A stretch of DNA of 64,000 nucleotides from Planctomycetota bacterium. GTDB lineage: Bacteria; Planctomycetota; UBA1135; UBA2386. Location: assembly GCA_028281765.1 (NCBI GenBank), contig JANQJF010000039.1, positions 1-64,000 of the forward strand, read 5' to 3'. Made by a program: the position numbers and the translations under genes. This document shows positions 1 through 64,000 of this stretch, piece by piece (positions within the stretch are counted from its first letter, which is position 1; the number at the start of each line of letters is the position of its first letter). The notes beneath the pieces were generated by a model. That model saw nothing but the letters and a program-made list of their open reading frames with translations, ran no database searches and was not told the DNA's origin.

Positions 1-94
1 AATCACTCCGAATCATGGCATTTCCCGAGGAATCTGTCGCCGACCGGGTGAGCCGATTCATGCCGCCTGGAAATGGTCCTTCTCGGCCGAGCTT

Positions 95-2056
95 CTAGCG
101 CGCGACGTCGAAGTCGACCGACCCCAGGAACGCTTCGAACATCTTCCGGTCGGCGTCTCCATCCACCCGATCGAGTTCGAACACGAACATCGCTCGGTTC
201 GCACGCACCACCGCGGCGAGGAACGCGCGGCTTCCGCGCGAGCCGTCGAGCACGCGCGCTTCCCGGCCGTCGACCATGAGCTTGCGCACGGATTTCTCGG
301 CCCCGCGTGAGATCCGCTCGACGGTGTCCGTCCACGCGAAATCCGCAGGAAGGTCGAGCACGTTGATGCCGATCTCACACGTCTTACCGGCGGAGTTCTT
401 GCCCTCGATCTCGAGCACTTCGAACTCGATGCGAGCACGCGGCCGCTCCGGCTCGTGCTCGAATCCGGCCGGAGCCTCGCACGAGAAGCCCCACAGGCGG
501 TTCGTGTACTTCTGACCTTCGACGGTCACGGCGTCTGCGACCTTCATGGTCTTGCCGTCGACCGTGAGCTCTTGGACTCGGATGTCGATGTTGCCGAGTG
601 CGGTCATCAGGTTCGTGAACTCCTTGGCCATCTCGCCGTCGGCGAGCGGGGCCGAGCTCATCGTCAGGTGCAGGGGATCGACGAAGCCGAGTCCGAGCGT
701 CGCGTCGAGCGGGTACCACTCGCCGTCGATCCACACCTCGTTCCAGGCGTGGCCGCCCCACACGCCGCCGAGGTGGAGGAGTCCCATCGAGACGTTGGCC
801 GGAATGCCTGCCGCGCGGCACAGCGCGGCGAGGAGCACCGCGTGCTCGCTGCAGTCGCCGGCGCGATCGCGGCACACTTCGAGAGCGGAGGCGAAGCCGA
901 CGTCCATCGACTTCTCGGTCAGGTTCTCGAGGACCCAGCGCTCGAGCTTCTTCGCGGCGGCCCATGCGTCGGTCTCGTCGCCGACGATGTCGTTCGCGAG
1001 CCTCTGGATCTCCTTCTCGTCCGACTGGATCATCGTGTTCGAAGCGAGGGAGGCCTCGATCTCCTTCGGCACGACTTGAAGAGGACGCGTGCCGGTCTTC
1101 CCGGGCTGCGGCACGTAGCGACGCAACGTGATCTCGAAGCTTCCGTCGGAAGCGGCATCCGCGAGGCGCTGTCGCGCGCCGGACGGCAGCGTCACCGTCT
1201 TCGACTTGTCGCGCGGGATGACCTTGATGACCGCGGCCTCCGGGTAGCGACTCGGGAGGAACTCACGCGAGACGACCAGGGTCTTCTCGAAGACGTCCGG
1301 CGACAGCGTGACGTTGCCGCTCGCGGCGCCGAGGGCGCGCTCCTTCGTCGACGTGATCGTTTCGATCTTCAGGCCGGCGGCCGGCACGACCGACTTCAAC
1401 GCGACTCCGCGATCGTCGACCCAGTTCGTGACGGTCATTCCGGGCATCGCGTCCATCTCGACCTCCATCTTGTGGAGCATCACCTTCGTGCCGTCATCGA
1501 GCTCGACGACTTCGGAACCGATGACGTGGTTCGACACCTCGGTCTCCGAGTTGACGTCGGGGACGAAGGTCATCGCTTTCCACTTCGTCCCGGCCGCGAA
1601 GCCCTTGTTCGCCGCCATGATCTGCAGCTGGTAGGGACCGACGACGCTCTCGTCGATCTCGAGTTCGCGCTCGCGCGTACGACCCATCAGTTCGGTGATG
1701 AGCTTGGCGGTGTTGCCTTCGAACAAGACCTTGGTCTTGCTCCGATTGTTCGACATGTCCGTCGTCGTCTCGAGCCGGACGAACTTGCCGTCCTTGTCCT
1801 CGTAGTTGACGACGAAGACCTTCACCTCCATCGCCGCGCCGAGACGCTTCATCTTCATCTGCGTATCGACCGTCGTCCGGATCAGCGACCGGTCGCCCTC
1901 TTTGACGCGTTCGGACAGCGTGTGGACGTAGCCGACTTTGGACCCGGCCATCTTCATGATGGACCAGTTCTCGAAGAGGACGCCGCCCTGGGCGGCGGGC
2001 GCGGTGACGAAGAGGATGGCTCCGAGGAGCGTGCTGGCGAGTCGCAGGATTGGCAC
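95..2056 (-). CDS. Exported transglutaminase-like (papain fold) protein
   Basis: 653 aa with a GTG start and an N-terminal signal peptide (hydrophobic to about residue 24, ending APAAQG). Residues 30-330 form a large beta-rich region of unknown function. The transglutaminase-like core follows, with the expected catalytic triad visible: Cys402 in GDCSEHAVL, His436 in GGHAWNEVW and Asp451 in YPLDAT. A C-terminal region of about 150 residues has no motif I recognise. Known family members act as proteases, peptide N-glycanases or crosslinkers, so the substrate cannot be told. It probably acts in the periplasm or cell envelope. It lies downstream of a 3-hydroxyacyl-CoA dehydrogenase gene on the same strand, separated by about 115 bp, so co-transcription is possible but not shown. 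Confidence 0.85.
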   Translation of the reverse strand: MPILRLASTLLGAILFVTAPAAQGGVLFENWSIMKMAGSKVGYVHTLSERVKEGDRSLIRTTVDTQMKMKRLGAAMEVKVFVVNYEDKDGKFVRLETTTDMSNNRSKTKVLFEGNTAKLITELMGRTRERELEIDESVVGPYQLQIMAANKGFAAGTKWKAMTFVPDVNSETEVSNHVIGSEVVELDDGTKVMLHKMEVEMDAMPGMTVTNWVDDRGVALKSVVPAAGLKIETITSTKERALGAASGNVTLSPDVFEKTLVVSREFLPSRYPEAAVIKVIPRDKSKTVTLPSGARQRLADAASDGSFEITLRRYVPQPGKTGTRPLQVVPKEIEASLASNTMIQSDEKEIQRLANDIVGDETDAWAAAKKLERWVLENLTEKSMDVGFASALEVCRDRAGDCSEHAVLLAALCRAAGIPANVSMGLLHLGGVWGGHAWNEVWIDGEWYPLDATLGLGFVDPLHLTMSSAPLADGEMAKEFTNLMTALGNIDIRVQELTVDGKTMKVADAVTVEGQKYTNRLWGFSCEAPAGFEHEPERPRARIEFEVLEIEGKNSAGKTCEIGINVLDLPADFAWTDTVERISRGAEKSVRKLMVDGREARVLDGSRGSRAFLAAVVRANRAMFVFELDRVDGDADRKMFEAFLGSVDFDVAR

Positions 2057-2172
2057 GGTGCGGCCTCCGGAATGGGGTTTGGGCGCGGGGCGCCAGTTTC
2101 CCGGATCGTGGCCGGCTATTCACCGGAGACTGTCGACAAGATGCCCGCTCGTGGGCACTTCGCCAGCGTGCG

Positions 2173-3069
2173 TCAGTCGACGCGCCGGTCGCCGTCCCAG
2201 GCGTAGTAGCCCTGGCCCGACTTGCGGCCGAAACGGCCGGCCGCGACGTGCGTGCGCAAAGATCCGGGAATGACGAACGCGGGCTCGTCCGGGTAGCGCT
2301 CGCACCATCCTTCGAGGATCGAGAGCGTCGTATCGAGGCCGACGTAGTCGGCGAGCGTGATCGGACCCATCGGGTGGCCGCAGCCGAGCTGCATCGCCGT
2401 GTCGACGTCGGCCGGTGTCGCATCGCCGCGATCGACCATGAGCAAAGCTTGCACCATCAGCGGCACGAGCAAGCGATTGACGACGAACCCCGGCGTGTCG
2501 CCACACGCGACCGGGGTCTTGCCGCACCTCGTGACGAACGCCGTCGAAGCCTGGATCACTTCGTCGCTCGCGGCATCCGTGCGCACGACCTCGGCGAGCG
2601 GCATCAGCTGCACCGGATTGAAGAAGTGCAGACCGACGAACCGATCGGGACGGCGCGAAGCCTCGGCCATGAGCTCGATCGGAAACGACGACGTGTTCGA
2701 GGCGAAGATCGTCTTCGACTCGCAGATGCCGTCGAGGTCGACGAACAGCAGGTTCTTCGCGTTCAGGTCCTCGACGATCGCTTCGATGACGAGGTCACAG
2801 TCGGCGAGGTCGGACAGTTCGTGCGTGCCGGAGATTCGTTCCTTGGTTCGCTGCACGGATTCAGCTGCCGCGGCTTCGGTCTGCTTGCCCTTCTTGACTG
2901 CCTTTTCGGCAAGCTTCTCCAGGCTTGCACCGATCCGGTCCATGCCGTGCTCGAGCGCGCCGGCGTCGGTCTCGAAGACGACGACCGAATAGCCGGCCGC
3001 GGCCGCGACTTGCGCGATGCCGTGACCCATGAGTCCGCAACCGATCACTCCGACCTTTTCGATGTCCAT
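2173..3069 (-). CDS. 3-hydroxyacyl-CoA dehydrogenase (3-hydroxybutyryl-CoA dehydrogenase type)
   Basis: 298 aa, the usual length for the single-function enzyme. The ATG at 3069 places the Rossmann motif GVIGCGLMGHGIAQVAA at the N-terminus; longer in-frame starts add only low-complexity sequence. The NAD-binding domain runs to about residue 190 and contains the catalytic-type motif GLHFFNPVQLMPLAEVV. A C-terminal helical domain follows, with GFVVNRLLVPLMVQA and a region GPITLADYVGLDT. The enzyme oxidises 3-hydroxyacyl-CoA with NAD+ in the cytoplasm, in fatty acid oxidation or butyryl-CoA metabolism. Its start is divergent from the dehydratase-like gene at 3116, with under 50 bp between the two start codons, so the two share a promoter region. 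No enoyl-CoA hydratase domain is attached. Confidence 0.92.
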   Translation of the reverse strand: MDIEKVGVIGCGLMGHGIAQVAAAAGYSVVVFETDAGALEHGMDRIGASLEKLAEKAVKKGKQTEAAAAESVQRTKERISGTHELSDLADCDLVIEAIVEDLNAKNLLFVDLDGICESKTIFASNTSSFPIELMAEASRRPDRFVGLHFFNPVQLMPLAEVVRTDAASDEVIQASTAFVTRCGKTPVACGDTPGFVVNRLLVPLMVQALLMVDRGDATPADVDTAMQLGCGHPMGPITLADYVGLDTTLSILEGWCERYPDEPAFVIPGSLRTHVAAGRFGRKSGQGYYAWDGDRRVD

Positions 3070-3115
3070 GAAGGCACTATCGGCATCCGAGCCCGGACGC
3101 GCTAACCTGGTTCGA

Positions 3116-3928
3116 ATGGCGATTCCGACGACACCATGGTCCGAGCGCACGGCGACACACCACAAGGGTGAGATCAAGGCCGAGGATCCGGCGTTCGTCG
3201 GGCACTTCCCGGGCGATCCCGCGTTTCCTGGCGTCGCACAGCTGCGCACCGCGTGGCGGCTCGCACGCGAGGATTTCGGCGCCGAGTTCTTGGCCGGCGT
3301 CGAGCGCGTCAAGTATCGCGCGCCGGTACGGCCGGGCGCGCGCTTGACGCTCGACCTCGTGCCGACCGAGGACGAAGGATCGGTCAGCTTCGAGTTCCGC
3401 GGCGACGAAGAGCTCGCCTCGAGTGGTGTCCTTCGGCTCGGGTTCGCGGACGGGGCGATGGCGCGCACGATTCCGCTGCCCGAGCTGGGCGAACGTCCAC
3501 CTCAGCCGGCGATCGACGTCATGCTGCCGCATCGCGGCCCCGCATGGTTCGTGCACGAGGTCCTCTCGGTCCCGGACGACGTCGATGCACCGTTCTGGCT
3601 CGGGGGACGAGTTCCGGAAGACAGCTTCCTGGTGCGCGACGGTCGCGTCTCCGCGATCGCCGCGATCGAGGTCGCGAGTCAGGCCGGCGCCGTCGCGCCG
3701 GAACTGCGCCGCGCGGACGGCGAGACCCGCGAGCTCGGTGGCTTCCTCGCCGCCGTCAAGGAGACGGCGTTCGCGGTTCCGAACTACCCGCAAGATCGGG
3801 ACGTCGTCGCATCGATCCGCACGTCCAGCCGATCGCGCTTCGTCACGGTCGAGGCCGAGGTCTACACGGTCTGCGGCGCGGAGCTCGAAGATCTCGCCCG
3901 CGTCGAAGTGAAACTTCTCGTGCAGTGA
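3116..3928 (+). CDS. Double-hotdog beta-hydroxyacyl-ACP dehydratase-like protein
   Basis: 270 aa. I place the start at the ATG at 3116, because upstream in-frame starts overlap the divergent gene. The N-terminal half has a FabZ-like active-site segment, HFPGDPAFPGVAQL (compare GHFPGxPxxPGV, where the His is catalytic), followed by KYRAPVRPGARL. The C-terminal half starts again with MLPHRGPAWFVHEVL, which resembles the start of ApeP/FabA-like dehydratases, and continues with AIAAIEVASQAGA. It is therefore two hotdog folds in one chain. The C-terminal half lacks an obvious HFPG motif and may be structural or have a different specificity. It is probably a cytoplasmic dehydratase acting on 3-hydroxyacyl-ACP or -CoA; pairing with the divergent 3-hydroxyacyl-CoA dehydrogenase supports an acyl-chain role. 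The exact substrate is unknown. Confidence 0.75.
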   Translation: MAIPTTPWSERTATHHKGEIKAEDPAFVGHFPGDPAFPGVAQLRTAWRLAREDFGAEFLAGVERVKYRAPVRPGARLTLDLVPTEDEGSVSFEFRGDEELASSGVLRLGFADGAMARTIPLPELGERPPQPAIDVMLPHRGPAWFVHEVLSVPDDVDAPFWLGGRVPEDSFLVRDGRVSAIAAIEVASQAGAVAPELRRADGETRELGGFLAAVKETAFAVPNYPQDRDVVASIRTSSRSRFVTVEAEVYTVCGAELEDLARVEVKLLVQ

Positions 3929-4052
3929 GCAACGCGCGATCGCATCGACGGATGCGATCCGAGCGAGTGCGCGCGCGTCTCGAATCGAGAAGCCGGCGCG
4001 TGAGGGCGAGCTATGGTTCTGCACCCCATTGCTCTTTCCCCATCGTGATCCG

Positions 4053-5216
4053 ATGACCCTCGAATTCCGTACGGGCGCGGTGTGCGCGCTCCTCGCCGCC
4101 TCTGCCTCTGCCCAGACCGTGCTTCACGAGCAGACGCACGACATGACCGCGATGCAGGTCAGCCTGCCGCTGCACGACGTCGATCCCTCGAGCGGCATGC
4201 CCGGCAACTACGAATACGTCGCGATGTTCCCGAAGGAAGATCACGTGGGATGGGGCTTCGATTCTTCGGACCCGTCCGTCCACCACATCGCCGGTGTGCG
4301 CATGTTGATCGGGGACACCCAGGGCGCGACTTCGAACCCGTTCAACATCTGGGTGCACACCGAGAACCCGGCGGCGCCCGGGCAGCCGGACGTCGCGACG
4401 TCCGTCGGATTCAACGCGAACTCGCCGATCGGTACGCCCGGCCCCGGAGCGTTCTTGTTCGACGTGGTGTTCCCGGCACCCGTCACGATGCCGAACAACG
4501 CCGACGTGTTCATCAGCGTCGAACTTCTTCCCGAATCGAACTCGGACTCGCTGTCGATCCTGACCCTCGCTCCCGAGGACGTCTCCGCGATCGGCAGCAC
4601 CGTGTGGGACATCGGCAACGCGCGCACGAGTGAAACCGGCCACGGCGCGGGCGCGACCGGTGGCTACGGCTACTTCATCGACTGGTCGGCTGCGCAGATG
4701 TTCTTCGAGCTCGGTCAGTACGCGATCGCGCCGCTCGCCGCGCAGGCGGGTTTCGCGACGGGTGCGACCACCAACCAGGCGAGCCTCACGGCCAGCAACC
4801 CCGGCGGGACGCCGGGCTACCACACCGGCTTCTTCTCGGGTCGGCAGCCGAGTCTCGTGACCGACCGCCTCGGAGCGATCCGGTCCGACGAGCCGGTCCT
4901 CCTCTACCAGAACGGCAACCTGCTCAACAGCGAGCTGGTCGCGTTCCTCATGGGTCAGGTCGGCGCGCCGGTCGCGCTCGATGCGATCCTGCCGGGCTCG
5001 ACCGGCACGCTGTGTCTCGACCTCGCCGGCTCGATCGCGCAGATCAACGGCCCGGGGCTGTTCCTCGACCCGAACGGCTCCGCTGCGTTCTCGGTCACGA
5101 TCCCGCCGGCCGGCCGGGGTGGTCTGATCGGCTTGGACTTCGCCTTCACCGGCATCGCGCTCGACTTCGGTTCGGCGTCGGCGCACGCGAGTAGCTGCGG
5201 CGTGCTGCGGTTCTGA
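4053..5216 (+). CDS. Secreted protein of unknown function
   Basis: 387 aa. The chosen start (4053) gives a compact signal peptide, MTLEFRTGAVCALLAASASA, cleaved before QTVLHEQ. The mature part is beta-rich, with many Gly, Asn, Pro and Thr. It ends in a segment rich in IPPAGRGGLIGLDFAF and a final CGVLRF, a style of C-terminus common in planctomycete exported proteins. No catalytic motif is recognised. It stands alone: downstream is a short inverted repeat (5235-5249), then the start of the MoxR/VWA cluster. Confidence 0.75.
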   Translation: MTLEFRTGAVCALLAASASAQTVLHEQTHDMTAMQVSLPLHDVDPSSGMPGNYEYVAMFPKEDHVGWGFDSSDPSVHHIAGVRMLIGDTQGATSNPFNIWVHTENPAAPGQPDVATSVGFNANSPIGTPGPGAFLFDVVFPAPVTMPNNADVFISVELLPESNSDSLSILTLAPEDVSAIGSTVWDIGNARTSETGHGAGATGGYGYFIDWSAAQMFFELGQYAIAPLAAQAGFATGATTNQASLTASNPGGTPGYHTGFFSGRQPSLVTDRLGAIRSDEPVLLYQNGNLLNSELVAFLMGQVGAPVALDAILPGSTGTLCLDLAGSIAQINGPGLFLDPNGSAAFSVTIPPAGRGGLIGLDFAFTGIALDFGSASAHASSCGVLRF

Positions 5217-5234
5217 TCCCGGCTCGAAGTCGAT

Positions 5235-5249
5235 CGGGAATTATTCCCG
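5235..5249. terminator. Short hairpin after the secreted-protein gene
   Basis: CGGGAA-TTA-TTCCCG gives a 6-bp stem with a 3-nt loop, about 20 nt after the stop codon at 5216. There is no T-run after it, so an intrinsic terminator is only a possibility; an operator upstream of the MoxR/VWA cluster is another. Confidence 0.3.
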
Positions 5250-5391
5250 GATGACTTCTCGCACAAGGTTCGAAACAGAACGCCGTGCCCGGAGGTCTCA
5301 AACCTTCGGATTCAGGTCGGAACAATCGGCGGCCCTATCTGTCGTAGGGCAGATCGGGTACGCTTCACCGCCCTCTGTCCGGTATCTGGCC

Positions 5392-6876
5392 ATGACGAAC
5401 CTTCCATCCATCGAGCCGGTTCGCAGCGAGGTCCGCACCCTCGCCACCGGTCGTCGTAAGATCCGCTTTTTCAGAGTTTTAGGATCTGCCGTCTTCGTTC
5501 TCGCCGTCGTTTTGGCGGTCGTCGCGTGGTTCGTGACGACGTCGACGACGGGCTGGCTCGCTCTGGGATTCCTGGCGGCCGGCGTCCTGATCGCGATCGG
5601 CGGAGCGCTGCTGCTCCCGGTCGACCACATTGCGGTCGCGAAGCGCTACGACGACGCCGTCGGCACGAAGGACCTGCTCAGCAGCTCGCTCGAGTTGCAG
5701 CAGGGCGCGGAGGCCCCGCTCGGCCAGGCGTTCGTCGCCGCGGTCCGCGAGGACGCGGCGGCCGCGACCGGCAAGGCGCGTTCGCGCGACCTCTACCCGA
5801 CGTCGACCCCCCGCGAAGTGAAGTGGCTGCCGGCCCCGGTGCTCGCGGTGCTGGTGCCGATCTTCGTCGACTGGTCGAACGAGGAACCACCTCCGCCGCC
5901 GCCCGCGCCGATCGTGCGCGCGGCCCTCGACGAGAGCGCGGCGTGGCTCGAAGAACTCGCCAACCGCGCCGAAGACGCGCTGGCCGACCTGCGACTCGAG
6001 TCGATCCAGAAGGTCAAGAACCTGTCCGACGCGCTCAAGGAGAAGATCAGCAAGCGCGACGCCATGGCCGAGCTCGCGCGACTCGCGTCCCAGCTCGACA
6101 AGGAGCGCAAGGACCTCGAGAGCCGGCGCATGGAGCTCGAGAAGAACGCGGCCAAACTCGCGCGCGGCGAAGACGCGAAGGACGCGCGCCGCGACATGGA
6201 CGCGGGCCGGTACCGCGAGGCGGCGAACAAGATCAAGAAGAAGCTGGCCAAGCTCGAGGAAGAGCTCGCGGAGAAGCTCAGAAAGAAGGCCGGCAAGATG
6301 GAGATCGAGAAGATCAAGAAGCGCATCGCGAAGCTCAAGGAGCTGCTCGCGGAGCTCGAGAAGCTCGACGCGCTCGGTCAGGAACTCGGTTTCCTGGTCG
6401 AAACCCTCGAAGCTCTCGACCGCATCGAGGGTCAGCTCGGCGAACTCGGCGAGTTCGACGGCGAGGAGTTCGACGAGGCGCAGCTCGGTCGCATGCGTCG
6501 GCCTCGCAACGCGCAGCAGCAGGACGGCCAGCAGCAGCGGCGCCTCCTCGTCATGCCTTCGAGCGAAGCCGGCAAGGGTCACTCGAAGAAGGTCCTCGGC
6601 GGCGCGAAGCGCGCGCTGAGTGACGGTGACGAGAACGAGGCTCGCCTCCGCGAAGGCAAGGGCAAGTCGACGTTCGGTCAGGTCAAGACCGCGAACGACG
6701 GCAGCCGTAGCCGCACGGCGTTCCAAGAAGCACTCATGGCCGCGAAGCGAGACGCGGATGACGTGATCTACCGGCAGAACATCCCGGTGGGCTACCGCAA
6801 CTACATCCGTCGCTACTTCGAGATCATGCAGCCCGACGATCGCACCCGACCGGCAGGTTCGGGCGAAGGGCGCTAA
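5392..6876 (+). CDS. Membrane-anchored coiled-coil protein of a MoxR/VWA cluster
   Basis: 494 aa. The ATG at 5392 starts MTNLPSIEPVRSEV; in-frame upstream sequence does not look coding. Two transmembrane segments near the N-terminus (about 28-48 and 53-75) are followed by a cytoplasmic or periplasmic domain. From about residue 185 to 370 it is a long, highly charged Lys/Glu/Ala coiled coil (repeats of KKLAKLEEELAEKLRKK type). A Gln-rich stretch (QQQDGQQQRR) and a C-terminal helix ending in an IRRYFEIMQPDD motif follow. Position just before MoxR and DUF58 genes is typical of planctomycete clusters in which such a protein probably scaffolds the complex. The function is unproven. It is the first gene of a run of five in one direction. 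Confidence 0.75.
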   Translation: MTNLPSIEPVRSEVRTLATGRRKIRFFRVLGSAVFVLAVVLAVVAWFVTTSTTGWLALGFLAAGVLIAIGGALLLPVDHIAVAKRYDDAVGTKDLLSSSLELQQGAEAPLGQAFVAAVREDAAAATGKARSRDLYPTSTPREVKWLPAPVLAVLVPIFVDWSNEEPPPPPPAPIVRAALDESAAWLEELANRAEDALADLRLESIQKVKNLSDALKEKISKRDAMAELARLASQLDKERKDLESRRMELEKNAAKLARGEDAKDARRDMDAGRYREAANKIKKKLAKLEEELAEKLRKKAGKMEIEKIKKRIAKLKELLAELEKLDALGQELGFLVETLEALDRIEGQLGELGEFDGEEFDEAQLGRMRRPRNAQQQDGQQQRRLLVMPSSEAGKGHSKKVLGGAKRALSDGDENEARLREGKGKSTFGQVKTANDGSRSRTAFQEALMAAKRDADDVIYRQNIPVGYRNYIRRYFEIMQPDDRTRPAGSGEGR

Positions 6877-6947
6877 CCTCCAGACCCCCCCCGCGCTCGA
6901 CTCGAGCGCGCCTCCACACACAGCCCCCCCAACGAAGGAAGAGATCC

Positions 6948-7970
6948 GTGTCCGAAGAGACGACCGAGGTCCGCCAGAAGGTTGAGCAGTTCCGCACCGA
7001 CTTCGACAAGCTGTGCACCGAGATCGGCAAGGAGATCGTCGGGTATCGTGACCTAATCCGGCTGATCGTGACCGGCCTGTTCGGCCGTGGCCACGTGCTG
7101 CTGGAAGGCGTGCCCGGGCTCGGCAAGACGATGACCGTGCGCGCGCTGTCGTCCGCGATCCACACCGAGTTCTCGCGGATCCAGTTCACGCCCGACCTGA
7201 TGCCCGCGGACATCGTCGGCACGACTGTCGTCGTGCAGGGGGACGACGGCCACAAGGAGTTCCGCTTCGAGCGCGGGCCCGTGTTCGCGAACGTCATCCT
7301 CGCCGACGAGATCAACCGCGCGACGCCCAAGACGCAGTCGGCCCTGCTCGAGGCGATGCAGGAGCACAGCGTCACGGTCGGGAGCAACACTCACTCACTC
7401 GACGAGCCGTTCTTCGTGCTCGGCACGCAGAACCCGCTCGAGATGGAGGGCACGTATCCACTGCCCGAAGCTCAGCTCGACCGCTTCCTGTTCAAGGTCC
7501 TCATCGACTACCTCGACGAGGACTCGCTGGTCGAAGTCATCGATCGCACGACCGGATCCAACAACCCGAAGGCCGAGCCGGTGCTCTCGAAGGAGCGGAT
7601 CCTCGAGATGATCGATCTCGTGCGCGCGGTGCCGATCGCGGACCACGTGAAGCGCTACGCGGTGCGTATCGCCCGCGCGACGCATCCGCACTCGGACGTC
7701 GCGCCGAACCAGGTCAACCAGTTCGTCAAGTTCGGATCGAGTCCCCGCGGCATCCAGGCGATGATCATCGGCGCCAAGGTTCGTGCACTGTCCGAAGGCC
7801 GCTACCACGTCGCCTGTGAGGACGTGAGCGAGATGGCCAAGCCGGCGCTGCGCCACCGTCTGATCCTCAACTTCGAAGGCGAAGCCGAGGACATCAAGAC
7901 GGACGACGTCATGGACGCGGTGCTGCAGGCCGTTCCCGAGATCAAAGAAGGTCAGACGGCGAACGCCTGA
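6948..7970 (+). CDS. MoxR-family AAA+ ATPase
   Basis: 340 aa, GTG start. The Walker A motif is GVPGLGKT (residues 54-61), Walker B is ILADEIN with the family signature ATPKTQSALLEAMQEHSVT, and sensor 1 lies in GTQNPLEMEGTYPLPEAQLDRF. The C-terminal lid ends with PALRHRLILNFEGEAE. MoxR ATPases work as chaperones that activate or assemble VWA-domain partners, often in metal-dependent complexes. The stop codon overlaps the start of the DUF58 gene, so translation is coupled. Partners are very likely the DUF58 and VWA proteins encoded immediately downstream. Confidence 0.95.
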   Translation: MSEETTEVRQKVEQFRTDFDKLCTEIGKEIVGYRDLIRLIVTGLFGRGHVLLEGVPGLGKTMTVRALSSAIHTEFSRIQFTPDLMPADIVGTTVVVQGDDGHKEFRFERGPVFANVILADEINRATPKTQSALLEAMQEHSVTVGSNTHSLDEPFFVLGTQNPLEMEGTYPLPEAQLDRFLFKVLIDYLDEDSLVEVIDRTTGSNNPKAEPVLSKERILEMIDLVRAVPIADHVKRYAVRIARATHPHSDVAPNQVNQFVKFGSSPRGIQAMIIGAKVRALSEGRYHVACEDVSEMAKPALRHRLILNFEGEAEDIKTDDVMDAVLQAVPEIKEGQTANA

Positions 7971-8839
7971 TGTTCGATCGCGAGTTCCTTCGCAAGCTCG
8001 AGTACCTCGACGTCGTCGCCCGCAAGATCCTGTCCGGCCGCATCAAGGCCGACAGGCTCTCGGCGCGTCGTGGTACGAGCGTGGAGTTCGAGGACTACCG
8101 CAGTTACTCCGTCGGTGACGACCTGCGGTTCCTCGACTGGAACATCTACGGCCGCTTCGAAGAGTTCTTCCTCAAGCTCTACAAGGAGGAGGAGAACCTG
8201 CGGCTGTCGGTGATGCTCGATCGGAGCGGATCGATGGCGTTCGGCCAGCCGGACAAGTTCTACTTCGCGCGCCAGGTCGCGGCGGCGGTGGCGTACATCG
8301 GGATGAGCAATCTCGACGATGCGAACCTGCTGCCGTTCGGTCCCGACCTCGACGACGGGATGGGGCGCTTGCGCGGCAAGGGCAAGGTCTGGCACATGTT
8401 CGACTTCCTCGGCGGTCTCGAGGCGCGCGAGGAGACCGACATGCGTCGGAGCTTCAAGCGCTTCATCACGAAGGAGCGCCGTCGCGGCATCGTCGTCGTG
8501 ATCAGCGATCTCTACGATCGTGAAGGGATCCGCGCCGCGCTGCGCTACCTGCGCAGTCGTCGCAACGAGGTCTACGTGATCCACGTCATGGATCGCGAAG
8601 AGGCCGATCCGCCATTGCGCGGGGACCTGCGGCTCGTCGACAGCGAGACGGCCGGCTTCAAGGACATCACGGTGACGGACGCACTGCGGAAGCGCTACAA
8701 GGACGCGTTCGCCGCGCACGGCAAGATGGTCGAGTCGTTCTGTCTCGGCAACGACATCGGCTACGCCCAGGCGTTCACGGACATTCCGTTCGACGCGCTG
8801 GTGCTGAGGATCCTCAAGCGCGGAGGACTGGTCGCATGA
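7970..8839 (+). CDS. DUF58 domain protein with VWA-like fold
   Basis: 289 aa. The DUF58 signature EDYRSYSVGDDLRFLDWNIYGR is at residues 41-62. A VWA-like part follows, with a complete MIDAS motif DRSGSM at residues 84-89 and later VVVVISDLYDREG. It overlaps the MoxR stop by 1 nt and the next VWA gene by 4 nt. This is the usual MoxR partner, probably a cytoplasmic metal-binding adaptor that recruits the ATPase to the membrane VWA proteins. Confidence 0.93.
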   Translation: MFDREFLRKLEYLDVVARKILSGRIKADRLSARRGTSVEFEDYRSYSVGDDLRFLDWNIYGRFEEFFLKLYKEEENLRLSVMLDRSGSMAFGQPDKFYFARQVAAAVAYIGMSNLDDANLLPFGPDLDDGMGRLRGKGKVWHMFDFLGGLEAREETDMRRSFKRFITKERRRGIVVVISDLYDREGIRAALRYLRSRRNEVYVIHVMDREEADPPLRGDLRLVDSETAGFKDITVTDALRKRYKDAFAAHGKMVESFCLGNDIGYAQAFTDIPFDALVLRILKRGGLVA

Positions 8840-10764
8840 GTTTCGCGGCCATCGCCGGGCTCTGGCTCGCCGTGATCACGATCCCCATCGGGATCCTCTA
8901 TATCCTCAAGATCAAGCGGCACCGTCGCGTCGTGCCGTACCTCAAGCTGTGGGCCGACCTCGTCGCAGACAAGCAGTTCACGACGCTGTTCCAGCGACTG
9001 CAGCGACTCCTGTCGCTGCTGCTGCAGCTGCTGATCGCGCTCTGCTTGGTGTTCGCGTTCGCGTCGTTGACGTTGTCGGACTCCTATCTCAAGGAGGAGT
9101 CGATCGTCATCGTCGTCGACGCCAGTGCGAGCATGCAGGGTCGCGCGACCGACGAAGACGAACGCAGTCGGTTCGAGGTCGCGGTCGAGAGCGTGCGGGA
9201 TCTGTGTGAAGGACGCTCTGCGGAAGACGAGTTCGCGATCGTCGCCGCGGGAGCCCAGCCGGAGGTGCTGCAGGGCTTCACGCGCTCGACGCTGCGCTTG
9301 CGCGAGGGCGCGGACCGGCTCGAGCCGAGCAAAACCTCGGGCGATCTCAGCGGCGCGGTCGAACTCGCCGAAGACCTGCTCCAAGGCAAGAAGAACCCCC
9401 GCATCCTCATCGTCGGCGACGCGGCCGGCGGGCAGGTCGCCGAACTGCAGAAGCAGCACGAGAACCTGCGCTGGATCCCGATCGGCGAGACCGTCGACAA
9501 CATCTCGATCCGTCGGTTCCAGGTGCGTCGCAACTTCGCTCTCGACACGGACTACCTGCTGCTCTCGGTTGCGAACGAGGGTGAGGCCAAGGCCGAGATC
9601 GAGATCGAAGTGTCGGTCGAGGGGCGCACGCGCAAGGTGCTGCCGATGACGTTGGAGTCCGGTGAGGTGCGGAGCGATACGCACACGCTGACGCTGCAGC
9701 GCGGTGGCTTCGCCAAGGCCGAGGTCGTCCATCCGAAGGATGAGAACGGCAAGCCGGGCCGAGACGGGCTCGCCCTCGACGACATCGCGTACGCGTCCGT
9801 GCCGACGCGCCGCAGCTTCTCCGTGCTTCTGGTCGCGCGCAACGAGGCCGAAGAGGAGCCGTTCCGTGCATCGATGTCCGCCCTCGGCGGACTCGTGAAC
9901 GCCGAACAGTCGCTCATCAAACGGCCCGAAGAGTGGGCGCAGCTGAGCGCGGACGAAGTCGACGCGTTCGACCTGGTGATGTTCGTGAACTGGGCGCCGA
10001 AGACGCTTCCGCGAAAGGGGCGGTTCCTCGCGGTCAACGCGTTGCCCGGGGGACTGCCGGCGAAGCTTCGCGGCGTCGAGCAGTCGCCGCGGATCCGCGA
10101 CATCGACAAGGACCATTCGATCAACCGGTTCCTCGAAGCGAAGACGATCAACCCGGCGGAAGCACGCCCGGTCGACCTGACGGGCGGTGACGTGATCATC
10201 TCGACGATGGGCGGACCGGTCGGGGTCGTGTTCCGGGAGACGGGCCGCCAGTCGGTCTATCTCGGCTTCGATGCGCTGTCCGACCTGTTCTTCCTCAAGG
10301 TCGCGTTTCCGATCATGCTCCGCAACGTGCTCGGTTGGATGCACGAAGAGGAGAGCCAGCTGCTCGAGCCGACGTATCGGCCGGGCGAAGTCATCCGCCC
10401 GCGTTTCACCTTGCCGGATGAGTCGGTCGACGTCGCATGGTTCCACGAGTGGGTCGCAGACGAGGCGACCGCGAAGGGTACCGACAAGCTGAAGCTCACC
10501 GACGGGAAGTTCTACTTCGGCGACACGGCCGAACCGGGCCGCTACGTCGTGCGGACGAGCTCGGGCGAGTTCCGCACCGCGGTCAACCTGTTCGACGCCG
10601 CCGAGTCCGACCTCCGGATTCCGGAGTCGGAGGACGAGCAGGAGCTCGACATCGAGCGATCCGGCTTCTTGTTCGGCCGCGACCTGTGGCCATTGCTGAT
10701 GCTCGTCGCGGCCGTCTTGTGGCTGCTCGAGTGGGGTCTGTATCACCGGCGATTGACGGAATAG
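8836..10764 (+). CDS. BatA-like membrane protein with VWA domain
   Basis: 642 aa. Two N-terminal membrane segments (about 7-25 and 56-78) flank a BatA-type N-terminal region (IKRHRRVVPYLKLW). A VWA domain begins at IVIVVDASASM (MIDAS Asp95, Ser97, Ser99). The long middle part is extracytoplasmic beta-sandwich-like sequence. A C-terminal membrane segment lies near residues 616-635, before a short basic tail. It overlaps the DUF58 gene by 4 nt and ends 3 nt before the next gene. It is probably the membrane arm of the MoxR-controlled system. Confidence 0.88.
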   Translation: MSFAAIAGLWLAVITIPIGILYILKIKRHRRVVPYLKLWADLVADKQFTTLFQRLQRLLSLLLQLLIALCLVFAFASLTLSDSYLKEESIVIVVDASASMQGRATDEDERSRFEVAVESVRDLCEGRSAEDEFAIVAAGAQPEVLQGFTRSTLRLREGADRLEPSKTSGDLSGAVELAEDLLQGKKNPRILIVGDAAGGQVAELQKQHENLRWIPIGETVDNISIRRFQVRRNFALDTDYLLLSVANEGEAKAEIEIEVSVEGRTRKVLPMTLESGEVRSDTHTLTLQRGGFAKAEVVHPKDENGKPGRDGLALDDIAYASVPTRRSFSVLLVARNEAEEEPFRASMSALGGLVNAEQSLIKRPEEWAQLSADEVDAFDLVMFVNWAPKTLPRKGRFLAVNALPGGLPAKLRGVEQSPRIRDIDKDHSINRFLEAKTINPAEARPVDLTGGDVIISTMGGPVGVVFRETGRQSVYLGFDALSDLFFLKVAFPIMLRNVLGWMHEEESQLLEPTYRPGEVIRPRFTLPDESVDVAWFHEWVADEATAKGTDKLKLTDGKFYFGDTAEPGRYVVRTSSGEFRTAVNLFDAAESDLRIPESEDEQELDIERSGFLFGRDLWPLLMLVAAVLWLLEWGLYHRRLTE

Positions 10765-10767
10765 GCG

Positions 10768-13467
10768 ATGGAGATCTATCTCGAACACCCCGTCTATCTG
10801 CTGATCCTGATCCCGGCGATTCCGCTGCTCGCCTACGCCGCGATCAAGAGCTACGCGCTCGCGCCGAACTGGAAGCGTCATAGCTCGTTCTGGTTACGCG
10901 TCGTCGGCCTCACGCTCGTCGTGCTCGCGATTTGCCGACCGGTGTTGCGACTCGACAAGCCCGACCAGGCGGTCGTGTACGCCGTCGACGTATCCGACAG
11001 CAGCAGCCATGCCGTTCTCGAGACGGCCGGCGAATTCATCGCCGATGCGACGAAGGAACTCGACGACGATCATCGCGTCGCGCTGATCGCGTTCGGGGGC
11101 GAGCCGCGCGTCGTCCGGGAGCTAGCGTCCGAGCCGATCACGGTCGAGGACAAGACGGCCGACGTGCTGTTCCACAGCCAGCGCAAGAAGGACGCGAAGC
11201 AGGCTATTCTCGCGATCGAGCGCGACATGTCCGGTGACGACGCCGCGCAACGCCTCGAAGAAGCGCGCACTCGGTTGGCCGAGATCGAGACGATCGAGGC
11301 GAACCTGCAGACCAAGGAGACGAACCTGCGCGACGCGTTGCGTCTCGCGCGGAGCGTCCTCCCGGAAGACTCGCGTCGCCGCGTCGTGCTGTTCACCGAC
11401 GGCAACTGGACTCGCCACGACCCGGAGCAGGAGCTCGCGCTGATGGCGCGTGCGGGTGTTTCGGTCGATACCCGCGTGCTGGAGCGCGACGAGAAGGCCG
11501 AAGTCATCGCCGAGCGCCTCAACGCACCCGGCGAGGTGCGCATTCGTGAGCCCGTCGAGCTCGAGCTCAAGGTCAACGCGACCGACAATCGCAAGGTCAC
11601 GATGAAGCTCTACCGCAACCAGTTCCTGCTCAAGACCGAAGAGGTCGAGCTGGAGAAGGGGCGGAACACGGTGCGCATCCCGAAGCAGGAGCTCGAAGAG
11701 GGCTTCCACGAGTTTCAGGTCGTGCTCGTCAGCGAGGGCGACCCGCGTCCGGAGAACAACGTCGCGCGTGCCGTGGTCGTCGTCAGCGGCCGACCGAAGG
11801 TGTTGCTCGTCGAAGGCGCCGAACGTGACGCACGCTACCTCGAGCAGGCGCTTCGCGACGAGGAGATCCAGGTCGAGGTGCGGCCGCCGATCGGTTTCCC
11901 CGAAGAGCTCAACGACCTGCTCGCCTACGACGTGCTCATCATGAGCGACGTGTCGGCGACCGACCTGCACAGCTCACAGCTCGGCATGGTCAAGCGCTAC
12001 GTCAAGGACTTCGGTGGCGGCCTGATCATGCTCGGCGGCGAGCGCAGCTTCGGCCTTGGTGGCTACTACCGCACGCCGGTGGAAGACGCGTTGCCGGTGC
12101 GGATGCCGATCAAGAAGACGATCGAGAAGCCGAGCCTCGGTCTCGTGCTGGTTCTCGACCGCTCCGGGTCGATGGCGGGCGAGAAGCTCGCGCTCGCGAA
12201 GGAGGCCGCGATCGCGTCCGTCGAAGTGCTCAAGAAGAAGGACCAGATCGGTGTCGTCGTGTTCGACGAAGCCGCGGACTGGATCGTCGACCTGCAGCCC
12301 GCCGCGAATGCCGACGAGATCGTTACGCAGATCTCGCGGATCCAGGAGGGCGGCGGCACGTACATATACGCCGGGCTCTACCGCGCCTACGAGGCGCTCA
12401 GCGAGAGCAACGCGAAGCTCAAGCACGTGATCGTCCTCTCGGACGGGCACACGACGGGTGGTCGCGAGCAGCACATCGAGATCGTCGATGCGATGTCGTC
12501 CGAGCAGATTACGGTGTCGACCGTCGGCATCGGCGATGCGGATCAAGCGCTGCTGTCCGCCATGGCCGACCACGGGCAGGGCGAGGCCTACTTCACGAAC
12601 GACTTCGGCAACATCCCGCAGATCTTCACGAAGGAGACGCTGCGGGCGAGCAAGAGCATGCTCGTCGAAGAGCCGTTCATCCCTGCGTCCACCGGCGTCG
12701 ACGATCAGATGCTCAAGGGCATCGAACTCGCGGACGCGCCTCTGTTGCTCGGCTACATCTCGACGACGGCCAAGGAACGGGCGCGTCTGCTGATGGTGTC
12801 CGACTACGGAGACCCGATCCTGGCCCACTGGAACTACGGCCTGGGACGCTCCGCGGCCTTCACGTCGGACGCGAAGAACCGCTGGGCTTCGGATTGGATC
12901 GCTTGGGAGCAATTCGGCAAGTTCTGGGCCCAGGTCGTTCGCAGCGTGATGTCGACGGGCACGACGTCCGTTCTGCAGCAGACCGCGGACATCCGCGTCG
13001 ATCGCGGCGAGGTCCGCGTGCGCATCGACACTCGCGATCGGCAGGGCCGTTTCCGCGACGACGTCACGCCGACTGTCGCCGTCGTCGAGGCGTCCGGATC
13101 GATCCGGGGGGTCCAATCCGCGCACGTCGCGCCGGGGATGTTCGAGACGAAGATCCCGATCGAGAACTACGGCGAGTTCATGCGCCTGCGCGTCGACTCG
13201 CGGAACAACGAGAGCGGCCAGCTCGTCGGTCTGCGCAACTACGCCGTCGTCGAGTCCTATCCGCCGGAGTACCGGGCCGCGACCGAGGACACGACCTTCT
13301 TGGAGCATGCGTCGGACACGACGGGCGGGCGCCGGGAGCCCGAGGCTCGGGCGACCGTGGAGTTCGATTCGCCGCCGGCCCGGGGACTCCGCGACCTGTG
13401 GCGTTTGTGCGTTCTGCTCGCTGGATTGCTCTTGCCTCTCGACATCGCCCTCCGTCGTCTGGGCTGA
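10768..13467 (+). CDS. Large membrane protein with VWA and glutamine-amidotransferase-like domains
   Basis: 899 aa. There are two N-terminal membrane segments (about 8-22 and 35-52), then a VWA-like part (YAVDVSDSSS). Next comes a class I glutamine-amidotransferase-like fold (about 345-450; RPKVLLVEGAERDARYL and GGGLIMLGGERSFGLGGY). A second, complete VWA domain has MIDAS DRSGSM at about residue 464 and VIVLSDGHTTGG. The C-terminal part is beta-rich and ends with a membrane segment. The amidotransferase-like part has no visible catalytic Cys in the usual elbow and is probably structural. The stop codon overlaps the RluA-type gene start (TGATG), so even this unrelated gene is transcribed with the cluster. 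Confidence 0.88.
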   Translation: MEIYLEHPVYLLILIPAIPLLAYAAIKSYALAPNWKRHSSFWLRVVGLTLVVLAICRPVLRLDKPDQAVVYAVDVSDSSSHAVLETAGEFIADATKELDDDHRVALIAFGGEPRVVRELASEPITVEDKTADVLFHSQRKKDAKQAILAIERDMSGDDAAQRLEEARTRLAEIETIEANLQTKETNLRDALRLARSVLPEDSRRRVVLFTDGNWTRHDPEQELALMARAGVSVDTRVLERDEKAEVIAERLNAPGEVRIREPVELELKVNATDNRKVTMKLYRNQFLLKTEEVELEKGRNTVRIPKQELEEGFHEFQVVLVSEGDPRPENNVARAVVVVSGRPKVLLVEGAERDARYLEQALRDEEIQVEVRPPIGFPEELNDLLAYDVLIMSDVSATDLHSSQLGMVKRYVKDFGGGLIMLGGERSFGLGGYYRTPVEDALPVRMPIKKTIEKPSLGLVLVLDRSGSMAGEKLALAKEAAIASVEVLKKKDQIGVVVFDEAADWIVDLQPAANADEIVTQISRIQEGGGTYIYAGLYRAYEALSESNAKLKHVIVLSDGHTTGGREQHIEIVDAMSSEQITVSTVGIGDADQALLSAMADHGQGEAYFTNDFGNIPQIFTKETLRASKSMLVEEPFIPASTGVDDQMLKGIELADAPLLLGYISTTAKERARLLMVSDYGDPILAHWNYGLGRSAAFTSDAKNRWASDWIAWEQFGKFWAQVVRSVMSTGTTSVLQQTADIRVDRGEVRVRIDTRDRQGRFRDDVTPTVAVVEASGSIRGVQSAHVAPGMFETKIPIENYGEFMRLRVDSRNNESGQLVGLRNYAVVESYPPEYRAATEDTTFLEHASDTTGGRREPEARATVEFDSPPARGLRDLWRLCVLLAGLLLPLDIALRRLG

Positions 13468-14120
13468 TGCCGATTCCGATCCTGTTCGACGACGGTGACC
13501 TGATGGTCGTCGACAAGCCATCGCGCATGCTCGTGGTGGACGCGCCGGGCAGGGCCGAGCTCACGGTGATGGACGTGCTGCAGAGGCAGCTCGGCGTGAC
13601 GGTGTTTCCGGTCCACCGACTCGATGAGGACACGACCGGCGTCCTCATCGTCGCGCGGACGGCCGAAGCGCAGGAAGCGATCGACGCGATGCTTCGCGCT
13701 CGGACGGTCGAGCGGGTCTACCACGCGTGCGTCTCCCGCGTGCCGTCCCCGCTGTCCGGTCGCGTGGAGTCTCGTTTGCTCGAGGATGCGTCGGGGATCG
13801 TGCGATGCACGACGGACCGTCGCGGCAAGCTCGCGATCACCAACTACCGGACGCTCGAGCGACGCAAGTACGGCGCTCTGGTCGAATGCCGACTCGAGAC
13901 GGGCCGGCGAAACCAGATCCGCGTGCACCTCGCCGAGCTCGGCTGCCCGATCGTCGGCGACCGCAAGTACGGCTACCGACGTCCGCTCGGTCTACCGAAA
14001 GCGAAGCGTCCGCTGCTACACGCATCGAGCGTGCGGTTCTTCCACCCGTTGACCGGCAGGCGCGTCGTCGTCGCCGCGGACGCCCCCGAGGAAGAGTTGC
14101 GGCGTCCGGATCTGGCCTGA
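13467..14120 (+). CDS. RluA-family pseudouridine synthase
   Basis: 217 aa. The catalytic motif is HRLDEDTTGVLI, with Asp53 the nucleophile-type residue. Other family motifs are VVDKPSRMLVV near the N-terminus and ETGRRNQIRVHLAELGCPIVGDRKYG near residues 148-172. No S4 RNA-binding domain is attached, so it resembles the short RluA/TruC-type enzymes that modify U in rRNA or tRNA. Its ATG overlaps the preceding VWA gene's stop codon. The stop codon lies inside the first copy of a 14-15 bp tandem repeat. Confidence 0.9.
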   Translation: MPIPILFDDGDLMVVDKPSRMLVVDAPGRAELTVMDVLQRQLGVTVFPVHRLDEDTTGVLIVARTAEAQEAIDAMLRARTVERVYHACVSRVPSPLSGRVESRLLEDASGIVRCTTDRRGKLAITNYRTLERRKYGALVECRLETGRRNQIRVHLAELGCPIVGDRKYGYRRPLGLPKAKRPLLHASSVRFFHPLTGRRVVVAADAPEEELRRPDLA

Positions 14121-14156
14121 GTCAGAGTGGCCTGAGTCAGAGTGCCTGAGTCAGAC
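14116..14156. repeat. Three tandem copies of a 14-15 bp unit spanning convergent stop codons
   Basis: Units of CCTGAGTCAGAGTGG (14116-14130), CCTGAGTCAGAGTG (14131-14144) and a partial CCTGAGTCAGAC (14145-14156). The unit contains the stop codon of the pseudouridine synthase (TGA, copy 1) and, read on the minus strand, the TGA stop of cyaY (copy 3). A local duplication has created the spacer between the two convergent genes. Confidence 0.9.
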
Positions 14157-14468
14157 TTCGATCGAGCGGCCGAGACGTTCGCTGAGGACCTCTCCGAGGA
14201 CCTTGCGAAGTTCTCCGCGGCCCTTGGTGTCCATCCAGGACCCGTCCTCGAGCGCGAAGTGCCACGCCGTGGCCCCCGACGCCAGCCAGATCTGATGGGC
14301 TGCCGTCTGGCGGTTCATGATGCATTTCGTGCCGTCCGCAAACTCGATCGACAGGACCCCCATCGCGAGATCCGGATCCAGCTCGTCGGGGTCCAATTCG
14401 GACAGAACCGCGAAGACCTCCTCCATGAAGGCGTCGGCGGTGCTCGTGAATTCGAGGTCGGTGGTCAT
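14151..14468 (-). CDS. cyaY: Frataxin-like iron donor protein CyaY
   Basis: 105 aa, the normal length for CyaY. The first helix carries the acidic ridge expected for iron binding (many Asp/Glu within the first 35 residues). The beta-sheet motifs are conserved: GVLSIEFADGTKCIMNRQTAAHQIWLAS, followed by WHFALEDGSWMDTKGRGEL. CyaY regulates Fe-S cluster assembly with IscS in the cytoplasm. No isc or suf genes are in the window. Its start faces a 300-bp gene-free region carrying a strong terminator on its own strand, so it probably has its own promoter between 14469 and 14522. Confidence 0.88.
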   Translation of the reverse strand: MTTDLEFTSTADAFMEEVFAVLSELDPDELDPDLAMGVLSIEFADGTKCIMNRQTAAHQIWLASGATAWHFALEDGSWMDTKGRGELRKVLGEVLSERLGRSIEV

Positions 14469-14522
14469 GCGCTTCAGTGGAACGGCTCGGAGATGAGGGG
14501 ATGGTTTATGCGCCGTGAACCG

Positions 14523-14564
14523 TTAAAAAAAGAGGGCCGGAGGTCGTCGAAACGACCCCCGGCC
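14523..14564 (-). terminator. Strong intrinsic terminator upstream of cyaY
   Basis: Read on the minus strand: stem GGCCGG-C-GGTCGT-type arms (12 paired positions with one A/C mismatch), a 4-nt loop, then CTC and seven T. On the plus strand the arms are 14535-14547 and 14552-14564, and the A-run is 14525-14531. It would end a transcript coming from the MoxR gene at 14778-15782 or from an ncRNA between them. Confidence 0.85.
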
Positions 14565-14569
14565 ACGGT

Positions 14570-14720
14570 GGCTCCGCCCCAGCCCTCTCACTGGTCAGTG
14601 TGGCCTTCCCTGCAGGACACACACTGATGGGGGCGGAGCCGCTCGTCCCATGCACTGTGGTAGACGTTCGAGAACGCGATTCTTTCCAAGCAGGATCGAT
14701 TTAATTCGCGTCGGGACGAG
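14570..14720 (-). ncRNA. Candidate structured RNA between moxR-like gene and cyaY
   Basis: This occupies the gene-free stretch 14469-14777. Two stacked inverted repeats precede the minus-strand terminator. Arms 14642-14649 and 14713-14720 (GGGACGAG and its complement) enclose about 63 nt with a smaller inner pair. Arms 14570-14580 and 14630-14640 (perfect 11 bp, GGCTCCGCCCC) enclose a second perfect 8-bp pair, 14595-14602 with 14620-14627. Together with the terminator this would give a compact transcript of about 200 nt. It does not show the GGAA/AGCAG signature of SRP RNA, and I cannot assign it to a family. The alternative is a long 3' UTR of the MoxR gene. Confidence 0.4.
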
Positions 14721-14777
14721 ACCGTGACATTCGGACCGTGTATTGCGGGCAATTCGCCTAGAAAACGAAATTTCTAG

Positions 14778-15782
14778 CTACCCGCTCGCGCGATCCGACG
14801 TAGCGATCCAGTTGGGGAGCAGCGCATCTACGGTGCGCCCGTCCGCTTCCGCGTCGAACGTCAACACGATGCGATGACGCAGCGCAGGCAGCAGCGACGC
14901 CTCGAGGTCTTCTCGCGAGACCGATGGTCTCCCGTCGCACAGCGCGCGCACCTTGGCCGACAACACGATCGCTTGCCCCGCACGCGGACTCGCGCCGTAG
15001 CGAACGTAGCGTGTGGTATCGGCGTCGGCGTTTTCGTTCGGCTGGGTCGCGTTCAATAGTTCGGCGACGAAACGAAGTAGGTGTCCTCCGCAGAGGACAC
15101 GGCGTGCGAGGGCCTGAAGTTCACAAACTTCTGCGGCGGACAGAACCGCACTCGGCATCTCTCGTTGTTCGGCTGTCGTCGCTCCGAGGATCTCGACCAT
15201 GTCGTCGACCGCCGGTGTGCCGACGACCAGCTTGAACAAGAAACGATCAAGCTGCGCTTCGGGCAGCGGATACGTGCCCTCGAGTTCGATCGGGTTCTGC
15301 GTCGCCACGACACAGAACGGCGGCGGCAATACGTGCGTCGTGTCGCCTAGGGTCACTCGGTGTTCCTGCATGGCCTCGAGCAACGCCGATTGCGTCTTCG
15401 GGGTCGTGCGGTTGATCTCGTCCGCGAGCAGTAGGTTCGTGAACACGGGGCCGCGCTCGAAGCGAAACTCGAGCCCGTCGCTCGTGTCGTCGATGATGCG
15501 AGTGCCCAAGACGTCCGCGGGCATCAGATCCGGGGTGAACTGGATCCTGCCGAATTCGACCCCGAGGCCGTGCGCGAGGGCCCGCACCAGCAGCGTCTTG
15601 CCGAGCCCGGGGAGGCCTTCGAGCAGCACGTGGCCGCCGGCGAACAACGCGACCAGGAGGTCGTCGATCAGGGCTTCCTGGCCGATGACGCAGCGTCCGA
15701 GTTCCTCATGCAGGGTTCGGACCCTGGAGACCAAGTGCTCGGCTCGGTCCTGAATCGCTCGGCTGTCTTCGGTCTGCGTCAT
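14778..15782 (-). CDS. MoxR-family AAA+ ATPase (second copy)
   Basis: 334 aa from the ATG at 15782 (MTQTEDSRAIQDRAE). It has Walker A GLPGLGKT, the substrate-loop motif RIQFTPDLMPADVLGTRI, and Walker B LLADEINRTTPKTQSALLEAMQEHRV. Sensor 1 lies in ATQNPIELEGTYPLPEAQLDRF, and the lid ends LLPALRHRIVLTFDAEA. It is clearly paralogous to the ATPase at 6948-7970 but stands alone, with no DUF58 or VWA neighbour. Its start is close to the divergent TPR lipoprotein gene (44 bp between starts). Confidence 0.94.
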   Translation of the reverse strand: MTQTEDSRAIQDRAEHLVSRVRTLHEELGRCVIGQEALIDDLLVALFAGGHVLLEGLPGLGKTLLVRALAHGLGVEFGRIQFTPDLMPADVLGTRIIDDTSDGLEFRFERGPVFTNLLLADEINRTTPKTQSALLEAMQEHRVTLGDTTHVLPPPFCVVATQNPIELEGTYPLPEAQLDRFLFKLVVGTPAVDDMVEILGATTAEQREMPSAVLSAAEVCELQALARRVLCGGHLLRFVAELLNATQPNENADADTTRYVRYGASPRAGQAIVLSAKVRALCDGRPSVSREDLEASLLPALRHRIVLTFDAEADGRTVDALLPNWIATSDRASG

Positions 15783-15825
15783 GCCAGCATTGTAGATGCC
15801 CGTGCCCGGAGACAAGATGCTCGGG

Positions 15826-16983
15826 ATGTCCTTCCGGCGCGAGATTGGGTTGCTGCTGACCGTCGCCATGGCGGCAGCTTGCGAGAGCGTGAGCCCGGAC
15901 CCGGCGGAGATGGCATCCGAACTCCCGGTCGAAGGGCGCGCCCTGACGGCCGACGAGGAGCGGCGCGTCGTCGAGTTCACGGAGTCGGCCCTCGCGGCGC
16001 TGGAGCGTGGCGATCATGTCACCGCGGGCCGCACGGCCGAGGCCACGCTCGAACTCGCGCCCCGCACGGCACGGGCGCTGGCCGTGCTGGCGATGTCGCG
16101 GCGAGCGCGCGCCGATGCGGAGGACCCGCCGATCCTGCGGTTGCTCAATCGCGCCGAGGGCGAACTGCGGCAGGCGTCCAAGATCGCGCCGGACGATGGC
16201 GTCGTCGCGCTGCTGCACGGCCGATTCCTCGAATCGATCGGGCACGTCTCCGCCGCGGTCGATCGCGCGGAGGGTGCGCTCGTTCGCCGACCCGACGACC
16301 CCGATCTGATGGAGCTCGCCGCGCGGTTGCGCTACGAACTCGGCGACGAACGCCTGGCTGTGGCCTGGTTCGAACGCCTGCTCCGGGTGCAACCGGACAA
16401 CGCCGATGCGCTCTACTGCGTGGGCACATGCAGCTTGTCGATCGCGGCGACGTCGCGCGACCAGGCCCGGGAGCTGGCGCTCGAGCGGGCGGTGTCGAGC
16501 TTCGCGGCCTACCGCGGGTTGCGACGGGATGATGCGGACGGGTGCCTCGGCGAGGCGCGTGCGCGGGCGGAGCTGATCCCGCGCGACGAAACCGCACGGG
16601 AGCCGGGAGCGATCGACGAGGTGCTCGAGCTGTTCGGGCACGCCGCGCGACTCGATCCGGCGTCACCGCGGGCCGACCACGATCGGGGCGTGTTCCTCGA
16701 GCGGATCGAACGCGAGGCGGAGGCGCGGGAAGCCTACGAGGCCGCGCTTCGTCGCCGTCCGGGCCACGTGTCGTCCTTGCTCAACCTGGCGGCGAATCAG
16801 GCCGCAGCAGGCCTGGATGAGGCCGCGCGAGCCAACTGTCGCCGTGCGCTGCTGCTCGAGCTGACGCGCGAGGAACGCCGGCGGATCGAGGACTACCTGG
16901 CCGAGCCGGAGGGAGATCCGGAAGCGGAAGAGGACTCCGAGACCATCGGGGAGCCCGGCCGCGACGGCGCTACACGCCGATGA
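15826..16983 (+). CDS. TPR-repeat lipoprotein
   Basis: 385 aa with the chosen ATG at 15826; an in-frame ATG at 15796 would add ten residues. The N-terminus has a hydrophobic stretch followed by AMAAACES, which fits a lipobox with Cys near residue 19. The rest is alpha-helical, with repeated tetratricopeptide motifs (for example DPDLMELAARLRYELGDERL and PDNADALYCVGTC). It is probably anchored in the outer or inner membrane and acts in protein-protein contacts; partners are unknown. It overlaps the 3' end of the convergent fabI gene by 14 bp. Confidence 0.8.
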   Translation: MSFRREIGLLLTVAMAAACESVSPDPAEMASELPVEGRALTADEERRVVEFTESALAALERGDHVTAGRTAEATLELAPRTARALAVLAMSRRARADAEDPPILRLLNRAEGELRQASKIAPDDGVVALLHGRFLESIGHVSAAVDRAEGALVRRPDDPDLMELAARLRYELGDERLAVAWFERLLRVQPDNADALYCVGTCSLSIAATSRDQARELALERAVSSFAAYRGLRRDDADGCLGEARARAELIPRDETAREPGAIDEVLELFGHAARLDPASPRADHDRGVFLERIEREAEAREAYEAALRRRPGHVSSLLNLAANQAAAGLDEAARANCRRALLLELTREERRRIEDYLAEPEGDPEAEEDSETIGEPGRDGATRR

Positions 16984-17743
16984 TCGAGAACCCCGAGTCG
17001 ACGTAGATCGTCTGCCCGGTGATGCCGCGCGCCATGTCGCTCAACAGGAATGCGGCCGCGCTGCCGACTTCGTCCTGGGTGACGTTGCGGCGCAGCGGCG
17101 CCTTGGCCGCGACGCTGTCGAGGATCGACGAGAACCCGGACACGCCCATCGCCGAGACTGTCTTGATCGGGCCGGCGGAGACCGCGTTGACGCGGATGCC
17201 TTCCGGGCCGAGGTTCGCCGCGAGGTAGCGGGTGTTCGACTCGAGCGCGGACTTGGCGACGCCCATGACGTTGTAGCCGTCCACGACTTTCTCGGCGCCG
17301 TAGTAGCTCAGGCACACGATCGACGCATCGCGGTCCTTCATGAGCGGCCGCGCGTGCCGAGCCATCGAGATCAGCGAATAGGCCGAGACCTGCTGCGAGA
17401 GTGCATAGCCATCCCAGCTCGTGTCGACGAACTCACCGCCCAGCTCCTCGCGCTTGGCCGTCGCGATCGAGTGCACCATGCCGTCGACCTGGCCGAACTC
17501 GCGCTGGATCCCGTCGAAGTAGGTGGCCAGCTCCTCCTCGGAGGTGACGTCGCAAGCCGCCATGTAGGGCTTCTCGGGCAGGTCTTCGGCGAGCTTGGCG
17601 ACGGCTTCGCCCATGCGGTCGTTCTGGTAATTGAGCGCGAGCGTCGCGCCCGCGTCGGACAGCGCCTTGGTGATGCCCCAGGCGATCGAACGCTTGTTGG
17701 CGACGCCGAAAATGACGACGACCTTATCCTTCATGAATTGCAT
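16970..17743 (-). CDS. fabI: Enoyl-[acyl-carrier-protein] reductase (NADH)
   Basis: 257 aa from the ATG at 17743, chosen because it sits just before the conserved N-terminus; ATGs at 17761 and 17734 are possible. The nucleotide site is FGVANKRSIAWGITKAL, the classical FabI variant of the SDR fold. The catalytic Tyr157-x6-Lys164 pair is in GYNVMGVAKSALES. The late motifs NAVSAGPIKTVSA and GITGQTIYVDSG are present. It reduces trans-2-enoyl-ACP in the last step of each cycle of type II fatty acid synthesis in the cytoplasm, and is the target class of triclosan. It stands alone between a TPR lipoprotein gene and mutY. Confidence 0.95.
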   Translation of the reverse strand: MQFMKDKVVVIFGVANKRSIAWGITKALSDAGATLALNYQNDRMGEAVAKLAEDLPEKPYMAACDVTSEEELATYFDGIQREFGQVDGMVHSIATAKREELGGEFVDTSWDGYALSQQVSAYSLISMARHARPLMKDRDASIVCLSYYGAEKVVDGYNVMGVAKSALESNTRYLAANLGPEGIRVNAVSAGPIKTVSAMGVSGFSSILDSVAAKAPLRRNVTQDEVGSAAAFLLSDMARGITGQTIYVDSGFSIIGV

Positions 17744-17834
17744 AGTCGGTCTCTCTGTCATGTGCGGGATCGCGTCCCGAGAGGGCGAAAGACGATAGCA
17801 GCATCCGCCTCGGAGGCCGTGTCTCAATCCGGTT

Positions 17835-18863
17835 TCAGAGCCGAGACAGGATTTTCCGAGCGGCGGTCGTCCAGGGCCCGTCCCGGTCCGCGTCTTCCAG
17901 TGCCTGGGGGCGTCGCCCGACCATTGCGCCGGCATGCGCGGTCAGCGTGATCCGGTGATGGGTGATGCCGTGCTTCACGGTGGCGACTTCGGACCCGATC
18001 TCGAACTCGGCGCGGAATCGGTCCCGCAGCGCGTGGGCGAGATCCGCGGGCGACTCGCAAGTCGTGAACACCCCGCTTCCGGGAAGCTCGAGCTGGCCCT
18101 CGTTGATCTCTCCGGCGGGCACTCGCCACGCGAGGAAGCGCCCCCGGCCTCGGTCGCAGACGACCGCGCGCGGGCGCACGTCGATCGCCTTCTTGCGCTG
18201 CGGCAGCACGGGCAGCACGTCGGCGAGCCCTTCTGCCAGGCCCCGGCAGTCGGTCGCGATCGGGCAGTCGGCGCATCGGGGGCTCCGAGGCGTGCAGACC
18301 AGGGCGCCGAGTTCCATCAGCGCCTGGTTGAAGTCGCCGGGTCGCGCCCGGTCCATGTGCGTGTGCACGAGGTCTTCGATCTCGCGCTGCGCCGGCCTCT
18401 TCTTGACGTCACTGCGGATCGCGGCGTGTCGCGCGAAGACCCGTTCGACGTTGCCGTCGATCGCCGGTTCGGGCGCGTCGAACGCGATGGACGCGATCGC
18501 GCCGCGCGTGTAGCTGCCGACACCGGCCAACGCGCCGAGCGCGTTCGCGGTCGAGGGAACGACGCCACCGTGCTCGTCGACCACCTGCCGCGCGCCCTGG
18601 CGAAGCAGACGTGCGCGTCGGTAGTAGCCGAGTCCTTTCCAGGCCTGCAGCAGCTCCTCGTCGTCGGCCGCCGCGAAGCGATCGGGCGACGGGTACCGTT
18701 CCATGAACCGCTCGTAGGTCTCGCGGACTGCTTCGACGCGAGTCTGCTGCAGCATGATCTCGCTGACCCAGATCGCCCAGGGATCGCGGGTGCGTCGCCA
18801 CGGCAGGTCGCGCCGCGCGCCGTCGAACCAGCGGAGCAGCCGCGCGGCGAACGTGGACGCCAT
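17835..18863 (-). CDS. mutY: A/G-specific adenine glycosylase
   Basis: 342 aa. The catalytic Glu35 is in WVSEIMLQQTRVEAV. The helix-hairpin-helix with its following Asp (Asp136, AIDGNVERVF) is present. The [4Fe-4S] cluster ligands have C-x6-C-x2-C-x5-C spacing (Cys190, 197, 200, 206). The C-terminal domain from about 225 is Nudix-like and recognises 8-oxoguanine (LAWRVPAGEINEGQLELPGSGVF). It removes adenine mispaired with 8-oxoG in base excision repair. It lies 7 bp downstream of the cinA-like gene on the same strand and is probably co-transcribed. Confidence 0.94.
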   Translation of the reverse strand: MASTFAARLLRWFDGARRDLPWRRTRDPWAIWVSEIMLQQTRVEAVRETYERFMERYPSPDRFAAADDEELLQAWKGLGYYRRARLLRQGARQVVDEHGGVVPSTANALGALAGVGSYTRGAIASIAFDAPEPAIDGNVERVFARHAAIRSDVKKRPAQREIEDLVHTHMDRARPGDFNQALMELGALVCTPRSPRCADCPIATDCRGLAEGLADVLPVLPQRKKAIDVRPRAVVCDRGRGRFLAWRVPAGEINEGQLELPGSGVFTTCESPADLAHALRDRFRAEFEIGSEVATVKHGITHHRITLTAHAGAMVGRRPQALEDADRDGPWTTAARKILSRL

Positions 18864-18870
18864 CCGCGCC

Positions 18871-19704
18871 CTACTCGGCGAACGACTCTTCGCCGGGGCC
18901 GGTCAGCTCGAGTCCGAGGCGCGCGCGCAGGTCGGCCGCCGCCGCGTCGAGGTGGGTCTGGACCGCGTCTCGGTCCGTGCCTTCGGCGATCAGCGTGACG
19001 CGCATCCGGGCCGACTGGTCGGTGCTGCTGCCTTGCAGACGGGCGCGGGAGTGCACGTCCGGGTGTCGGCGCTGGAGATCCGCGAGCATGCGGGAGACGA
19101 GCGACTCGTCACCACCCGGGAACTCGATCTTGGTCGCGAGCCGGTGTCCGTCGGGTCCCTGGGCTTCGAGGACGGGGACGACGTTCGCGAGGAACAGCTG
19201 CCGGCACTCGTCCGGAGCCCCCGGGAGCATGAAGACGACCGTCCGGTCCAGCGTGAGCTGAATCGCGGGCGCGGTTCCGATCGGGTTCTCGAAGCACTTC
19301 GCCCCGACGGGAATCGTCGCCATGCGCAGTCGGGGCTCGGTCAGTTCGGCGTCACGCACGTTGCCGTGGGCCACGAGCCTTCGATAGGAGGATTCGAGGT
19401 GGGCCTTGGCGTCGTCGTCGAGCGCCAGCTCGAGCCCCGCGGCCTTGGCGAGGCACTCCCGGGTGTTGTCGTCGTGGCCCGGGCCCAATCCGCCGGTGAC
19501 GAAGATGAAATCCGGACGCTTCGATATGGCTTCTTGGAATGCCTCGACCGCTTCCTCCTCGACGTCGTCGATCACGTGGATCGCGCGGACCCGGAATCCC
19601 GCTTCGGAGACCTGGGACGCCATGAAGTTCGCATTGCGGTCGAGGACGGTGCCTTCGAGCATCTCACGACCCATGCAGAAGATAATCGCGGTTCTTCGTT
19701 CCAA
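18871..19704 (-). CDS. CinA-type molybdopterin-binding domain protein
   Basis: 277 aa with a TTG start (19704). It matches the N-terminal domain of competence/damage-inducible CinA: AIIFCMGREMLEGTVLDRNANFMASQ, then FIFVTGGLGPGHDDNTRECLAKAAG and VVFMLPGAPDECRQLF. The C-terminal pyridine-nucleotide (NMN) deamidase domain of full-length CinA is absent. The last 100 residues resemble the middle alpha/beta domain instead. It is probably a nucleotide-metabolite hydrolase (ADP-ribose or FAD class). It is followed by mutY on the same strand and is divergent from gyrA. Confidence 0.85.
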   Translation of the reverse strand: MERRTAIIFCMGREMLEGTVLDRNANFMASQVSEAGFRVRAIHVIDDVEEEAVEAFQEAISKRPDFIFVTGGLGPGHDDNTRECLAKAAGLELALDDDAKAHLESSYRRLVAHGNVRDAELTEPRLRMATIPVGAKCFENPIGTAPAIQLTLDRTVVFMLPGAPDECRQLFLANVVPVLEAQGPDGHRLATKIEFPGGDESLVSRMLADLQRRHPDVHSRARLQGSSTDQSARMRVTLIAEGTDRDAVQTHLDAAAADLRARLGLELTGPGEESFAE

Positions 19705-19734
19705 CCTTTTCTCGGGGTGCCTGACCAGACGAGG

Positions 19735-19780
19735 GGCCTGACCACGAGCGGGCTCAGGCCGGCCGGGTCGAGGCCCGGCC
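19735..19780. promoter_or_regulatory. Two adjacent GC-rich hairpins in the cinA-gyrA divergent region
   Basis: GGCCTGA (19735-19741) pairs with TCAGGCC (19754-19760). Directly after it, GGCCGGG (19761-19767) pairs with CCCGGCC (19774-19780). They lie about 100 nt upstream of the gyrA start and could sit in its 5' UTR or act as a bidirectional terminator or operator. There is no T-run on the plus strand. Confidence 0.4.
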
Positions 19781-19878
19781 AGAATCGGAGACCCAGAATA
19801 ACGGATCTTTGCGCAGCGTTGATAGCGTCAATCCGCCCGGGGAGAATGAAGATGCCGCGTTGCGGATGACCAGACTAC

Positions 19879-22365
19879 ATGACCGAGACTTCGCCTCCTC
19901 CAGGCCGGATTCCTGAGCTCCTTCTCGAGAAGGAGATGCAGGAGAGCTACCTGAATTACTCCATGAGCGTGATCTACAGTCGCGCTCTGCCGGACGTCCG
20001 TGACGGCCTCAAGCCGAGCCAGCGACGCGTGCTCGTCGCGATGGACGACCTCAACCTGGGTCCCCGCGCGAAGTTCAGAAAGTGCGCGAAGATTTGCGGC
20101 GACACGTCCGGCAACTACCACCCGCACGGTGAGTCGGTCGTCTATCCGACGCTCGTCGGCATGGCCCAGGACTTCACGACGCGCTATCCGCTCGTCGACA
20201 GCCAGGGCAACTTCGGCGCGATCGACGGCAGCCCGCCGGCTGCCATGCGTTACACCGAAGCGCGGATGTCGCAGGCGGCCGTCGACCTGCTCGCGGACCG
20301 CGACATGGAGACGGTCGACCTCGTCCCGAACTACGACGAGGCGCGCACCGAACCGACCGTGTTGCCTGGCAAGTTCCCGGCGCTCCTCTGCAACGGTTCG
20401 ACCGGCATCGCGGTCGGCATGGCGACGAGTCTCGCGCCGCACAACCTGCGCGAGATCGCCACGGCCGTGAAGCGGGTCATCGACGAGCCCGAGGTCACGA
20501 TCGAGGAGCTCTGCGAGATCGTCACCGGTCCGGACTTCCCGACCGGCGGCACGATCCTCGGCAAGAACGGGATCCGCAACGCGTACCTGACCGGCCGCAG
20601 CAACATCCAAGTGCGCGGCAAGTACCACGTCGAGGAGCGCGGCAACCGCAAGCAGATCGTGTTCACCGAAGTGCCCTACCAGGTGAAGGTCAACACGATC
20701 CTCGACCGCATCGCGAACCTCGCGAAGGCGGGTCAGATCGACACGATCTCCGACGTCAACGACGAGTCGAACAATCGCGTCGGCCTTCGCCTCGTGGTCG
20801 AGCTCAAGCGCGGCGTCGACGACGAGGCGGTGACGGTCAATCAGCTGTTCAAGCTGAGTCCGTTGCAGAGCACGTTCAGTATCATCAACCTCGCGATCGA
20901 CGAAGGTCGACCGCGCACGATGGGGCTGAAGCGTCTGCTCGAGGCCTACATCGGCCACCGCGTCGACGTCATCACGCGGCGCACGCGCTACTTGCTGCGC
21001 CGTGCCGAGGAGCGGCTGCACATCATCGAAGGTCTGCGCATCGCCGTGCAGAACATCGACGAGGTCGTCGAGATCATCAAGACCTCGAGCGACCCGAATC
21101 AGGCGCGAGAGCGCCTGGCGACGCGTTTCGAGCTGTCGGACATCCAGTGCCGCGCGATCCTCGACATGCGCCTCGCGCGCCTCACCGGCCTCGAGATCGA
21201 GAAGCTCGAAGCCGAGTACGACGAGGTTCGCGAGAAGATCGCCTACTACAAGACGATCCTCGAGGATCGCAACGTGCTCAACGGGCTCATCAAGGAAGAC
21301 CTCGACGAGATGGTCAAGACGTACGGCGACGAGCGCCGTACCGAGATCTCGAACGAGGAAGTCGGCACGTTCATCGATGAAGACCTGATCACCGAAGAGC
21401 TGATGGTGGTGACCGTCAGCCACCAGGGCTACATCAAGCGAACCTCGCTCGATCAGTACCGAACGCAGGGTCGCGGCGGCAAGGGCATCGCCGGTGCGGA
21501 CACGAAGGAAGGCGACTTCGTGCAGCACATCTTCGTGGCGAGTACGCACGACTACTTCCTGTTCTTCTCCGATCGCGGACGCGTCTACTGGCGGAAGGTC
21601 TACCAGCTCCCGCAGTTCGGTCGCAGCGCGCGTGGACGTGCGCTGGCCAACGTCGTCGAGACGCAGGAAGAGTCCGAACGCATCACCGAGATCCTCCGGG
21701 TCGAGTCGTTCGACGACCGCTTCTTGGTGACGGCGACGCGCAACGGCTTGATCAAGAAGACCGAGCTGCAGGCGTACAGCCGTCCGAAGAAGGGTGGCAT
21801 CATCGCCGTCGGTCTCGAGGACGACGACGAGTTGATCGGCGTCGGACTTGCGAAGGCCGGGCAGAGCATCTTGCTCGGCACGCGCGACGGCATGGCGATC
21901 CGCTTCCAGGAGGGTGACGCCCGCGCGATGGGTCGCAGTGCCCGCGGCGTGCGCGGCATCAAGCTCAAGGACGGAGACGTCGTCGTCGACATGGTGATCA
22001 CCGACGAGAGTGCATCGCTTCTGACCGTGTGTGAACACGGCTACGGCAAGCGCACCAGCGTCGAGGAGTTCCGCGTGCAAGGGCGAGGCGGCCAAGGCCT
22101 GATCGACATCCGCACGACGGAGCGCAACGGCAAGGTCGTCAACCTCGTCGCCGTGAAACCCGGCGACGACGTGATGTTCATCACGAGGGGCGGGCAGATC
22201 GTCCGGACCGCCGCCGACGGCATCTCGCTGATCGGTCGCAACACGCAGGGCGTTCGCTGCATCAACCTGAAGGACGGTGACAGCCTGGTCGCGGCAGCGA
22301 AGGTGCCAAGCGACGAGGATCCGGGCGCCGACGACGCGGGCGCCGGCTCGAGCGCTGGCGACTGA
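19879..22365 (+). CDS. gyrA: DNA gyrase subunit A
   Basis: 828 aa, slightly shorter than E. coli GyrA. Catalytic Tyr125 is in AAMRYTEARM. The quinolone-determining region reads HPHGESVVYPTLVGMAQ. Ser86 corresponds to E. coli Ser83, whereas the position of E. coli Asp87 is Pro90 and Asp82 is Glu85. The breakage-reunion core runs to about residue 500. The C-terminal pinwheel follows, with a GyrA-box-like QGRGGKG and repeated blade motifs (VQGRGGQGLIDI). Gyrase A cuts and reseals DNA and works with GyrB, which is not in the window. The GyrA-box and overall match favour gyrA over parC. A perfect 11-bp hairpin follows the stop codon. Confidence 0.93.
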   Translation: MTETSPPPGRIPELLLEKEMQESYLNYSMSVIYSRALPDVRDGLKPSQRRVLVAMDDLNLGPRAKFRKCAKICGDTSGNYHPHGESVVYPTLVGMAQDFTTRYPLVDSQGNFGAIDGSPPAAMRYTEARMSQAAVDLLADRDMETVDLVPNYDEARTEPTVLPGKFPALLCNGSTGIAVGMATSLAPHNLREIATAVKRVIDEPEVTIEELCEIVTGPDFPTGGTILGKNGIRNAYLTGRSNIQVRGKYHVEERGNRKQIVFTEVPYQVKVNTILDRIANLAKAGQIDTISDVNDESNNRVGLRLVVELKRGVDDEAVTVNQLFKLSPLQSTFSIINLAIDEGRPRTMGLKRLLEAYIGHRVDVITRRTRYLLRRAEERLHIIEGLRIAVQNIDEVVEIIKTSSDPNQARERLATRFELSDIQCRAILDMRLARLTGLEIEKLEAEYDEVREKIAYYKTILEDRNVLNGLIKEDLDEMVKTYGDERRTEISNEEVGTFIDEDLITEELMVVTVSHQGYIKRTSLDQYRTQGRGGKGIAGADTKEGDFVQHIFVASTHDYFLFFSDRGRVYWRKVYQLPQFGRSARGRALANVVETQEESERITEILRVESFDDRFLVTATRNGLIKKTELQAYSRPKKGGIIAVGLEDDDELIGVGLAKAGQSILLGTRDGMAIRFQEGDARAMGRSARGVRGIKLKDGDVVVDMVITDESASLLTVCEHGYGKRTSVEEFRVQGRGGQGLIDIRTTERNGKVVNLVAVKPGDDVMFITRGGQIVRTAADGISLIGRNTQGVRCINLKDGDSLVAAAKVPSDEDPGADDAGAGSSAGD

Positions 22366-22373
22366 CGTCCTGG

Positions 22374-22400
22374 CCGGCGACCCCGGCCAGGGGTCGCCGG
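22374..22400 (+). terminator. GC-rich hairpin after gyrA
   Basis: CCGGCGACCCC (22374-22384), loop GGCCA, then GGGGTCGCCGG (22390-22400). The stem is a perfect 11 bp, starting 9 nt after the gyrA stop codon. It lacks a T-run, so termination may be weak or Rho-assisted. Confidence 0.5.
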
Positions 22401-22489
22401 AGGTCGGATTCGGCGGGTTTTCGCGAAATCTCGGGACACATTCGCGGCCACGGAAACCCCGGGGCATCCCCAGACGTAGCCGAACCGTC

Positions 22490-23656
22490 ATGCACCGAAC
22501 CATCCTCGCGCTCGCTCTCCTGGCCGCCACCGGCTGCACTTTCTCCTCCCACAGCAGCTACTTCCGTGGCTCGACGGGGGATTCGATCTACGAGCGGCAC
22601 GGAAACGGTCCGTTGATGGTCGCCTGCTACCGGGAGGGCCAGATCCACGGCGCGGACTCGACCCATCTCGCCGATGCCGAGCGATTCAGCTGGCTCGGGA
22701 GCTACGAGCGCGTCGACCACCCCGACATTCCGAAGTGGCGGGGCCAGCTCGAGAACATGCGCACCCTCGCCGGCGTCGAGACCTCGACCGGCGCCGAGAT
22801 GGTGCGCGCGACGCGCGGATTCCCGTTCAGCGTGGCCGTCGAGCGCGCGATCGACGAGTGGGTCGGGAATCGACCGGATCGGGCCGCGGATCTGCTCGAC
22901 TACGCCGCCGATCTCGACGTCAACGACCGCATCGCGGAGCGCGTCGCGATGACCGCGCTCCGACACGAAGGCGTTGGCGACATGCGGCTCGCAGAATGGG
23001 TGCGGGGGCTGACCCAGGAGGACCACGACGAGGCGGTCGTCGCGATCGTGACGCACCCCGCTGCCGACGTTCTCACCGGTCGAGAAGCGCTGGCTCGGAT
23101 CGACGACTACTCCTCGCGCAATCGCCGCAAGATCTTCGAATCGGTCGCGGCACCGCTCGCGCGCGATCCGGGCTCCGCCACGCGCCTCATCGACGCCGTC
23201 GACGAGCTGCCGAGCCGCGACGAAGCGCCGGCGCTGCAGACCCTGCTCGAGGGCCAGGTCTCGACCGACTTCCTGCGTCAGGTCCTGCGCACGCTCGACG
23301 ATCGCAGCAGCTCGTCGCGCGCCGAGCTGTTCTCGCGCGCGGCGCATGCGGGTCACGAGGATCCGCGCAACCACTACGCGATCCTCAGCGGTCTCGCCGA
23401 AGTGCCGAGCAGTAGACGCGCCGATGCAGCGATCTCGCTTGTGCGACGTGGCGACATCTCGTCCGAGCTCACTCGGATGCTCATCGCCGCCGTCAACGAC
23501 CTGCCGAGTCGCGATCGCGAGGAGTTCTTGTCTGCGGTGATCGACGGGCCCCACGGTGGCGACCCCACCGTCCGGGCTCGCGTTCGTGACGCGGCCGAGG
23601 ACGAACTCGGCTCGCGCGCGCGCAAGCGCATCTCGCGTCGCCTCGGCGACGATTGA
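22490..23656 (+). CDS. Lipoprotein of unknown function with helical repeats
   Basis: 388 aa from the ATG at 22490. It has a classical lipoprotein signal, MHRTILALALLAATGC, with Cys16 as the lipidated residue. The mature protein is almost wholly alpha-helical. It contains a repeated element of the type DELPSRDEAPALQTLL, NDLPSRDREEFLSAVI and AEVPSSRRADAAISLV, suggesting a HEAT-like or similar solenoid built of about 35-residue units. No enzymatic motif is seen. It lies between gyrA and the yqeY-like gene on the same strand and is probably attached to the membrane. Confidence 0.75.
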   Translation: MHRTILALALLAATGCTFSSHSSYFRGSTGDSIYERHGNGPLMVACYREGQIHGADSTHLADAERFSWLGSYERVDHPDIPKWRGQLENMRTLAGVETSTGAEMVRATRGFPFSVAVERAIDEWVGNRPDRAADLLDYAADLDVNDRIAERVAMTALRHEGVGDMRLAEWVRGLTQEDHDEAVVAIVTHPAADVLTGREALARIDDYSSRNRRKIFESVAAPLARDPGSATRLIDAVDELPSRDEAPALQTLLEGQVSTDFLRQVLRTLDDRSSSSRAELFSRAAHAGHEDPRNHYAILSGLAEVPSSRRADAAISLVRRGDISSELTRMLIAAVNDLPSRDREEFLSAVIDGPHGGDPTVRARVRDAAEDELGSRARKRISRRLGDD

Positions 23657-23698
23657 TCCCGATGCGGCGCTGGCGTGGCCTTGGACTACACTCCGGCC

Positions 23699-24145
23699 AT
23701 GGCCAACCAGATGCTCCAGCAGCTCACCGCCGACATGAAGGCGGCCATGAAGGGCGGCGAGAAAGATCGGCTCCAGGTGCTCCGGATGCTGATCGCCGCG
23801 CTCAAGGAAGAACAGCACCAGAAGGGCACCGACGAGCTCGATCAAGACGGTGAGCTCGCCGTGTTGCGTCGCGCCGTCAAGACTCGGCGCGAGACCGTGG
23901 TCCAGGCCGAAGAGACAGGCCGGGCGGAGGTCGCCGAACGCGAGCTCGCGGAGATCGCGATCATCGAGACCTACCTGCCGCAGATGATGAGTGGCGACGA
24001 GCTGGCCGAGAAGGTGAAAGAGGTCGCAGCCGAGGTCGGCTTCTCGGGTCCCCAGGACACGGGAAAGTTCATGAAGGCTTGGATGGCGAAGTACAAGGGC
24101 CTAGCCGAAGGAAGGGACGTGCAGGCGGCGCTGAAGTCGCTGTAG
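23699..24145 (+). CDS. GatB/YqeY domain protein
   Basis: 148 aa. The ATG at 23699 matches the usual YqeY start (MANQMLQQLTADMKAAMKGGEKDRLQVLRML). Conserved parts include AIIETYLPQMMS and GKFMKAWMAKYKGLAEGRDV. The family resembles the tail domain of GatB (glutamyl-tRNA amidotransferase) and may bind tRNA, but its role is unproven. It starts 43 nt after the lipoprotein gene and is followed 36 nt later by the DUF4920 lipoprotein gene. Confidence 0.9.
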   Translation: MANQMLQQLTADMKAAMKGGEKDRLQVLRMLIAALKEEQHQKGTDELDQDGELAVLRRAVKTRRETVVQAEETGRAEVAERELAEIAIIETYLPQMMSGDELAEKVKEVAAEVGFSGPQDTGKFMKAWMAKYKGLAEGRDVQAALKSL

Positions 24146-24181
24146 ACTCCCCGGCCTTCTTCCAACTCGAACCCGAGAAAG

Positions 24182-24703
24182 ATGCTCAAGACGTTCTCCG
24201 CCGCTTTCCTCGCCTTCTCCATGGTCGCCTGCTCGATGCCGGAGGCGGCGCAGGAAGCCAATGCCGACTCCCGTCCGACCTCGCGCCCCTCGGCTCCGGT
24301 CTCGATGCTCGACACCGCCGACTACGAGTTCTACGCGAACGGCGTGCACGCCGGTGGCGTCGTCGACGTCGCGGACGTGCTCTCTGATCCTGCGAGCTTC
24401 CAAGGTCGCACGATCCGCGTGCGCGGCGACATCGCGAAGGTGTGCCCGGTCAAGGGCTGCTGGGTCAAGGTCGGCCCCGAAGCGAACTCGCTGTTCGTGA
24501 AGTTCCAGAACTGCGACTCCTACCTGCCCGTCGACCTGACCGGTTCGCTGATCTGCGAGGGTGAGATGGAGATCAAGACGATCTCGGTCGAGGAACAGAA
24601 GCACCTGCTCGAAGACGAAGGCAAGCACGATGAAGCCGCCAAGATCACGTCGCCCCGCAAGACCGTGCGCATGGTCGCCAGCGGCGCGGCGATGAAGCGC
24701 TGA
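24182..24703 (+). CDS. DUF4920 lipoprotein
   Basis: 173 aa. The lipoprotein signal is MLKTFSAAFLAFSMVAC, with lipidated Cys17. The mature part has the DUF4920-type core, an OB-like fold with IRVRGDIAKVCPVKGCWVKVG and a second Cys in VKFQNCDSYLPVDL. The two Cys of CPVKGC could bind metal or form a disulfide. It is extracytoplasmic and of unknown function. The stop codon is 3 nt before the Nudix gene start, so the two are coupled. Confidence 0.78.
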   Translation: MLKTFSAAFLAFSMVACSMPEAAQEANADSRPTSRPSAPVSMLDTADYEFYANGVHAGGVVDVADVLSDPASFQGRTIRVRGDIAKVCPVKGCWVKVGPEANSLFVKFQNCDSYLPVDLTGSLICEGEMEIKTISVEEQKHLLEDEGKHDEAAKITSPRKTVRMVASGAAMKR

Positions 24704-24706
24704 TCC

Positions 24707-25258
24707 GTGCTGCAGCCCTGGCCCGAAGTCGGCCGCAAGACGCTCCTCGACTTCAAGATCTTCAAGGTCATCGAGGCGCGTCGCCGTTCGCCCCGCAACG
24801 AACGTGAGTCGGGGTTCTTCCTCGTCGACACGTGGAGCTGGGCGAACATCGTCGCCTTCACCGAAGACGGTGAGCTGTTGCTCGTGCGGCAGTATCGACA
24901 CGGCACCGATCACATGTCGCTCGAGATTCCGGGCGGCGTGGTCGATCCCGGTGAGAGCGCGCGCGATGCGGCGATTCGCGAGCTGCGCGAGGAGACGGGT
25001 TACGAGGCGCGCGGTGACTTCGTCTACCTGGGGTTCTGCTACCCGAATCCCGCGATCTTCACCAACCGCTGCGACACCTACCTCGCGACGGACTGCGTGA
25101 AGGTCGGTGAGATCCAGCAGGACCTCGGCGAGGACCTTGAGGTCGTCAAGATGCCGCTGCCCGATGTCGAAGATGCCGTGCGTCGCGGTGAGATCGAGCA
25201 CGCGCTGATGCTCGCGGGTCTCTACCACTACTCGCTGTATCGATCAGCGGCCGATTAG
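24707..25258 (+). CDS. Nudix hydrolase, ADP-ribose pyrophosphatase type
   Basis: 183 aa with a GTG start 3 nt after the preceding stop codon. The Nudix box is complete at about residues 77-99: Gly77, Glu83, Arg91-Glu92, Glu95-Glu96, Gly98. Upstream motifs LLLVRQYRHGTDHMSLEIPGG fit ADP-ribose or related NDP-sugar pyrophosphatases. It is probably a cytoplasmic house-cleaning enzyme. Its last 15 nt overlap the convergent alarmone hydrolase gene. Confidence 0.9.
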   Translation: MLQPWPEVGRKTLLDFKIFKVIEARRRSPRNERESGFFLVDTWSWANIVAFTEDGELLLVRQYRHGTDHMSLEIPGGVVDPGESARDAAIRELREETGYEARGDFVYLGFCYPNPAIFTNRCDTYLATDCVKVGEIQQDLGEDLEVVKMPLPDVEDAVRRGEIEHALMLAGLYHYSLYRSAAD

Positions 25259-25765
25259 TTCGTCGCACACGCGCTGCAGTTCCGCTTCGAGCGCGGCGTT
25301 GACGCCGCGACACGCGTCGAGCAGCTTCAGTCCGTCCTCGGCGTAGGCGCGCTTCTTCTGCTCGCTGAAGCCGTTCATGTCGAGGAGGTTGTCCAAGCGG
25401 TCGGCGAGTCGGACGGTGCGCACCTCTTTCGACGCGCGGCGCGCGCGTTCGATCACGTCGGCGCGGCGCTCGGCGCGCGGCAGTCGCATGTCTCCGGACA
25501 AGTCCGCGACCATGTCCGCGACCGATGCACCGAACCGGAACTCGATCGTCGAATACGAGCAGTCCGTGTCTTCGATCAGGTCGTGAAACAGCGCGGCGAG
25601 CAGCACGTCGTAGTCTTCGATCCCGCCGACCGCGCGCACGGTCTCCGCGACGCGCAGAGGGTGGATGATGTAGGGCCGCCCGTCCTTGCGACGCTGGTCG
25701 CCGTGCTTCTCGATCATGAACAGGACCGCTTCGGCGTAGCGGTGATGATCGGGAAGGGCGCTCAC
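25244..25765 (-). CDS. Small alarmone hydrolase (HD domain, ppGpp hydrolase-like)
   Basis: 173 aa, GTG start. It matches only the hydrolase domain of RelA/SpoT: KHGDQRRKDGRPYIIHPLRVAETV, then ALFHDLIEDTD (the HD pair and ED) and VRTVRLADRLDNLLDM. The synthetase, TGS and ACT domains are absent, as in MESH1-like single-domain enzymes. It probably hydrolyses (p)ppGpp or NADPH-like substrates in the cytoplasm. It starts 4 nt after the sixA stop, so it belongs to a sixA operon. Confidence 0.85.
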   Translation of the reverse strand: MSALPDHHRYAEAVLFMIEKHGDQRRKDGRPYIIHPLRVAETVRAVGGIEDYDVLLAALFHDLIEDTDCSYSTIEFRFGASVADMVADLSGDMRLPRAERRADVIERARRASKEVRTVRLADRLDNLLDMNGFSEQKKRAYAEDGLKLLDACRGVNAALEAELQRVCDELIGR

Positions 25766-25769
25766 GCGA

Positions 25770-26273
25770 TCAGACCATCTTCCGCGCGATCTTCTGCGAC
25801 AGCGCGAAGCGAAGCTTGCCGACCATCGACTGCGGCTCCTTGAGTTCGACCGACGCGCACATCCCCTTGCTCAGAGGCACGGGCGCGCGGTCGACGCCGT
25901 TCAAGAGCAGCCCTAGCAGAGAGCCGAGGTGTGGCTCGTGCCCGACGAGCGCGACCGAGTCCGCGTCGTTGAGCAATTCGCCCTGCAGCATCGTCGCGGC
26001 GCGCGTCGGCGTCGCCGAGTAGACCAAGTCCTCGGAGAACTCGAGTTCGCCGTCCCAGTCGAGAACGTCGACCAGAATCTCGGCCGTCTGCCGCGCGCGC
26101 ACGAGCGGACTGCTGATGATTCGATCGGGTCGCACCATGAGCCGCGCATACGTTTCCGAAGCCTTGCGGAATCGTTCGATTCCCAAGTCGGTCAAGGGGC
26201 GATCCGCATCGGTGAGCGCGCCGTCCGGTGCGAGATCCGCCGCGATTCCGTGGCGCACCAGGTACACGAGCAT
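25770..26273 (-). CDS. sixA: Phosphohistidine phosphatase SixA-like protein
   Basis: 167 aa from the ATG at 26273 (MLVYLVRHGIAADL). The RHG motif of the histidine phosphatase superfamily is at residues 7-9, and the second catalytic His is in VALVGHEPHLGSLLG. Its length and the SSPLVRARQTAEIL motif fit SixA, which removes phosphate from phosphohistidine in signalling proteins. It overlaps no gene but is closely followed by the alarmone hydrolase gene. Confidence 0.88.
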   Translation of the reverse strand: MLVYLVRHGIAADLAPDGALTDADRPLTDLGIERFRKASETYARLMVRPDRIISSPLVRARQTAEILVDVLDWDGELEFSEDLVYSATPTRAATMLQGELLNDADSVALVGHEPHLGSLLGLLLNGVDRAPVPLSKGMCASVELKEPQSMVGKLRFALSQKIARKMV

Positions 26274-26306
26274 CTGAGCGAGGTTAAAGACTCGCCCGTA
26301 CAAAAC

Positions 26307-26360
26307 CAGACGCCGACCCCGGTTCCGACACGACGAGTGTCAGGCGGGATTCGGCGTCTG
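26307..26360 (-). other. Nested hairpin between rpiA and sixA
   Basis: CAGACGCCGA (26307-26316) and TCGGCGTCTG (26351-26360) form a perfect 10-bp inverted repeat. Inside it, GACAC-GACGA-GTGTC (26327-26341) is a second stem. On the minus strand it is followed by GGTTTTG, so it may be a weak terminator after rpiA. Further upstream on the minus strand (26380-26450) there are shorter stems such as TGACTC/GAGTCA. Confidence 0.45.
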
Positions 26361-26483
26361 AATCATGAAGGCACCCCACACCCGTGACTCGAAGGTGAGT
26401 CATGCTTGCGGCTCTCAGCATCGGATGCGTGGCGATGGCGCTACGCACGCACCGCGGCGGGTGGTCGGAAATCGACCCAAAAA

Positions 26484-27170
26484 TCAGTCGATGCGATCGA
26501 CCGCACCACCGGCCTTGCCGATGAGGACGCACTTCGTCATGCCGACGAAGAGGCCGTTGTCGAGCACGCCCGGGATCGCGTTGATCGCGGCGTCGAGATC
26601 AGCCGGACTCGCATCCCCGAGGACTTCGCAATCGTAGATCAGGTTGCCGTTGTCGGTCACGAGAGGCTCGCTACCGGCGTAGCGCAAGTGGGGTTCGAGC
26701 TGCAGCTTCCGCAGAGCGGATGCGACTTGCCGTGTGCCGAACGGGATCACTTCGACCGGCAGCCGAAAGGTGTCGCCGAGCCGTGATACCATCTTGTTTT
26801 CGGTCACGACGATCACGAGGTCACGCGCCGCGGTCGCGACGATCTTCTCGCGGACGAGTGCGCCGCCGCCGCCCTTGATCAGGCACTTCTCGGGATCGAC
26901 CTCGTCCGCGCCGTCGATCGCGAGATCGAGCTCTTCGACCTCGTCGAGGGTCGTGAGCGGCAGGCCCAGTTCGCGCGCCCTGGTTTCGGTCGCGCGGCTG
27001 GTCGGGATGCCGACGAACTCGAGGTTCTCGTCGCGGATTCGCTCGGCAAGGCGGTCCAGAGCGTGCGTGAACGTCGATCCGGTCCCGAGCCCGAGGCGCA
27101 TCCCCGACTCGACTAGATCCGCCGCAGCGCGCGCCGCGGTTCGTTTGGATTCGGCATAGGGGTCGGACAT
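26484..27170 (-). CDS. rpiA: Ribose-5-phosphate isomerase A
   Basis: 228 aa, full length. The signature motifs are GLGTGSTFTHALDRLAERI, DGADEVDPEKCLIKGGGGALVREKIVA (catalytic Glu/Asp/Lys region) and RLPVEVIPFG. It interconverts ribose 5-phosphate and ribulose 5-phosphate in the pentose phosphate pathway, which also feeds PRPP to the his operon in this window. It is divergent from the exported protein gene at 27216, with 45 bp between starts. Confidence 0.95.
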   Translation of the reverse strand: MSDPYAESKRTAARAAADLVESGMRLGLGTGSTFTHALDRLAERIRDENLEFVGIPTSRATETRARELGLPLTTLDEVEELDLAIDGADEVDPEKCLIKGGGGALVREKIVATAARDLVIVVTENKMVSRLGDTFRLPVEVIPFGTRQVASALRKLQLEPHLRYAGSEPLVTDNGNLIYDCEVLGDASPADLDAAINAIPGVLDNGLFVGMTKCVLIGKAGGAVDRID

Positions 27171-27215
27171 CGGAGGAGATAGTAGTCGGATTGGCGTATA
27201 GATCGCAGACTAAGG

Positions 27216-28466
27216 ATGTTGACCGACACCGCTAGCGACAACCCGATCACGCCGCCGCTTCGCCGCAGCCGCCGTCCCGCGCCCCAGGCGCGCCTGCCGA
27301 TCGTCTTTCAACCGAGAGTTCTGGCGATCGCTGCGGGGCTCGCCGCCGCGCTCTGGCTGGGACTCATGGGCTACGACGCGTGGCGCAACAGCTTTGCCCA
27401 GCTGCAGGTTCGCGGACCGGACGGCGAGAAGCTCGCGGGGGTTCACGTCGAGTTCTTCTCCAACGACCAGTCGAGCACCGGCACGAGTCCGCCGAAGCGC
27501 ATCGGGGAATACCACGCCGAGTCGGCGGACGTGACGGTCGGCACGGATCTCGTCCCGGGCAATGCGTTGATTCGGGTGAAGGCGAGTGGCTTCGGGGCCA
27601 CCTACGGCCTCATGGAAGCCGGGCAGCCCGCGCTCCCCGTGAAGCTCGGCAAGCCGCTCAGCCGTCGCGGCCGCGTCGTCGCCGGGACGAACAGCGGCTC
27701 CGTCCCGATCGAAGGCGCAAGCGTGCAGGCCTTCGGCGGCGGTGCGCGCGGGGTGCTGCTGGAGGAGGTTCTGACGGATGCGGACGGCGTGTTCACGCTG
27801 ACAGAGATCTCCGACACCGTGCCGTTCTTGACCTATCGCGTGTTCGCGCGGGGCTACGGGCTCTACGAGAAAGAGGAGCACGGCTCGATCGACCAACTCG
27901 ACTCGTTCTCGCTGGCGCCGACCCGGCCCGTCGTCGGTCGCGTGATCGCGCCGGAAGGCTACGACCCGACGGGGCTCGAGCTGCGGATCTTCCGCCTGCC
28001 GGGTGCGATCGCGAAGGTCGGTGAGGACGGCAGCTTCCGTTTCGACAACCTGCCGCCGTCGCCGATGCGCTGCACGATCGTCGCACCCACTCTTCCGAAG
28101 AACCTGACGTTCCGAAAGTGCGTCGTGCGTGCGGGCGACGACGACGTCGAGCTGTCTGTGCATCGCGCGGGTCGGCTGCGCGGCTTCGCGATCGATCGCG
28201 AGAGTCGCAAGGCGATCGCGGGCACGAAGGTGTTCCACGAGCACGGCCCCAACGGCATCCAGGTCGTCACGTGTGACCGTCACGGTCAGTTCGAGTTGGC
28301 TCGCGTTCCGCAGGGCTCCGTGCGTATCACCGCCGACGTGCTCGTCAGGGTTCTCGAGCTCGACAACGGGCGACCCAAGCGCGTGCGGCGCGTGCGTCAG
28401 GGCTCCGTCGATGTCGAAACGAACGAAGCCGAGGTGATCGACGAGATCGTCGTGCCGATCGATTAG
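27216..28466 (+). CDS. Membrane-anchored protein with carboxypeptidase-regulatory-like domains
   Basis: 416 aa. A proline/arginine-rich cytoplasmic N-terminus (about 30 residues) is followed by one membrane segment (VLAIAAGLAAALWLGLMGY, about 35-53). Several beta-sandwich units of the carboxypeptidase-regulatory type come next. They show as repeats such as GVFTLTEISDTVPFL, GSFRFDNLPPSPMRC and GQFELARVPQGSVRI. Such modules are common in planctomycete surface proteins and probably serve binding or structure. It is followed 9 nt later by a small exported protein gene. Confidence 0.75.
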   Translation: MLTDTASDNPITPPLRRSRRPAPQARLPIVFQPRVLAIAAGLAAALWLGLMGYDAWRNSFAQLQVRGPDGEKLAGVHVEFFSNDQSSTGTSPPKRIGEYHAESADVTVGTDLVPGNALIRVKASGFGATYGLMEAGQPALPVKLGKPLSRRGRVVAGTNSGSVPIEGASVQAFGGGARGVLLEEVLTDADGVFTLTEISDTVPFLTYRVFARGYGLYEKEEHGSIDQLDSFSLAPTRPVVGRVIAPEGYDPTGLELRIFRLPGAIAKVGEDGSFRFDNLPPSPMRCTIVAPTLPKNLTFRKCVVRAGDDDVELSVHRAGRLRGFAIDRESRKAIAGTKVFHEHGPNGIQVVTCDRHGQFELARVPQGSVRITADVLVRVLELDNGRPKRVRRVRQGSVDVETNEAEVIDEIVVPID

Positions 28467-28475
28467 GCTGCACGG

Positions 28476-28973
28476 ATGCGCCTGATCGTCCTCGCGTTCG
28501 CTTGTCTCCTCGCGTCGGATCAAGACCCGCAGAAGCGCGTGCCGACTTCGCGGCCGGCTCTACCGCCGATTCAGGAGCCCTTCCGCAGCAAGGTCGAGCG
28601 GAAGGATCTGCTGCAGGAGTTCTCGAAGCCGACGCCGCTAGAGGGCTTCTACCGGCTTCGGGCGGTCGTCAAGGGCGGTGCCGAACTCGCGACGACGCGC
28701 GGCTACGTCTACTTCGGTCGCAGTCACATGGCGCTGAACACGCGCACGGTCACACACCCGCGCGTGGCGCCGTTCGTCCAGGCGTCCGTTCGGTCCTACC
28801 GCGTCGAGGGCGATCAGCTCATCACGACGAGCCTGCTCGGCCACGACTATCCGGGCAAGCTCCGCATCGAGCAGTCCGGGCTCGTCGAGCAACGGCGCTT
28901 CCAGCGCGCCGGCACGTTGCTTCGCATCTACCAGGCCGACCGGGCCTACATGGAGTTCGAGCGAGTCGAGTGA
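28476..28973 (+). CDS. Small exported protein of unknown function
   Basis: 165 aa. The N-terminus MRLIVLAFACLLASDQ looks like a signal peptide. The rest is mixed alpha/beta with no recognised motif; a central stretch (RGYVYFGRSHMALNTRTV) and a C-terminal strand (LRIYQADRAYMEFERVE) suggest a lipocalin- or beta-barrel-like fold, which is only a guess. It is 9 nt after the previous gene, so probably the same operon. Its 3' end overlaps the convergent murJ gene by 28 bp. Confidence 0.7.
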   Translation: MRLIVLAFACLLASDQDPQKRVPTSRPALPPIQEPFRSKVERKDLLQEFSKPTPLEGFYRLRAVVKGGAELATTRGYVYFGRSHMALNTRTVTHPRVAPFVQASVRSYRVEGDQLITTSLLGHDYPGKLRIEQSGLVEQRRFQRAGTLLRIYQADRAYMEFERVE

Positions 28974-30604
28974 CGGCGGTTGCGCCACCACTGTCGTAGT
29001 TCGCCCAGTTCGCGCACCCGCAGCGCGATGCACGCGACGAAGAACGCGGCGATGCCGGCCGCGATCGGAATCGCGAGGTGGAATGCGATCATGCTCGCGC
29101 GCGCCTCCGATGCCGGGAGCGCGCGTCCGAGTCCGTAGAGCGCCGCGACCATCGCGGCGGCCGCCCCCGTGATGCGCACGAGCTGTGGCCAATCGGTGTT
29201 GCTGACGGAGTTGCGACGCGTCAGCGCGCGCCGCAACATCACCATGTTCAAGAACGAGCAGCACGTCGTCGCGAGCGTGAACCCGGCGACGCCCAGGCCG
29301 CAGACGAGCACGAAGAACAGGTTGAGCCCGAGGTTGACGAACACGAGGTAGACCGCGATGCGCGCCGGCGTCTTCGTGTCGCCGAGTGCGAACAGCGCAC
29401 GCGCGTAGAGCTGCGCGATCCCGAGCGCCGGAAGACCCGCGACGAGGAGCGCGGTCGCCGCTGCAGACTGCGCCGCGTCGTCTGCGGTGTAGCGACCGTG
29501 CACGAACACCACTTCGATCAGCGGCATCGCGACGACCATCATTCCGGCGGCGGCGGGCACCGAGAGGAACAGCGTGTAGCGCACCGCGCGCGCGAGTGCG
29601 TCGCGGCGCGCGGCGGGGTCCTCGGCGGCACGAGCGAGTTCGGGGAACACCGCGGTCGCGAGCGGGATCGCGACGAGCGCGTGCGGGAAGAGCAGCAGCC
29701 GATTGGCGATGTAGATGTGGTTGTTCGCACCCGCGAACACCAAGAACTCGGCCAGCAGCTGATCGAACAGCATGTTGACCTGCACGATCGACAGCGCGAG
29801 TGCGGCGGGCGCCATCGCGAGGAAGACCGATCGGGTTCCGTCACCGCGCTCCGGCAGCCTCGGCCGCGGCAGCAGACCGCGGCGCGCGAGGGGCACCGCT
29901 CCGAGCAACAGCTGCAGCAGGCCGCCCGCGAGCAGGCTCCATGCCACGATCCGGCACGTCGAGACCAGGTCGCTGCCTTGGCTCGCGGCGAACGCGAGCC
30001 CGCCGATCCAGACGACGTTGAGCACGACCGGCGCCGCCGCCCCTGGAGCGAAGCTGCCGAGGGACTGGAGGGCGCCCGCGTAGACGGCCAGCAGGCACAC
30101 CGGCAGCACGTACGGGAACAGCATCCGCGTGAGTTCCCACAGCAGCGCCCCGCGCTCCTCGGTCGTCGCGGCCTCGCCGCCGTCCAGCTGCCAGAACTCG
30201 GGGGGCAGCACGAGCGACGCGATCACGACGAGCACCGACAGCCCGATCAGCGAGATGGCGAGCACCCCGGTCACGCCGCCGAGCAGGCGTTTTGCCCGAT
30301 CCTCGCCCTGGTTTGCGCGTGTCTTCGTGAACGCGGGAATGAACGCCGCGGCGAGCGCGCCCTCGCCGAACAGGCGCCTCAGCATGTTCGGTACCATCCA
30401 GGCGATGTGGAACGAGCCGGAGACCCAGTTGACGCCGACGATGTTCAGCATCATCGCGTCCCGGACGAGCCCCAGCACCCGCGAGACCAGCGTCAGGCCG
30501 GTGATCGAGGACGCGGCACGCAACAAGCTCAAGAGACCCGCCTCACGTCCTCGATGACTATCGTAAGCGTCCTTCTGGCGCGATAGTGTTCCGCTGGTCG
30601 GCAC
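28946..30604 (-). CDS. murJ: Lipid II flippase MurJ
   Basis: 552 aa with a GTG start at 30604; no better ATG lies upstream of the first membrane helix. The protein has about 14 hydrophobic segments. The family signature is LTLVSRVLGLVRDAMM at the N-terminus and MVPNMLRRLFGEGALAAAFIPAFTKT in the first lobe, with the usual Arg and Glu residues of the central cavity. MurJ flips undecaprenyl-linked peptidoglycan precursor across the inner membrane. Presence of murJ fits the finding that planctomycetes make peptidoglycan. It is divergent from the citrate synthase gene. Confidence 0.92.
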   Translation of the reverse strand: MPTSGTLSRQKDAYDSHRGREAGLLSLLRAASSITGLTLVSRVLGLVRDAMMLNIVGVNWVSGSFHIAWMVPNMLRRLFGEGALAAAFIPAFTKTRANQGEDRAKRLLGGVTGVLAISLIGLSVLVVIASLVLPPEFWQLDGGEAATTEERGALLWELTRMLFPYVLPVCLLAVYAGALQSLGSFAPGAAAPVVLNVVWIGGLAFAASQGSDLVSTCRIVAWSLLAGGLLQLLLGAVPLARRGLLPRPRLPERGDGTRSVFLAMAPAALALSIVQVNMLFDQLLAEFLVFAGANNHIYIANRLLLFPHALVAIPLATAVFPELARAAEDPAARRDALARAVRYTLFLSVPAAAGMMVVAMPLIEVVFVHGRYTADDAAQSAAATALLVAGLPALGIAQLYARALFALGDTKTPARIAVYLVFVNLGLNLFFVLVCGLGVAGFTLATTCCSFLNMVMLRRALTRRNSVSNTDWPQLVRITGAAAAMVAALYGLGRALPASEARASMIAFHLAIPIAAGIAAFFVACIALRVRELGELRQWWRNRRHSTRSNSM

Positions 30605-30622
30605 CTGCCGAGCGGCGCAATT

Positions 30623-30636
30623 CGGACCCGGGTCCG
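30623..30636. promoter_or_regulatory. 14-bp perfect palindrome between murJ and citrate synthase
   Basis: CGGACCCGGGTCCG, perfectly self-complementary, located about 20 bp upstream of the murJ start and 70 bp upstream of the citrate synthase start. It could be an operator for either gene; nothing else supports this. Confidence 0.3.
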
Positions 30637-30704
30637 TGGTTCACCCTACGGCTCCGACCGGACGGCGCCCCAGCTCTTACCTCTCACCGTAACACGATCT
30701 CATC

Positions 30705-31835
30705 ATGACTGAGCAAGCGGCCCCGAGGGCGGGCCTCGAGGGAGTAGCCGTCGCAGACTCCGCGATCGCGAAGATCGATGGCACCGTCGGCGAGCTTCGC
30801 TACTGCGGGTATCTGATCAAGGACCTGGCGGACCACAGCGACTTCGTCGAGACCTCCGCGTTGTTGTGGGACGGCGAACTGCCGAAGCAGGACAAGCTCG
30901 CGAAGCTGCGCACGGACATGCGCCAGCAGCGTGGCCTGCCGACCCTCGCGCTCGACCTGGTGCAGCGACTCGCGGGCGAGCAGTCCCCGATGGACTGTCT
31001 GCGCACCGTCGTGTCGGCGCTCGCGATCGGCGACGACGTGCTGACGACCGATGACGCGGTCAACCGCGAGCGCGCGATCCGTCTCACGGCGCAGCTGCCG
31101 ACGATCGTCGCGGCCTACGACCGCGTGCGGAAAGGCAAGAGCATCGTCGAGCCGCGTGAAGACCTCACGCACGCCGCCAACTTCCTCTACATGCTGACCG
31201 GTACTGTGCCGAGCGACGAGGAAGCCGAGATCTTCGACACCTGCCTCGTGCTGCACGCCGAGCACGGGTTCAACGCGTCGACCTTCGCCGCGCGCGTCAC
31301 TGCCGCGACGATGAGCGACATCTACTCTGCGGTCACGTCCGCGATCGGCACGCTGCGCGGTCCGCTCCACGGCGGCGCGAACACGGCCGTGATGAATACC
31401 CTGCTCGAGATCGGCAGCGTCGACGCGGTCGAGGCGCACCTCGACGGCATGCTCGCACGCCGCGAGAAGATCATGGGCTTCGGCCACCGCGTCTACAAAG
31501 TCGTCGATCCGCGCGCGCTGATCCTCAAGCAGTTCGCGCGTGATCTCGCGAAGCAGAAGGGCGAGCCGAAGTGGTTCGAGATGTCCGAGCGACTCGAAGA
31601 GCTGATGAAGTCGCGCAAGGGCATCGACATGAACGTCGACTTCTACTCGGCGTCGACCTACCACTACATGGGCATCGACGCGGATCTGTTCACCTGCGTG
31701 TTCGCGATGAGCCGCGTCGCCGGCTGGACCGCACACGTGCTCGAGCAGTGTGCGAACAACCGCCTGATTCGCCCGCGCGCGAACTGGGTCGGCCCGGACG
31801 ACCGCGACTACGTTGCCGTGGACCAGCGCAGCTGA
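30705..31835 (+). CDS. gltA: Citrate synthase
   Basis: 376 aa, the length of the short (Gram-positive or thermophile-type) citrate synthases. Catalytic and binding regions are present: LHAEHGFNAST (first active-site His), GPLHGGANTAVM (second His), MGFGHRVYKVVDPRA (oxaloacetate binding) and MNVDFYSAS (catalytic Asp). It condenses acetyl-CoA and oxaloacetate in the TCA cycle. It could be a 2-methylcitrate synthase, but there are no prp genes nearby. Divergent from murJ, followed 21 nt later by the ApaH-like gene. Confidence 0.92.
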   Translation: MTEQAAPRAGLEGVAVADSAIAKIDGTVGELRYCGYLIKDLADHSDFVETSALLWDGELPKQDKLAKLRTDMRQQRGLPTLALDLVQRLAGEQSPMDCLRTVVSALAIGDDVLTTDDAVNRERAIRLTAQLPTIVAAYDRVRKGKSIVEPREDLTHAANFLYMLTGTVPSDEEAEIFDTCLVLHAEHGFNASTFAARVTAATMSDIYSAVTSAIGTLRGPLHGGANTAVMNTLLEIGSVDAVEAHLDGMLARREKIMGFGHRVYKVVDPRALILKQFARDLAKQKGEPKWFEMSERLEELMKSRKGIDMNVDFYSASTYHYMGIDADLFTCVFAMSRVAGWTAHVLEQCANNRLIRPRANWVGPDDRDYVAVDQRS

Positions 31836-31856
31836 CGCGCGTAGCCTGTCGCCGCG

Positions 31857-32474
31857 ATGCGACGCATCTTCATCGGAGACGTCCACGGCTGCTCGGAGCC
31901 GCTCGAGCGCCTGCTCGACGCGGTCGAGTTCCGACCCGGAACCGACGTGCTCTACCAGGTCGGTGACCTCGTCAACAAGGGGCCCGACTCGATTGGCGTG
32001 TTGCGTCGTATGGTCGACCTCGACGCGCAGTGCGTGATCGGGAACCACGACCTCTACTGGCTGGCTCACGACCGCATCGACGATCCGACCCTAGCCGACT
32101 GGCTGCGATCGCAGCCGGTCGTTCGCGTTCTCGACGACGTGATCATGGTGCATGCAGCGCTGCACCCGCACTGGACCGTCGAGGACCTCGCGACACTCGA
32201 CGATGCCGATCGAGACTTCGCGGTCAACGCGCGCTACTGCACCGCGGACGGCGAGCGGCCGACGTCCGACTGGCCGCCGCCCGAGGATCCGTATCGACCG
32301 TGGGACGAGTTCTACGAGGGTGAGCACACCGTCGTGTTCGGGCACTGGGCGCGTCGCGGCTTCGAGCGAACCGACAGCACGATCGCCCTCGATTCGGGCT
32401 GCGTCTACGGCAACGAGTTGACCGCGTGGGTCGCCGAAGAGGATCGGGTCGTCCAGGTTCCGCGCGAGCCCTAG
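31857..32474 (+). CDS. ApaH/PrpE-like metallophosphoesterase
   Basis: 205 aa. The metal-binding motifs of the calcineurin-like family are all present: GDVHG (residues 7-11), GDLVNKGPDS, GNHD and GHW. The spacing fits bis(5'-nucleosyl)-tetraphosphatase (ApaH) or PrpE-type protein phosphatases. It is shorter than E. coli ApaH (about 280 aa). It probably hydrolyses Ap4A or a phosphoprotein in the cytoplasm. The 3' end overlaps the convergent cytochrome gene by 4 nt. Confidence 0.85.
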   Translation: MRRIFIGDVHGCSEPLERLLDAVEFRPGTDVLYQVGDLVNKGPDSIGVLRRMVDLDAQCVIGNHDLYWLAHDRIDDPTLADWLRSQPVVRVLDDVIMVHAALHPHWTVEDLATLDDADRDFAVNARYCTADGERPTSDWPPPEDPYRPWDEFYEGEHTVVFGHWARRGFERTDSTIALDSGCVYGNELTAWVAEEDRVVQVPREP

Positions 32475-34090
32475 CGCCCGATCCGCGTCGCGGCGAAGCC
32501 GAGCACTTCGGGTTGCTTCGGTTGCGCGTCGTACATCCGCACGAAGCGCTTCGCCTCCGGGGTGTCGATCGGGCGCAGTGCGTCGACCCAAGCCGGCGGC
32601 ACGCTCTGGTAGTGCAACCAGGCCCGCACCACGACCGGGATGCGTGGTCGGTCCTTCATCGACACGCGGAATCGGACGGTGTCGCCGCCCGCGCCGAAGT
32701 CTTCGTCGTCGCCGATTCCGACCGGGCTCGTCACTTCGGTGTGTGGGCCGTCTGCGCGCCAGCCGCGTGGCAGCAGGCGGTTGTCCTTCCCGCGCGCGGC
32801 CATGTCGACGAGGTTTGTCGTCGGCTTGCCGTGTTCGTCGAACGTCACGAGTTCCCACACCGCGACTTCGTCTTCGGCATCGATGGTGTCGTAGTGCGGG
32901 ATCGCGAGCTCGTCTTCGATCCCGAGCAGGCGGCCGTCCGCGTCGAAGCGTCCCGACGCGAAGACCTCTTCTCCGCCCTGCGTGACTTCCACGCGGAGCC
33001 AGACCCGGCGCGCCGGATACGCGGTTGGCAGCTTGTGTCCCGAGAGGTTTTCGACACGCACGGAGAACATCGCGTCGTCGCCGTCCGATTCGGCCGCACG
33101 GATCGCGACACGCGCGGTGTGATTCATGAGCTGGCGACGCGTCATGCGCGCGGTCCGCGCGAACGCCTCGGGAGGCGCGTCGAGTTCGAGCTCTTCGTGA
33201 TTCGCGCGCATCAAGTCGAGCATGAACGCGTTGCCGCCGACGAACCCGTGCGCGCGCACGTGCTCGCGATCCCGCAGGAACAGGTCATTGCCGTTCGGAT
33301 CCCGCGCGATGCGCGTCGTGCCGACGTCGGCCATGTGACACTCTTGGCAGGTCTTCGACGTCTCCGAGCGATCGATCTCGCCGTTGTATTCGGGTTCGTC
33401 GCAGAACTCGCTGTTGCGCCACTCGAGATACGGCGTCTGTTCGTGGAACGGCTCGCCGCCGTGATGCGTGATCAGCGTGTGGCAGCTGCCGCACAGCGCG
33501 GAACGCTGGATGTGTGCACCGAACCGGGGCGTGAACCCGGTCGTGCCGCGCATCATGCCGACGTTGGGGTTTTCGTACGGGCCGAACACGACGCGGCCAG
33601 GCTCGATCTGCAGGTGGCCGGAGAAGCTCTTCTCCGTTCCGAGCTGATCCGGCTGAACTTGGTGGCAGATCGTGCACGACACGCCGTCCTGCGCGAGCGC
33701 GTCGATCTCGCAGCTCTCGATCGACTCGGGCTCGTAGTCTTCGAGTCGCGCTTCGTGGTGTGCCATCGGCGCGTGGCACCGCAGGCACAGCGCCTCGATT
33801 TCGCCGGCCTTCTCGGGATGGAGGGCGGCTTCCTTGGAGACCTGCGCACGCCAATACGGGTCGCGGAACGAGTTGGCCATCATCGTGGCCTTCCACGTGC
33901 CGTGCGGCGAGACGTCGTCGCCGAGCGGTGAACGCAGCGCCGTCGCCTCCTCGCTGGCCGAGTGGCAGTCGGCGCACGTGCCCGAGTGCATGAAGTGATC
34001 GCTGCTCTCTCGCGGTCCTGGTCCCGACGCGTTCGCGGCGAGGAGGCTCGAGACCGCGGCGCTCCAATACAGCAGAGATCGCGCGTGCAT
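32471..34090 (-). CDS. Exported pentaheme cytochrome c
   Basis: 539 aa with an N-terminal signal segment (hydrophobic residues 7-20). Five CxxCH haem-binding motifs: Cys39 (CADCH), Cys102 (CLRCH), Cys139 (CTICH), Cys200 (CGSCH) and Cys248 (CQECH). All lie in the first half. The second half (about 290-539) is haem-free and beta-rich, with a region ENLSGHKLPTAYPARRVWLRVEV typical of multihaem cytochromes fused to a C-terminal Ig-like domain. It is periplasmic and probably an electron carrier; the donor and acceptor are not in the window. It starts 3 nt after the stop of the DUF2911-like gene, so the two are in one operon. Confidence 0.9.
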   Translation of the reverse strand: MHARSLLYWSAAVSSLLAANASGPGPRESSDHFMHSGTCADCHSASEEATALRSPLGDDVSPHGTWKATMMANSFRDPYWRAQVSKEAALHPEKAGEIEALCLRCHAPMAHHEARLEDYEPESIESCEIDALAQDGVSCTICHQVQPDQLGTEKSFSGHLQIEPGRVVFGPYENPNVGMMRGTTGFTPRFGAHIQRSALCGSCHTLITHHGGEPFHEQTPYLEWRNSEFCDEPEYNGEIDRSETSKTCQECHMADVGTTRIARDPNGNDLFLRDREHVRAHGFVGGNAFMLDLMRANHEELELDAPPEAFARTARMTRRQLMNHTARVAIRAAESDGDDAMFSVRVENLSGHKLPTAYPARRVWLRVEVTQGGEEVFASGRFDADGRLLGIEDELAIPHYDTIDAEDEVAVWELVTFDEHGKPTTNLVDMAARGKDNRLLPRGWRADGPHTEVTSPVGIGDDEDFGAGGDTVRFRVSMKDRPRIPVVVRAWLHYQSVPPAWVDALRPIDTPEAKRFVRMYDAQPKQPEVLGFAATRIGR

Positions 34091-34093
34091 GCG

Positions 34094-35134
34094 TTACTCG
34101 GACTTCGGCATGAGCTGCGCGTGCGGCACGACGAACTCGGCGCGCCGCTGACCGAACGTGAGGTGGATCGAGAACGCGTCGTCCTCGGTCTTCGCCATGC
34201 ACGTCAGCGCCTTCGAACCTTCACGAAGAGCGACGAGGTTACCCCGCACTTGGAGCTTTGCCGGTCGTGCCGCAGCGCGTTCGGCGAGACGCTCGAGCTC
34301 CTTGATCTCGTCGCTCGTCTTGTCCGCCCACGCGCGCACGTCCGCCGCGTCGTCGGGGTTCGACTTCAGGTACTCGAGCGTCTGCTCGTAGTTCTGCTTC
34401 GTGTGCTTGAGTCCGCGCTTCGCGTCCGTTGCCGTGAAGTTCTTCATCAGCAGGTGCATGACGTTGCGGTCGTGTTCGCCGTAGAGGTCGTATCGAACGC
34501 CGTCGTGATGCCAAGTGCCGAACAGCAGGCGTTCGCCGGTGGCGACGCGCATGTGCATGCTGCGGGTCGAAGGCAGGTGGAAGAACTCGAATCGGGACGG
34601 CTTGCCGCCGATCTTCGCCTCGACCGAGCTCACCTCGAGCGCCTGGAAGCGCGCGGACAGCGACATCGTGCCCCAGTGCAGCTTGAGCCCGAACTCGTTC
34701 TTGTCCGGAGTCAGGTCGATCGCGAGGGTCTCCTGGGCCTTCTCGTCCGAGGCGAACTCGAACGGCATGACCATCGAGGAAGTCCCAGGCACGAAGATTG
34801 TCGGCCCGCGGAACAGGAGCAGGCGCCAGTTCGATGGCCCCTGATAGCGCGCCGACATCCGGTAGTCGCCGGGCGGGATCGTCGCGTCGCCGCACATCAG
34901 CGGGGCGTCAGTCTTGAGCTCCGCGGCCCATCCCGCGCTCATGCGCCAGACGTCGCCCATCTCTAGGCTGGTCTCGGGCTCGCGTCCGCGAAGTTCGGTC
35001 GGGGCGTAGGTGATCGTGACTTTGCCGGCGGGCAGCATCGTCGACTTCTCGACCCGCTGCTGCCCGACGAGCGTCGTCGCGCAGAGGGTCGTGAAGACGA
35101 GTACGAATCGAAGCGGGATCATGGCCACGATCAT
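34094..35134 (-). CDS. Exported DUF2911-like protein
   Basis: 346 aa with a signal peptide (RFVLVFTTLCATTLVG). The region WRMSAGWAAELKTDAPLMCGDATIPPGDYRMSA matches the DUF2911 pattern, in which a Trp-x-x-Gly start is followed by a Thr-rich strand and an AGxY turn. A Lys/Glu-rich helical part follows (residues 255-300). The function of DUF2911 is unknown. An in-frame ATG at 35122 is an equally possible start. It is in an operon with the pentaheme cytochrome gene. Confidence 0.78.
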   Translation of the reverse strand: MIVAMIPLRFVLVFTTLCATTLVGQQRVEKSTMLPAGKVTITYAPTELRGREPETSLEMGDVWRMSAGWAAELKTDAPLMCGDATIPPGDYRMSARYQGPSNWRLLLFRGPTIFVPGTSSMVMPFEFASDEKAQETLAIDLTPDKNEFGLKLHWGTMSLSARFQALEVSSVEAKIGGKPSRFEFFHLPSTRSMHMRVATGERLLFGTWHHDGVRYDLYGEHDRNVMHLLMKNFTATDAKRGLKHTKQNYEQTLEYLKSNPDDAADVRAWADKTSDEIKELERLAERAAARPAKLQVRGNLVALREGSKALTCMAKTEDDAFSIHLTFGQRRAEFVVPHAQLMPKSE

Positions 35135-35173
35135 AGCGACGCAAATCCCGTGGCCGGCCCCGGCCTGAACTTC

Positions 35174-36208
35174 CTAGCGAATCGGGACGTAGTGCAGCGT
35201 CCGTCCGCCCTCACCCCCGAGGATCCGAGGCGCCAGCCCGAGGAACGGGTCCTGGAGCGGAATCTCGAGGACCTTCTCGAAGAGAGCGTGAGCCAGATTC
35301 GTCGGAGTGACCGGTCGAGGTTGTGCGGCCATCAGCGCGTGAGCGAGGGGGTAGCGGAAGCGGCGGTTGTTCCTGGTGTCGGACTGCAGCGCGGTGACGT
35401 CCGTGAGCGCTGCGGGCTTTCTCGAAGTCACGGCCGGAGTCTTGGACAGGATGGGCTGCTCCACGCGACGCTTCACCTGGATGGCTTCGCGATCGCGCTG
35501 CGGATCGGTGCTCTCGGCGGGTCGGTGCTTCGCCGCCTCGATGCGGGCGAGCGCCTGCTCGTGGTAGCGGGTCACCGCGGCGTGCCGGTCTTCCTCTCGA
35601 CCGAGTGCGCGGGCCGCGCCGACCGCCTGCTTCGCTCGCCGCAGGAATTCGCCGCTGTCGACGAGTCCCGGTTGGACGTCGAAGGCGACGCCGTCGGAGA
35701 AGCAGAACCAGGTCGCGATGTTGCCGAGCATCGTGCGCTCGAGCGTCGTGCCGTCACCGAAGTCGATGTAGACCTTCGGGACTTTGCGCACGCTCGTCCA
35801 CGCGCACTCGAAGTGTTCGTTCAGGTAGTCGGCGACGGTCGGTTGCGAGAAGTTCACGCTCCTCGCGATACGCGCGTTCGTTCAACAGAACTCGTCGTCG
35901 AGCTGGCCGAGTAGCTGGAACACGAGCACGGGTTTGCCGGACGTGCGGGCCGCGACGACGGCTTCGTATTCGTTTCGGTGCCACCGGACCATGCCGGGCG
36001 CGACCTTCTTCGACGGCTGCGCGCTCGGTGCGAGGCGATGCTTGTAGGGGCTCTCGACGCCGGACTTCGAAAGCGCCATCAGCGGCTGCTGGAGAAGCAC
36101 CATGTCCTTCGGATTGTGGTGCTGGGGGGGACGCGGGAGCGCGTCGTGAATCTGCTGGGCGGGCATGGTCGCGCCGACGAGCAGGAACGGGAACGTGAAT
36201 CGGATCAT
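35174..36208 (-). CDS. Exported thioredoxin-fold protein with in-frame TGA (candidate selenoprotein)
   Basis: One reading frame on the minus strand from the ATG at 36208 to 35174, interrupted only by TGA at 35884-35882, which would be codon 109 of 345. A signal peptide (MIRFTFPFLLVGATMPAQ) precedes a linker. A thioredoxin-type strand follows, GKPVLVFQLLGQLDDEFC, then TGA, then TNARIARSVNFSQPTVADYL and VPKVYIDFGDG...GNIATWFC. The TGA therefore follows Cys108 directly, where a redox Cys pair would be expected. Codon use after the TGA is as GC3-rich as before it, so the second half still looks translated. If TGA is a true stop, these would be two fragments (35885-36208 and 35174-35881) of a broken gene. 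No selA/B/C/D gene is in the window. The gene is 39 nt upstream of the DUF2911-like gene on the same strand. Confidence 0.6.
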
Positions 36209-36329
36209 GTGTTGCTCTCTCGATTTCTCGAGGTTGACGAAGAGCAACCCGCGTGCCGCGCCCGATTCCACGCGCGTTCGGTCGTTTGGTGTATCCGATC
36301 CGATACGGGCGCACGCTCGATCGGATACG

Positions 36330-37648
<1,319 letters not shown>

Positions 37649-37652
<4 letters not shown>

Positions 37653-39343
37653 GGCTTCTGCAGGTCGAGACGAACGACTCCGCCCTGTCGCTGTTCTACT
37701 CGAATGTTGCCGCCGTGCAGCTCGACGAGGTGCCGCACGATCGAGAGGCCGAGTCCGGAACCCGGGTTCTTCACGCCGTCGCGCTCGCCTTGCACGAACG
37801 CCGCAAACGGGTTCTCGACGGTGAATCCGGGCCCCTGGTCGGTCACGCACAGCGAGGCGCCGTCGATGTCGACCGTCACCGTGCCACCGTCCGGCGAGAA
37901 CTTCACGGCGTTGTCGAGCAGGTTCACGAGCATGCGATGCAGCTGCTCGGGATCTGCGAGCGCGCGCCCGGTTCCCGTGACTTCGATCGTGATCTGTCGG
38001 CTTTCCGCGATCGGCGCGAGTGTCGATGCGGCGTCGCGAGCGACCGCGGCGAGTTCGCATTCGACGAGCGCGACGGACTCCGCGCCGGCTTCGAGGCGCG
38101 CGAGAGCGAGCGCGTCGCGGACCATGCGCTCGAGTCGCTGGATCCCGGTGGCAACGCGTTCGAGCGCCTGACGCTGTCGCGGTTCGATGTCGCCGACTAC
38201 GCCGTCGAGCACGTTGGCGAGCGACATCTGCATCGACGTCAGGGGTGTCCGCAGTTCGTGTGAGACGGTGCCGAGGAAGCTCGATTTGGCCGAGTCGAGC
38301 TTCTCGAGCGCCGCCGCCATCTTGTCGAACGCGTTGCCGAGCTTGCCGATCTCGTCGCCGCGCTGCAGCTCGACGCGTGCCCCGAGGTCACCGCTCTCCA
38401 TCCGATTCGCGGCTCCTGTCAGGGTGCGGATCGGCCGCACGAGCCACGCCGCGCAGAGGAACGACAGCACGATCGCGATCGCGATTGCGACCCCGGTCCA
38501 CCGGATCGCCTGCGTGCGGACTTCGCGTGCGGCCGCGAGAGCCAGGTCACGCGGCTCGGCGATTGTGAACGTCCATCCGAACTCTTCGACCGGCTCGACG
38601 ACGCTGTGCTCGAACGCCGTCTTCTCGCCGATCGCCACGACGGTTTTTCCTTCTCGGTCGAGTAGCTCGATGCGTCGCGTGTCGCTCGCGACCGGGTGCA
38701 ACAGCTCTTCGAGCACGCGGATGTCGAGATAGGCGACGAGGGCTCCGCTCGGACGCTCGTTCTGACTGACCGGCGCCGAAACCTGCAGCGCTGGAAAACC
38801 GAAGTGCTCGTTCACGACCGGCGACACCACGGGCTCGCCCGTGTTGAGCGGAGTGTTGACGAGCGCGTTGTTGATGTTGAAGTCGTTGGCGCGCGATTGC
38901 ACGGCTTCGAAGTCGGGCGTGAGCTGCTGCGCGCGCTCGACCTCGACCGTAGCCACCTGGCTGACGAGCTCCGGATTCGCGCGGTTGTTGTAGAAATGGA
39001 TGTCGAGGTAGAGATCGGCCGGTTCGACGAGGCCGTTGACGTTGTCGATGACCTTGTCGCGAAACGCGAAGTTCGAAGCGATCTGGGGGGCGACGCCGGT
39101 CGTGCGTTCACCGAGGAGGCGGCCGACGGTGCTGAGCTTGCCTTGGCCCCGGGCGATCCAACCGTCGACGAGCGATTCGCCGAGATTCGCGAGCGAGCGA
39201 AGCTGCTGGTCGGCGTCCGAGCGCGCGCGTTCTTCGAGGAGGCCGGCGGTGATCCAACCGGCGCCGATCAGGGGCACAACGCTGGCGAGCAAGAACACGC
39301 CGACGAGTCGGAACCAGAGTCTGGAGCGCAGCGCTGCGAGCAT
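37649..39343 (-). CDS. Sensor histidine kinase
   Basis: 564 aa from the ATG at 39343. A membrane segment at about 9-30 and another at about 283-302 enclose an extracytoplasmic sensor domain of about 250 residues, probably of the dCache type. A HAMP domain follows, then a HisKA dimerisation domain with phosphoacceptor His362 in GTVSHELRTPLTS. The HATPase domain has the N box (LHRMLVNLLDNAVKFSPDGG), G1 box (VTDQGPGF) and G2 box (GSGLGLSIVRHLVELHGG). It pairs with the overlapping NtrC-type regulator. The signal is unknown. Confidence 0.94.
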
Positions 39344-39398
39344 CGGCCTGCACACTAGCAAGCCCCGTGCCGGATCTCAGCAAGCCGCGTGCCAGATC

Positions 39399-40388
39399 TC
39401 AGGAGGATAGCCCGTGCTCGGTCAGGACGGCCGTCACGATCGGGATCAGGTGCTCGGCCAGAGTCCGATTCGCGTAGCCGGCGAAGCCGACGTTGGTCGT
39501 CGTGTCGAGCGGGGCGTCGAGCGGTCCCCCGAGCGGACTCGTCACGACGCAGCCCGCCTCCGTCGCGACGAGCGCCGTGCACAGGTCGTACGGCCGGGAG
39601 CACAGGGTGTCGGCGTGGCCGAGCGAGCGATGCACGAGCGGGCGCATGTCGAGCACGAACCGATCCCGCCCGAGTGCGAGTTCGGCGAGCTGGCCGCCCG
39701 ACGAGATGTACTGGTCGGTGTAGACCTCGGCCTTGCCTTCGGTCCAGCCACCGAGCGACCGCGCGAAGATCTCCTCTTCGATCCGCGAGGTCAGCTCCTT
39801 GCCGCCTTGGAAGAAGTTGGCGACGGTCGCGAAGCCGTGGCGAATGTGCGTCTCCTGCGACGGCTGCAGTGGCAGCTCCGACCGCGTACCGGACGCGAGA
39901 TCCTCGCGGATGCGGCTCGTGCCTTGCCCGCGCGTTGCGACGAGCGTCTCGGCGATGTTCTGCCGCGTCGTCGGTAGCTCGGTCATAACCGCGATCTCGA
40001 CGGTCGACAGCATCGTGTCGTCGCCAAGCTCGGGCGCGACCGCCGCGAGACTCCACGCGCTGCGCTTGTCGTACATGAGCCCACGCGTCCCATCGATCGG
40101 GTCGACGATGACGCGCGTCGTGGGATCACCGGCCCCGAATCGCCGGCCCTCGGGTTCGAGGCCCTCTGCCACGACGACGAACGACGTGTTCCGACTCCAC
40201 TCTTCGCAACAGGCGAGCAGCACGTCCTCGGCATCGACATCGATCCCGAAGATCGTATCGCCGTCGTCGTCCCGCACCTGCCGGCTCTGCGCGTCGAGAT
40301 CCTGCGCGGCCATCGTCTTGCGGAGCACGTCGCGCACGCGGCGTTGCAGGTCGACGAGCCGATCGCCCCAGCGCGGGTCGCAGCTCAC
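39399..40388 (-). CDS. Inositol monophosphatase-family protein
   Basis: 329 aa with a GTG start. The IMPase motif RVIVDPIDGTRGLMY is conserved (DPxDGT), and an upstream acidic site FGIDVDAED is present. The downstream motif, normally WDxAAG, is replaced by RPYDLCTALVATEAG, with the Asp kept. It probably is a Mg2+-dependent sugar- or inositol-phosphatase with changed specificity. The start overlaps the hydrolase gene stop by 4 nt, so the two are coupled. Confidence 0.82.
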   Translation of the reverse strand: MSCDPRWGDRLVDLQRRVRDVLRKTMAAQDLDAQSRQVRDDDGDTIFGIDVDAEDVLLACCEEWSRNTSFVVVAEGLEPEGRRFGAGDPTTRVIVDPIDGTRGLMYDKRSAWSLAAVAPELGDDTMLSTVEIAVMTELPTTRQNIAETLVATRGQGTSRIREDLASGTRSELPLQPSQETHIRHGFATVANFFQGGKELTSRIEEEIFARSLGGWTEGKAEVYTDQYISSGGQLAELALGRDRFVLDMRPLVHRSLGHADTLCSRPYDLCTALVATEAGCVVTSPLGGPLDAPLDTTTNVGFAGYANRTLAEHLIPIVTAVLTEHGLSS

Positions 40389-42202
40389 GGCGTGCCGCCG
40401 GGTTCGGCCGCCGGCTGCTCTTCCAGCGCGTCGCGCAGGATGCGTCGGACTTCTGCCGATGCTCTCGGATCGAAGTGGACACCGTGGTCGGCCTCGTGGA
40501 TCACGAGTTCGGACGCGGCCCCGTCCAGCCTCGAACTCGAGTAGGGCACGATTCCGTCCGTCCAGTCCTCGCTCTTCTGGCTCCCGCTCACGTTGCCCAT
40601 GATGCTGTGGTACGCGGTCGCCGGTGCGAGAGGTAGCGTGGCGAGCGACCGCATGACCGGGTGTAGTCCCGACAGCTCGTCGACGCTCGTCGGGATCTCG
40701 ACCTGAACACCGGTGCGACTGCGCACGCGATCGACGAACTTGCGCAGCTTCTTCGGCGCATACATCAGCGAGGAGCCGAGACGTCCGATCCAGCTGTCCG
40801 CGAGATCGCTGCCTCGGTGCGGCGCCGCGATGAAGATGGCGCGTTTCACGTAGGGAAGCGGCTTCCAGAAGTAGAGACGGCGCGCGAGCTTCTCATCCTG
40901 ATCGTCGAGCTGCGTGGCGATCGCACTGAACGGTCGGTCGAACAGCGTGTTCCAGATCGAGTCGCCGGTGGTCAGCAGCGCCATCCGCGTGAGCAGGCCA
41001 CCCATGCTGTGACCGATCAGCAGCACCTCTTGGGAGGCGTAGTCGTCACCCTCGGGGTCGAGGTCCTTACGCGCTTGCTCGAGCGTTTCGCGCAGCAGTC
41101 GGGCGTTCTCCAGCAGCGGCGCGCCGGTGGCGTACATGTAGTGCCACACTTGGTAGCGCGTGTTGAGCGTCGGATCACCGAACACATCGTTCGTCAGATC
41201 GCGCCAGGTCAACGGGCTCGCCCAGAGACCGTGCACCATCACGATCGGCTGCCGCGACGGGTCGTAGTCCTCGAGCAGGAACAGTCCGCCGTGATCGTCG
41301 ACCGTCGCGTAGAAGAAGCTGCGGTTCTCGTACTCGTGCAGATTGGCTTGCGCGAGAAGGTAGCCGAACGGCGCCGTGAAGTCGGCCGCGAGCGGCACGG
41401 TGACCCCCGGATGGACCTCGATGCGCGGTGTCGTGCGCGGATCGAAGAAGCGCAACGTGCCGCGCTTGTCGCCGTCCTTCGACGGAAAGAGGACGACGGT
41501 CGCGGCGCGCGTGACCGCCTCGGGCGTCAGGTGCGAACGATCGGGAGGTAGTCCGCGTGAGCCGTCTCTCTGAACGACGAGCGGAACGCCGACCCCGGGT
41601 CGACGGTGTCGGTTGCGCAGTCCGGTGAAGCGCAGCGTGTCCGCACACACCCAGCGATCGAAGTCTTCGAGCTCCCAGTGCGTCGATGCCTGCCAGTCGA
41701 CCTCGAGTTCGAATTCCGTGTAGAGACGCCCGACGAGCGTCGGCAGGTCGGGCGCGGCATCGATACAGCGCTGGAGGAAGCGCGTGAGCGCGTAGTCGTA
41801 CGCTTCGAGCGCCCGGTTGCGGATCGGGTCGACCGTCAGGTCGTCGTCCCCGGGACAGCCGAACGCCCGGGCCGCCTCGCACGCCGAAGTCAGATAGTCG
41901 TCCGCGGCGAGCTTCGGATTCCGGCACCCCCGCCGGAACAGCAGCTCGGCCCGCGCCATCCACCGCTCTCGATCCGTGATGCTGCGGACCGGCTTCGCGA
42001 GAGCATCGATCGCCACATCATGCTCGTCGATCGCGAGCCCGAGCTTGTCGAGCAGCGCCAGCGTGCAGTCACTGAGACCGCGCCCGTCATAAGCGCTGAT
42101 CTGGTGCGCCCGCACGACCTCCGTGAGCTCGACATCGACGAGCTCGACGGGGTTACCGGCACAAGCGGCGAGGAACGGTAGGACCAGGGCCAACGGTCTC
42201 AT
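40385..42202 (-). CDS. Lipoprotein with alpha/beta-hydrolase (lipase-like) domain
   Basis: 605 aa from the ATG at 42202. The lipoprotein signal is MRPLALVLPFLAAC, with Cys14. The first 300 residues are helical and unassigned. From about 305 a lipase-like alpha/beta-hydrolase domain begins: oxyanion motif VMVHGLWASPLTW, nucleophile elbow IGHSMGGLL, then IAAPHRGSDLAD. The catalytic His is likely in EADHGVHFDP. It is anchored outside the cytoplasm and probably hydrolyses lipids or esters. It is coupled with the IMPase-like gene. Confidence 0.85.
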   Translation of the reverse strand: MRPLALVLPFLAACAGNPVELVDVELTEVVRAHQISAYDGRGLSDCTLALLDKLGLAIDEHDVAIDALAKPVRSITDRERWMARAELLFRRGCRNPKLAADDYLTSACEAARAFGCPGDDDLTVDPIRNRALEAYDYALTRFLQRCIDAAPDLPTLVGRLYTEFELEVDWQASTHWELEDFDRWVCADTLRFTGLRNRHRRPGVGVPLVVQRDGSRGLPPDRSHLTPEAVTRAATVVLFPSKDGDKRGTLRFFDPRTTPRIEVHPGVTVPLAADFTAPFGYLLAQANLHEYENRSFFYATVDDHGGLFLLEDYDPSRQPIVMVHGLWASPLTWRDLTNDVFGDPTLNTRYQVWHYMYATGAPLLENARLLRETLEQARKDLDPEGDDYASQEVLLIGHSMGGLLTRMALLTTGDSIWNTLFDRPFSAIATQLDDQDEKLARRLYFWKPLPYVKRAIFIAAPHRGSDLADSWIGRLGSSLMYAPKKLRKFVDRVRSRTGVQVEIPTSVDELSGLHPVMRSLATLPLAPATAYHSIMGNVSGSQKSEDWTDGIVPYSSSRLDGAASELVIHEADHGVHFDPRASAEVRRILRDALEEQPAAEPGGTP

Positions 42203-42284
42203 GCCGAAACCATACGACACGGGGCAAGCCCGGTTCACCGTACTGGCGGGATCGGGGTCCGGGTCCCTGGCCCTGGGTGCCCGT

Positions 42285-42549
42285 GGACTCGCAGTGCTCC
42301 ACCGCAAAGCGCGGGGGCGCACCGAGCGGGTTGGACCCTTTGCCGCGCCAACGGCGCGTGAGGGTCGCGCAAGGACTCGCAGTGCCCCAGCGCGAAGCGC
42401 GGGGGCACACCGAGTCCTGCAGGACCCACATTGCCGCGCCTATGGCGCGCGTTGCCCGGGCGCGTGGACTCGCAGTGCCCCGGCGCGAAGCGCAGGGGCA
42501 CACCGAGTCCTGCAGGCCCCACATTCCCGCGCCTACGGCGCGGGAATTT
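42285..42549. repeat. Three imperfect ~90-bp tandem units in the tRNA trailer region
   Basis: Units begin at 42285, 42373 and 42466, each with GGACTCGCAGTG. Each unit can fold into a long hairpin in which GGACTCG pairs with CGAGTCC and GTGCCCC with GGGGCAC around a CGCGAAGCGCG tip; unit 1 is the most decayed. Units 2 and 3 also carry, in inverted orientation, the last 17 nt of the adjacent tRNA (exact at 42411-42427, one mismatch at 42504-42520) plus about 12 nt of its 3' flank. The arms 42504-42533 and 42537-42566 form a 30-bp inverted repeat with two mismatches, and the second arm enters the tRNA gene. Confidence 0.85.
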
Positions 42550-42622
42550 GGGTCCTGCAGGACTCGAACCTGCAACCAACCGGGTATGAGCCGGCGGCTC
42601 TAACCAATTGAGCTAAGGACCC
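42549..42622 (-). tRNA. tRNA with CAT anticodon (elongator Met or Ile2)
   Basis: 74 nt. On the minus strand: acceptor stem GGGTCCT with AGGACCC, D-arm GCTC...GAGC, anticodon stem GCCGG/CCGGT with loop CTCATAC (anticodon CAT). A T-arm GCAGG-TTCGAGT-CCTGC and discriminator A at 42549 complete it. No CCA is encoded. The 5' TTAGCTCA and TTGGT variable region look like both Met and Ile2 (lysidine-modified CAT) tRNAs, so the amino acid is not certain. The initiator tRNA is unlikely because the anticodon stem lacks the three G-C pairs. Confidence 0.9.
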
Positions 42623-42673
42623 GCGGGGAGCGTCGCATCGTAGCTGTGCTTCCGGCTGCGGGCTACTCCGACC

Positions 42674-43189
42674 TCAACGCCGCGGCAGGAGCTGTCGGAA
42701 TCGCACGTCGTCGCGCACCGAATCGAGGTCGCGCTCGTCTGCGAGCAGTTCCCGGAACTTCTCGTCGAGGCCGCAGGCGATCGTGACTTCTTCGATCGCC
42801 CGGTCGTACGCTCCGCTCAGCGCGAGGTAGCAGCCGAGGTTGAAGTGGCCGATCGCGCAGCGGCCGGATCGATCGATCAGGCGCTCCATGCACTGGATCG
42901 ACTTCGGCAGGGCGTCGGTGCGCTTGTGGCACCACGCTTCGGTCAGATCGAGCCAGGCGAGGTCGTCTTCGAACGGGCGGATCTCGTCGAGGGCCGCGAG
43001 CGCGTCGTCGTAGCGGTGCAGGTCGATGCAGAGCTGGATGCGGAGCTTGAGCGCAAAGGGCCGAGAGCCGGGTGTCTCGAGCAGCGGCTCGAGCTTCTCG
43101 AGCGCATGTTCGGCACAGCCGAGCTCCATCCAGCCGACGACTTCGATCGCGCGGCGGGCGAGCGACTTGGGGACCTTCGCGATGTCCAC
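42674..43189 (-). CDS. TPR-like helical protein
   Basis: 171 aa with a GTG start. It is entirely helical with three or four TPR-like repeats: GWMELGCAEHALEKLEPLLE, LCIDLHRYDDALAALDEIRP and FNLGCYLALSGAYDRAIEE. There is no signal peptide. It ends in ELLADERDLDSVRDDVRFRQLL, a motif frequent at the end of such proteins. It probably mediates protein contacts. It lies 34 nt after the alpha/beta-hydrolase gene on the same strand. Confidence 0.75.
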   Translation of the reverse strand: MDIAKVPKSLARRAIEVVGWMELGCAEHALEKLEPLLETPGSRPFALKLRIQLCIDLHRYDDALAALDEIRPFEDDLAWLDLTEAWCHKRTDALPKSIQCMERLIDRSGRCAIGHFNLGCYLALSGAYDRAIEEVTIACGLDEKFRELLADERDLDSVRDDVRFRQLLPRR

Positions 43190-43223
43190 GGTCTTCGGAG
43201 TGTCGGGCGCGGCCCGCGGGGGG

Positions 43224-43928
43224 TCAACCGCCGCAGTGGCTCGAGACGAATCGCGTGATGCGGTCGAGCAGTTCGTCGAGATGCGCGTGCAGCGAATGGT
43301 CGCCGTCGGGTGCGACCCAGAGTTCCTTCTCCGCGTGGAGGATCGCGGCGTGTAGGGATTCGCTCCCCGCGACCGGGATCGTCGGGTCGAGTGCGCCGTG
43401 CGCGATCATCACCGGCATCGTCAGGGATTCGGGCAGCTGCCGTTCGTCGAACTGAAGGGCGTCCGCGATCGCTTGCGGTCCGATGTCGATCGAGCACGCC
43501 GGGCCGGGTGCGGCCGTCGCGATCGGGCCCGGTGAGGTGAGCCGCGGCACGATGCCGAGCGCCGGTGCGATCAGCACGAGGCCGCGCACGAGGTCGGGGC
43601 GGCGGGCCCCGGTCCAAGCCGCGATCAGCCCGCCGAGCGAAGAGCCGATGACGACCGCTGGCCCCGACTTTTCGAGGACGGCCACCGCGTCATCGCAGAA
43701 CTGGCTCAGCGTCGCGTCTTCGAGCGAGCCGATCGACTCACCGTGGCCGCGGAAGTCGAAGCGGTACACCGGGTGACCCAGGCGCTCGCCGAGTTCGCGC
43801 ACGCGTTCGGCCTTCGTTCCGGTCCGCGACGATGCGAGGCCGTGCAGGAAGACCCAAGGTAGACCCGTGCCTGGAGAGAAGTCTCCGGCGACGCCGGACT
43901 CCAAGGTGAAGCGCGAGGGGGAAGCCAA
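43224..43928 (-). CDS. Cytoplasmic alpha/beta-hydrolase
   Basis: 234 aa. The start is TTG (43928); there is an in-frame stop a little upstream and no ATG or GTG near the conserved N-terminus. Motifs: VFLHGLASSRTGTK (oxyanion region), RFDFRGHGES, nucleophile elbow VIGSSLGGLIA and a late GDHSLHAHLD with the catalytic His. It is an esterase or peptidase of unknown substrate. The GreA gene lies just upstream, 36 nt away. Confidence 0.85.
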   Translation of the reverse strand: MASPSRFTLESGVAGDFSPGTGLPWVFLHGLASSRTGTKAERVRELGERLGHPVYRFDFRGHGESIGSLEDATLSQFCDDAVAVLEKSGPAVVIGSSLGGLIAAWTGARRPDLVRGLVLIAPALGIVPRLTSPGPIATAAPGPACSIDIGPQAIADALQFDERQLPESLTMPVMIAHGALDPTIPVAGSESLHAAILHAEKELWVAPDGDHSLHAHLDELLDRITRFVSSHCGG

Positions 43929-43964
43929 TCCAACTCTTGGATCGGCACGTCACCCGGTCGCGCT

Positions 43965-46151
43965 CTAGACGATCTTCTCGACTTCGTCGATCCGGAAGTG
44001 GCGCTCGCCTTCGGGGCTGTCGAAGTGACCCTCGTCACCCGGCGCCTTGCCGAGGAACGCCTTCGCGATCGGCGCGCGGTAGTTGAGGATGTCGTCTTCG
44101 ATGCAATCCCAGGGGCCGAGGAGGCGGTAGGTCGTGCGCTCACCCGAGTCGAGGTCGGAGAACGTGAAGCGCGTGCCCGGCGCGACGACGCTGCCGTCGA
44201 ACTCGACGTCCTCGATGAGGCGCGCCATGCGAAGCTGCGTGTCCATCTCCTGGGCACGGCCGGTGAGGTTGCGCTGCTCTTCCATCGCCGCCTCCCACTC
44301 GCTGTTCTCGCTGAGGTCACCGAGGGCGGCCGCGTTGCCGATCGCCTTGGAGTTGGCCGGGATCTTTTCGTCGACGATGACCCGATACTCTTCCTTCTGG
44401 CGAAGGAGGCCGGGCTCGGTGACGTAGATCGCGTCCTTGGCTTCCCAGAACGGCGGCTCGGGTTTGCTGGTCAGATCCGGGAACTTGTTGGCGACCGCGC
44501 GGAGCGTCGCGTCCGTGATCTCCTGAGGGAAGTCTTCGCCGGCCCGCTCGGTGATCTGCAGATACTGGGCGAGGTTGTCGCGGTCGATGTTCTCGAAGCA
44601 GCGCTCCAGCAGCGCGCGACGACCGGTCAGCAGGCTGGTCAGGCGCGAACGGATGCGGTTCTGCATCGGGTCGCCCTTGCGCTCGGCCGACGTCGTCCGG
44701 GCCAGCGTCATCATGACGCGGCCGATCGTGATCACGTCCGGCTTGGCGGGCTCGCTGTCGAACACGCCTTCGGCGTAGAGGCGGCCGAGGTGGAACAGCA
44801 GGACCGGGTGGCGGCGCGGATACGGCGCGACCTTCTCCCACACGTTCACGAGGGCCGCGGCGCGCTTCTTCTCGTGCAGCTCGTCGATGACGGCTTCGAG
44901 CACCGTAGCCGGACATTTCGTGATCGAATCGATGCACAGCTGGGCCCACTCGTCGCCAAACGCCTGCGGGAGCAGGCGGACGGCGTGTTCCTTGGACTTC
45001 TGCGTCTCGAGGTCGTCGAGCGCGCGGATGTCGAACTTGCCTTCCTCGCCGACCGAGAGGAGGTTCTTGACCTCTTCGGCGGCCGACATCGACGCGTGCG
45101 ACTGATGCTCTTCGAGGAAGAGAATGCCGTCGAGCAGGTGGGCGTGGGACTCGTTGCCCTTCTCGATGCCGGCTTCGACCTTCTCGCGAGCGAGTTCGAC
45201 GATGATGTCCTTCGCCGAGTCGTCGAGGCCGCGCGCGAAGTAGTCGCGACAGACCGCGATCGCTTCGCCGAGGTCGTTCACGTGCTGCATCGTGCGCTGC
45301 GCTTCTTCGCCGAGGCTGAGCGGGCGCTTGCGGAGCACGAACGTCGGGCGGGTGCTGCTACCTTCGATCTGCAGCCACGGGTCGTGGGCCGCCGCGGTCT
45401 TCGCCTTCTTCCAGAAGGTCGCCCACTTCTTCTGCGGGATGACCGACGGCGACAGCTCGCTCTTGACCTGCGTGCTTGTCGCCTGGCCGCGATACAGCTG
45501 GACGGCTTTCCGGATCAGCACCGCGGGTTCGTTCGCCGCGAGTTCTTCGAGCTGCTCCTTCGCCTGCAGGCGCATCGAGCGCAGGTCGTCCGCGGGCAGC
45601 GGGCGGAGGCTGTCGAGCGCGCTCGACAGTGGGAACTCCTGCGAACGGCCGTTCGCGAAGCGCACCGTCAGTTCGCGGTTCGTCGAGTCGAAGTCTTCGA
45701 TCACACCCTCGCCCCAGCCGGCGCGGTGGTAGAGCACGTTGCCGACCGTGTAGTGGCGGACGCGATCGAATCGGGCGAAGGCGTCGTTCGTCAGATTGGC
45801 GGGACTGATGCCGCTCATCTCGATGGCGAGCGAGTACCAGTCGGTGCTGCCGTATTCCTGTTCGATCAGATCGAACAGGCGCCGAGCGAGACCTTCGCTG
45901 AGTGCACCGGCTTTGACGAGCGTGGTGCACAGCGAGATCGCATCGGCGCGGCGGCCGCCGTCAGCGAGCGTATCGACGACTTGGCTTCCGAGCTTCAGCG
46001 CGACGCTGAGAGAGTCACTGTCGCACAGTGTCTTCAGCGCTTCGCTGTAAGTGGCAACGTCTCCCGGGTCGGAGAGAGAATCTTGCCAGGCCCTTTCGAG
46101 GCTCTCGAATTCCTGGGAACGAGCGAGGGTCAGGAGGGAGGATTCGGACAA
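43965..46151 (-). CDS. greA: Long GreA-type transcript cleavage factor
   Basis: 728 aa with a TTG start, over four times the length of E. coli GreA (158 aa). The C-terminal part (about 575-728) is a complete Gre protein: a coiled coil with the acidic tip motif ALGDLSENSEWEAA (residues 609-622, keeping the Asp and Glu that reach the RNA polymerase active site) and the C-terminal FKBP-like domain. The first 570 residues are mainly helical, with no recognised domain. Chlamydial GreA has a similar N-terminal extension, so this is probably a PVC-wide form. It rescues backtracked RNA polymerase. Neighbours give no further hint. Confidence 0.88.
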   Translation of the reverse strand: MSESSLLTLARSQEFESLERAWQDSLSDPGDVATYSEALKTLCDSDSLSVALKLGSQVVDTLADGGRRADAISLCTTLVKAGALSEGLARRLFDLIEQEYGSTDWYSLAIEMSGISPANLTNDAFARFDRVRHYTVGNVLYHRAGWGEGVIEDFDSTNRELTVRFANGRSQEFPLSSALDSLRPLPADDLRSMRLQAKEQLEELAANEPAVLIRKAVQLYRGQATSTQVKSELSPSVIPQKKWATFWKKAKTAAAHDPWLQIEGSSTRPTFVLRKRPLSLGEEAQRTMQHVNDLGEAIAVCRDYFARGLDDSAKDIIVELAREKVEAGIEKGNESHAHLLDGILFLEEHQSHASMSAAEEVKNLLSVGEEGKFDIRALDDLETQKSKEHAVRLLPQAFGDEWAQLCIDSITKCPATVLEAVIDELHEKKRAAALVNVWEKVAPYPRRHPVLLFHLGRLYAEGVFDSEPAKPDVITIGRVMMTLARTTSAERKGDPMQNRIRSRLTSLLTGRRALLERCFENIDRDNLAQYLQITERAGEDFPQEITDATLRAVANKFPDLTSKPEPPFWEAKDAIYVTEPGLLRQKEEYRVIVDEKIPANSKAIGNAAALGDLSENSEWEAAMEEQRNLTGRAQEMDTQLRMARLIEDVEFDGSVVAPGTRFTFSDLDSGERTTYRLLGPWDCIEDDILNYRAPIAKAFLGKAPGDEGHFDSPEGERHFRIDEVEKIV

Positions 46152-46250
46152 GGCGGGACGCGGATTCAGGCCGAAAATCGGGCTCCGGAAGATAGCGGCG
46201 AGCTAAGGACTCTCCAATACCAAACCGGCCGCGGGCCGCATTCTGCCCGC

Positions 46251-46826
46251 CTATTCGGCGAGGCGGCTGATCAGGTTCTGCGCAAACTCGGTCGTCGCCG
46301 CTTCGTCGTAGGCGTCGAACGGGATGTCGTCGAGGATCTCCTCGGGGGCGATCATGCAGAGGTAGAACTCCGCCCCGTATTGGCGCCGGAACGCGCGAAT
46401 CTTGCCGAGCGTGCTGTCGTCGATGCGGTCGGCGGCCTCGACGACCACGGTCTTGCCCTCGCGGCCGCGGACCCGCAGGACGATCATCGGCGCGTAGGCC
46501 GCGACCGACTCGTCCTCGTAGCGGACCTCGAAGTGCCGGGGCGCGTGGCTGTGCGTCACCCCCGTGCGCGAGAGCATGTCACAGACTTCCTGCTCGATGC
46601 GGCTGCTGAGGATTCGGCCGCCACAGCGTCCGTAGGCGGTGCCGGTGCGCGCGCCGCCGCTGAGCAGGACTTCCTTGTCGTCCATGCTGCTCGTCGCGCG
46701 AGGCATCGAAACCTCCTGGCTCTCGACTTTGCGGGTCTTTCGCCGCGGCGCAGACTTTGTGCTCTTCGCCGTGGATCGAGCTTTGGACGTAGACTTGGCC
46801 TTCGCGGCTGCTGCTTTCGGAGCCAT
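46251..46826 (-). CDS. Basic-tailed protein with possible nuclease-like C-terminal domain
   Basis: 191 aa from the ATG at 46826. The first 50 residues are Lys/Ala/Ser/Arg-rich (AAAAKAKSTSKARSTAKSTK), like the tails of histone-H1-like DNA-binding proteins. The C-terminal part is well folded: EQEVCDMLSRTGVTHSHAPRHFEV, then AYAPMIVLRVRG and KTVVVEAADR. This strand-helix pattern with acidic residues resembles PD-(D/E)XK folds, but I cannot confirm catalytic residues. It probably binds nucleic acid. It is divergent from the lipoprotein gene at 46984. Confidence 0.7.
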   Translation of the reverse strand: MAPKAAAAKAKSTSKARSTAKSTKSAPRRKTRKVESQEVSMPRATSSMDDKEVLLSGGARTGTAYGRCGGRILSSRIEQEVCDMLSRTGVTHSHAPRHFEVRYEDESVAAYAPMIVLRVRGREGKTVVVEAADRIDDSTLGKIRAFRRQYGAEFYLCMIAPEEILDDIPFDAYDEAATTEFAQNLISRLAE

Positions 46827-46858
46827 CGGTGTGGTCGGGGAATGAGGGGCTGTGGCGG

Positions 46859-46875
46859 GCCTGCCGCAGGCAGGC
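46859..46875. promoter_or_regulatory. Hairpin in the divergent region 46827-46983
   Basis: GCCTGCC-GCA-GGCAGGC, a perfect 7-bp stem with a 3-nt loop, between divergent genes. It could be an operator or a hairpin in the 5' UTR of the minus-strand gene. Confidence 0.35.
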
Positions 46876-46983
46876 GGGGAGGACATTAAGGATCTTATCA
46901 GGGTCGGCCGCGACCGGGAACCGCCCCCTGATGGCGCGCTGGCAGTGACTGTGGGCTCGACAGCCAACGGCCCGGCCGCGATC

Positions 46984-49104
46984 ATGCAAGTCGTGAAGCG
47001 AAGCGGAATTGCCCTGCTCTTGCTGCTCGCCGCGTGCAGCGGGAGCGACAGTCCGATCCTCAATCGGGTGGGCGAAGGTTCCTTCACCGCCCGCATCGGA
47101 CCCGGTGGGGGCGTGATCCGTGGAGCGGGTGGATCGCCGCTCGAGGGCCTCGAGATCACGATCCAGCCCGGGGCGCTGACGCGGTTGATCGAATTCACGA
47201 TCGACGTCGGCGAGGACATCGACGAGCCGGGCACGGTGCCCGTGTCGCGTGCGATCCAGATCCGCACGACTCCCGACCCGGGCGTGCTGCGGATCCCGGC
47301 CCTGACGACCGTGGCGGTCGACGTGCCGGAGTTCCGGTCGTTCGACGACCTGCTCGTGGTCGGGGTGTGGCCCGAGGGGCGGCCGTCGGCGCTGCCGATC
47401 GAGACTGGACCGCGCCGCCTCGTGCTCTCGTCGGCCGGCGCGTTCGACCGCGAGGCCAAACGTTACACCTTTGCTCTCAGTGACTTGGTCGATTTGCAGG
47501 TGCGTCTGACGAACGACCAACGGCTGACCGCGGACGCCGCGCAGCTCGTGCTCGACGGCTACTCCAAGCTCGCGAACCTCACGTCGTCCGAGGTCATCGA
47601 GGCCGACGTCATGTTCTCCGAAGCCCAGGCGGCGGACCCCTACTACCCGCTCGGCAACCTGCTGCGGGCGGTGAGCCGGGTGCTCGTCGCGTTCGACGAC
47701 CGTCGCAACATCGGGCCGGGTCTCGACAGCATCGGCGAGGCGTTGGTCGCCATCGGTCTCGACGTCGAACAGGAGTCCCTGCTGTCCCGCGTCCGTTCCG
47801 GGCGCTGGCCCCGCACGCTCCGCGTGCCGCCGGGCGGTCCGTCGGCGAGCGAGATCCAGGCGCTGTTCCGCGAGCGCATCCGGCCCGTGCTCGAGGCCGC
47901 GCTTCGCGACGTCGACCGAGTGCCGGGCGACACCGCGGTCCTCGTCAATCTGCCGGCGTTGCTCACGCAGCTGCCCGGCGATCGCGAGGTCGACGTCGCC
48001 GACGCGCTGGCGCTGCGCGCGTCGCTGACGGGCGCGATGTTCCTGTTCGACTGGCTGGAGGACGTCGAGCTGCAGTTCGACGCGGCGGGCGTGACCGCCG
48101 AGATCCCGACGGCAGACACGTGGCAGGAGTTCTTCGCGCTGTTCCCGGCCGTGGGTCTGCTGCGCAACACGCCGGACGCCCGCACGATCACGGCGCTGCA
48201 AGAGGCGGTCTTCGCGTCCATCGGCACAATCGACGCGCTCGACGGCGAAAACGATCCGCAGGACGACGATCTGCTCGTCTTCCGCGACTCGTTCGATTCG
48301 GATGCGCGTGCCGACTTGCGCAGCAACCTCGTCGCGGTGCGCGAGTCGCTCGCCGGCGCGGGTGTGCAGCGGCTGCGCTTCGGAGGCGCGGTCGGTGGCA
48401 TCGACATCGATCTGTCTGCGCCGTTCCAGACCGGCGCGCTCGTGCCGCGCAACGGCTTGCCTCAGTTCGACGGCGTGCTCCCGCTCGCCGGGACGATCAC
48501 CCAACCGGACCTCGGTGGCGTGTTGCCCGGTATGGCGCAGGACCGCGCGACCGACCTGCTCCGTCTCTTCACTGCCGAACATGCCCTGATCGAAGCGCCG
48601 ATCGTCATCGACGGTCAGTTCGACGATTGGGCGCCCGCGACCGAGGCGCTGCTGCCGCAGGACCCGCTGTCCGACACGCGCACGGGCTTGCTGCGGGCGG
48701 TCGACCTGCGGCGCGTCTACGCGGCGAACTCCGGGGACGCGCTCGTATTCCGGATCAGCATCGCCGACGACTCGATCGACTATCGCGATCTGCAGCCGAC
48801 GACGTACGCCTTCGAGATCCGCGAGCGCCGCGTTCACGGCTTCGGCAACCGGATCGACATCCGGGTCCACATGGAAGACGGCGGTCCTCGCGTCGAAGTG
48901 TTGCGCGACGGCATCGTGCGCGTCGTCACGAGCGAAGTCGCGTTCAACGGGCGGGACCTCGAGCTGTCTCTCAATCGGTTCGAGCTCCTGGATGCGGACG
49001 AACCCGTCGTCGATCGGGTGCTCTGGACGTCCGCCGAAGCGCTCGACCTCACCGACGCCACGCCGGACGGCGACCGAACGCGCGGCGTGTTGATCCGCTT
49101 CTGA
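46984..49104 (+). CDS. Large lipoprotein with ZU5-like N-terminal domain
   Basis: 706 aa from the ATG at 46984. The lipoprotein signal is MQVVKRSGIALLLLLAAC, with Cys18. An N-terminal domain of about 100 residues has the pattern GGGVIRGAGG...LEITIQPGAL, similar to ZU5-like domains that lie before extracellular helical regions. A long helical central part follows. The C-terminal 170 residues contain a beta-domain (VIDGQFDDWAPATEALLPQDP...DLRRVYAANSGDALVFRISIAD), which resembles carbohydrate-binding CBM9-like sandwich domains. It is anchored outside the cytoplasm; the function is unknown. The next gene starts 8 nt downstream. Confidence 0.75.
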   Translation: MQVVKRSGIALLLLLAACSGSDSPILNRVGEGSFTARIGPGGGVIRGAGGSPLEGLEITIQPGALTRLIEFTIDVGEDIDEPGTVPVSRAIQIRTTPDPGVLRIPALTTVAVDVPEFRSFDDLLVVGVWPEGRPSALPIETGPRRLVLSSAGAFDREAKRYTFALSDLVDLQVRLTNDQRLTADAAQLVLDGYSKLANLTSSEVIEADVMFSEAQAADPYYPLGNLLRAVSRVLVAFDDRRNIGPGLDSIGEALVAIGLDVEQESLLSRVRSGRWPRTLRVPPGGPSASEIQALFRERIRPVLEAALRDVDRVPGDTAVLVNLPALLTQLPGDREVDVADALALRASLTGAMFLFDWLEDVELQFDAAGVTAEIPTADTWQEFFALFPAVGLLRNTPDARTITALQEAVFASIGTIDALDGENDPQDDDLLVFRDSFDSDARADLRSNLVAVRESLAGAGVQRLRFGGAVGGIDIDLSAPFQTGALVPRNGLPQFDGVLPLAGTITQPDLGGVLPGMAQDRATDLLRLFTAEHALIEAPIVIDGQFDDWAPATEALLPQDPLSDTRTGLLRAVDLRRVYAANSGDALVFRISIADDSIDYRDLQPTTYAFEIRERRVHGFGNRIDIRVHMEDGGPRVEVLRDGIVRVVTSEVAFNGRDLELSLNRFELLDADEPVVDRVLWTSAEALDLTDATPDGDRTRGVLIRF

Positions 49105-49112
49105 CCCGAGCC

Positions 49113-49643
49113 GTGCGCGCGCATCGCTCGACGGTCCTGGGTGTCGCGACGTTCCTCAGCGTCGTCGCGATCGGTTGGTGGGTCGTGGGGACGTATCGCC
49201 CCGACGAGGACTCGATTCCGCGCGTGGCCGCACGGCCCGGTCCGGCGCTCGGCGCGGTCGAAGGGCTGCGCGTCGATGCTTCCGACGTCCTGCCGGGCTG
49301 GACGGCCGAACGCGCGGAACCGTCCGCTTCGGGCTCGATCGGAATCGCGGGCTCGTTCGACGCGCTGACTCTCGAGCGCGTCGAGGTGGACCTAGGCGAC
49401 GGCGTGCGGGTGTCCGCGGCCCGGGGGCGCGCGGATCTCGAGCACCTGCAGTTGACCGAGAACGTCGTGCTCTGGCGCGGCGACGATTCGCGCGCGCTCC
49501 TCGCTTCCGAGCTGCGATTCGACGCGGGAGGCGCGCACGTCGCCGGCCTCGCCGTCCACGATCCGGACGGCCCGGAGCGCCGGCAACAGCTCGATCCGCG
49601 CTTCGCCTCGATCGACCAGCTGCGCGCGCTCGCGACCCGTTAG
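49113..49643 (+). CDS. Membrane-anchored LptC-like protein
   Basis: 176 aa with a GTG start at 49113, 8 nt after the lipoprotein stop. One N-terminal membrane segment (TVLGVATFLSVVAIGWWVV) is followed by a beta-rich part. That part contains VDLGDGVRVSAARGRADLEHLQLTENVVLWRGD-type repeats, which look like the LptC/OstA-type beta-jellyroll of lipopolysaccharide transport. This assignment is by pattern only. No other lpt genes are near. Confidence 0.6.
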   Translation: MRAHRSTVLGVATFLSVVAIGWWVVGTYRPDEDSIPRVAARPGPALGAVEGLRVDASDVLPGWTAERAEPSASGSIGIAGSFDALTLERVEVDLGDGVRVSAARGRADLEHLQLTENVVLWRGDDSRALLASELRFDAGGAHVAGLAVHDPDGPERRQQLDPRFASIDQLRALATR

Positions 49644-49754
49644 CCCAGGACTGTCGGCAAACACGACGGTCGACTGCGCGTTCGGGGTCAAGTTCGCGCG
49701 CCCGACGATCCGAAACACACCGATATCAACGAGGTTTCTCGGATCGGAGATCGC

Positions 49755-51056
49755 ATGGAGGACACTCGCCTTGGAACGATCCTGCTGGAGAGCAGGGTCA
49801 TCCGCGAGGAAGACCTGGACCGTTGTCTGGAGATTCAACTGCTGGCCGGCGGTCGGCGTCCGCTTGGAGAGATCCTTGTCGAAGAACGGCTGATCGACTC
49901 TGGCACGCTCGAAAGTCTGCTGAAGCTGCAGCAGACCCGTCGTCAGCGCGCGCTCGGTTCCCTCGACCTGCAGGGCGAGGACTCGGGTAAGTATCTCGAA
50001 GCCGCGGTCGCGTTCGGCGCGAACGAGCTGCACCTCAGTGAAGGGCGCCTGCCGCTCGCGCGCGTTGCCGGTGAGCTGTGCACGCTCGATGGCGAGCCGC
50101 TCGGTGGTCCGGAGGTCTGGCAATTCGTGCGCGAGCACATGGGGCCGCACATGCTCGAAGAGATCGCCGAGCATCACTCGGTGACGTGCGAGTATCACCA
50201 GGCCGGCGTCGCGCGAGGTCGCGTCACCGCCTTCCGGCACAGCGACGGAATCGGCGTCAACGTCCGACTGCACCGCGAAACCGTGCGGCCGCTCGCCGAC
50301 ATGGACATCGAGTCCGCCGTCGGCGAAGCGATTACCGGAGGCAAGGGCCTGATCCTGCTCGCCGGGGACAGCGGCAACGGCATCACGGAGACATTCGCAA
50401 CTCTGCTTCACGAAGCGGCGAAGCCGCGCGGTCGCCACATCATCGTGCTCGACGACTGCATCGAGTACCCGGTACCGGACGAGGAGACGCGCGTGTGCCT
50501 GCGGCGCGTCGGCGTGCACACGCAGAGCTACAAGAGCGGACTCCGAGCGGCGCTCCGCTCCGATCCCGACGCGATCTTCCTCGGCAACGCTTCGAACCCA
50601 GAGGCGTTCCACCTCGCGCTGAACGCGGCCGAGAGCGGCACGCTCGTTGTGGCCGTCGTCCATGGCGCGTCGGCGACGTCGGTCCTCAAGCGAGTGATCG
50701 GCTTCTACCCGACACACGTCCAGGGTCGTGTGCGCAGCATCCTCGCGTCGGTCCTGAGTAGCGTCATCGCGACCCGACTCGTGCCGTCGATCGATCGCGA
50801 CCAGTTCCACTGTGCGACCGAAGTACTGCGGTTCGACGATTCGGTTCGCGAGATCGTCCGCTGTGGTTCGATCGAGAAGCTCAAGCTGCTGATGCGGATC
50901 GAAGACGAGAACCACGGCCACCCGATGGACTCGAGCCTGCTCGCGTTGCTCAACGCCGGCAAGGTTTCGTTCGAAGACGTGTTCCCGTTCGCGCAGGACA
51001 AGAGTTTGTTCCTGCGTTCGATCGACGGAGTTGGTGAGGCACCTTCGCATGGATAG
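49755..51056 (+). CDS. PilT/GspE-like protein with degenerate ATPase motifs
   Basis: 433 aa. The N-terminal 60 residues resemble the MshEN/GspE N-terminal domain (LGTILLESRVIREEDLDRCL). The rest follows the PilT plan, with the N-domain and the RecA-like domain. But the P-loop, expected as GxTGSGKST, reads GDSGNGIT (204-211) and lacks the Lys. The Walker B region has FLGNASNPE in place of VGEMRDxE, so the catalytic Glu is also lost. The His box is VVHGASA instead of TLHTxSA. It is probably a non-catalytic partner of the ATPase encoded next, whose start codon overlaps this gene by 8 nt. It may work in a pilus- or twitching-type or secretion machine. Confidence 0.8.
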   Translation: MEDTRLGTILLESRVIREEDLDRCLEIQLLAGGRRPLGEILVEERLIDSGTLESLLKLQQTRRQRALGSLDLQGEDSGKYLEAAVAFGANELHLSEGRLPLARVAGELCTLDGEPLGGPEVWQFVREHMGPHMLEEIAEHHSVTCEYHQAGVARGRVTAFRHSDGIGVNVRLHRETVRPLADMDIESAVGEAITGGKGLILLAGDSGNGITETFATLLHEAAKPRGRHIIVLDDCIEYPVPDEETRVCLRRVGVHTQSYKSGLRAALRSDPDAIFLGNASNPEAFHLALNAAESGTLVVAVVHGASATSVLKRVIGFYPTHVQGRVRSILASVLSSVIATRLVPSIDRDQFHCATEVLRFDDSVREIVRCGSIEKLKLLMRIEDENHGHPMDSSLLALLNAGKVSFEDVFPFAQDKSLFLRSIDGVGEAPSHG

Positions 51057-52110
51057 ATCGCAACTCGAAGACCTCTTGGCGAGCGTCATCCGGACGGAAG
51101 GCAACTCGCTGCACCTGTTGCCCGACCACGTCCCGTTCGTGCGCGTCGGCGACAACGTCGTACCGACGGACATGGATCGAGTGTCGCCGCAGGTCATCGC
51201 CGACCTGATGCGCGACTTCCTCTTCGAGGACCACCGGCAGCAGCTCGAGCGGGGCGAAGAGGTCGAGGTGCTGTACTCGACGTCCGGAGGTCAGCGCTTC
51301 CGCACGATGGTCATGCGCCAGTGCCGCGGATTCGCGGTTGTCTTCCACAGGATGCCGGACCAGATCCCGACCTTCGAAGAGCTCGGCCTTCCGCCGGTGC
51401 TCTCCAGCCTCACGGGATTCCAGCGTGGCATCGTCCTGCTGACGGGTTTCTTCGGATCGGGCAAGAGTACGACGCTCGCGTCTTTGGTGCAGCGCATCAA
51501 CCAAGAGGGTGCGTTCCACATCCACACCATCGAGAAGCCGATCGAGTTCATTCACTACTCGAGCCAGTCGCTCGTTCATCAGCGTGAAGTTGGCGCGCAC
51601 GTCGACTCGATGGCCGAAGGCGTGCGCGACGCGTACCGCCAGGGCGCCGAAGTCGTCGTCGTCGATGGTCTTACCGATGCCGAGACGCTCTTCGCGATGT
51701 TCGAAGCCGTGGAGCGCGGTTGCTTCGTCCTCGCGACGCTGAACGCGAGCAACGTCGTAGGTGCGATCACCGACGTCGCCAAGCTCGTGCCGCCAGACGA
51801 CCGCCCGCTCGTCCTGAGTCGACTGTCCAAGCTGCTCCGCGGCGTCGCCGCGCAGAGCTTGATCAACCGGTCGCACGCAGGCGGTCGCGTGCCCGTGTTC
51901 GAGGTCATGATTCGCACGCGTGCGATCGCCCAGGCGATCCGCGACGGTGAGTTCGACGAGCTGCCGGAGCTGATCCGTCGCGGCCGTGGCCTCGGCATGC
52001 AGACGAGTGACCAGGCGCTCCGTAGCCTCCTCGTTCACAACGTGATCGCGCCCGACGAAGCTGCCTACCACGCGGTGGACCGCGAGTGGGTGCTGTCGCG
52101 GCAGGGTTAG
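51049..52110 (+). CDS. PilT-like ATPase (divergent)
   Basis: 353 aa from the ATG at 51049 (an in-frame TTG lies 18 nt upstream). It has a canonical Walker A GFFGSGKS (133-140), the following TTLASLVQ, and an arginine-rich arm IHTIEKPIEFIHYSSQSLVHQREVG as in PilT. The Walker B region VVVVDGLTDAETL has Gly where PilT has the catalytic Glu, and the His box reads LATLNASNV. It is therefore a PilT-like motor with changed catalysis. It pairs with the degenerate protein encoded just before. No pilin, pilB or pilC genes are in the window. Confidence 0.8.
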   Translation: MDRSQLEDLLASVIRTEGNSLHLLPDHVPFVRVGDNVVPTDMDRVSPQVIADLMRDFLFEDHRQQLERGEEVEVLYSTSGGQRFRTMVMRQCRGFAVVFHRMPDQIPTFEELGLPPVLSSLTGFQRGIVLLTGFFGSGKSTTLASLVQRINQEGAFHIHTIEKPIEFIHYSSQSLVHQREVGAHVDSMAEGVRDAYRQGAEVVVVDGLTDAETLFAMFEAVERGCFVLATLNASNVVGAITDVAKLVPPDDRPLVLSRLSKLLRGVAAQSLINRSHAGGRVPVFEVMIRTRAIAQAIRDGEFDELPELIRRGRGLGMQTSDQALRSLLVHNVIAPDEAAYHAVDREWVLSRQG

Positions 52111-52155
52111 TCCGCTGGTGAGCGGTTTCCGGTCGTTGCTGCTATCGTGGTTCGC

Positions 52156-52446
52156 ATGAACCTGGCAGCTCGAGACACCGGCCGTAGCGACGTGCTGCGG
52201 GTCTGCGCGATGTCCCTCGCGGCTCCGCTGCTGATCCTGGCCGCCGTGCTGTACGGCGTGGTCAGCTGGGTCCCGGAGGCGACGGTGAAGCGCGATGCGA
52301 TGTGCATCGCGTTCGTCCTCGCGGCGGCCGGTGCGGCGTCGTTCGGGTTGGAGCGAGCCTCGCGCGGGCTGCGTCTCGGTGGCGTCTTGATGATCGTCGC
52401 GGGCGCCACGCTCTTCGCTGGCGTCGCGCTCGGTTGGTGGCTCTGA
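52156..52446 (+). CDS. Small membrane protein
   Basis: 96 aa from the ATG at 52156 (a GTG at 52147 is possible). Three hydrophobic segments: APLLILAAVLYGVVSWV, AMCIAFVLAAAGAASFG and GGVLMIVAGATLFAGVALGWW. No motif is recognised. It lies 45 nt after the PilT-like gene and 10 nt before the epimerase gene, so it is probably in the same transcript. Confidence 0.7.
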   Translation: MNLAARDTGRSDVLRVCAMSLAAPLLILAAVLYGVVSWVPEATVKRDAMCIAFVLAAAGAASFGLERASRGLRLGGVLMIVAGATLFAGVALGWWL

Positions 52447-52456
52447 TCGTCCGTCG

Positions 52457-53353
52457 ATGATCATCGCCGTCACCGGAGCCACCGGAGTTCTCGGCAGCGC
52501 GCTCGTCGACGAGTTCTTGGTGCGTGGGCACGAGGTGCGCGCGCTGACGCGTCAGTCGCCGCAAGAACGCGACGGCGTGCAGTTCTGCGAAGGGACGCTC
52601 GAAGACGTCGAGGTGCTCGACCGGTTCGTCATCGGCGCGGATGCGATCGTGCACGCGGCGTATCAGGACATGGATGCGCCGCTACCGCCCGGGCGGTCGA
52701 TGGCCGAGCACTTCGTGCAGAACAACATCGCGGGCACGATTCGACTCATCGAACGCACGCCGGCTACGACGCGCAATCAGCTGGTCTTCGTGTCGAGTCT
52801 CGCGGTGTACGGCTCGGATCCGCGCCGTCTTCCGGGTGCGGACCGATTGCCGCTCGACGAGGACTTCCCGGTTTGGCCTGGCGAGTTTTACGGCGGGCAC
52901 AAGGCGGCGCTCGAGAAGATGGTCATCGCCGGCAGCGGGGATCCCGGGCTCAACACGTGCGTGTTCCGTCCGGGCTTCGTGCTCGGTGCGTATCCCGACG
53001 CGTCGCGCGACTACGTGTGCAAGATCGTCGACGAGGCTCTCGAGCACGGTCAGATTCGATCGCAGCTCGGATGCTACGTCGCCGCGGCCAGTGACCTCTC
53101 CCGGCTGATCGCGGACGCGATCGGCGACGACGCGGTGAAGGGGAAGGTCTACAACACGTTCGATCGGTGGCTCGACTTCCGCGACCTCGCGCCGATCCTC
53201 GAGTCGGCGACGGGACGTTCGATTGAAGTCACGGCGCCGGTCGCGACCGCGCCGGGCATCGAGAATGCGCGGCTGGCCGAGCGATCACCGCGCTGGGAGA
53301 CCGACCGCGTCCTCGAAGAACTCGTGCGAGCACGGGCGGGATCCGCGGGTTAG
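52457..53353 (+). CDS. NAD-dependent epimerase/dehydratase (SDR superfamily)
   Basis: 298 aa. The N-terminal Rossmann motif is IIAVTGATGVLGSAL (TGxxGxxG). The catalytic motif is Ser in VFVSSLAVYG, with Tyr-x3-Lys in FYGGHKAALEKMV. It is an extended short-chain dehydrogenase. Substrates of the family are nucleotide sugars or small aldehydes, so it cannot be named further. It lies directly downstream of the small membrane protein and is convergent to hisD, overlapping it by 4 nt. Confidence 0.88.
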   Translation: MIIAVTGATGVLGSALVDEFLVRGHEVRALTRQSPQERDGVQFCEGTLEDVEVLDRFVIGADAIVHAAYQDMDAPLPPGRSMAEHFVQNNIAGTIRLIERTPATTRNQLVFVSSLAVYGSDPRRLPGADRLPLDEDFPVWPGEFYGGHKAALEKMVIAGSGDPGLNTCVFRPGFVLGAYPDASRDYVCKIVDEALEHGQIRSQLGCYVAAASDLSRLIADAIGDDAVKGKVYNTFDRWLDFRDLAPILESATGRSIEVTAPVATAPGIENARLAERSPRWETDRVLEELVRARAGSAG

Positions 53354-54606
53354 CGGCTTCGACACTCCGCCGCGCGCGCGTGACCCTCGAGACGTTCCAG
53401 TCGCGCGAAGTCCCGCGCGTCGTGGACGACGCCACGGTAGTCCTCGCGTTTGGCGTCGAGCGCAAGCCACGTGCGGATGCGGAGAAAGCGCATCACCGAC
53501 AGGCCGCCGACGGCGCGCGCTGCACCGTCCGTCGGTAACACGTGATTGGGTCCCACGCCGTAGTCGCCGAAGACCTCGGCCGAACCGGCGCCGATGAACA
53601 GCGCGCCGTAGTGCTCGAGCAACGGCTGCCACGCGTCCGGGTTGCGCACGATCAGCTCGAGGTGTTCGGGCGCGATGCGGTTGCTCACCGCGGCCGCTGT
53701 TTCCGCGTCGTCGACGACGCAAGCGCAGCCGGACTCGATCGCAGCGCGCGCGACGTCGGCGTTCGGGAACTCCTCGAGCTGGCGCGCGAGTTCTCGCTGC
53801 ACGTCCTCGACGAGGCGGCGTGACGTCGCCACGAGCGCGGGGAACGCGTCGACGTCGTGCTCCGCCTGCGCGATGAGATCGGCCGCGACCCACGCGGCGT
53901 CGGCAGAATCGTCGGCGATCACGAGGAGCTCGGAGGGTCCCGCGAGCATGTCGATCTCGACGCGACCCGCGAGGATCTGCTTGGCGGCGGTGACCCAGCG
54001 GTTGCCGGGGCCGACGATCACGTCGCAGCGCGGGGTGCACGTGCCGGCGCAGAGCGCGGCGATCGCGTGCGCGCCGCCGACCGTCAGCACCTGATCGGCG
54101 CTGGCGATCGCGCATGCGGCGAGCGTGACGGTGTCGGGTCGCGGTGTCGCGACGGTGACGTGCTTCACGCCCGCGACGCGCGCGGTCGTTGCGGTCATCA
54201 GCACGGACGACGGCAGCGCGTAGCGACCGCCCGGTGCGTAGCAACCGGCCGAGTCGACCGGCGCGATCGTGTGACCGGCGCGACCGCCGGGCACTTCCAT
54301 GTCGAGCGTCCGTAACGACTCGCGCTGGGCCGATGCGAACCGCTTGATGCGCGCGGCGGCGCGTTCGAGGAGGGCGCGCGTCTCCGCGTCGATCGACGCG
54401 AGTGCGGCGTCCATCGCGTCTCGGCCGAGCACCAGCGGAGCATTCGGATCGAGATCGCCGAGTTCGACGGAGATCGAGCGCAGCGCGGGCTCACCGCCGC
54501 GCTCGATCGCGGCGACGATCTCGGCGGCGCGTGCGACCGTTGGAGCGTCGATCGCGGAGTTGCGAACGACATTGACGTCTTCGGGTGCGACTTCGCGCAA
54601 CATCAT
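53350..54606 (-). CDS. hisD: Histidinol dehydrogenase
   Basis: 418 aa. Motifs: SAGCYAPGGRYALPSSVLMTATTARVAGV, NRWVTAAKQILAG, GPSELLVIADDSADAAWVAADLIAQAEHD and RIAPEHLELIVRNPDAW (catalytic and zinc-binding His/Glu region), and GNHVL-type GPNHVLPT. It performs the last two steps, oxidising histidinol to histidine with two NAD+. It is the last gene of the his operon. Its start codon overlaps the stop of hisA-IE (ATGA). Confidence 0.95.
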   Translation of the reverse strand: MMLREVAPEDVNVVRNSAIDAPTVARAAEIVAAIERGGEPALRSISVELGDLDPNAPLVLGRDAMDAALASIDAETRALLERAAARIKRFASAQRESLRTLDMEVPGGRAGHTIAPVDSAGCYAPGGRYALPSSVLMTATTARVAGVKHVTVATPRPDTVTLAACAIASADQVLTVGGAHAIAALCAGTCTPRCDVIVGPGNRWVTAAKQILAGRVEIDMLAGPSELLVIADDSADAAWVAADLIAQAEHDVDAFPALVATSRRLVEDVQRELARQLEEFPNADVARAAIESGCACVVDDAETAAAVSNRIAPEHLELIVRNPDAWQPLLEHYGALFIGAGSAEVFGDYGVGPNHVLPTDGAARAVGGLSVMRFLRIRTWLALDAKREDYRGVVHDARDFARLERLEGHARAAECRSR

Positions 54607-55859
54607 GACTTCCTTTCGCCGCCGCGGCGGGTCAGTCGGAGCGAACGTCGATCGAGCTCGCGTTCGACCTCGGCCAGGCTGACTCCGGCACGGGCCATCG
54701 CGACGCTCGCGAAGTAGATCACGTCGGCCGCCTCGTGAACGACGTCGGCGCGCTCGCGCGCCTCGCTGAGCTCACGCGCCTCCTCGACGAGTTTCGCTTC
54801 GAGGAGCGAGCCGTCGTCGAACAGTCTTCGCGTGTACGATCCCTGCGGCGCGTGTTGCCTGCGGTTGGACAGAGTCGCTTGGAGTCTGTCGAGCCCCGTG
54901 GTGTCGCCCCAGCACGTGTGGGTCGCGTTGTGGCAGAAGCCCGGCGGAGCTTGACGCACCGTGAAGCGCAGCGCGTCACGGTCGCAATCGGCCTCGATCC
55001 GCACGAGCTCTTGGGTCGCCCCGGACGACTCACCCTTGACCCACAGGCCGCGACGACGGGACTGATACGTGCCGCGGCCCGAGCGGATCGCCTCGCGCAC
55101 GCTTTCGCGACTCGACCAGCACAGCCCGAGCGCGACGCCGCGCTCGTCCGTGACGACCGTCGGCCACAGCCCGTCGTTGCGATCGGAGTGCACCGGCGCG
55201 AGGAACGCGTCGGCGAGATCCAGGCTTTCCGAGTAGATCGCCATGCCGACCTGTGCGTCGATGCCGAGCGAGTCGAGCTCGGCGATCTCTTCCGCCGTGC
55301 GGATCCCCCCGGCGAACGTGAGCTTCGCGTCGCCGCACGTTTCGCGCAGCCTCGTCGCGAACTCGAGATCCGCACCGACCATGCGGCCCTCTCGTTCGAC
55401 CTGGGTAACGAGGAACTCGGAGACGAGGCCGCGAATCTCGCGCATCCGCTCGAACACATCGTGGCCTGTGCGTTCGCGCCAGCCCGCGACCACGACCTCG
55501 CCGTCGCGCGCGTCGAGCGCGGCGACACAGCGGTCGCGCGGCAGCTCGCGCAGGAACTCCGGCGTTGCGCACGTGCCGAGCACGACCTTGGTCGCGCCGG
55601 CGTCGAGCCATGCCTTCGCCGTGTCGAGATCGCGGATCCCACCGCCGACGCGGCACGGCGCGATACGCACGAGCTCGCGGATCAGGTCGGCGTTGTCGCC
55701 GTCGCCTCGCGCCGCGTCGATGTCGACGACCGCGATATCGCCGACGCGCCGGAACCGCTCGGCGATCGCGATCGGATCGCCAGCGTCGATCTTGACGGAC
55801 TCACCACCGACGAGCTGCACGGCGTGGCCGCGCGAGAGATCGATACAGGGGACGATCAT
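54603..55859 (-). CDS. hisA: HisA-HisI-HisE triple fusion
   Basis: 418 aa, three enzymes in one chain. Residues 1-225 are HisA (ProFAR isomerase, TIM barrel) with the catalytic-type Asp7 (PCIDLSRG) and Asp116 (ALDARDG). Residues 228-318 are HisI (PRA-CH) with acidic Mg2+ cluster and zinc ligand Cys292 (DCDRD), Cys309 (FCHNAT) and Cys316 (HTCWG). Residues 322-418 are HisE (PRA-PH) with LVEEARELSEA and DVVHEAADVIYF. It catalyses steps 2, 3 and 4 of the pathway, hydrolysing PR-ATP, opening the ring and isomerising. HisIE fusions are common; adding HisA at the N-terminus is unusual. Both ends overlap neighbours by 4 nt. Confidence 0.95.
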   Translation of the reverse strand: MIVPCIDLSRGHAVQLVGGESVKIDAGDPIAIAERFRRVGDIAVVDIDAARGDGDNADLIRELVRIAPCRVGGGIRDLDTAKAWLDAGATKVVLGTCATPEFLRELPRDRCVAALDARDGEVVVAGWRERTGHDVFERMREIRGLVSEFLVTQVEREGRMVGADLEFATRLRETCGDAKLTFAGGIRTAEEIAELDSLGIDAQVGMAIYSESLDLADAFLAPVHSDRNDGLWPTVVTDERGVALGLCWSSRESVREAIRSGRGTYQSRRRGLWVKGESSGATQELVRIEADCDRDALRFTVRQAPPGFCHNATHTCWGDTTGLDRLQATLSNRRQHAPQGSYTRRLFDDGSLLEAKLVEEARELSEARERADVVHEAADVIYFASVAMARAGVSLAEVERELDRRSLRLTRRGGERKS

Positions 55860-56608
55860 GGTCTCACCTCGATGCCCGCGTCCTGCAGGGCTTGCTTGAC
55901 GTCGCCGACCGTGAACTCGCGCCGGTGGAAAATCGACGCCGCGAGGACCGCGTCCGCGCCGGCCGAAAGCGCGTCGATCAGGTGCTGCGTCGTCGCCGCG
56001 CCGCCCGACGCGATGATCGGCACCTCGACACGAGACGAGATCGCGCGCAGCAGCTCGGTGTCGTAACCCGCGCCGGTGCCGTCGCGATCGAAGCTCGTCA
56101 GCAGGATCTCGCCGACGCCGCGCGTGCACGCTTCTTCGGCCCACTCGATCGCGTCGCGCTTCGCGTCCTCGCTGCCCGAGTGTGTCAGGATTTGCCAGCT
56201 CGAGCCATCGCGCTTGGCGTCGATCGCGAGCACCGTGCACTGGGCGCCAAACTCCGCGCTCATGCGATCGAGCAGGCTCGGGTCGCGCACCGCGGCTGTA
56301 TTGACGCTGACCTTGTCCGCTCCCGCGTCGAGCAGCGCGCGCGCGTCGTCGACCGAGCGCACGCCGCCGCCGACCGTCAGCGGAATCGACAGCTGCGCCC
56401 GCAGCGCGCGCACCGTCGTGGTCGTGTGCGAGCGACCCTCCGGCGTCGCGGACACGTCGAGCATCGTGATCTCGTCGGCTCCCTGCCGCTCGTATGCGGT
56501 GCCGAGCTCCACGACGTTGCCCATGTCCTGCAGGTCCTGGAAGTTCACGCCCTTGACGACGCGTTCGCCCTCGAAGTCGAGGCACGGAATGATGCGGCGA
56601 CTCAGCAT
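55856..56608 (-). CDS. hisF: Imidazole glycerol phosphate synthase, cyclase subunit
   Basis: 250 aa from the ATG at 56608 ([11 protein letters not shown]). The TIM barrel has catalytic Asp11 (CLDFEGERVVKG) and Asp130 (AIDAKRD), plus GGGVRSVDDARALLDAGADKVSVNT and the second phosphate site IIASGGAATTQHLIDAL. With HisH it makes IGP and AICAR from PRFAR and ammonia. It overlaps hisH by 7 nt upstream and hisA by 4 nt downstream. Confidence 0.97.
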   Translation of the reverse strand: MLSRRIIPCLDFEGERVVKGVNFQDLQDMGNVVELGTAYERQGADEITMLDVSATPEGRSHTTTTVRALRAQLSIPLTVGGGVRSVDDARALLDAGADKVSVNTAAVRDPSLLDRMSAEFGAQCTVLAIDAKRDGSSWQILTHSGSEDAKRDAIEWAEEACTRGVGEILLTSFDRDGTGAGYDTELLRAISSRVEVPIIASGGAATTQHLIDALSAGADAVLAASIFHRREFTVGDVKQALQDAGIEVRP

Positions 56609-57198
56609 CGCGCACCTCCGACGAAGCGTTCGATCAGCGCGCGGCCGGCTGCGCCCGACAGCTCGGGGTGGAACTGGCATGCGGTGACCGCGCCGCGCTC
56701 GATCGAAGCGACGAACTCACCGCCGTAGGCGGCGGTCGACGTGTGCCATCCGTCCGGCGCGTCGGTGAGTCGATACGAGTTAGCGAAGTAGAACCACGAC
56801 GGCTCGGTGCCGTTCTCGTTGCGCACGGCGTTCCAGCCCATCTGCGGCACCCGCAGCGGCGCTTCGAAGCGCGTCGCGCGGCCGGGGATCACGCCGAGGC
56901 CCTGCGCCTTCGGCGCCTCGTCGCTGCCCTCGGCGAGCACCTGCAGCCCGAGGCAGATCGCGAGCGTCGGCCGGTCGGCGTCGATCCGATCGCGAATCGC
57001 GTCTTCGAGCTCGAGCTCGCGCAGCCGCTCGATCGCGGGCCCGAACGAGCCGACGCCGGGCAGGACCACGCGCGAGGCGTTCGCGACGCGGTCTCGGTCC
57101 GTCGTCAGCGAGACCTCGGCGCCCGCGCGTTCCATCGCAGCGCGCACCGAGCGGACGTTGGCGAGGCCGGTCGCGATCACGTAGACCGGATCGGTCAT
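56602..57198 (-). CDS. hisH: Imidazole glycerol phosphate synthase, glutamine amidotransferase subunit
   Basis: 198 aa from the ATG at 57198. Class I glutaminase with oxyanion loop PGVGSFG (47-53), nucleophile Cys82 in AICLGLQVL, and His177/Glu179 in CQFHPELSG. It supplies ammonia to HisF through a channel. The second residue after the Cys motif is Leu where E. coli has Met, a usual variation. It overlaps hisB by 4 nt. Confidence 0.97.
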
Positions 57199-57800
57199 GC
57201 GAGGACTCCCTTGGTGCTCGGCACGTCGTCCGAGGCCGTGCGCGCGACCGCGTCCCGCACGGCGAGCGCGACTGCCTTGAACGCGGACTCCGCGCGGTGG
57301 TGATCGTTCTCGCCGCGCAGCACGTCGACATGCAGCGTTGCGCGTGCCGCAATCGCGAGCGAGTTCAGGAAGTGCGGGATGTTCTCGCACGCGAGTGTGC
57401 CGATCGACTCGCGCTGTAGCCCCAGGTCGACACACGGCCACGGACGCCCCGAGAAGTCGATCACCGCGCGCGACAGCGCCTCGTCGAGGGGCGCGTAGGC
57501 CGATCCGAAACGCGTGATCCCGCCGCGATCGCCGAGGCAGTCGTCGATGCACGAACCGAGCACGATCGCGCAGTCCTCGGCCGTGTGATGATCGTCGATG
57601 TGTAGGTCCCCCTGGCACGACAGCTCGATGTCCATGCGGCCGTGCCGCGCGAGCGTCGTGATCATGTGGTCGAGGAAGCCGATCCCCGTCGACACCTCGG
57701 CCTTGCCTTGCCCGTCGAGCACGACCCGTGCCTCGATTCGGGTCTCCTTGGTCACGCGCTGGCGGCGCGCGGAGCGAACGGGTTGGGAAGGGTTCGTCAT
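57195..57800 (-). CDS. hisB: Imidazoleglycerol-phosphate dehydratase (monofunctional)
   Basis: 201 aa. Motifs: [32 protein letters not shown] and [14 protein letters not shown], the two metal-binding His/Glu clusters of IGPD. The N-terminal histidinol-phosphatase domain of enterobacterial HisB is absent, so that activity must come from elsewhere, most likely from the HAD domain of the upstream gene. It overlaps hisC by 4 nt. Confidence 0.97.
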
Positions 57801-59449
57801 CGCAAGAGCTCCTGAATCTGGTCGGTGGTCTCGAGCACGGTCGCGGCACCCGCGCCGAGCAGTGCGGCGCGCAGCTCCTCGCCCGCGCCGGGTGGCAGCA
57901 CGCCGATCGGCAGCGCGCCCGCGCCGCGCGCCGCGACGACGTCATCGGGCGTGTCGCCGACGAACCACGCGGTTTCGGCCGAGGCCTTGGTCATCGCGAG
58001 CCGCACCGACGCGGGGTTCGGCTTGAGCGGCGCGTCTTCGCGACACACGACCGTCGGCAGCAGCGCCGCGGTCTCGGTCCGCTCGAGGAAGCGCGCGGCA
58101 TCCGCCTGCGGACGACCGGTTACGATGCCCGTGCGGAAGCGATCCGCAATCCTGCGCAGCGCGTCCCTCGAGATCATCAGCGACTCGCGTTCGCACAGGC
58201 CCGCTTTCTCGTCGGTCCCTTGGTAGAGCTCCTCGAAGCGCGCGGTCACATCTTCGAGCGACGCGTCGATGCCGGCTTCGCGGATCAGCGTCGTCGTGAG
58301 CTGCCAGTCGTCGTTCGCATTGCCGGCGACCTTCGCGGCGTTCACGGCGACATCGTCGATCGCGGCGCCGAAGTCGCGCGCGGTCTCGCGGATCGCGACG
58401 CGGTAGGACTGCGAGACGTCGGCGAGCACGCCGTCGACGTCGAACAGCACCGCGTCCGGACGGAACACCGTGCGCAGTGCGCGGGTCAGACGCTCGAAGT
58501 CCGTGGCGTTGCCAGGGCACGAGATGCGGACCGCGTCCTCGAGCATCGGCGCCCCTGGGAACGTGCGCACCGCAACGCCGCACGCCAGCATCGCGTCGCG
58601 CACCCAGTTCGGGTCGGGAACGCGCAGCAGCACGAAGTTGGCTTGCGACGGCTGGGTCTCCACCCCGAGTTCTGCGAGTAGCGTCTGGAGAGCGCGCACT
58701 TCGAGCTGCACGCGCTCGACGCCGACCGCGACTTGCTCGGCGTCACGTTCGAGTCGGGCACGTGCGAGCGCGAGGCTGACTCGCGAGACCGGGTAGGGAC
58801 TCGCGACACGCCGCAGCGCGTCGAGCTCGTTCGTGCTGCCGATCGCATAGCCGACGCGGCATCCCGCGAGCGACCACGCCTTCGAGAACGTGCGCACGAC
58901 GATGACGCGGCGGGCTCCGAGCGCGCTCTGCGTCAGGTCGACTTCGGCGAACTCGGCATACGCGGCGTCGAGCACGAGCACCGCGTCGGGCGCCGCGGCC
59001 GCGGTCGCCTCGATGTCCGTGACCGTTGCGACCGCACCGGTCGGGTTGTTGGGCGATACGACGAACACCATCGCCGTCGAAGTGTCGATCGCCTCCAGCA
59101 CGGCTTCGATAGGATAGTCACCGCTCGGCCACGCGACGCTGTGGACTTCGGTCCCAGACGTGTTCGCGTAGTGGCGCAGCATCGAGAACGATGGCTCCGG
59201 CAACACCACGTTGCGCCCGGGACCTCCGAACGCGCGGAAGCAGCGATCCAGGATCTCGTCGCCACCGGCCGCGATCAGCACGCGATCTGGCGCGACTTCG
59301 AACCGTTCGGCGAGGGCCTCTTCGAACGACGTGCCGCGCGGGTACTCGCGGAGCAAACCCGAGAGTTCGTCCGCGATCGTGTCCAGCAGCGGCGCCGGGT
59401 CGATGACGGGTCCCTCGTTCGCGTCGAGCTTCAGGACGGGATTCGTCAT
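57797..59449 (-). CDS. hisC: Histidinol-phosphate aminotransferase fused to a HAD-IA phosphatase
   Basis: 550 aa. Residues 1-328 are His[23 protein letters not shown] and the PLP-binding Lys190 in [15 protein letters not shown]. Residues 331-550 are a full HAD phosphatase: FDVDGVLAD (nucleophile Asp337, Asp339), motif II IVTGRP (Thr443), motif III KPNPA (Lys475) and motif [11 protein letters not shown]. This probably is the histidinol-phosphatase, since aminotransferase and phosphatase catalyse consecutive steps (IAP to histidinol phosphate to histidinol) and hisB lacks a phosphatase domain. A linker of only a few residues joins them. HAD proteins of this subgroup are known near his genes in some lineages. 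Overlap with hisG and hisB is 4 nt each. Confidence 0.95.
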
Positions 59450-60321
59450 GGCACGATTTGCGACAGCGAGGTCACGCAGAGGTCGGTTCCGCCCGCGGCC
59501 TTGAGCGACGGGATCAGCGTCGGCAGCTCGTCGCTGGACACGGCCGCGCGCAGCGCGTAGCCGCTGTCGCTGGCGAGCTGCGAGATCGTCGGTTCGCGCA
59601 TGCACGGCAGCATCGCGACGACGGCGTCGAGTCGATCCGACGTCACGTTGAGTTCGAGCATCACGCGGCGTCGCGCCTGCAGCACCGAGTCGAGCACGAG
59701 CACGAACTGGTCGATCCGTTCGCGTTTCGCAGGATCGTCGAGCACGCGCGGGTTCGCATAGAGCCGCGTCGAGGACCGCAGCACTTCGTCGAACTCGACG
59801 AGGTTGTTCGCTCGCAGAGTCGAGCCGGTGGAGACCAGGTCGACGACGCAGTCCGCGTCGTCCGGCGGAAACACCTCGGTCGCCCCGAACGTGCGCACGA
59901 AGTCGACCTGGAGTGCGCGATCTTCGATCCAGCCCTTGGTCAGCCGTTCGAATTCGGACGCGACGCGCAGCCGCCGGCCCGGCAGCTTGCCGTTCTCGAG
60001 CAGCTCCGGCGGCGCCGCGGCGACGAGTCGTACCGCGTCGAGCCCGGTGTCGAGCACTTCGACGAGTTCACTGTCGAGCTCCGCGACCCAGTCCGCGCCG
60101 GCGAAGCCGATGTCGCGCGTTCCCGCGTGCAGCATCTCGACGACGTTCTGCGGCTTGAGGATCTTGGCATCGACGCCGGGCAGCGAGATCTGCGGCCGGT
60201 AGCCGCGCTGCCCGACGTCGACCCGGATCCGGGCTTCGCGGAGCAGGGTGAGTACGGACTCCTGGGTGCGACCCTTCGGCAGGGCCAGGCGGAGCGGAGT
60301 GGGGTTGGTTTCGGATTCCAT
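59446..60321 (-). CDS. hisG: ATP phosphoribosyltransferase (long form)
   Basis: 291 aa. Motifs: RLALPKGRTQESVLTLLREARI, DIGFAGADWVAELDSELVEVLDTG, CVVDLVSTGSTLRANNLVEFDEVL (PRPP-binding loop). The C-terminal domain (about 215-291) is the ferredoxin-like regulatory domain, so it is the long form that acts without HisZ and is inhibited by histidine. It starts the pathway by joining ATP and PRPP. First structural gene of the operon, about 95 nt after the leader peptide stop. Overlaps hisC by 4 nt. Confidence 0.96.
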   Translation of the reverse strand: MESETNPTPLRLALPKGRTQESVLTLLREARIRVDVGQRGYRPQISLPGVDAKILKPQNVVEMLHAGTRDIGFAGADWVAELDSELVEVLDTGLDAVRLVAAAPPELLENGKLPGRRLRVASEFERLTKGWIEDRALQVDFVRTFGATEVFPPDDADCVVDLVSTGSTLRANNLVEFDEVLRSSTRLYANPRVLDDPAKRERIDQFVLVLDSVLQARRRVMLELNVTSDRLDAVVAMLPCMREPTISQLASDSGYALRAAVSSDELPTLIPSLKAAGGTDLCVTSLSQIVP

Positions 60322-60374
60322 CGGTTCGGCTGTGCTGTGCCGACCGGGCCGGAAACCTCGCGCCTTAACGCGAA

Positions 60375-60396
60375 ACGCCGGCCCGCGGGCCGGCGT
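60375..60396 (-). terminator. Attenuator terminator between his leader and hisG
   Basis: A perfect 22-bp palindrome, ACGCCGGCCCG followed by its exact complement. On the minus strand it is followed by TTTCGCG, a short U-run. The 5' arm (60386-60393, CCGGCCCG) is complementary to CGGGCTGG in the leader peptide coding region (60433-60440), which could form the alternative antiterminator. It sits between the leader stop and the hisG start, as expected for an attenuator. Confidence 0.75.
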
Positions 60397-60417
60397 CGTG
60401 AGGGATCTGCGCGCGCG

Positions 60418-60489
60418 TCACACCACGATCGACCAGCCCGGGAGCGGGTGGTGATGGTGATGCTGGTGGTGGCGTGCGGAGAAAGTCAT
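60418..60489 (-). CDS. hisL: his operon leader peptide
   Basis: 23-residue open reading frame from ATG 60489 to TGA 60418. The sequence begins MTFSAR, then HHQHHHHH (seven His in eight positions, residues 7-14), then PLPGWSIVV. Such a run is diagnostic of a histidine-attenuation leader: a ribosome stalled at the His codons when charged tRNA-His is scarce would free the CGGGCTGG element to pair with the terminator's 5' arm. It is too short for usual gene prediction. The only structural genes downstream are the his genes. Confidence 0.85.
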   Translation of the reverse strand: MTFSARHHQHHHHHPLPGWSIVV

Positions 60490-60499
60490 CGGGCGAGGG

Positions 60500-60527
60500 A
60501 GTATGGCGCGGTGGTCGGGGGAGTCAA
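60500..60527 (-). promoter_or_regulatory. Likely sigma-70 promoter of the his operon
   Basis: On the minus strand TTGACT (60522-60527) and CATACT (60500-60505) are separated by 16 bp. Matches are 5/6 to TTGACA and 4/6 to TATAAT. Transcription would start near 60493, only a few nt before the leader ATG (60489), so the leader peptide would be almost leaderless. Confidence 0.6.
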
Positions 60528-60570
60528 GGGGGGATCGGATGGCGGTGCTTCGTCGGGTACAAGGACTGGG

Positions 60571-60828
60571 ATGCAGGAAAGTGACCGAACGGTGCCGAGG
60601 CTGACGGGACTCGGAGTCCTGGGGCTCTGGGGCCGCCGGGCGGGGCTCCTGCTGGCGCTCCTTTGCGTCGTGACGCTGGTGTGCGTCGCGGCGTTCGGGC
60701 CGGACGGCGCGAACCCGATCGGGTTGGGATTCTTGTCCCTGCTCGGTACCCCGATGTGCCTCGGGATGGCGATCGTCGGGCAAATCGTGAAGAACCTCGG
60801 GACCGTGGACGTTCGCCCGGAAGAATGA
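60571..60828 (+). CDS. Small membrane protein
   Basis: 85 aa. Two hydrophobic segments (AGLLLALLCVVTLVCVAAF and IGLGFLSLLGTPMCLGMAIVG) follow a short polar N-terminus. No motif is recognised. It is divergent from the his leader, and the start lies about 45 bp from the his promoter elements, so regulatory regions overlap. Confidence 0.65.
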   Translation: MQESDRTVPRLTGLGVLGLWGRRAGLLLALLCVVTLVCVAAFGPDGANPIGLGFLSLLGTPMCLGMAIVGQIVKNLGTVDVRPEE

Positions 60829-60868
60829 ACGCTCATCGATCGAACTCCGACCCTCACTGCGGACTCCC

Positions 60869-61171
60869 ATGACGCAAGACGACGAGACCAATCGCGACCT
60901 CGACCGACTGGTCGAGCGCTTACCCGAGATCCTGCGAGACGAATGGGTCGTGCTGCCCAAGCATTCGATTCGCCAGATCTCCATCGTGAGCCTGCTCCTC
61001 GGGGCGGGAATCGCGCTGATGATCGCCGGGTTCGTGCTCGACGTCCCCGAGTTGCGGTGGGCTTGGCCCGTGGTGATCGTCGGGTTGATGGCCGCGATGA
61101 AGTTCTCGCCGTGGTGGCGTGGCGATCGGCACTTGGAGCAGCTGCGGCAGGCCAGCAAGGATGGTGGATGA
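60869..61171 (+). CDS. Small membrane protein
   Basis: 100 aa. An acidic, helical N-terminus (MTQDDETNRDLDRLVERLPEI-type) is followed by two hydrophobic segments (IVSLLLGAGIALMIAGFVL and WPVVIVGLMAAMKF), and a charged C-terminus. Unknown function. It is 40 nt after the preceding small gene and overlaps the next one by 4 nt, so it is in the same operon. Confidence 0.68.
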   Translation: MTQDDETNRDLDRLVERLPEILRDEWVVLPKHSIRQISIVSLLLGAGIALMIAGFVLDVPELRWAWPVVIVGLMAAMKFSPWWRGDRHLEQLRQASKDGG

Positions 61172-61536
61172 GGGTGAGCGGCACAGGCGGGGCGCGAGTT
61201 CCCGTGGTCTTCACCCTGACGATCGTCGGCATCGCTGTGTGCGCGTGGGGGTTCTCCGTTGTCGGAGTACGGCTTCGGGATCCGTTCGGTCACGAGGTAA
61301 TCCGATCGAAGCTTGCGCTGGGTCTGAGCCGGGCCGACGTCCTCAGTCGACTCGGCGAACCGTCTTGCGTGCTCGAACGTGCGACGACACCCGATCACTA
61401 CTACGTCGACGGTTGGGCCTACAAGGAGCGGGAGATCTCGAACAGCGTCCTGGTGTTCCTTCTGGGCGAGCCCATCTGCTACGTGTGGATCGACGACGAT
61501 GGTCGAGTCGAGGATTACTTCGTCGGTGGTTCGTAA
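61168..61536 (+). CDS. BamE/SmpA-like small membrane-anchored protein
   Basis: 122 aa from the ATG at 61168 (ATGA overlap with the previous gene). One N-terminal membrane segment (VVFTLTIVGIAVCAWGFSVVG) and then LALGLSRADVLSRLGEPSCVLE, which matches the BamE/SmpA/OmlA pattern (GMxxxxVxxLLGxP). The C-terminal part has VFLLGEPICYVWIDDDGRVEDY. Lipidation is not visible, so it is not a standard BamE. Extracytoplasmic domain on a membrane anchor. Confidence 0.7.
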   Translation: MRVSGTGGARVPVVFTLTIVGIAVCAWGFSVVGVRLRDPFGHEVIRSKLALGLSRADVLSRLGEPSCVLERATTPDHYYVDGWAYKEREISNSVLVFLLGEPICYVWIDDDGRVEDYFVGGS

Positions 61537-61610
61537 GATGCTGCCTGACCCGCTTCCGCAGCTGACGCCCAGCTGAGAGGCATACCTGGACGAACCGGAG
61601 TCGGCGACTC

Positions 61611-61934
61611 ATGAGCACCCCAAGACGTTGGACGATCGCTGCCGGACTCGCTGGTCTCGGCGCGGTCGCGCTGCTACTCGCCTCTGGTTGCGTGAACCAT
61701 CGGTATCGCCACGTGTCGGCGTCCGAGTTTCTCGATCTGGCCCGCGCACCCATGCAACCCGCGTTCGCCACAGCGTTCATCGGGTCCACGAACTCTCGCG
61801 CTTACCTGAGCGTTTGGTCCGCGATGCCGTCGTCGATCGGTGGCGGCGAAAAGGTGTGCAGCTGCTCGCTCGAGGAGTTGCCGCCAGCGATCGCTGCCGA
61901 GATTCGTGCCGGCCGGAACCCCTGGCCCAAGTAG
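61611..61934 (+). CDS. Small lipoprotein
   Basis: 107 aa. Lipoprotein signal ending LLLASGC (Cys27). The mature part of about 80 residues has Cys pairs in EKVCSCSLEELP and no known domain. It is a lipoprotein of unknown function. Confidence 0.68.
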   Translation: MSTPRRWTIAAGLAGLGAVALLLASGCVNHRYRHVSASEFLDLARAPMQPAFATAFIGSTNSRAYLSVWSAMPSSIGGGEKVCSCSLEELPPAIAAEIRAGRNPWPK

Positions 61935-61943
61935 AGCTGGCGC

Positions 61944-62237
61944 ATGGACTGGCCCTTCGATCAAGCGCGAAACGTCGCAGCGATCACGACCGTCGGAGTC
62001 GTCGAGCGAGGACTCCCGGTCCTGGTGGTGCAACACTTCGAGGACGACCACTCGTGGGGATTCCTGTGCGGCACTACGGACGACGCCGATGATGGTCGCG
62101 TCATCGGGATGGGAACGGCCGTGGACCTCGATCCATCGCTGGCGAGCATCGCGGACCTTCGGCCCGGGTGGATGGCGCATCGAACCGCGGTGGGCGCCGA
62201 TTGGAATCGGCAGCCAGCGGATGCGGCGGACACCTAG
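61944..62237 (+). CDS. Small protein of unknown function
   Basis: 97 aa. Compact, without signal peptide. The segment LPVLVVQHFEDDHSWGFLCGT and the later SIADLRPGWMAHRT are well ordered and look like a folded, conserved small domain, but I do not recognise it. It starts 9 nt after the lipoprotein gene. A role as a small stand-alone immunity-like or enzyme-modulating protein is possible but unproven. Confidence 0.65.
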   Translation: MDWPFDQARNVAAITTVGVVERGLPVLVVQHFEDDHSWGFLCGTTDDADDGRVIGMGTAVDLDPSLASIADLRPGWMAHRTAVGADWNRQPADAADT

Positions 62238-62249
62238 AGCAACCATCCG

Positions 62250-62567
62250 GTGTACGAATGTTGCTGCGGACGCCCCACTAGCGGCCGGCGACGCTCGCCG
62301 ACCCAACTACCCGACCAAGATCTCATCCGCTTGGCTTTCCGACAGTACCAGCGACGACTCATGGCGTGGACCGTGGTGGTCGTCGTTGTCATCGCGTTGG
62401 TCGTAGGGTTCAGTTTCGAGAGTTGGCTGACCGGCGTCGGCTCGTTCGTGGCGATGCTGATCGTTGTCGCTGCGTCTGACTGGCCTCCGCCGCCTCCCAG
62501 TGCGAAGCAGGACCACATGCTTCGCAACCCGGGTGGGGATCGTTCGACGGGCGATGAGGCCTCGTGA
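62250..62567 (+). CDS. Small membrane protein (start uncertain)
   Basis: 105 aa with GTG at 62250. An N-terminal Cys/Arg-rich stretch (YECCCGRPTSGRRRS) may be an artefact; an internal ATG before AWTVVVVVVIALVVGF could be the real start. Two hydrophobic segments then follow. Unknown function. It is 12 nt after the preceding gene. Confidence 0.45.
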   Translation: MYECCCGRPTSGRRRSPTQLPDQDLIRLAFRQYQRRLMAWTVVVVVVIALVVGFSFESWLTGVGSFVAMLIVVAASDWPPPPPSAKQDHMLRNPGGDRSTGDEAS

Positions 62568-62637
62568 GACTGTCCGGGACGAAGCGATCGGCTGAGCGGC
62601 CGCGCGCCAGTAGGCGAGGTGTTCTCTGCCAAATACG

Positions 62638-62796
62638 ATGGCCGCCGACCACGTCTACGTGTCCTCACAGTTCGGCCTCGAGGAGTCGATTCAGCGTGTT
62701 TGCACGGCATTCCCGAAGCCGCGGCTGACTTGGAGCGTGCGCGAGGATCCCGGCTGGGGGTTCATTCGCGACTACTCGGAGCGGTTTGGATTCTGA
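62638..62796 (+). CDS. Possible small ORF or gene remnant
   Basis: 52 codons from ATG to TGA: MAADHVYVSSQFGLEESIQR, then CTAFPKPRLTWSVREDPGWG and an end in SERFGF. Codon use is similar to the neighbours. It lies in a stretch (62568-62892) otherwise without a gene. It could be a real small protein or the remains of a larger one; no domain recognised. Confidence 0.3.
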   Translation: MAADHVYVSSQFGLEESIQRVCTAFPKPRLTWSVREDPGWGFIRDYSERFGF

Positions 62797-62892
62797 GTTG
62801 GCGGTCATGAGTCGCGCCAGGCGATCCAACCGAGCGAGGTTCGAAGCGTCATCCTCAGGAATGGTCAGTGGACCCTCTTTCGGTGTGGACCT

Positions 62893-63657
62893 TCACCGTC
62901 CCCACCCCGCCGGATCCACCCCATAGAACGCACTCAGCACCTCATACAACTCCCTGTGTCCCTCGCGCACCTGCGCCCCCTCCTCGAAGAACGACTCCGT
63001 CACCACCGAGAAGAACTCCGCTGCGTTCTCCGCACCGTAGTCGTCGAGCACCGTCACCCGACCCCGATCGCTCGCGTCGCACAGCGCTTCATACTCCCGC
63101 ATCATCACCTCACGCCAACGCGCCGCCGTCACACGGCCATCGAGTGGCGGGCGCCCGTCGATCGTGTCGTCGAGCATGTCGAGCTTGTGCGCGAACTCGT
63201 GGAGCACGAGGTTGCGGCCGTCGCGGGGGTTGGCGACGCCGGCATGGGCTTCGTGCCAGTCGAGGATGACCGGGCCGTCGAGCCAAGCCTCGCCGTGGTT
63301 GGCGTGGCCTTGGCTCACGACGCCCGATTCGCCTTCCTGTTCGGTCGGATCGAAGAACGCGTGCGGGTAGACGAGGATCGACGAGACGTTCGGCCAGTCC
63401 CAGGTTTTCGCGTGTAGGACGAGCATCGCGGCTTCGGCGGCAATGGTGACCCGGATGCGGTCATTGAGGACGAGGCCGCCGCAGCCTTCCCAGTTCTTCT
63501 CGGCGAGCAGGACGCGTGCGGACGTGATCAGGCGGTCGCGTTCGGCGGACGACAGGTGGGGCCAGCAGGCCATGCGCTCGAAGTAGCCGAACCACTCCTC
63601 GGGCATGGGGCGTGCGAGCATGCGCCGCCGGCGCCAGCGGGTGAACAGACCGAACAT
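62893..63657 (-). CDS. mtfA: MtfA-type zinc metallopeptidase
   Basis: 254 aa from the ATG at 63657. The signature is NLVLHEFAHKLDMLDD (HExxH-type), with a downstream Glu in ENAAEFFSVVTESFF. MtfA is a peptidase that in E. coli also binds the Mlc repressor. The N-terminal segment MFGLFTRWRRRRML is typical of the family and basic. A cytoplasmic peptidase of unknown physiological substrate. No ptsG or mlc gene is near. Confidence 0.92.
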   Translation of the reverse strand: MFGLFTRWRRRRMLARPMPEEWFGYFERMACWPHLSSAERDRLITSARVLLAEKNWEGCGGLVLNDRIRVTIAAEAAMLVLHAKTWDWPNVSSILVYPHAFFDPTEQEGESGVVSQGHANHGEAWLDGPVILDWHEAHAGVANPRDGRNLVLHEFAHKLDMLDDTIDGRPPLDGRVTAARWREVMMREYEALCDASDRGRVTVLDDYGAENAAEFFSVVTESFFEEGAQVREGHRELYEVLSAFYGVDPAGWGR

Positions 63658-63906
63658 AGGGTCGTCGGACGGTAGGGGGCGACGAGGTCGGATGCGATCG
63701 TCACCGTCCTCGGGAGCTTCTCCGCGATCGCGCGCCGATCGTTTTCGGCCGAGCGGTCTGCCGGCATTCTCAATGCCTCCGCATTCATTGCGCAACGAGC
63801 GCGAAACGGAGACGATGCGGGTGGGAGTCACATAAAGCCCGAGTTGGATGTCCTCGCTGGCGACTGCATGACAAGACGAGGAGCCGGCTCCATCGAGGTG
63901 TTCGCC

Positions 63907-64000
63907 ATGAAGTTGCTTCTCGCCGCCGTCTGCATCGGTCCTTCCTTGGTCGCGCAGTGTCCGCCGGGTTCGAAAGGGCCCTTCGCCGGGACGAATGCGT
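63907..64000 (+). CDS. Start of an exported protein (partial)
   Basis: The ATG at 63907 is preceded by a good Shine-Dalgarno-like GAGGTG (63896-63901), rare in this window. The first residues are MKLLLAAVCIGPSLVAQCPP, a signal peptide. The gene runs off the window end, so product and length are unknown. The region 63658-63906 between the divergent genes shows nothing else. Confidence 0.6.
   Translation, partial: MKLLLAAVCIGPSLVAQCPPGSKGPFAGTNA

Follow-up and report, generated by a model that had tools for sequence, protein, structure and literature searches.

A minus-strand intergenic region of the window (the whole stretch of 64,000 nucleotides that was analysed) probably encodes an independent, non-coding small RNA of about 129 nt that would act in trans, a reading that we base on the comparison of homologous loci. 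The evidence for the gene and for its structure is strong, and the RNA represents a new family of a known kind. The region is a 309-base gap that separates, on the minus strand, a moxR-like ATPase gene from the downstream cyaY gene, and the features of the locus are, in the direction of transcription, as follows.

14778 to 15980, minus strand: moxR-like AAA ATPase, the upstream gene, start codon uncertain (PF07726, E 4.8e-62).
14699 to 14706, minus strand: A/T-rich tract AATTAAAT, proposed UP-like element, at the site of the conserved A-tract of the homologues.
14682 to 14687, minus strand: proposed -35 element GGAAAG, ECF-sigma type, at the same offset in 30/30 homologues.
14660 to 14666, minus strand: proposed -10 element CGTCTAC, with CGTNNAC in 30/30 homologues.
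14525 to 14653, minus strand: small RNA gene, 129 nt, from the predicted start G14653 (placed from promoter spacing) through the last base of the T run.
14642 to 14653, minus strand: 5' tail GCAUGGGACGAG, nearly invariant, mostly unpaired, proposed seed.
14570 to 14640, minus strand: long hairpin P2, with perfect 11-bp arms at 14630-14640 and 14570-14580; 11 of 12 pairs changed on both sides.
14595 to 14627, minus strand: inner hairpin P3, with 8-bp arms at 14620-14627 and 14595-14602; 12 of 13 pairs changed on both sides.
14581 to 14594, minus strand: 3' bulge with the conserved motif GAGAGGGC.
14535 to 14564, minus strand: intrinsic terminator stem-loop, arms at 14552-14564 and 14535-14547; 9 of 14 pairs changed on both sides.
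14525 to 14531, minus strand: run of seven T after the terminator.
14151 to 14468, minus strand: cyaY (frataxin), the downstream gene (PF01491, E 1.4e-20).

The sequence-only reading had described in this gap an outer 8-bp hairpin, the 11-bp hairpin with its inner 8-bp hairpin and a seven-T terminator, all of which are present in the sequence. On folding, the stack was more stable than expected by chance whether 14523-14720 (z -4.2), 14523-14777 (z -4.3) or the predicted transcript 14525-14653 (z -4.8) was folded, with 0 of 200 shuffles folding equally well in each case. Most of these elements could be assigned to one small-RNA gene, the exception being the outer 8-bp hairpin (arms at 14642-14649 and 14713-14720), which falls outside it. 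This hairpin was discarded as a chance pairing of the conserved motif GGGACGAG with non-conserved sequence upstream of the promoter, its upstream arm CTCGTCC being present in 1 of 30 homologues. A three-way junction (CACGGU/ACCGUG) was likewise dropped, since both upstream arms, that of the outer hairpin included, precede the predicted transcript start. Directly 3' of the moxR stop codon, a 7-bp hairpin CTAGAAA/TTTCTAG at 14758-14777 may be the end mark of the moxR transcript.

The small RNA sequence is single-copy in its 8.8-Mb genome. Of 61 related genomes compared at the DNA level, 12 had a match, counting the own genome and one coding chance match; the match in genome G006 (L017) looked coding and was dropped. 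Searching a public genome collection with the conserved pattern yielded 38 loci, from which 23 full or near-full members were kept together with one truncated member (L035), the other 14 being set aside as coding or unrelated chance matches. Searched with a covariance model built from 19 relatives, the window's Planctomycetota family of 34 genomes yielded the RNA in 32, normally as a single copy; a diverged copy missed by the model in genome G011 adds a 33rd. In G006, moxR and cyaY adjoin without the RNA between them (L129, G006:C274:9900-12300); the cyaY gene of this genome is 73% identical to that of the window, and the RNA was likely lost there recently. Two further diverged copies, L089 (G022:C205) and L098 (G014:C36), carry long insertions, with an RNA match of about 190-220 nt.

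When the model search was extended to the whole order, the same 32 of 154 genomes and one weak match were recovered, and in a sample of the phylum 5 of 392 genomes matched, namely four of the window's family and one weak. The weak matches in G044 (E 3e-4), G421 (E 4e-4) and a second one in G033 (E 0.003) were judged to be chance, that of G044 lying on a different contig from its cyaY gene, and a second match in G032 was the opposite strand of the same locus. Thus no convincing copy was found outside the window's family among the 154 genomes of the order or the 392 of the phylum sample, and viral contigs gave no match. One contig labelled Candidatus Kuenenia stuttgartiensis (L053, CAMAUH010000036.1) carries moxR and an RNA of the window's family, and is probably misnamed or part of a contaminated bin. 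Rfam gave no match for the RNA locus at its own thresholds, none credible at relaxed thresholds and none in ten related loci; the sole Rfam match in the window at gathering thresholds is a minus-strand tRNA gene at 42549-42622.

The covarying elements are P2 with its inner hairpin P3, plus the terminator. Thirty sequences were aligned by fitting them to the covariance model, which biases the alignment towards the structure. In this alignment 95.3% of the cells are paired, and both partners have changed in 32 of the 39 base pairs, a number that none of 500 shuffles reached (shuffled mean 20.2); the covariation score was 0.500, as against 0.176 for shuffled alignments and 0.046 to 0.113 with slid partners. 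This set includes L089 and leaves out L034, which lies on the same contig as L089, as well as the G014 copy (L098) and the truncated L053. In a plain MAFFT alignment of 17 model sequences the covariation was weaker than in the fitted alignment of 30, with 17 pairs changed on both sides (shuffled mean 11.6, 0 of 500 as high). The sequence-only reading is supported in part: its proposal of an undescribed small RNA has good support, the RNA being conserved, covarying, terminated and absent from Rfam, whereas the length of about 200 nt that it gave is replaced by a predicted 129 nt. In most members the predicted length is about 127-154 nt.

The most conserved parts of the RNA are unpaired, namely the 5' end GCAUGGGACGAG, which is mostly unpaired in most of 30 folds and partly paired in several, and the bulge motif GAGAGGGC. 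An additional 5' hairpin with an A-rich loop (P1) looked convincing in a few genomes, but in a shuffle test of 31 sequences p averaged 0.44 and was below 0.05 in 5 of them, so that P1 was not taken as a general feature. We also considered a small protein starting at the conserved ATG of the 5' tail. The corresponding frames range from 8 to 232 amino acids in 29 members, and since the frame is not conserved the RNA is regarded as a non-coding transcript candidate with its own terminator, whose helix covaries.

Upstream of the RNA, the conservation profile begins with an A-rich tract and GGAAAG; after a stretch of low conservation comes CGTCTAC, which 6-7 variable bases separate from the invariant GCATGGG. 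This promoter-like layout sets the upstream block apart from the RNA itself. By pattern match, GGAAAG (or a close variant)-N15-CGTNNAC is found at a fixed offset in 30 of 30 homologues, with a conserved A-tract at -39 to -34 before the -10 motif that is degenerate in the window. Such an A-tract fits an UP element. The sigma-E factor of E. coli reads GGAACTT, according to parts of two published studies (PMC8103513, PMC3397946), and a section of the latter (PMC3397946) reports that several ECF factors use CGTC at positions -13 to -10. There is thus fair evidence that the layout is of the ECF sigma promoter type. Taking CGTC at -13 to -10, as given in that section, we placed the predicted +1 on G14653, the G of GCATGGGACGAG; across the homologues the spacer between the -10 element and the start is 6-7 nt. 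The sequence-only reading had expected a transcript starting within 14720-14780, upstream of this position. In L056, an 18-base unit with an A-tract (GCGCGCCAAAAAACTCAG) is tandemly repeated about 35-70 bases upstream of CGTCTAC, before the RNA promoter.

In the own genome the promoter motif has 5 matches with up to two mismatches, as compared with 3 for a reversed control, and across the family a looser pattern has 26 exact matches, 21 of which are the RNA gene itself. Nine other sites from the own genome and the family were inspected and lie mostly inside open frames, so that the motif appears nearly private to the RNA locus and the other matches look like chance. Neither a regulon nor a cognate sigma factor was found from the motif matches in the own genome and the family and, because the motif is nearly private to the locus, none can be named; this counts against an independent RNA.

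In 30 of 32 genomes cyaY follows the small RNA directly, on the same strand and no more than 700 nt away, and in the remaining two a contig break separates them. moxR lies upstream of the RNA in the examined loci except in two genomes of one genus (g14: G013 and G022), in which another gene takes this place. Frataxin genes sampled from other families of the order stand among different neighbours and lack an RNA of this kind. This steady adjacency means that a role in cis would also fit, with the RNA as a leader or attenuator of cyaY whose transcript, starting at the same promoter, reads through the terminator in response to iron, an iron-sulphur signal or another ligand. The domain order of structured domain, terminator and gene is that of such a leader, the RNA and cyaY persist together in the two genomes without moxR upstream, and the window has no recognisable separate promoter for cyaY. 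However, 13 of the 29 loci, as against a mean of 0.19 in shuffles, carry a CATCAT promoter beyond the terminator and just before cyaY, many of them with a TTG 16-18 bases upstream of it; in the other loci, that of the window included, this TTG/CATCAT promoter was not recognised. The gap between terminator and gene is, moreover, very variable, the core motif lying 175-410 nt from the cyaY start and the RNA about 680 nt from it in G014, and G006 keeps moxR and cyaY without the RNA, a genome that also counts against an independent RNA. Given the promoter recognised for cyaY itself in 13 of the 29 loci, an independent small RNA is considered the likelier reading, and a cyaY leader is a possible but rather unlikely one.

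We regard it as improbable that the RNA serves to bind a protein, either as a CsrA decoy or as a 6S-like binder of RNA polymerase, even though purine-rich motifs are unpaired in the 5' tail, in the GAGAGGGC bulge and, as UGGGAGA, in the terminator loop of many members, and the own genome is without a 6S RNA of the Rfam model (RF00013). Unpaired sites average 1.5 GGA and 0.3 ANGGA per RNA over 30 members, which is few for a CsrA decoy, and a CsrA/RsmA decoy was rejected on this count. 6S RNA has paired 5' and 3' ends, whereas the ends of the small RNA are not paired with each other, and RF00013 had no match at the RNA locus either. Finally, the structured 3' UTR that the sequence-only reading had offered as its alternative, or a processed 3' end of the moxR mRNA, agrees with the shared strand and with the distance of 63-241 nt from the moxR stop codon down to the core motif in loci that have moxR, but is very improbable given the conserved promoter-like block between moxR and the RNA, the lack of conservation from moxR to that block and the two genomes that have the RNA and cyaY without moxR upstream.

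If the locus indeed encodes an independent small RNA, RNA polymerase with an ECF sigma factor would read GGAAAG-N15-CGTCTAC and start at G14653, and the RNA would be released at the terminator. Its unpaired 5' end GCAUGGGACGAG, perhaps together with the GAGAGGGC bulge, might then bind target mRNAs by base pairing in the course of a stress response, in the mode of RybB, MicA and GsrN. A more specific version, which we put forward as speculation and consider rather unlikely, is that an ECF sigma factor with a seemingly single dedicated promoter drives an RNA whose 5' end GCAUGGGACGAG binds CUCGUCCCAUG at start codons in the mRNAs of exported proteins and lipoproteins, so that the synthesis of envelope proteins would be turned off under stress by a system with an origin separate from that of RybB and MicA.

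Across the 34 family genomes, 84 sites match the seed complement CTCGTCCCATG, 31 of them being the RNA gene and 53 lying elsewhere, as against 23 for its reversed pattern. Ten of these 53 sites start signal-peptide genes, whereas among all ATG of the fetched loci the share that does so is 2.2% (p 2e-7). In a control family without a credible RNA, for which 90 of 116 CTCGTCCCATG sites were fetched and one was too near an end to be scored, 10 of 89 sites start signal-peptide genes (p 0.22 between families), and with a second control, CCTTCGCCATG, this was the case for 1 of 28 scored sites (30 loci). The CTCGTCCCATG sites are not in orthologous genes. Because the family without the RNA shows the pattern too, it is not evidence for targets, and this failure in the control family counts against an independent RNA. 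The enrichment of CTCGTCCCATG at signal-peptide start codons in two families of the order (L198-L250, and 90 of L281-L371), with the RNA or without it, is an observation in its own right, and CTCGTCCCATG is perhaps a general start-codon context.

A literature search on the motif letters, planctomycete small RNAs and ECF-dependent RNAs found no description of this RNA. The small RNAs of Planctomycetota are little known, and in one of the searches none of the papers found was, by title, devoted to them. The RNA extends across the family, its promoter is readable and its 5' end is invariant, which makes both its sigma factor and its targets testable.

Among known systems, terminator-type riboswitches and attenuators likewise present conserved unpaired motifs in a covarying fold, followed by a terminator and a gene; they differ in that the gene downstream of the window RNA has its own promoter in 13 of 29 loci and no known ligand link. 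RybB and MicA have a single-stranded 5' seed, and the free, nearly invariant 5' end of the RNA behind an ECF-type promoter resembles them. According to sections of one review, RpoE reduces outer-membrane proteins and Lpp through RybB, MicA and MicL (PMC8103513). These sigma-E-dependent RNAs of E. coli are likewise intergenic and terminated and have an ECF-type promoter. They belong to another phylum and have no sequence relation to the RNA, which has no Rfam match. GsrN of Caulobacter, which depends on sigma-T/EcfG, is described in a portion of its report (PMC5869019) as an ECF stress-response RNA that acts by pairing through a loop exposed within its 5' part. In GsrN a C-rich loop pairs with a G-rich leader, whereas the exposed parts of the window RNA are G/A-rich and show no homology to it. 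If the RNA works like RybB or GsrN, the use of an ECF sigma factor to drive a small RNA that represses or activates would have arisen in another phylum as well.

Follow-up and report, generated by a model that had tools for sequence, protein, structure and literature searches.

A candidate thioredoxin-like selenoprotein family of Planctomycetota with a conserved hairpin behind its in-frame UGA codon

Introduction

Does the TGA that interrupts an otherwise open reading frame in a planctomycetal genome end a protein, or is it read as an amino acid? This question is raised by the minus strand of the window (the whole 64,000-nucleotide stretch of DNA that was analysed), where the frame from an ATG at position 36208 to a TAG at 35176-35174 runs through 344 codons and codon 109 is its lone TGA (35882..35884). 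A sequence-only reading of this DNA had proposed that selenocysteine (Sec) is inserted at residue 109. The genes for Sec synthesis and insertion in the source genome, the alternation of TGA and cysteine codons in a single alignment column and a conserved hairpin of the SECIS type all support that proposal, and together they make a very strong case, built from sequence comparison, that the codon-109 TGA is read as Sec.

An in-frame UGA in a conserved gene

The stretches before and after the TGA lie in the same frame and the codon stands in the context TGT-TGA-ACG-AAC (Cys108 before it and Thr-Asn after it), just as the sequence-only reading had described. Composition is coding-like on both sides, with GC contents at the three codon positions of 0.69/0.41/0.87 before the TGA and 0.69/0.49/0.85 after it. 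The earlier claim that coding continues past the TGA for 236 codons is right in substance but one too high in number, since 235 sense codons follow and the larger figure counts the stop. Within the window TGA is also the most frequent ordinary stop, used by 21 of 38 coding-like open reading frames, so the codon is not reassigned genome-wide and the TGA at codon 109 needs a special reason. The product of the gene (35174..36208, minus strand) would be a thioredoxin-like protein of 344 amino acids that appears, when judged by eye, to begin with an N-terminal export signal (signal peptide). Homologues align with most of its length, through the TGA and beyond, which places an in-frame UGA inside a conserved protein, as is found in bacterial SECIS-dependent selenoproteins.

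A homologue search of 294 genomes of the phylum gave a match in 53, and a genome-contig scan with the single window protein as query gave none. In a full alignment of 30 family members (the window gene plus 29 from other Planctomycetota), exactly one TGA is present in 21, always in the same column, and TGC occupies that column in the remaining nine; once Sec is written as Cys, this is among the few invariant columns. None of the homologues, which the sequence-only reading had suggested aligning, ends at the TGA position. A profile search of 392 genomes returned 102 matches in 66 genomes, and these contain one TGA in 88 cases, no stop in 14 and TAA or TAG in none. An alignment-based scan of named genomes, whose patterns spell Cys codons so that only Cys forms could be found, added 198 Cys relatives, the best 80 of which come from Cyanobacteria (Nostoc and others), Acidobacteriota, Myxococcota, Verrucomicrobiota and other Planctomycetota; all 58 of the 198 that were read carry SCANSR at the site.

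The selenocysteine machinery

All four genes that the sequence-only reading had proposed to look for (selA, selB, selC and selD) are present in the source genome, an assembly of 8.78 Mb in 129 contigs that is 88.8% complete. SelA (490 bits) and SelD (359 bits) are encoded directly next to each other on contig C9, SelB (365 bits) on C75 and tRNA-Sec on C49, the last at 73.6 bits (gathering score 47) and in agreement with ARAGORN (tRNA-SeC tca). The SelD of this genome (L048, G000:C9) carries an in-frame TGA of its own, in the context SGU-AAK, and downstream of that codon GCGAG and CUCGC form the stem of a hairpin. The selD gene thus resembles the window gene in having a UGA and then a hairpin, but it encodes an unrelated enzyme that makes the selenium donor. 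With SelA, SelB, tRNA-Sec and a Sec-containing SelD present, this genome must decode UGA as selenocysteine somewhere.

The same machinery accompanies the close Sec forms elsewhere, since SelA or SelB was above cut-off in all 15 tested genomes that have one. The gaps among these 15 (SelA in G164 and G173, a SelA fragment only in G280, SelB in G154) fall in fragmented or less complete assemblies. Among genomes with Cys forms, SelA was above cut-off in seven of nine from the same phylum and in four of 12 named genomes, and it was not found in the four cyanobacterial Cys-form genomes tested (L062, L071, L075 and L128). Within Planctomycetota, having a Cys form does not go together with having lost the machinery, and SelA does not separate the two groups.

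A conserved hairpin downstream of the UGA

A hairpin of the SECIS type lies at 35845..35866 on the minus strand, where an 8-bp stem (GCGAGGAG/CUUCUCGC) closes a 6-nt loop, CGUGAA. It begins 18 nt from the U of the UGA and leaves 23 nt between that codon and the loop; the second loop position is a G that is followed by U, and the folding energy is -14.9 kcal/mol. These values all lie within the bounds quoted for the bacterial SECIS model, namely a loop of 3-9 nt, a stem of 4-16 bp, a G in the first two loop positions, a spacing of 16-37 nt and a minimum free energy of at most -7.5 (PMC13188914), so the search for such an element that the sequence-only reading had recommended gave a hairpin that fits the model. 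It is a different hairpin from the one that reading had pointed to: the pairing of ACGC with GCGU around an apical GG is not the signal, and the conserved element is the next hairpin along. The two structures compete, as the stem end and loop of the conserved one use the GCGU bases.

By folding energy it does not stand out from comparably GC-rich sequence (z = -0.18), so the argument for this hairpin rests on conservation. In a fixed register, the inner six pairs form in 16 of 16 close Sec forms, against 0.56 expected with random synonymous codons, and the same-register stem is present in none of 67 Cys forms (nine aligned and 58 read). More distant Sec forms have the same-register stem in 27 of 44 cases, against 0.87 expected, and several others of them fold a hairpin in a different register. 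Compensatory changes have altered both sides at four of the six pairs, and the covariation score is 0.557, where shuffles give 0.187 (sd 0.044) and slid partners no more than 0.196. Four members (L020, L021, L024 and L033) illustrate the pattern at the protein level: Tyr-Ala replaces Phe-Ser, and an Arg codon CGU replaces AGA or AGG, so that the stem stays paired. The conserved hairpin is also a SECIS pattern that could serve to find further members. When a covariance model of it was run on the source genome, the window gene, at 60.1 bits, was the only convincing match, the next scoring 19.1 bits; the four further matches that were inspected do not resemble selenoprotein genes.

Other readings of the UGA

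A broken or miscalled gene that should read Cys at this position, through a nonsense mutation or a sequencing error, was the alternative that the sequence-only reading itself had raised. Relatives with Cys at the TGA position do exist and the assembly is divided into many contigs and incomplete, as an error would allow, but the same TGA recurs in the same column across many independent assemblies and never gives way to TAA or TAG, so sequencing error is excluded. Mutational decay fits no better, given that the composition stays coding-like past the TGA and that a covarying hairpin is conserved in the TGA forms only, and this explanation as a whole is extremely improbable. There is hardly more to be said for programmed termination, in which the UGA would be a true stop that separates a 108-residue exported peptide from a second protein starting at a GTG at 35857. 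An open reading frame from this GTG is present, yet a split here would part the first strand of the thioredoxin fold from the active-site helix, the Cys relatives are single unbroken proteins, and a conserved SECIS-type hairpin limited to TGA forms would be left without explanation.

UGA has been reassigned in other bacterial lineages, so it could be asked whether a suppressor or a changed code supplies Trp, Gly or Cys at codon 109 with no involvement of selenium. The use of TGA as the commonest stop in the window speaks against this, as do the alternation of the residue with Cys only and the presence of a whole Sec machinery whose SelD itself uses a Sec codon; recoding of this other kind has a negligible chance of being correct. 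Selenocysteine at residue 109 is thus the reading carried forward below.

Predicted structure and chemistry

An AlphaFold2 model computed from the window protein together with 35 Cys relatives (mean pLDDT 76.7) places a thioredoxin-like domain at about residues 72-203 (35600..35995, minus strand) and a helical region C-terminal to it (35177..35599, minus strand). Values of pLDDT are mostly above 80 in the domain and 64 in the block 101-110; the first 65 residues are modelled with low confidence, and those just before Sec109 with moderate confidence only. The modelled domain has a strand at 94-100, Sec109, helices at 110-119 and 123-132 and further strands, and the C-terminal helices fall within 208-313. 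Foldseek returned 3f9u and 7tkv (Thioredox_DsbH domain), 2ju5 (DsbH) and DsbD-gamma as best matches, with a probability of 1.00 for 3f9u, 7tkv and 2ju5, and thus assigns the model to the DsbH kind of thioredoxin fold. A sequence profile finds AGR2 and 3f9u weakly. The earlier description of the protein as thioredoxin-like holds for the predicted structure, but by sequence it is matched only below threshold. Outside the domain, near-invariant residues include K246 and E250, within a K-x-x-V-E-x-P element at residues 246-252, and D320, P321, L323, G324 and L325 of a conserved DPxLGL in which the C-terminal helical region ends.

In this model Sec109 caps the first active-site helix of the fold, and by count it presumably falls on the first Cys of the CxxC motif of DUF255. 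The protein does not have a second redox residue at the +3 position, as a CxxC thioredoxin would: Ala or Gly occupies that position in 59 of 61 Sec forms, and it is Ala in the window protein, so alignment and model agree that Sec109 has no CxxC-type partner. The adjoining residue, Cys108 (TGT, 35885..35887, minus strand), had been implied by the sequence-only reading to form a redox pair with the Sec. That pairing does not extend to the family, in which the Sec is invariant and the residue before it is not: among the 16 close Sec forms that residue is Cys in 14 and Thr in the other two, in distant Sec forms it varies, and in Cys forms, the named ones included, it is Ser. To judge from the alignment, Cys108 may act as a partner without being essential.

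A sequence of events that would account for these features begins with SelB, which would bind the hairpin, with its loop 23 nt past the UGA, and deliver Sec-tRNA, so that the ribosome would insert selenocysteine at residue 109 rather than stop. The Sec, which opens the first active-site helix and lies in the position of the attacking cysteine of thioredoxins, could then attack a peroxide or a disulfide of the cell envelope; Cys108, where present, or an external thiol might in turn resolve the selenenic acid or selenenyl-sulfide so formed. Cys forms retain this domain, with a sulfur atom where Sec forms have selenium. With moderate confidence, the protein is most likely an exported monoselenol oxidoreductase or peroxidase. 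The competing view of its function, which accepts the same selenoprotein but gives it a structural role or one in metal or selenium handling, is fairly unlikely, though of some weight: it would suit a family without known function whose Sec forms lack both a +3 partner and an invariant second Cys, but it sits less well with a thioredoxin fold that has Sec at the nucleophile position and with Cys as the sole replacement seen.

Relation to known families

The closest structural relatives, proteins of the DsbH/DsbD-gamma/AGR2 kind (PF03190 Thioredox_DsbH, PF13899 Thioredoxin_7), share the fold and the nucleophile position with the family of the window gene. That family departs from them in four ways: Sec replaces the first Cys, a second one is lacking at +3, a VPxVTIDFGDGRxLxRTxxGN segment is conserved, and the C-terminal part is long and helical. 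Sequence matches of the PF03190/PF13899 type are sub-threshold and reach no Pfam gathering score (14.6 bits against 27 for PF03190). The VPGUxxT family (NF041382, NF041383) likewise consists of bacterial thioredoxin-like selenoproteins, and its models match the N-terminal half of the domain weakly and locally, at E 3.2e-5 at best; the window protein scores 14.7 bits with NF041383, where the cut-off is 275, and the motif of its family is instead [C/T]-U-[T/A]-N-[A/G]. Throughout the tables examined, all Pfam and NCBIfam matches for family proteins were below cut-off. Peroxiredoxin-, thioredoxin- and glutaredoxin-like bacterial selenoproteins (UxxC, TxxU, UxxT and others) also place a SECIS-dependent Sec in a thioredoxin-type active site and have Cys relatives. 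In the portions covered of a 2026 table of 119 prokaryotic selenoprotein families and subfamilies, however, the listed thioredoxin-type members are mostly UxxC, CxxU or UxxT, unlike the Ala or Gly found at +3 here, and those portions hold no match to the motif or profile of the window family (PMC13188914). The family is also absent from the nine new selenoprotein families of a 2025 deep-learning search (PMC12013277), and a further literature search for it found nothing. As far as checked, this is therefore a new, uncatalogued selenoprotein family, with the proviso that it may have been sighted earlier in the supplementary table of selenoproteins that a study of two Planctomycetes reports (PMC4807772).

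Evolution and further members

In a tree of 90 domains over 134 columns, midpoint-rooted and with long branches, in which the Sec forms come from Planctomycetota, all Cys forms make up a single group nested among Sec forms, and the distant Sec subfamilies fall on the opposite side; the Cys branch is moderately supported (66/90). This nesting fits an ancestral Sec and one change to Cys. Accordingly, the balance tips slightly toward Sec as the ancestral and prevailing active-site residue of a large thioredoxin-like superfamily of Planctomycetota, so far uncatalogued, from which one Sec-to-Cys branch passed to Cyanobacteria, Acidobacteriota, Myxococcota and Verrucomicrobiota. If so, a widespread Cys family would have a clear Sec-to-Cys origin, and the family would be a case where Sec looks older than Cys; its similar Sec and Cys versions offer a clean test of what selenium adds.

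Profile searches gave up to seven superfamily matches per genome. Two more distant members in the source genome, L131 (G000:C46:19200-20900) and L132 (G000:C93:202700-204500), have one in-frame TGA each, the motif [T/L]USA[A/G]QSLRG and a hairpin with a different apex, and are likely also selenoproteins. About seven members occur in each of two single genomes, G280 and G044, nearly all with a TGA, and genomes of this type are possibly those of selenoprotein-rich Planctomycetota. Such members belong to several subfamilies, with the motifs CUAAG, UNNAQ and USAGQ (L134-L137, L139, L142, L147, L161, L167 and L170). Because standard gene finders stop at UGA, an entire group of exported redox proteins of Planctomycetota is probably annotated as short fragments.

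Gene neighbourhood and a repeated motif

No neighbouring gene was found to be clearly conserved beside homologues, so the context lends no support to a function. Relatives of the response regulator and kinase next door occur near two homologues, as expected of common gene families, and no relatives of the DUF2911 and cytochrome genes were found beside homologues. The DUF2911 gene (34094-35134, minus strand; E 4.7e-11) directly follows the selenoprotein gene and encodes an exported-looking protein. The product of the gene at 32471-34090 (minus strand) is a multiheme cytochrome-like protein with CxxCH motifs; it weakly resembles the ExtKL family of (seleno)proteins, at 19.5 bits where the cut-off is 250.

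Outside the thioredoxin domain, residues 48-55 and 246-253 of the window protein carry a short motif, K-x-x-[V/I/A]-E-x-P-[L/I/V/M]. It is found in most close members, in Sec and Cys forms alike, and one of the relatives (L013) has about seven copies of it in its C-terminal half.
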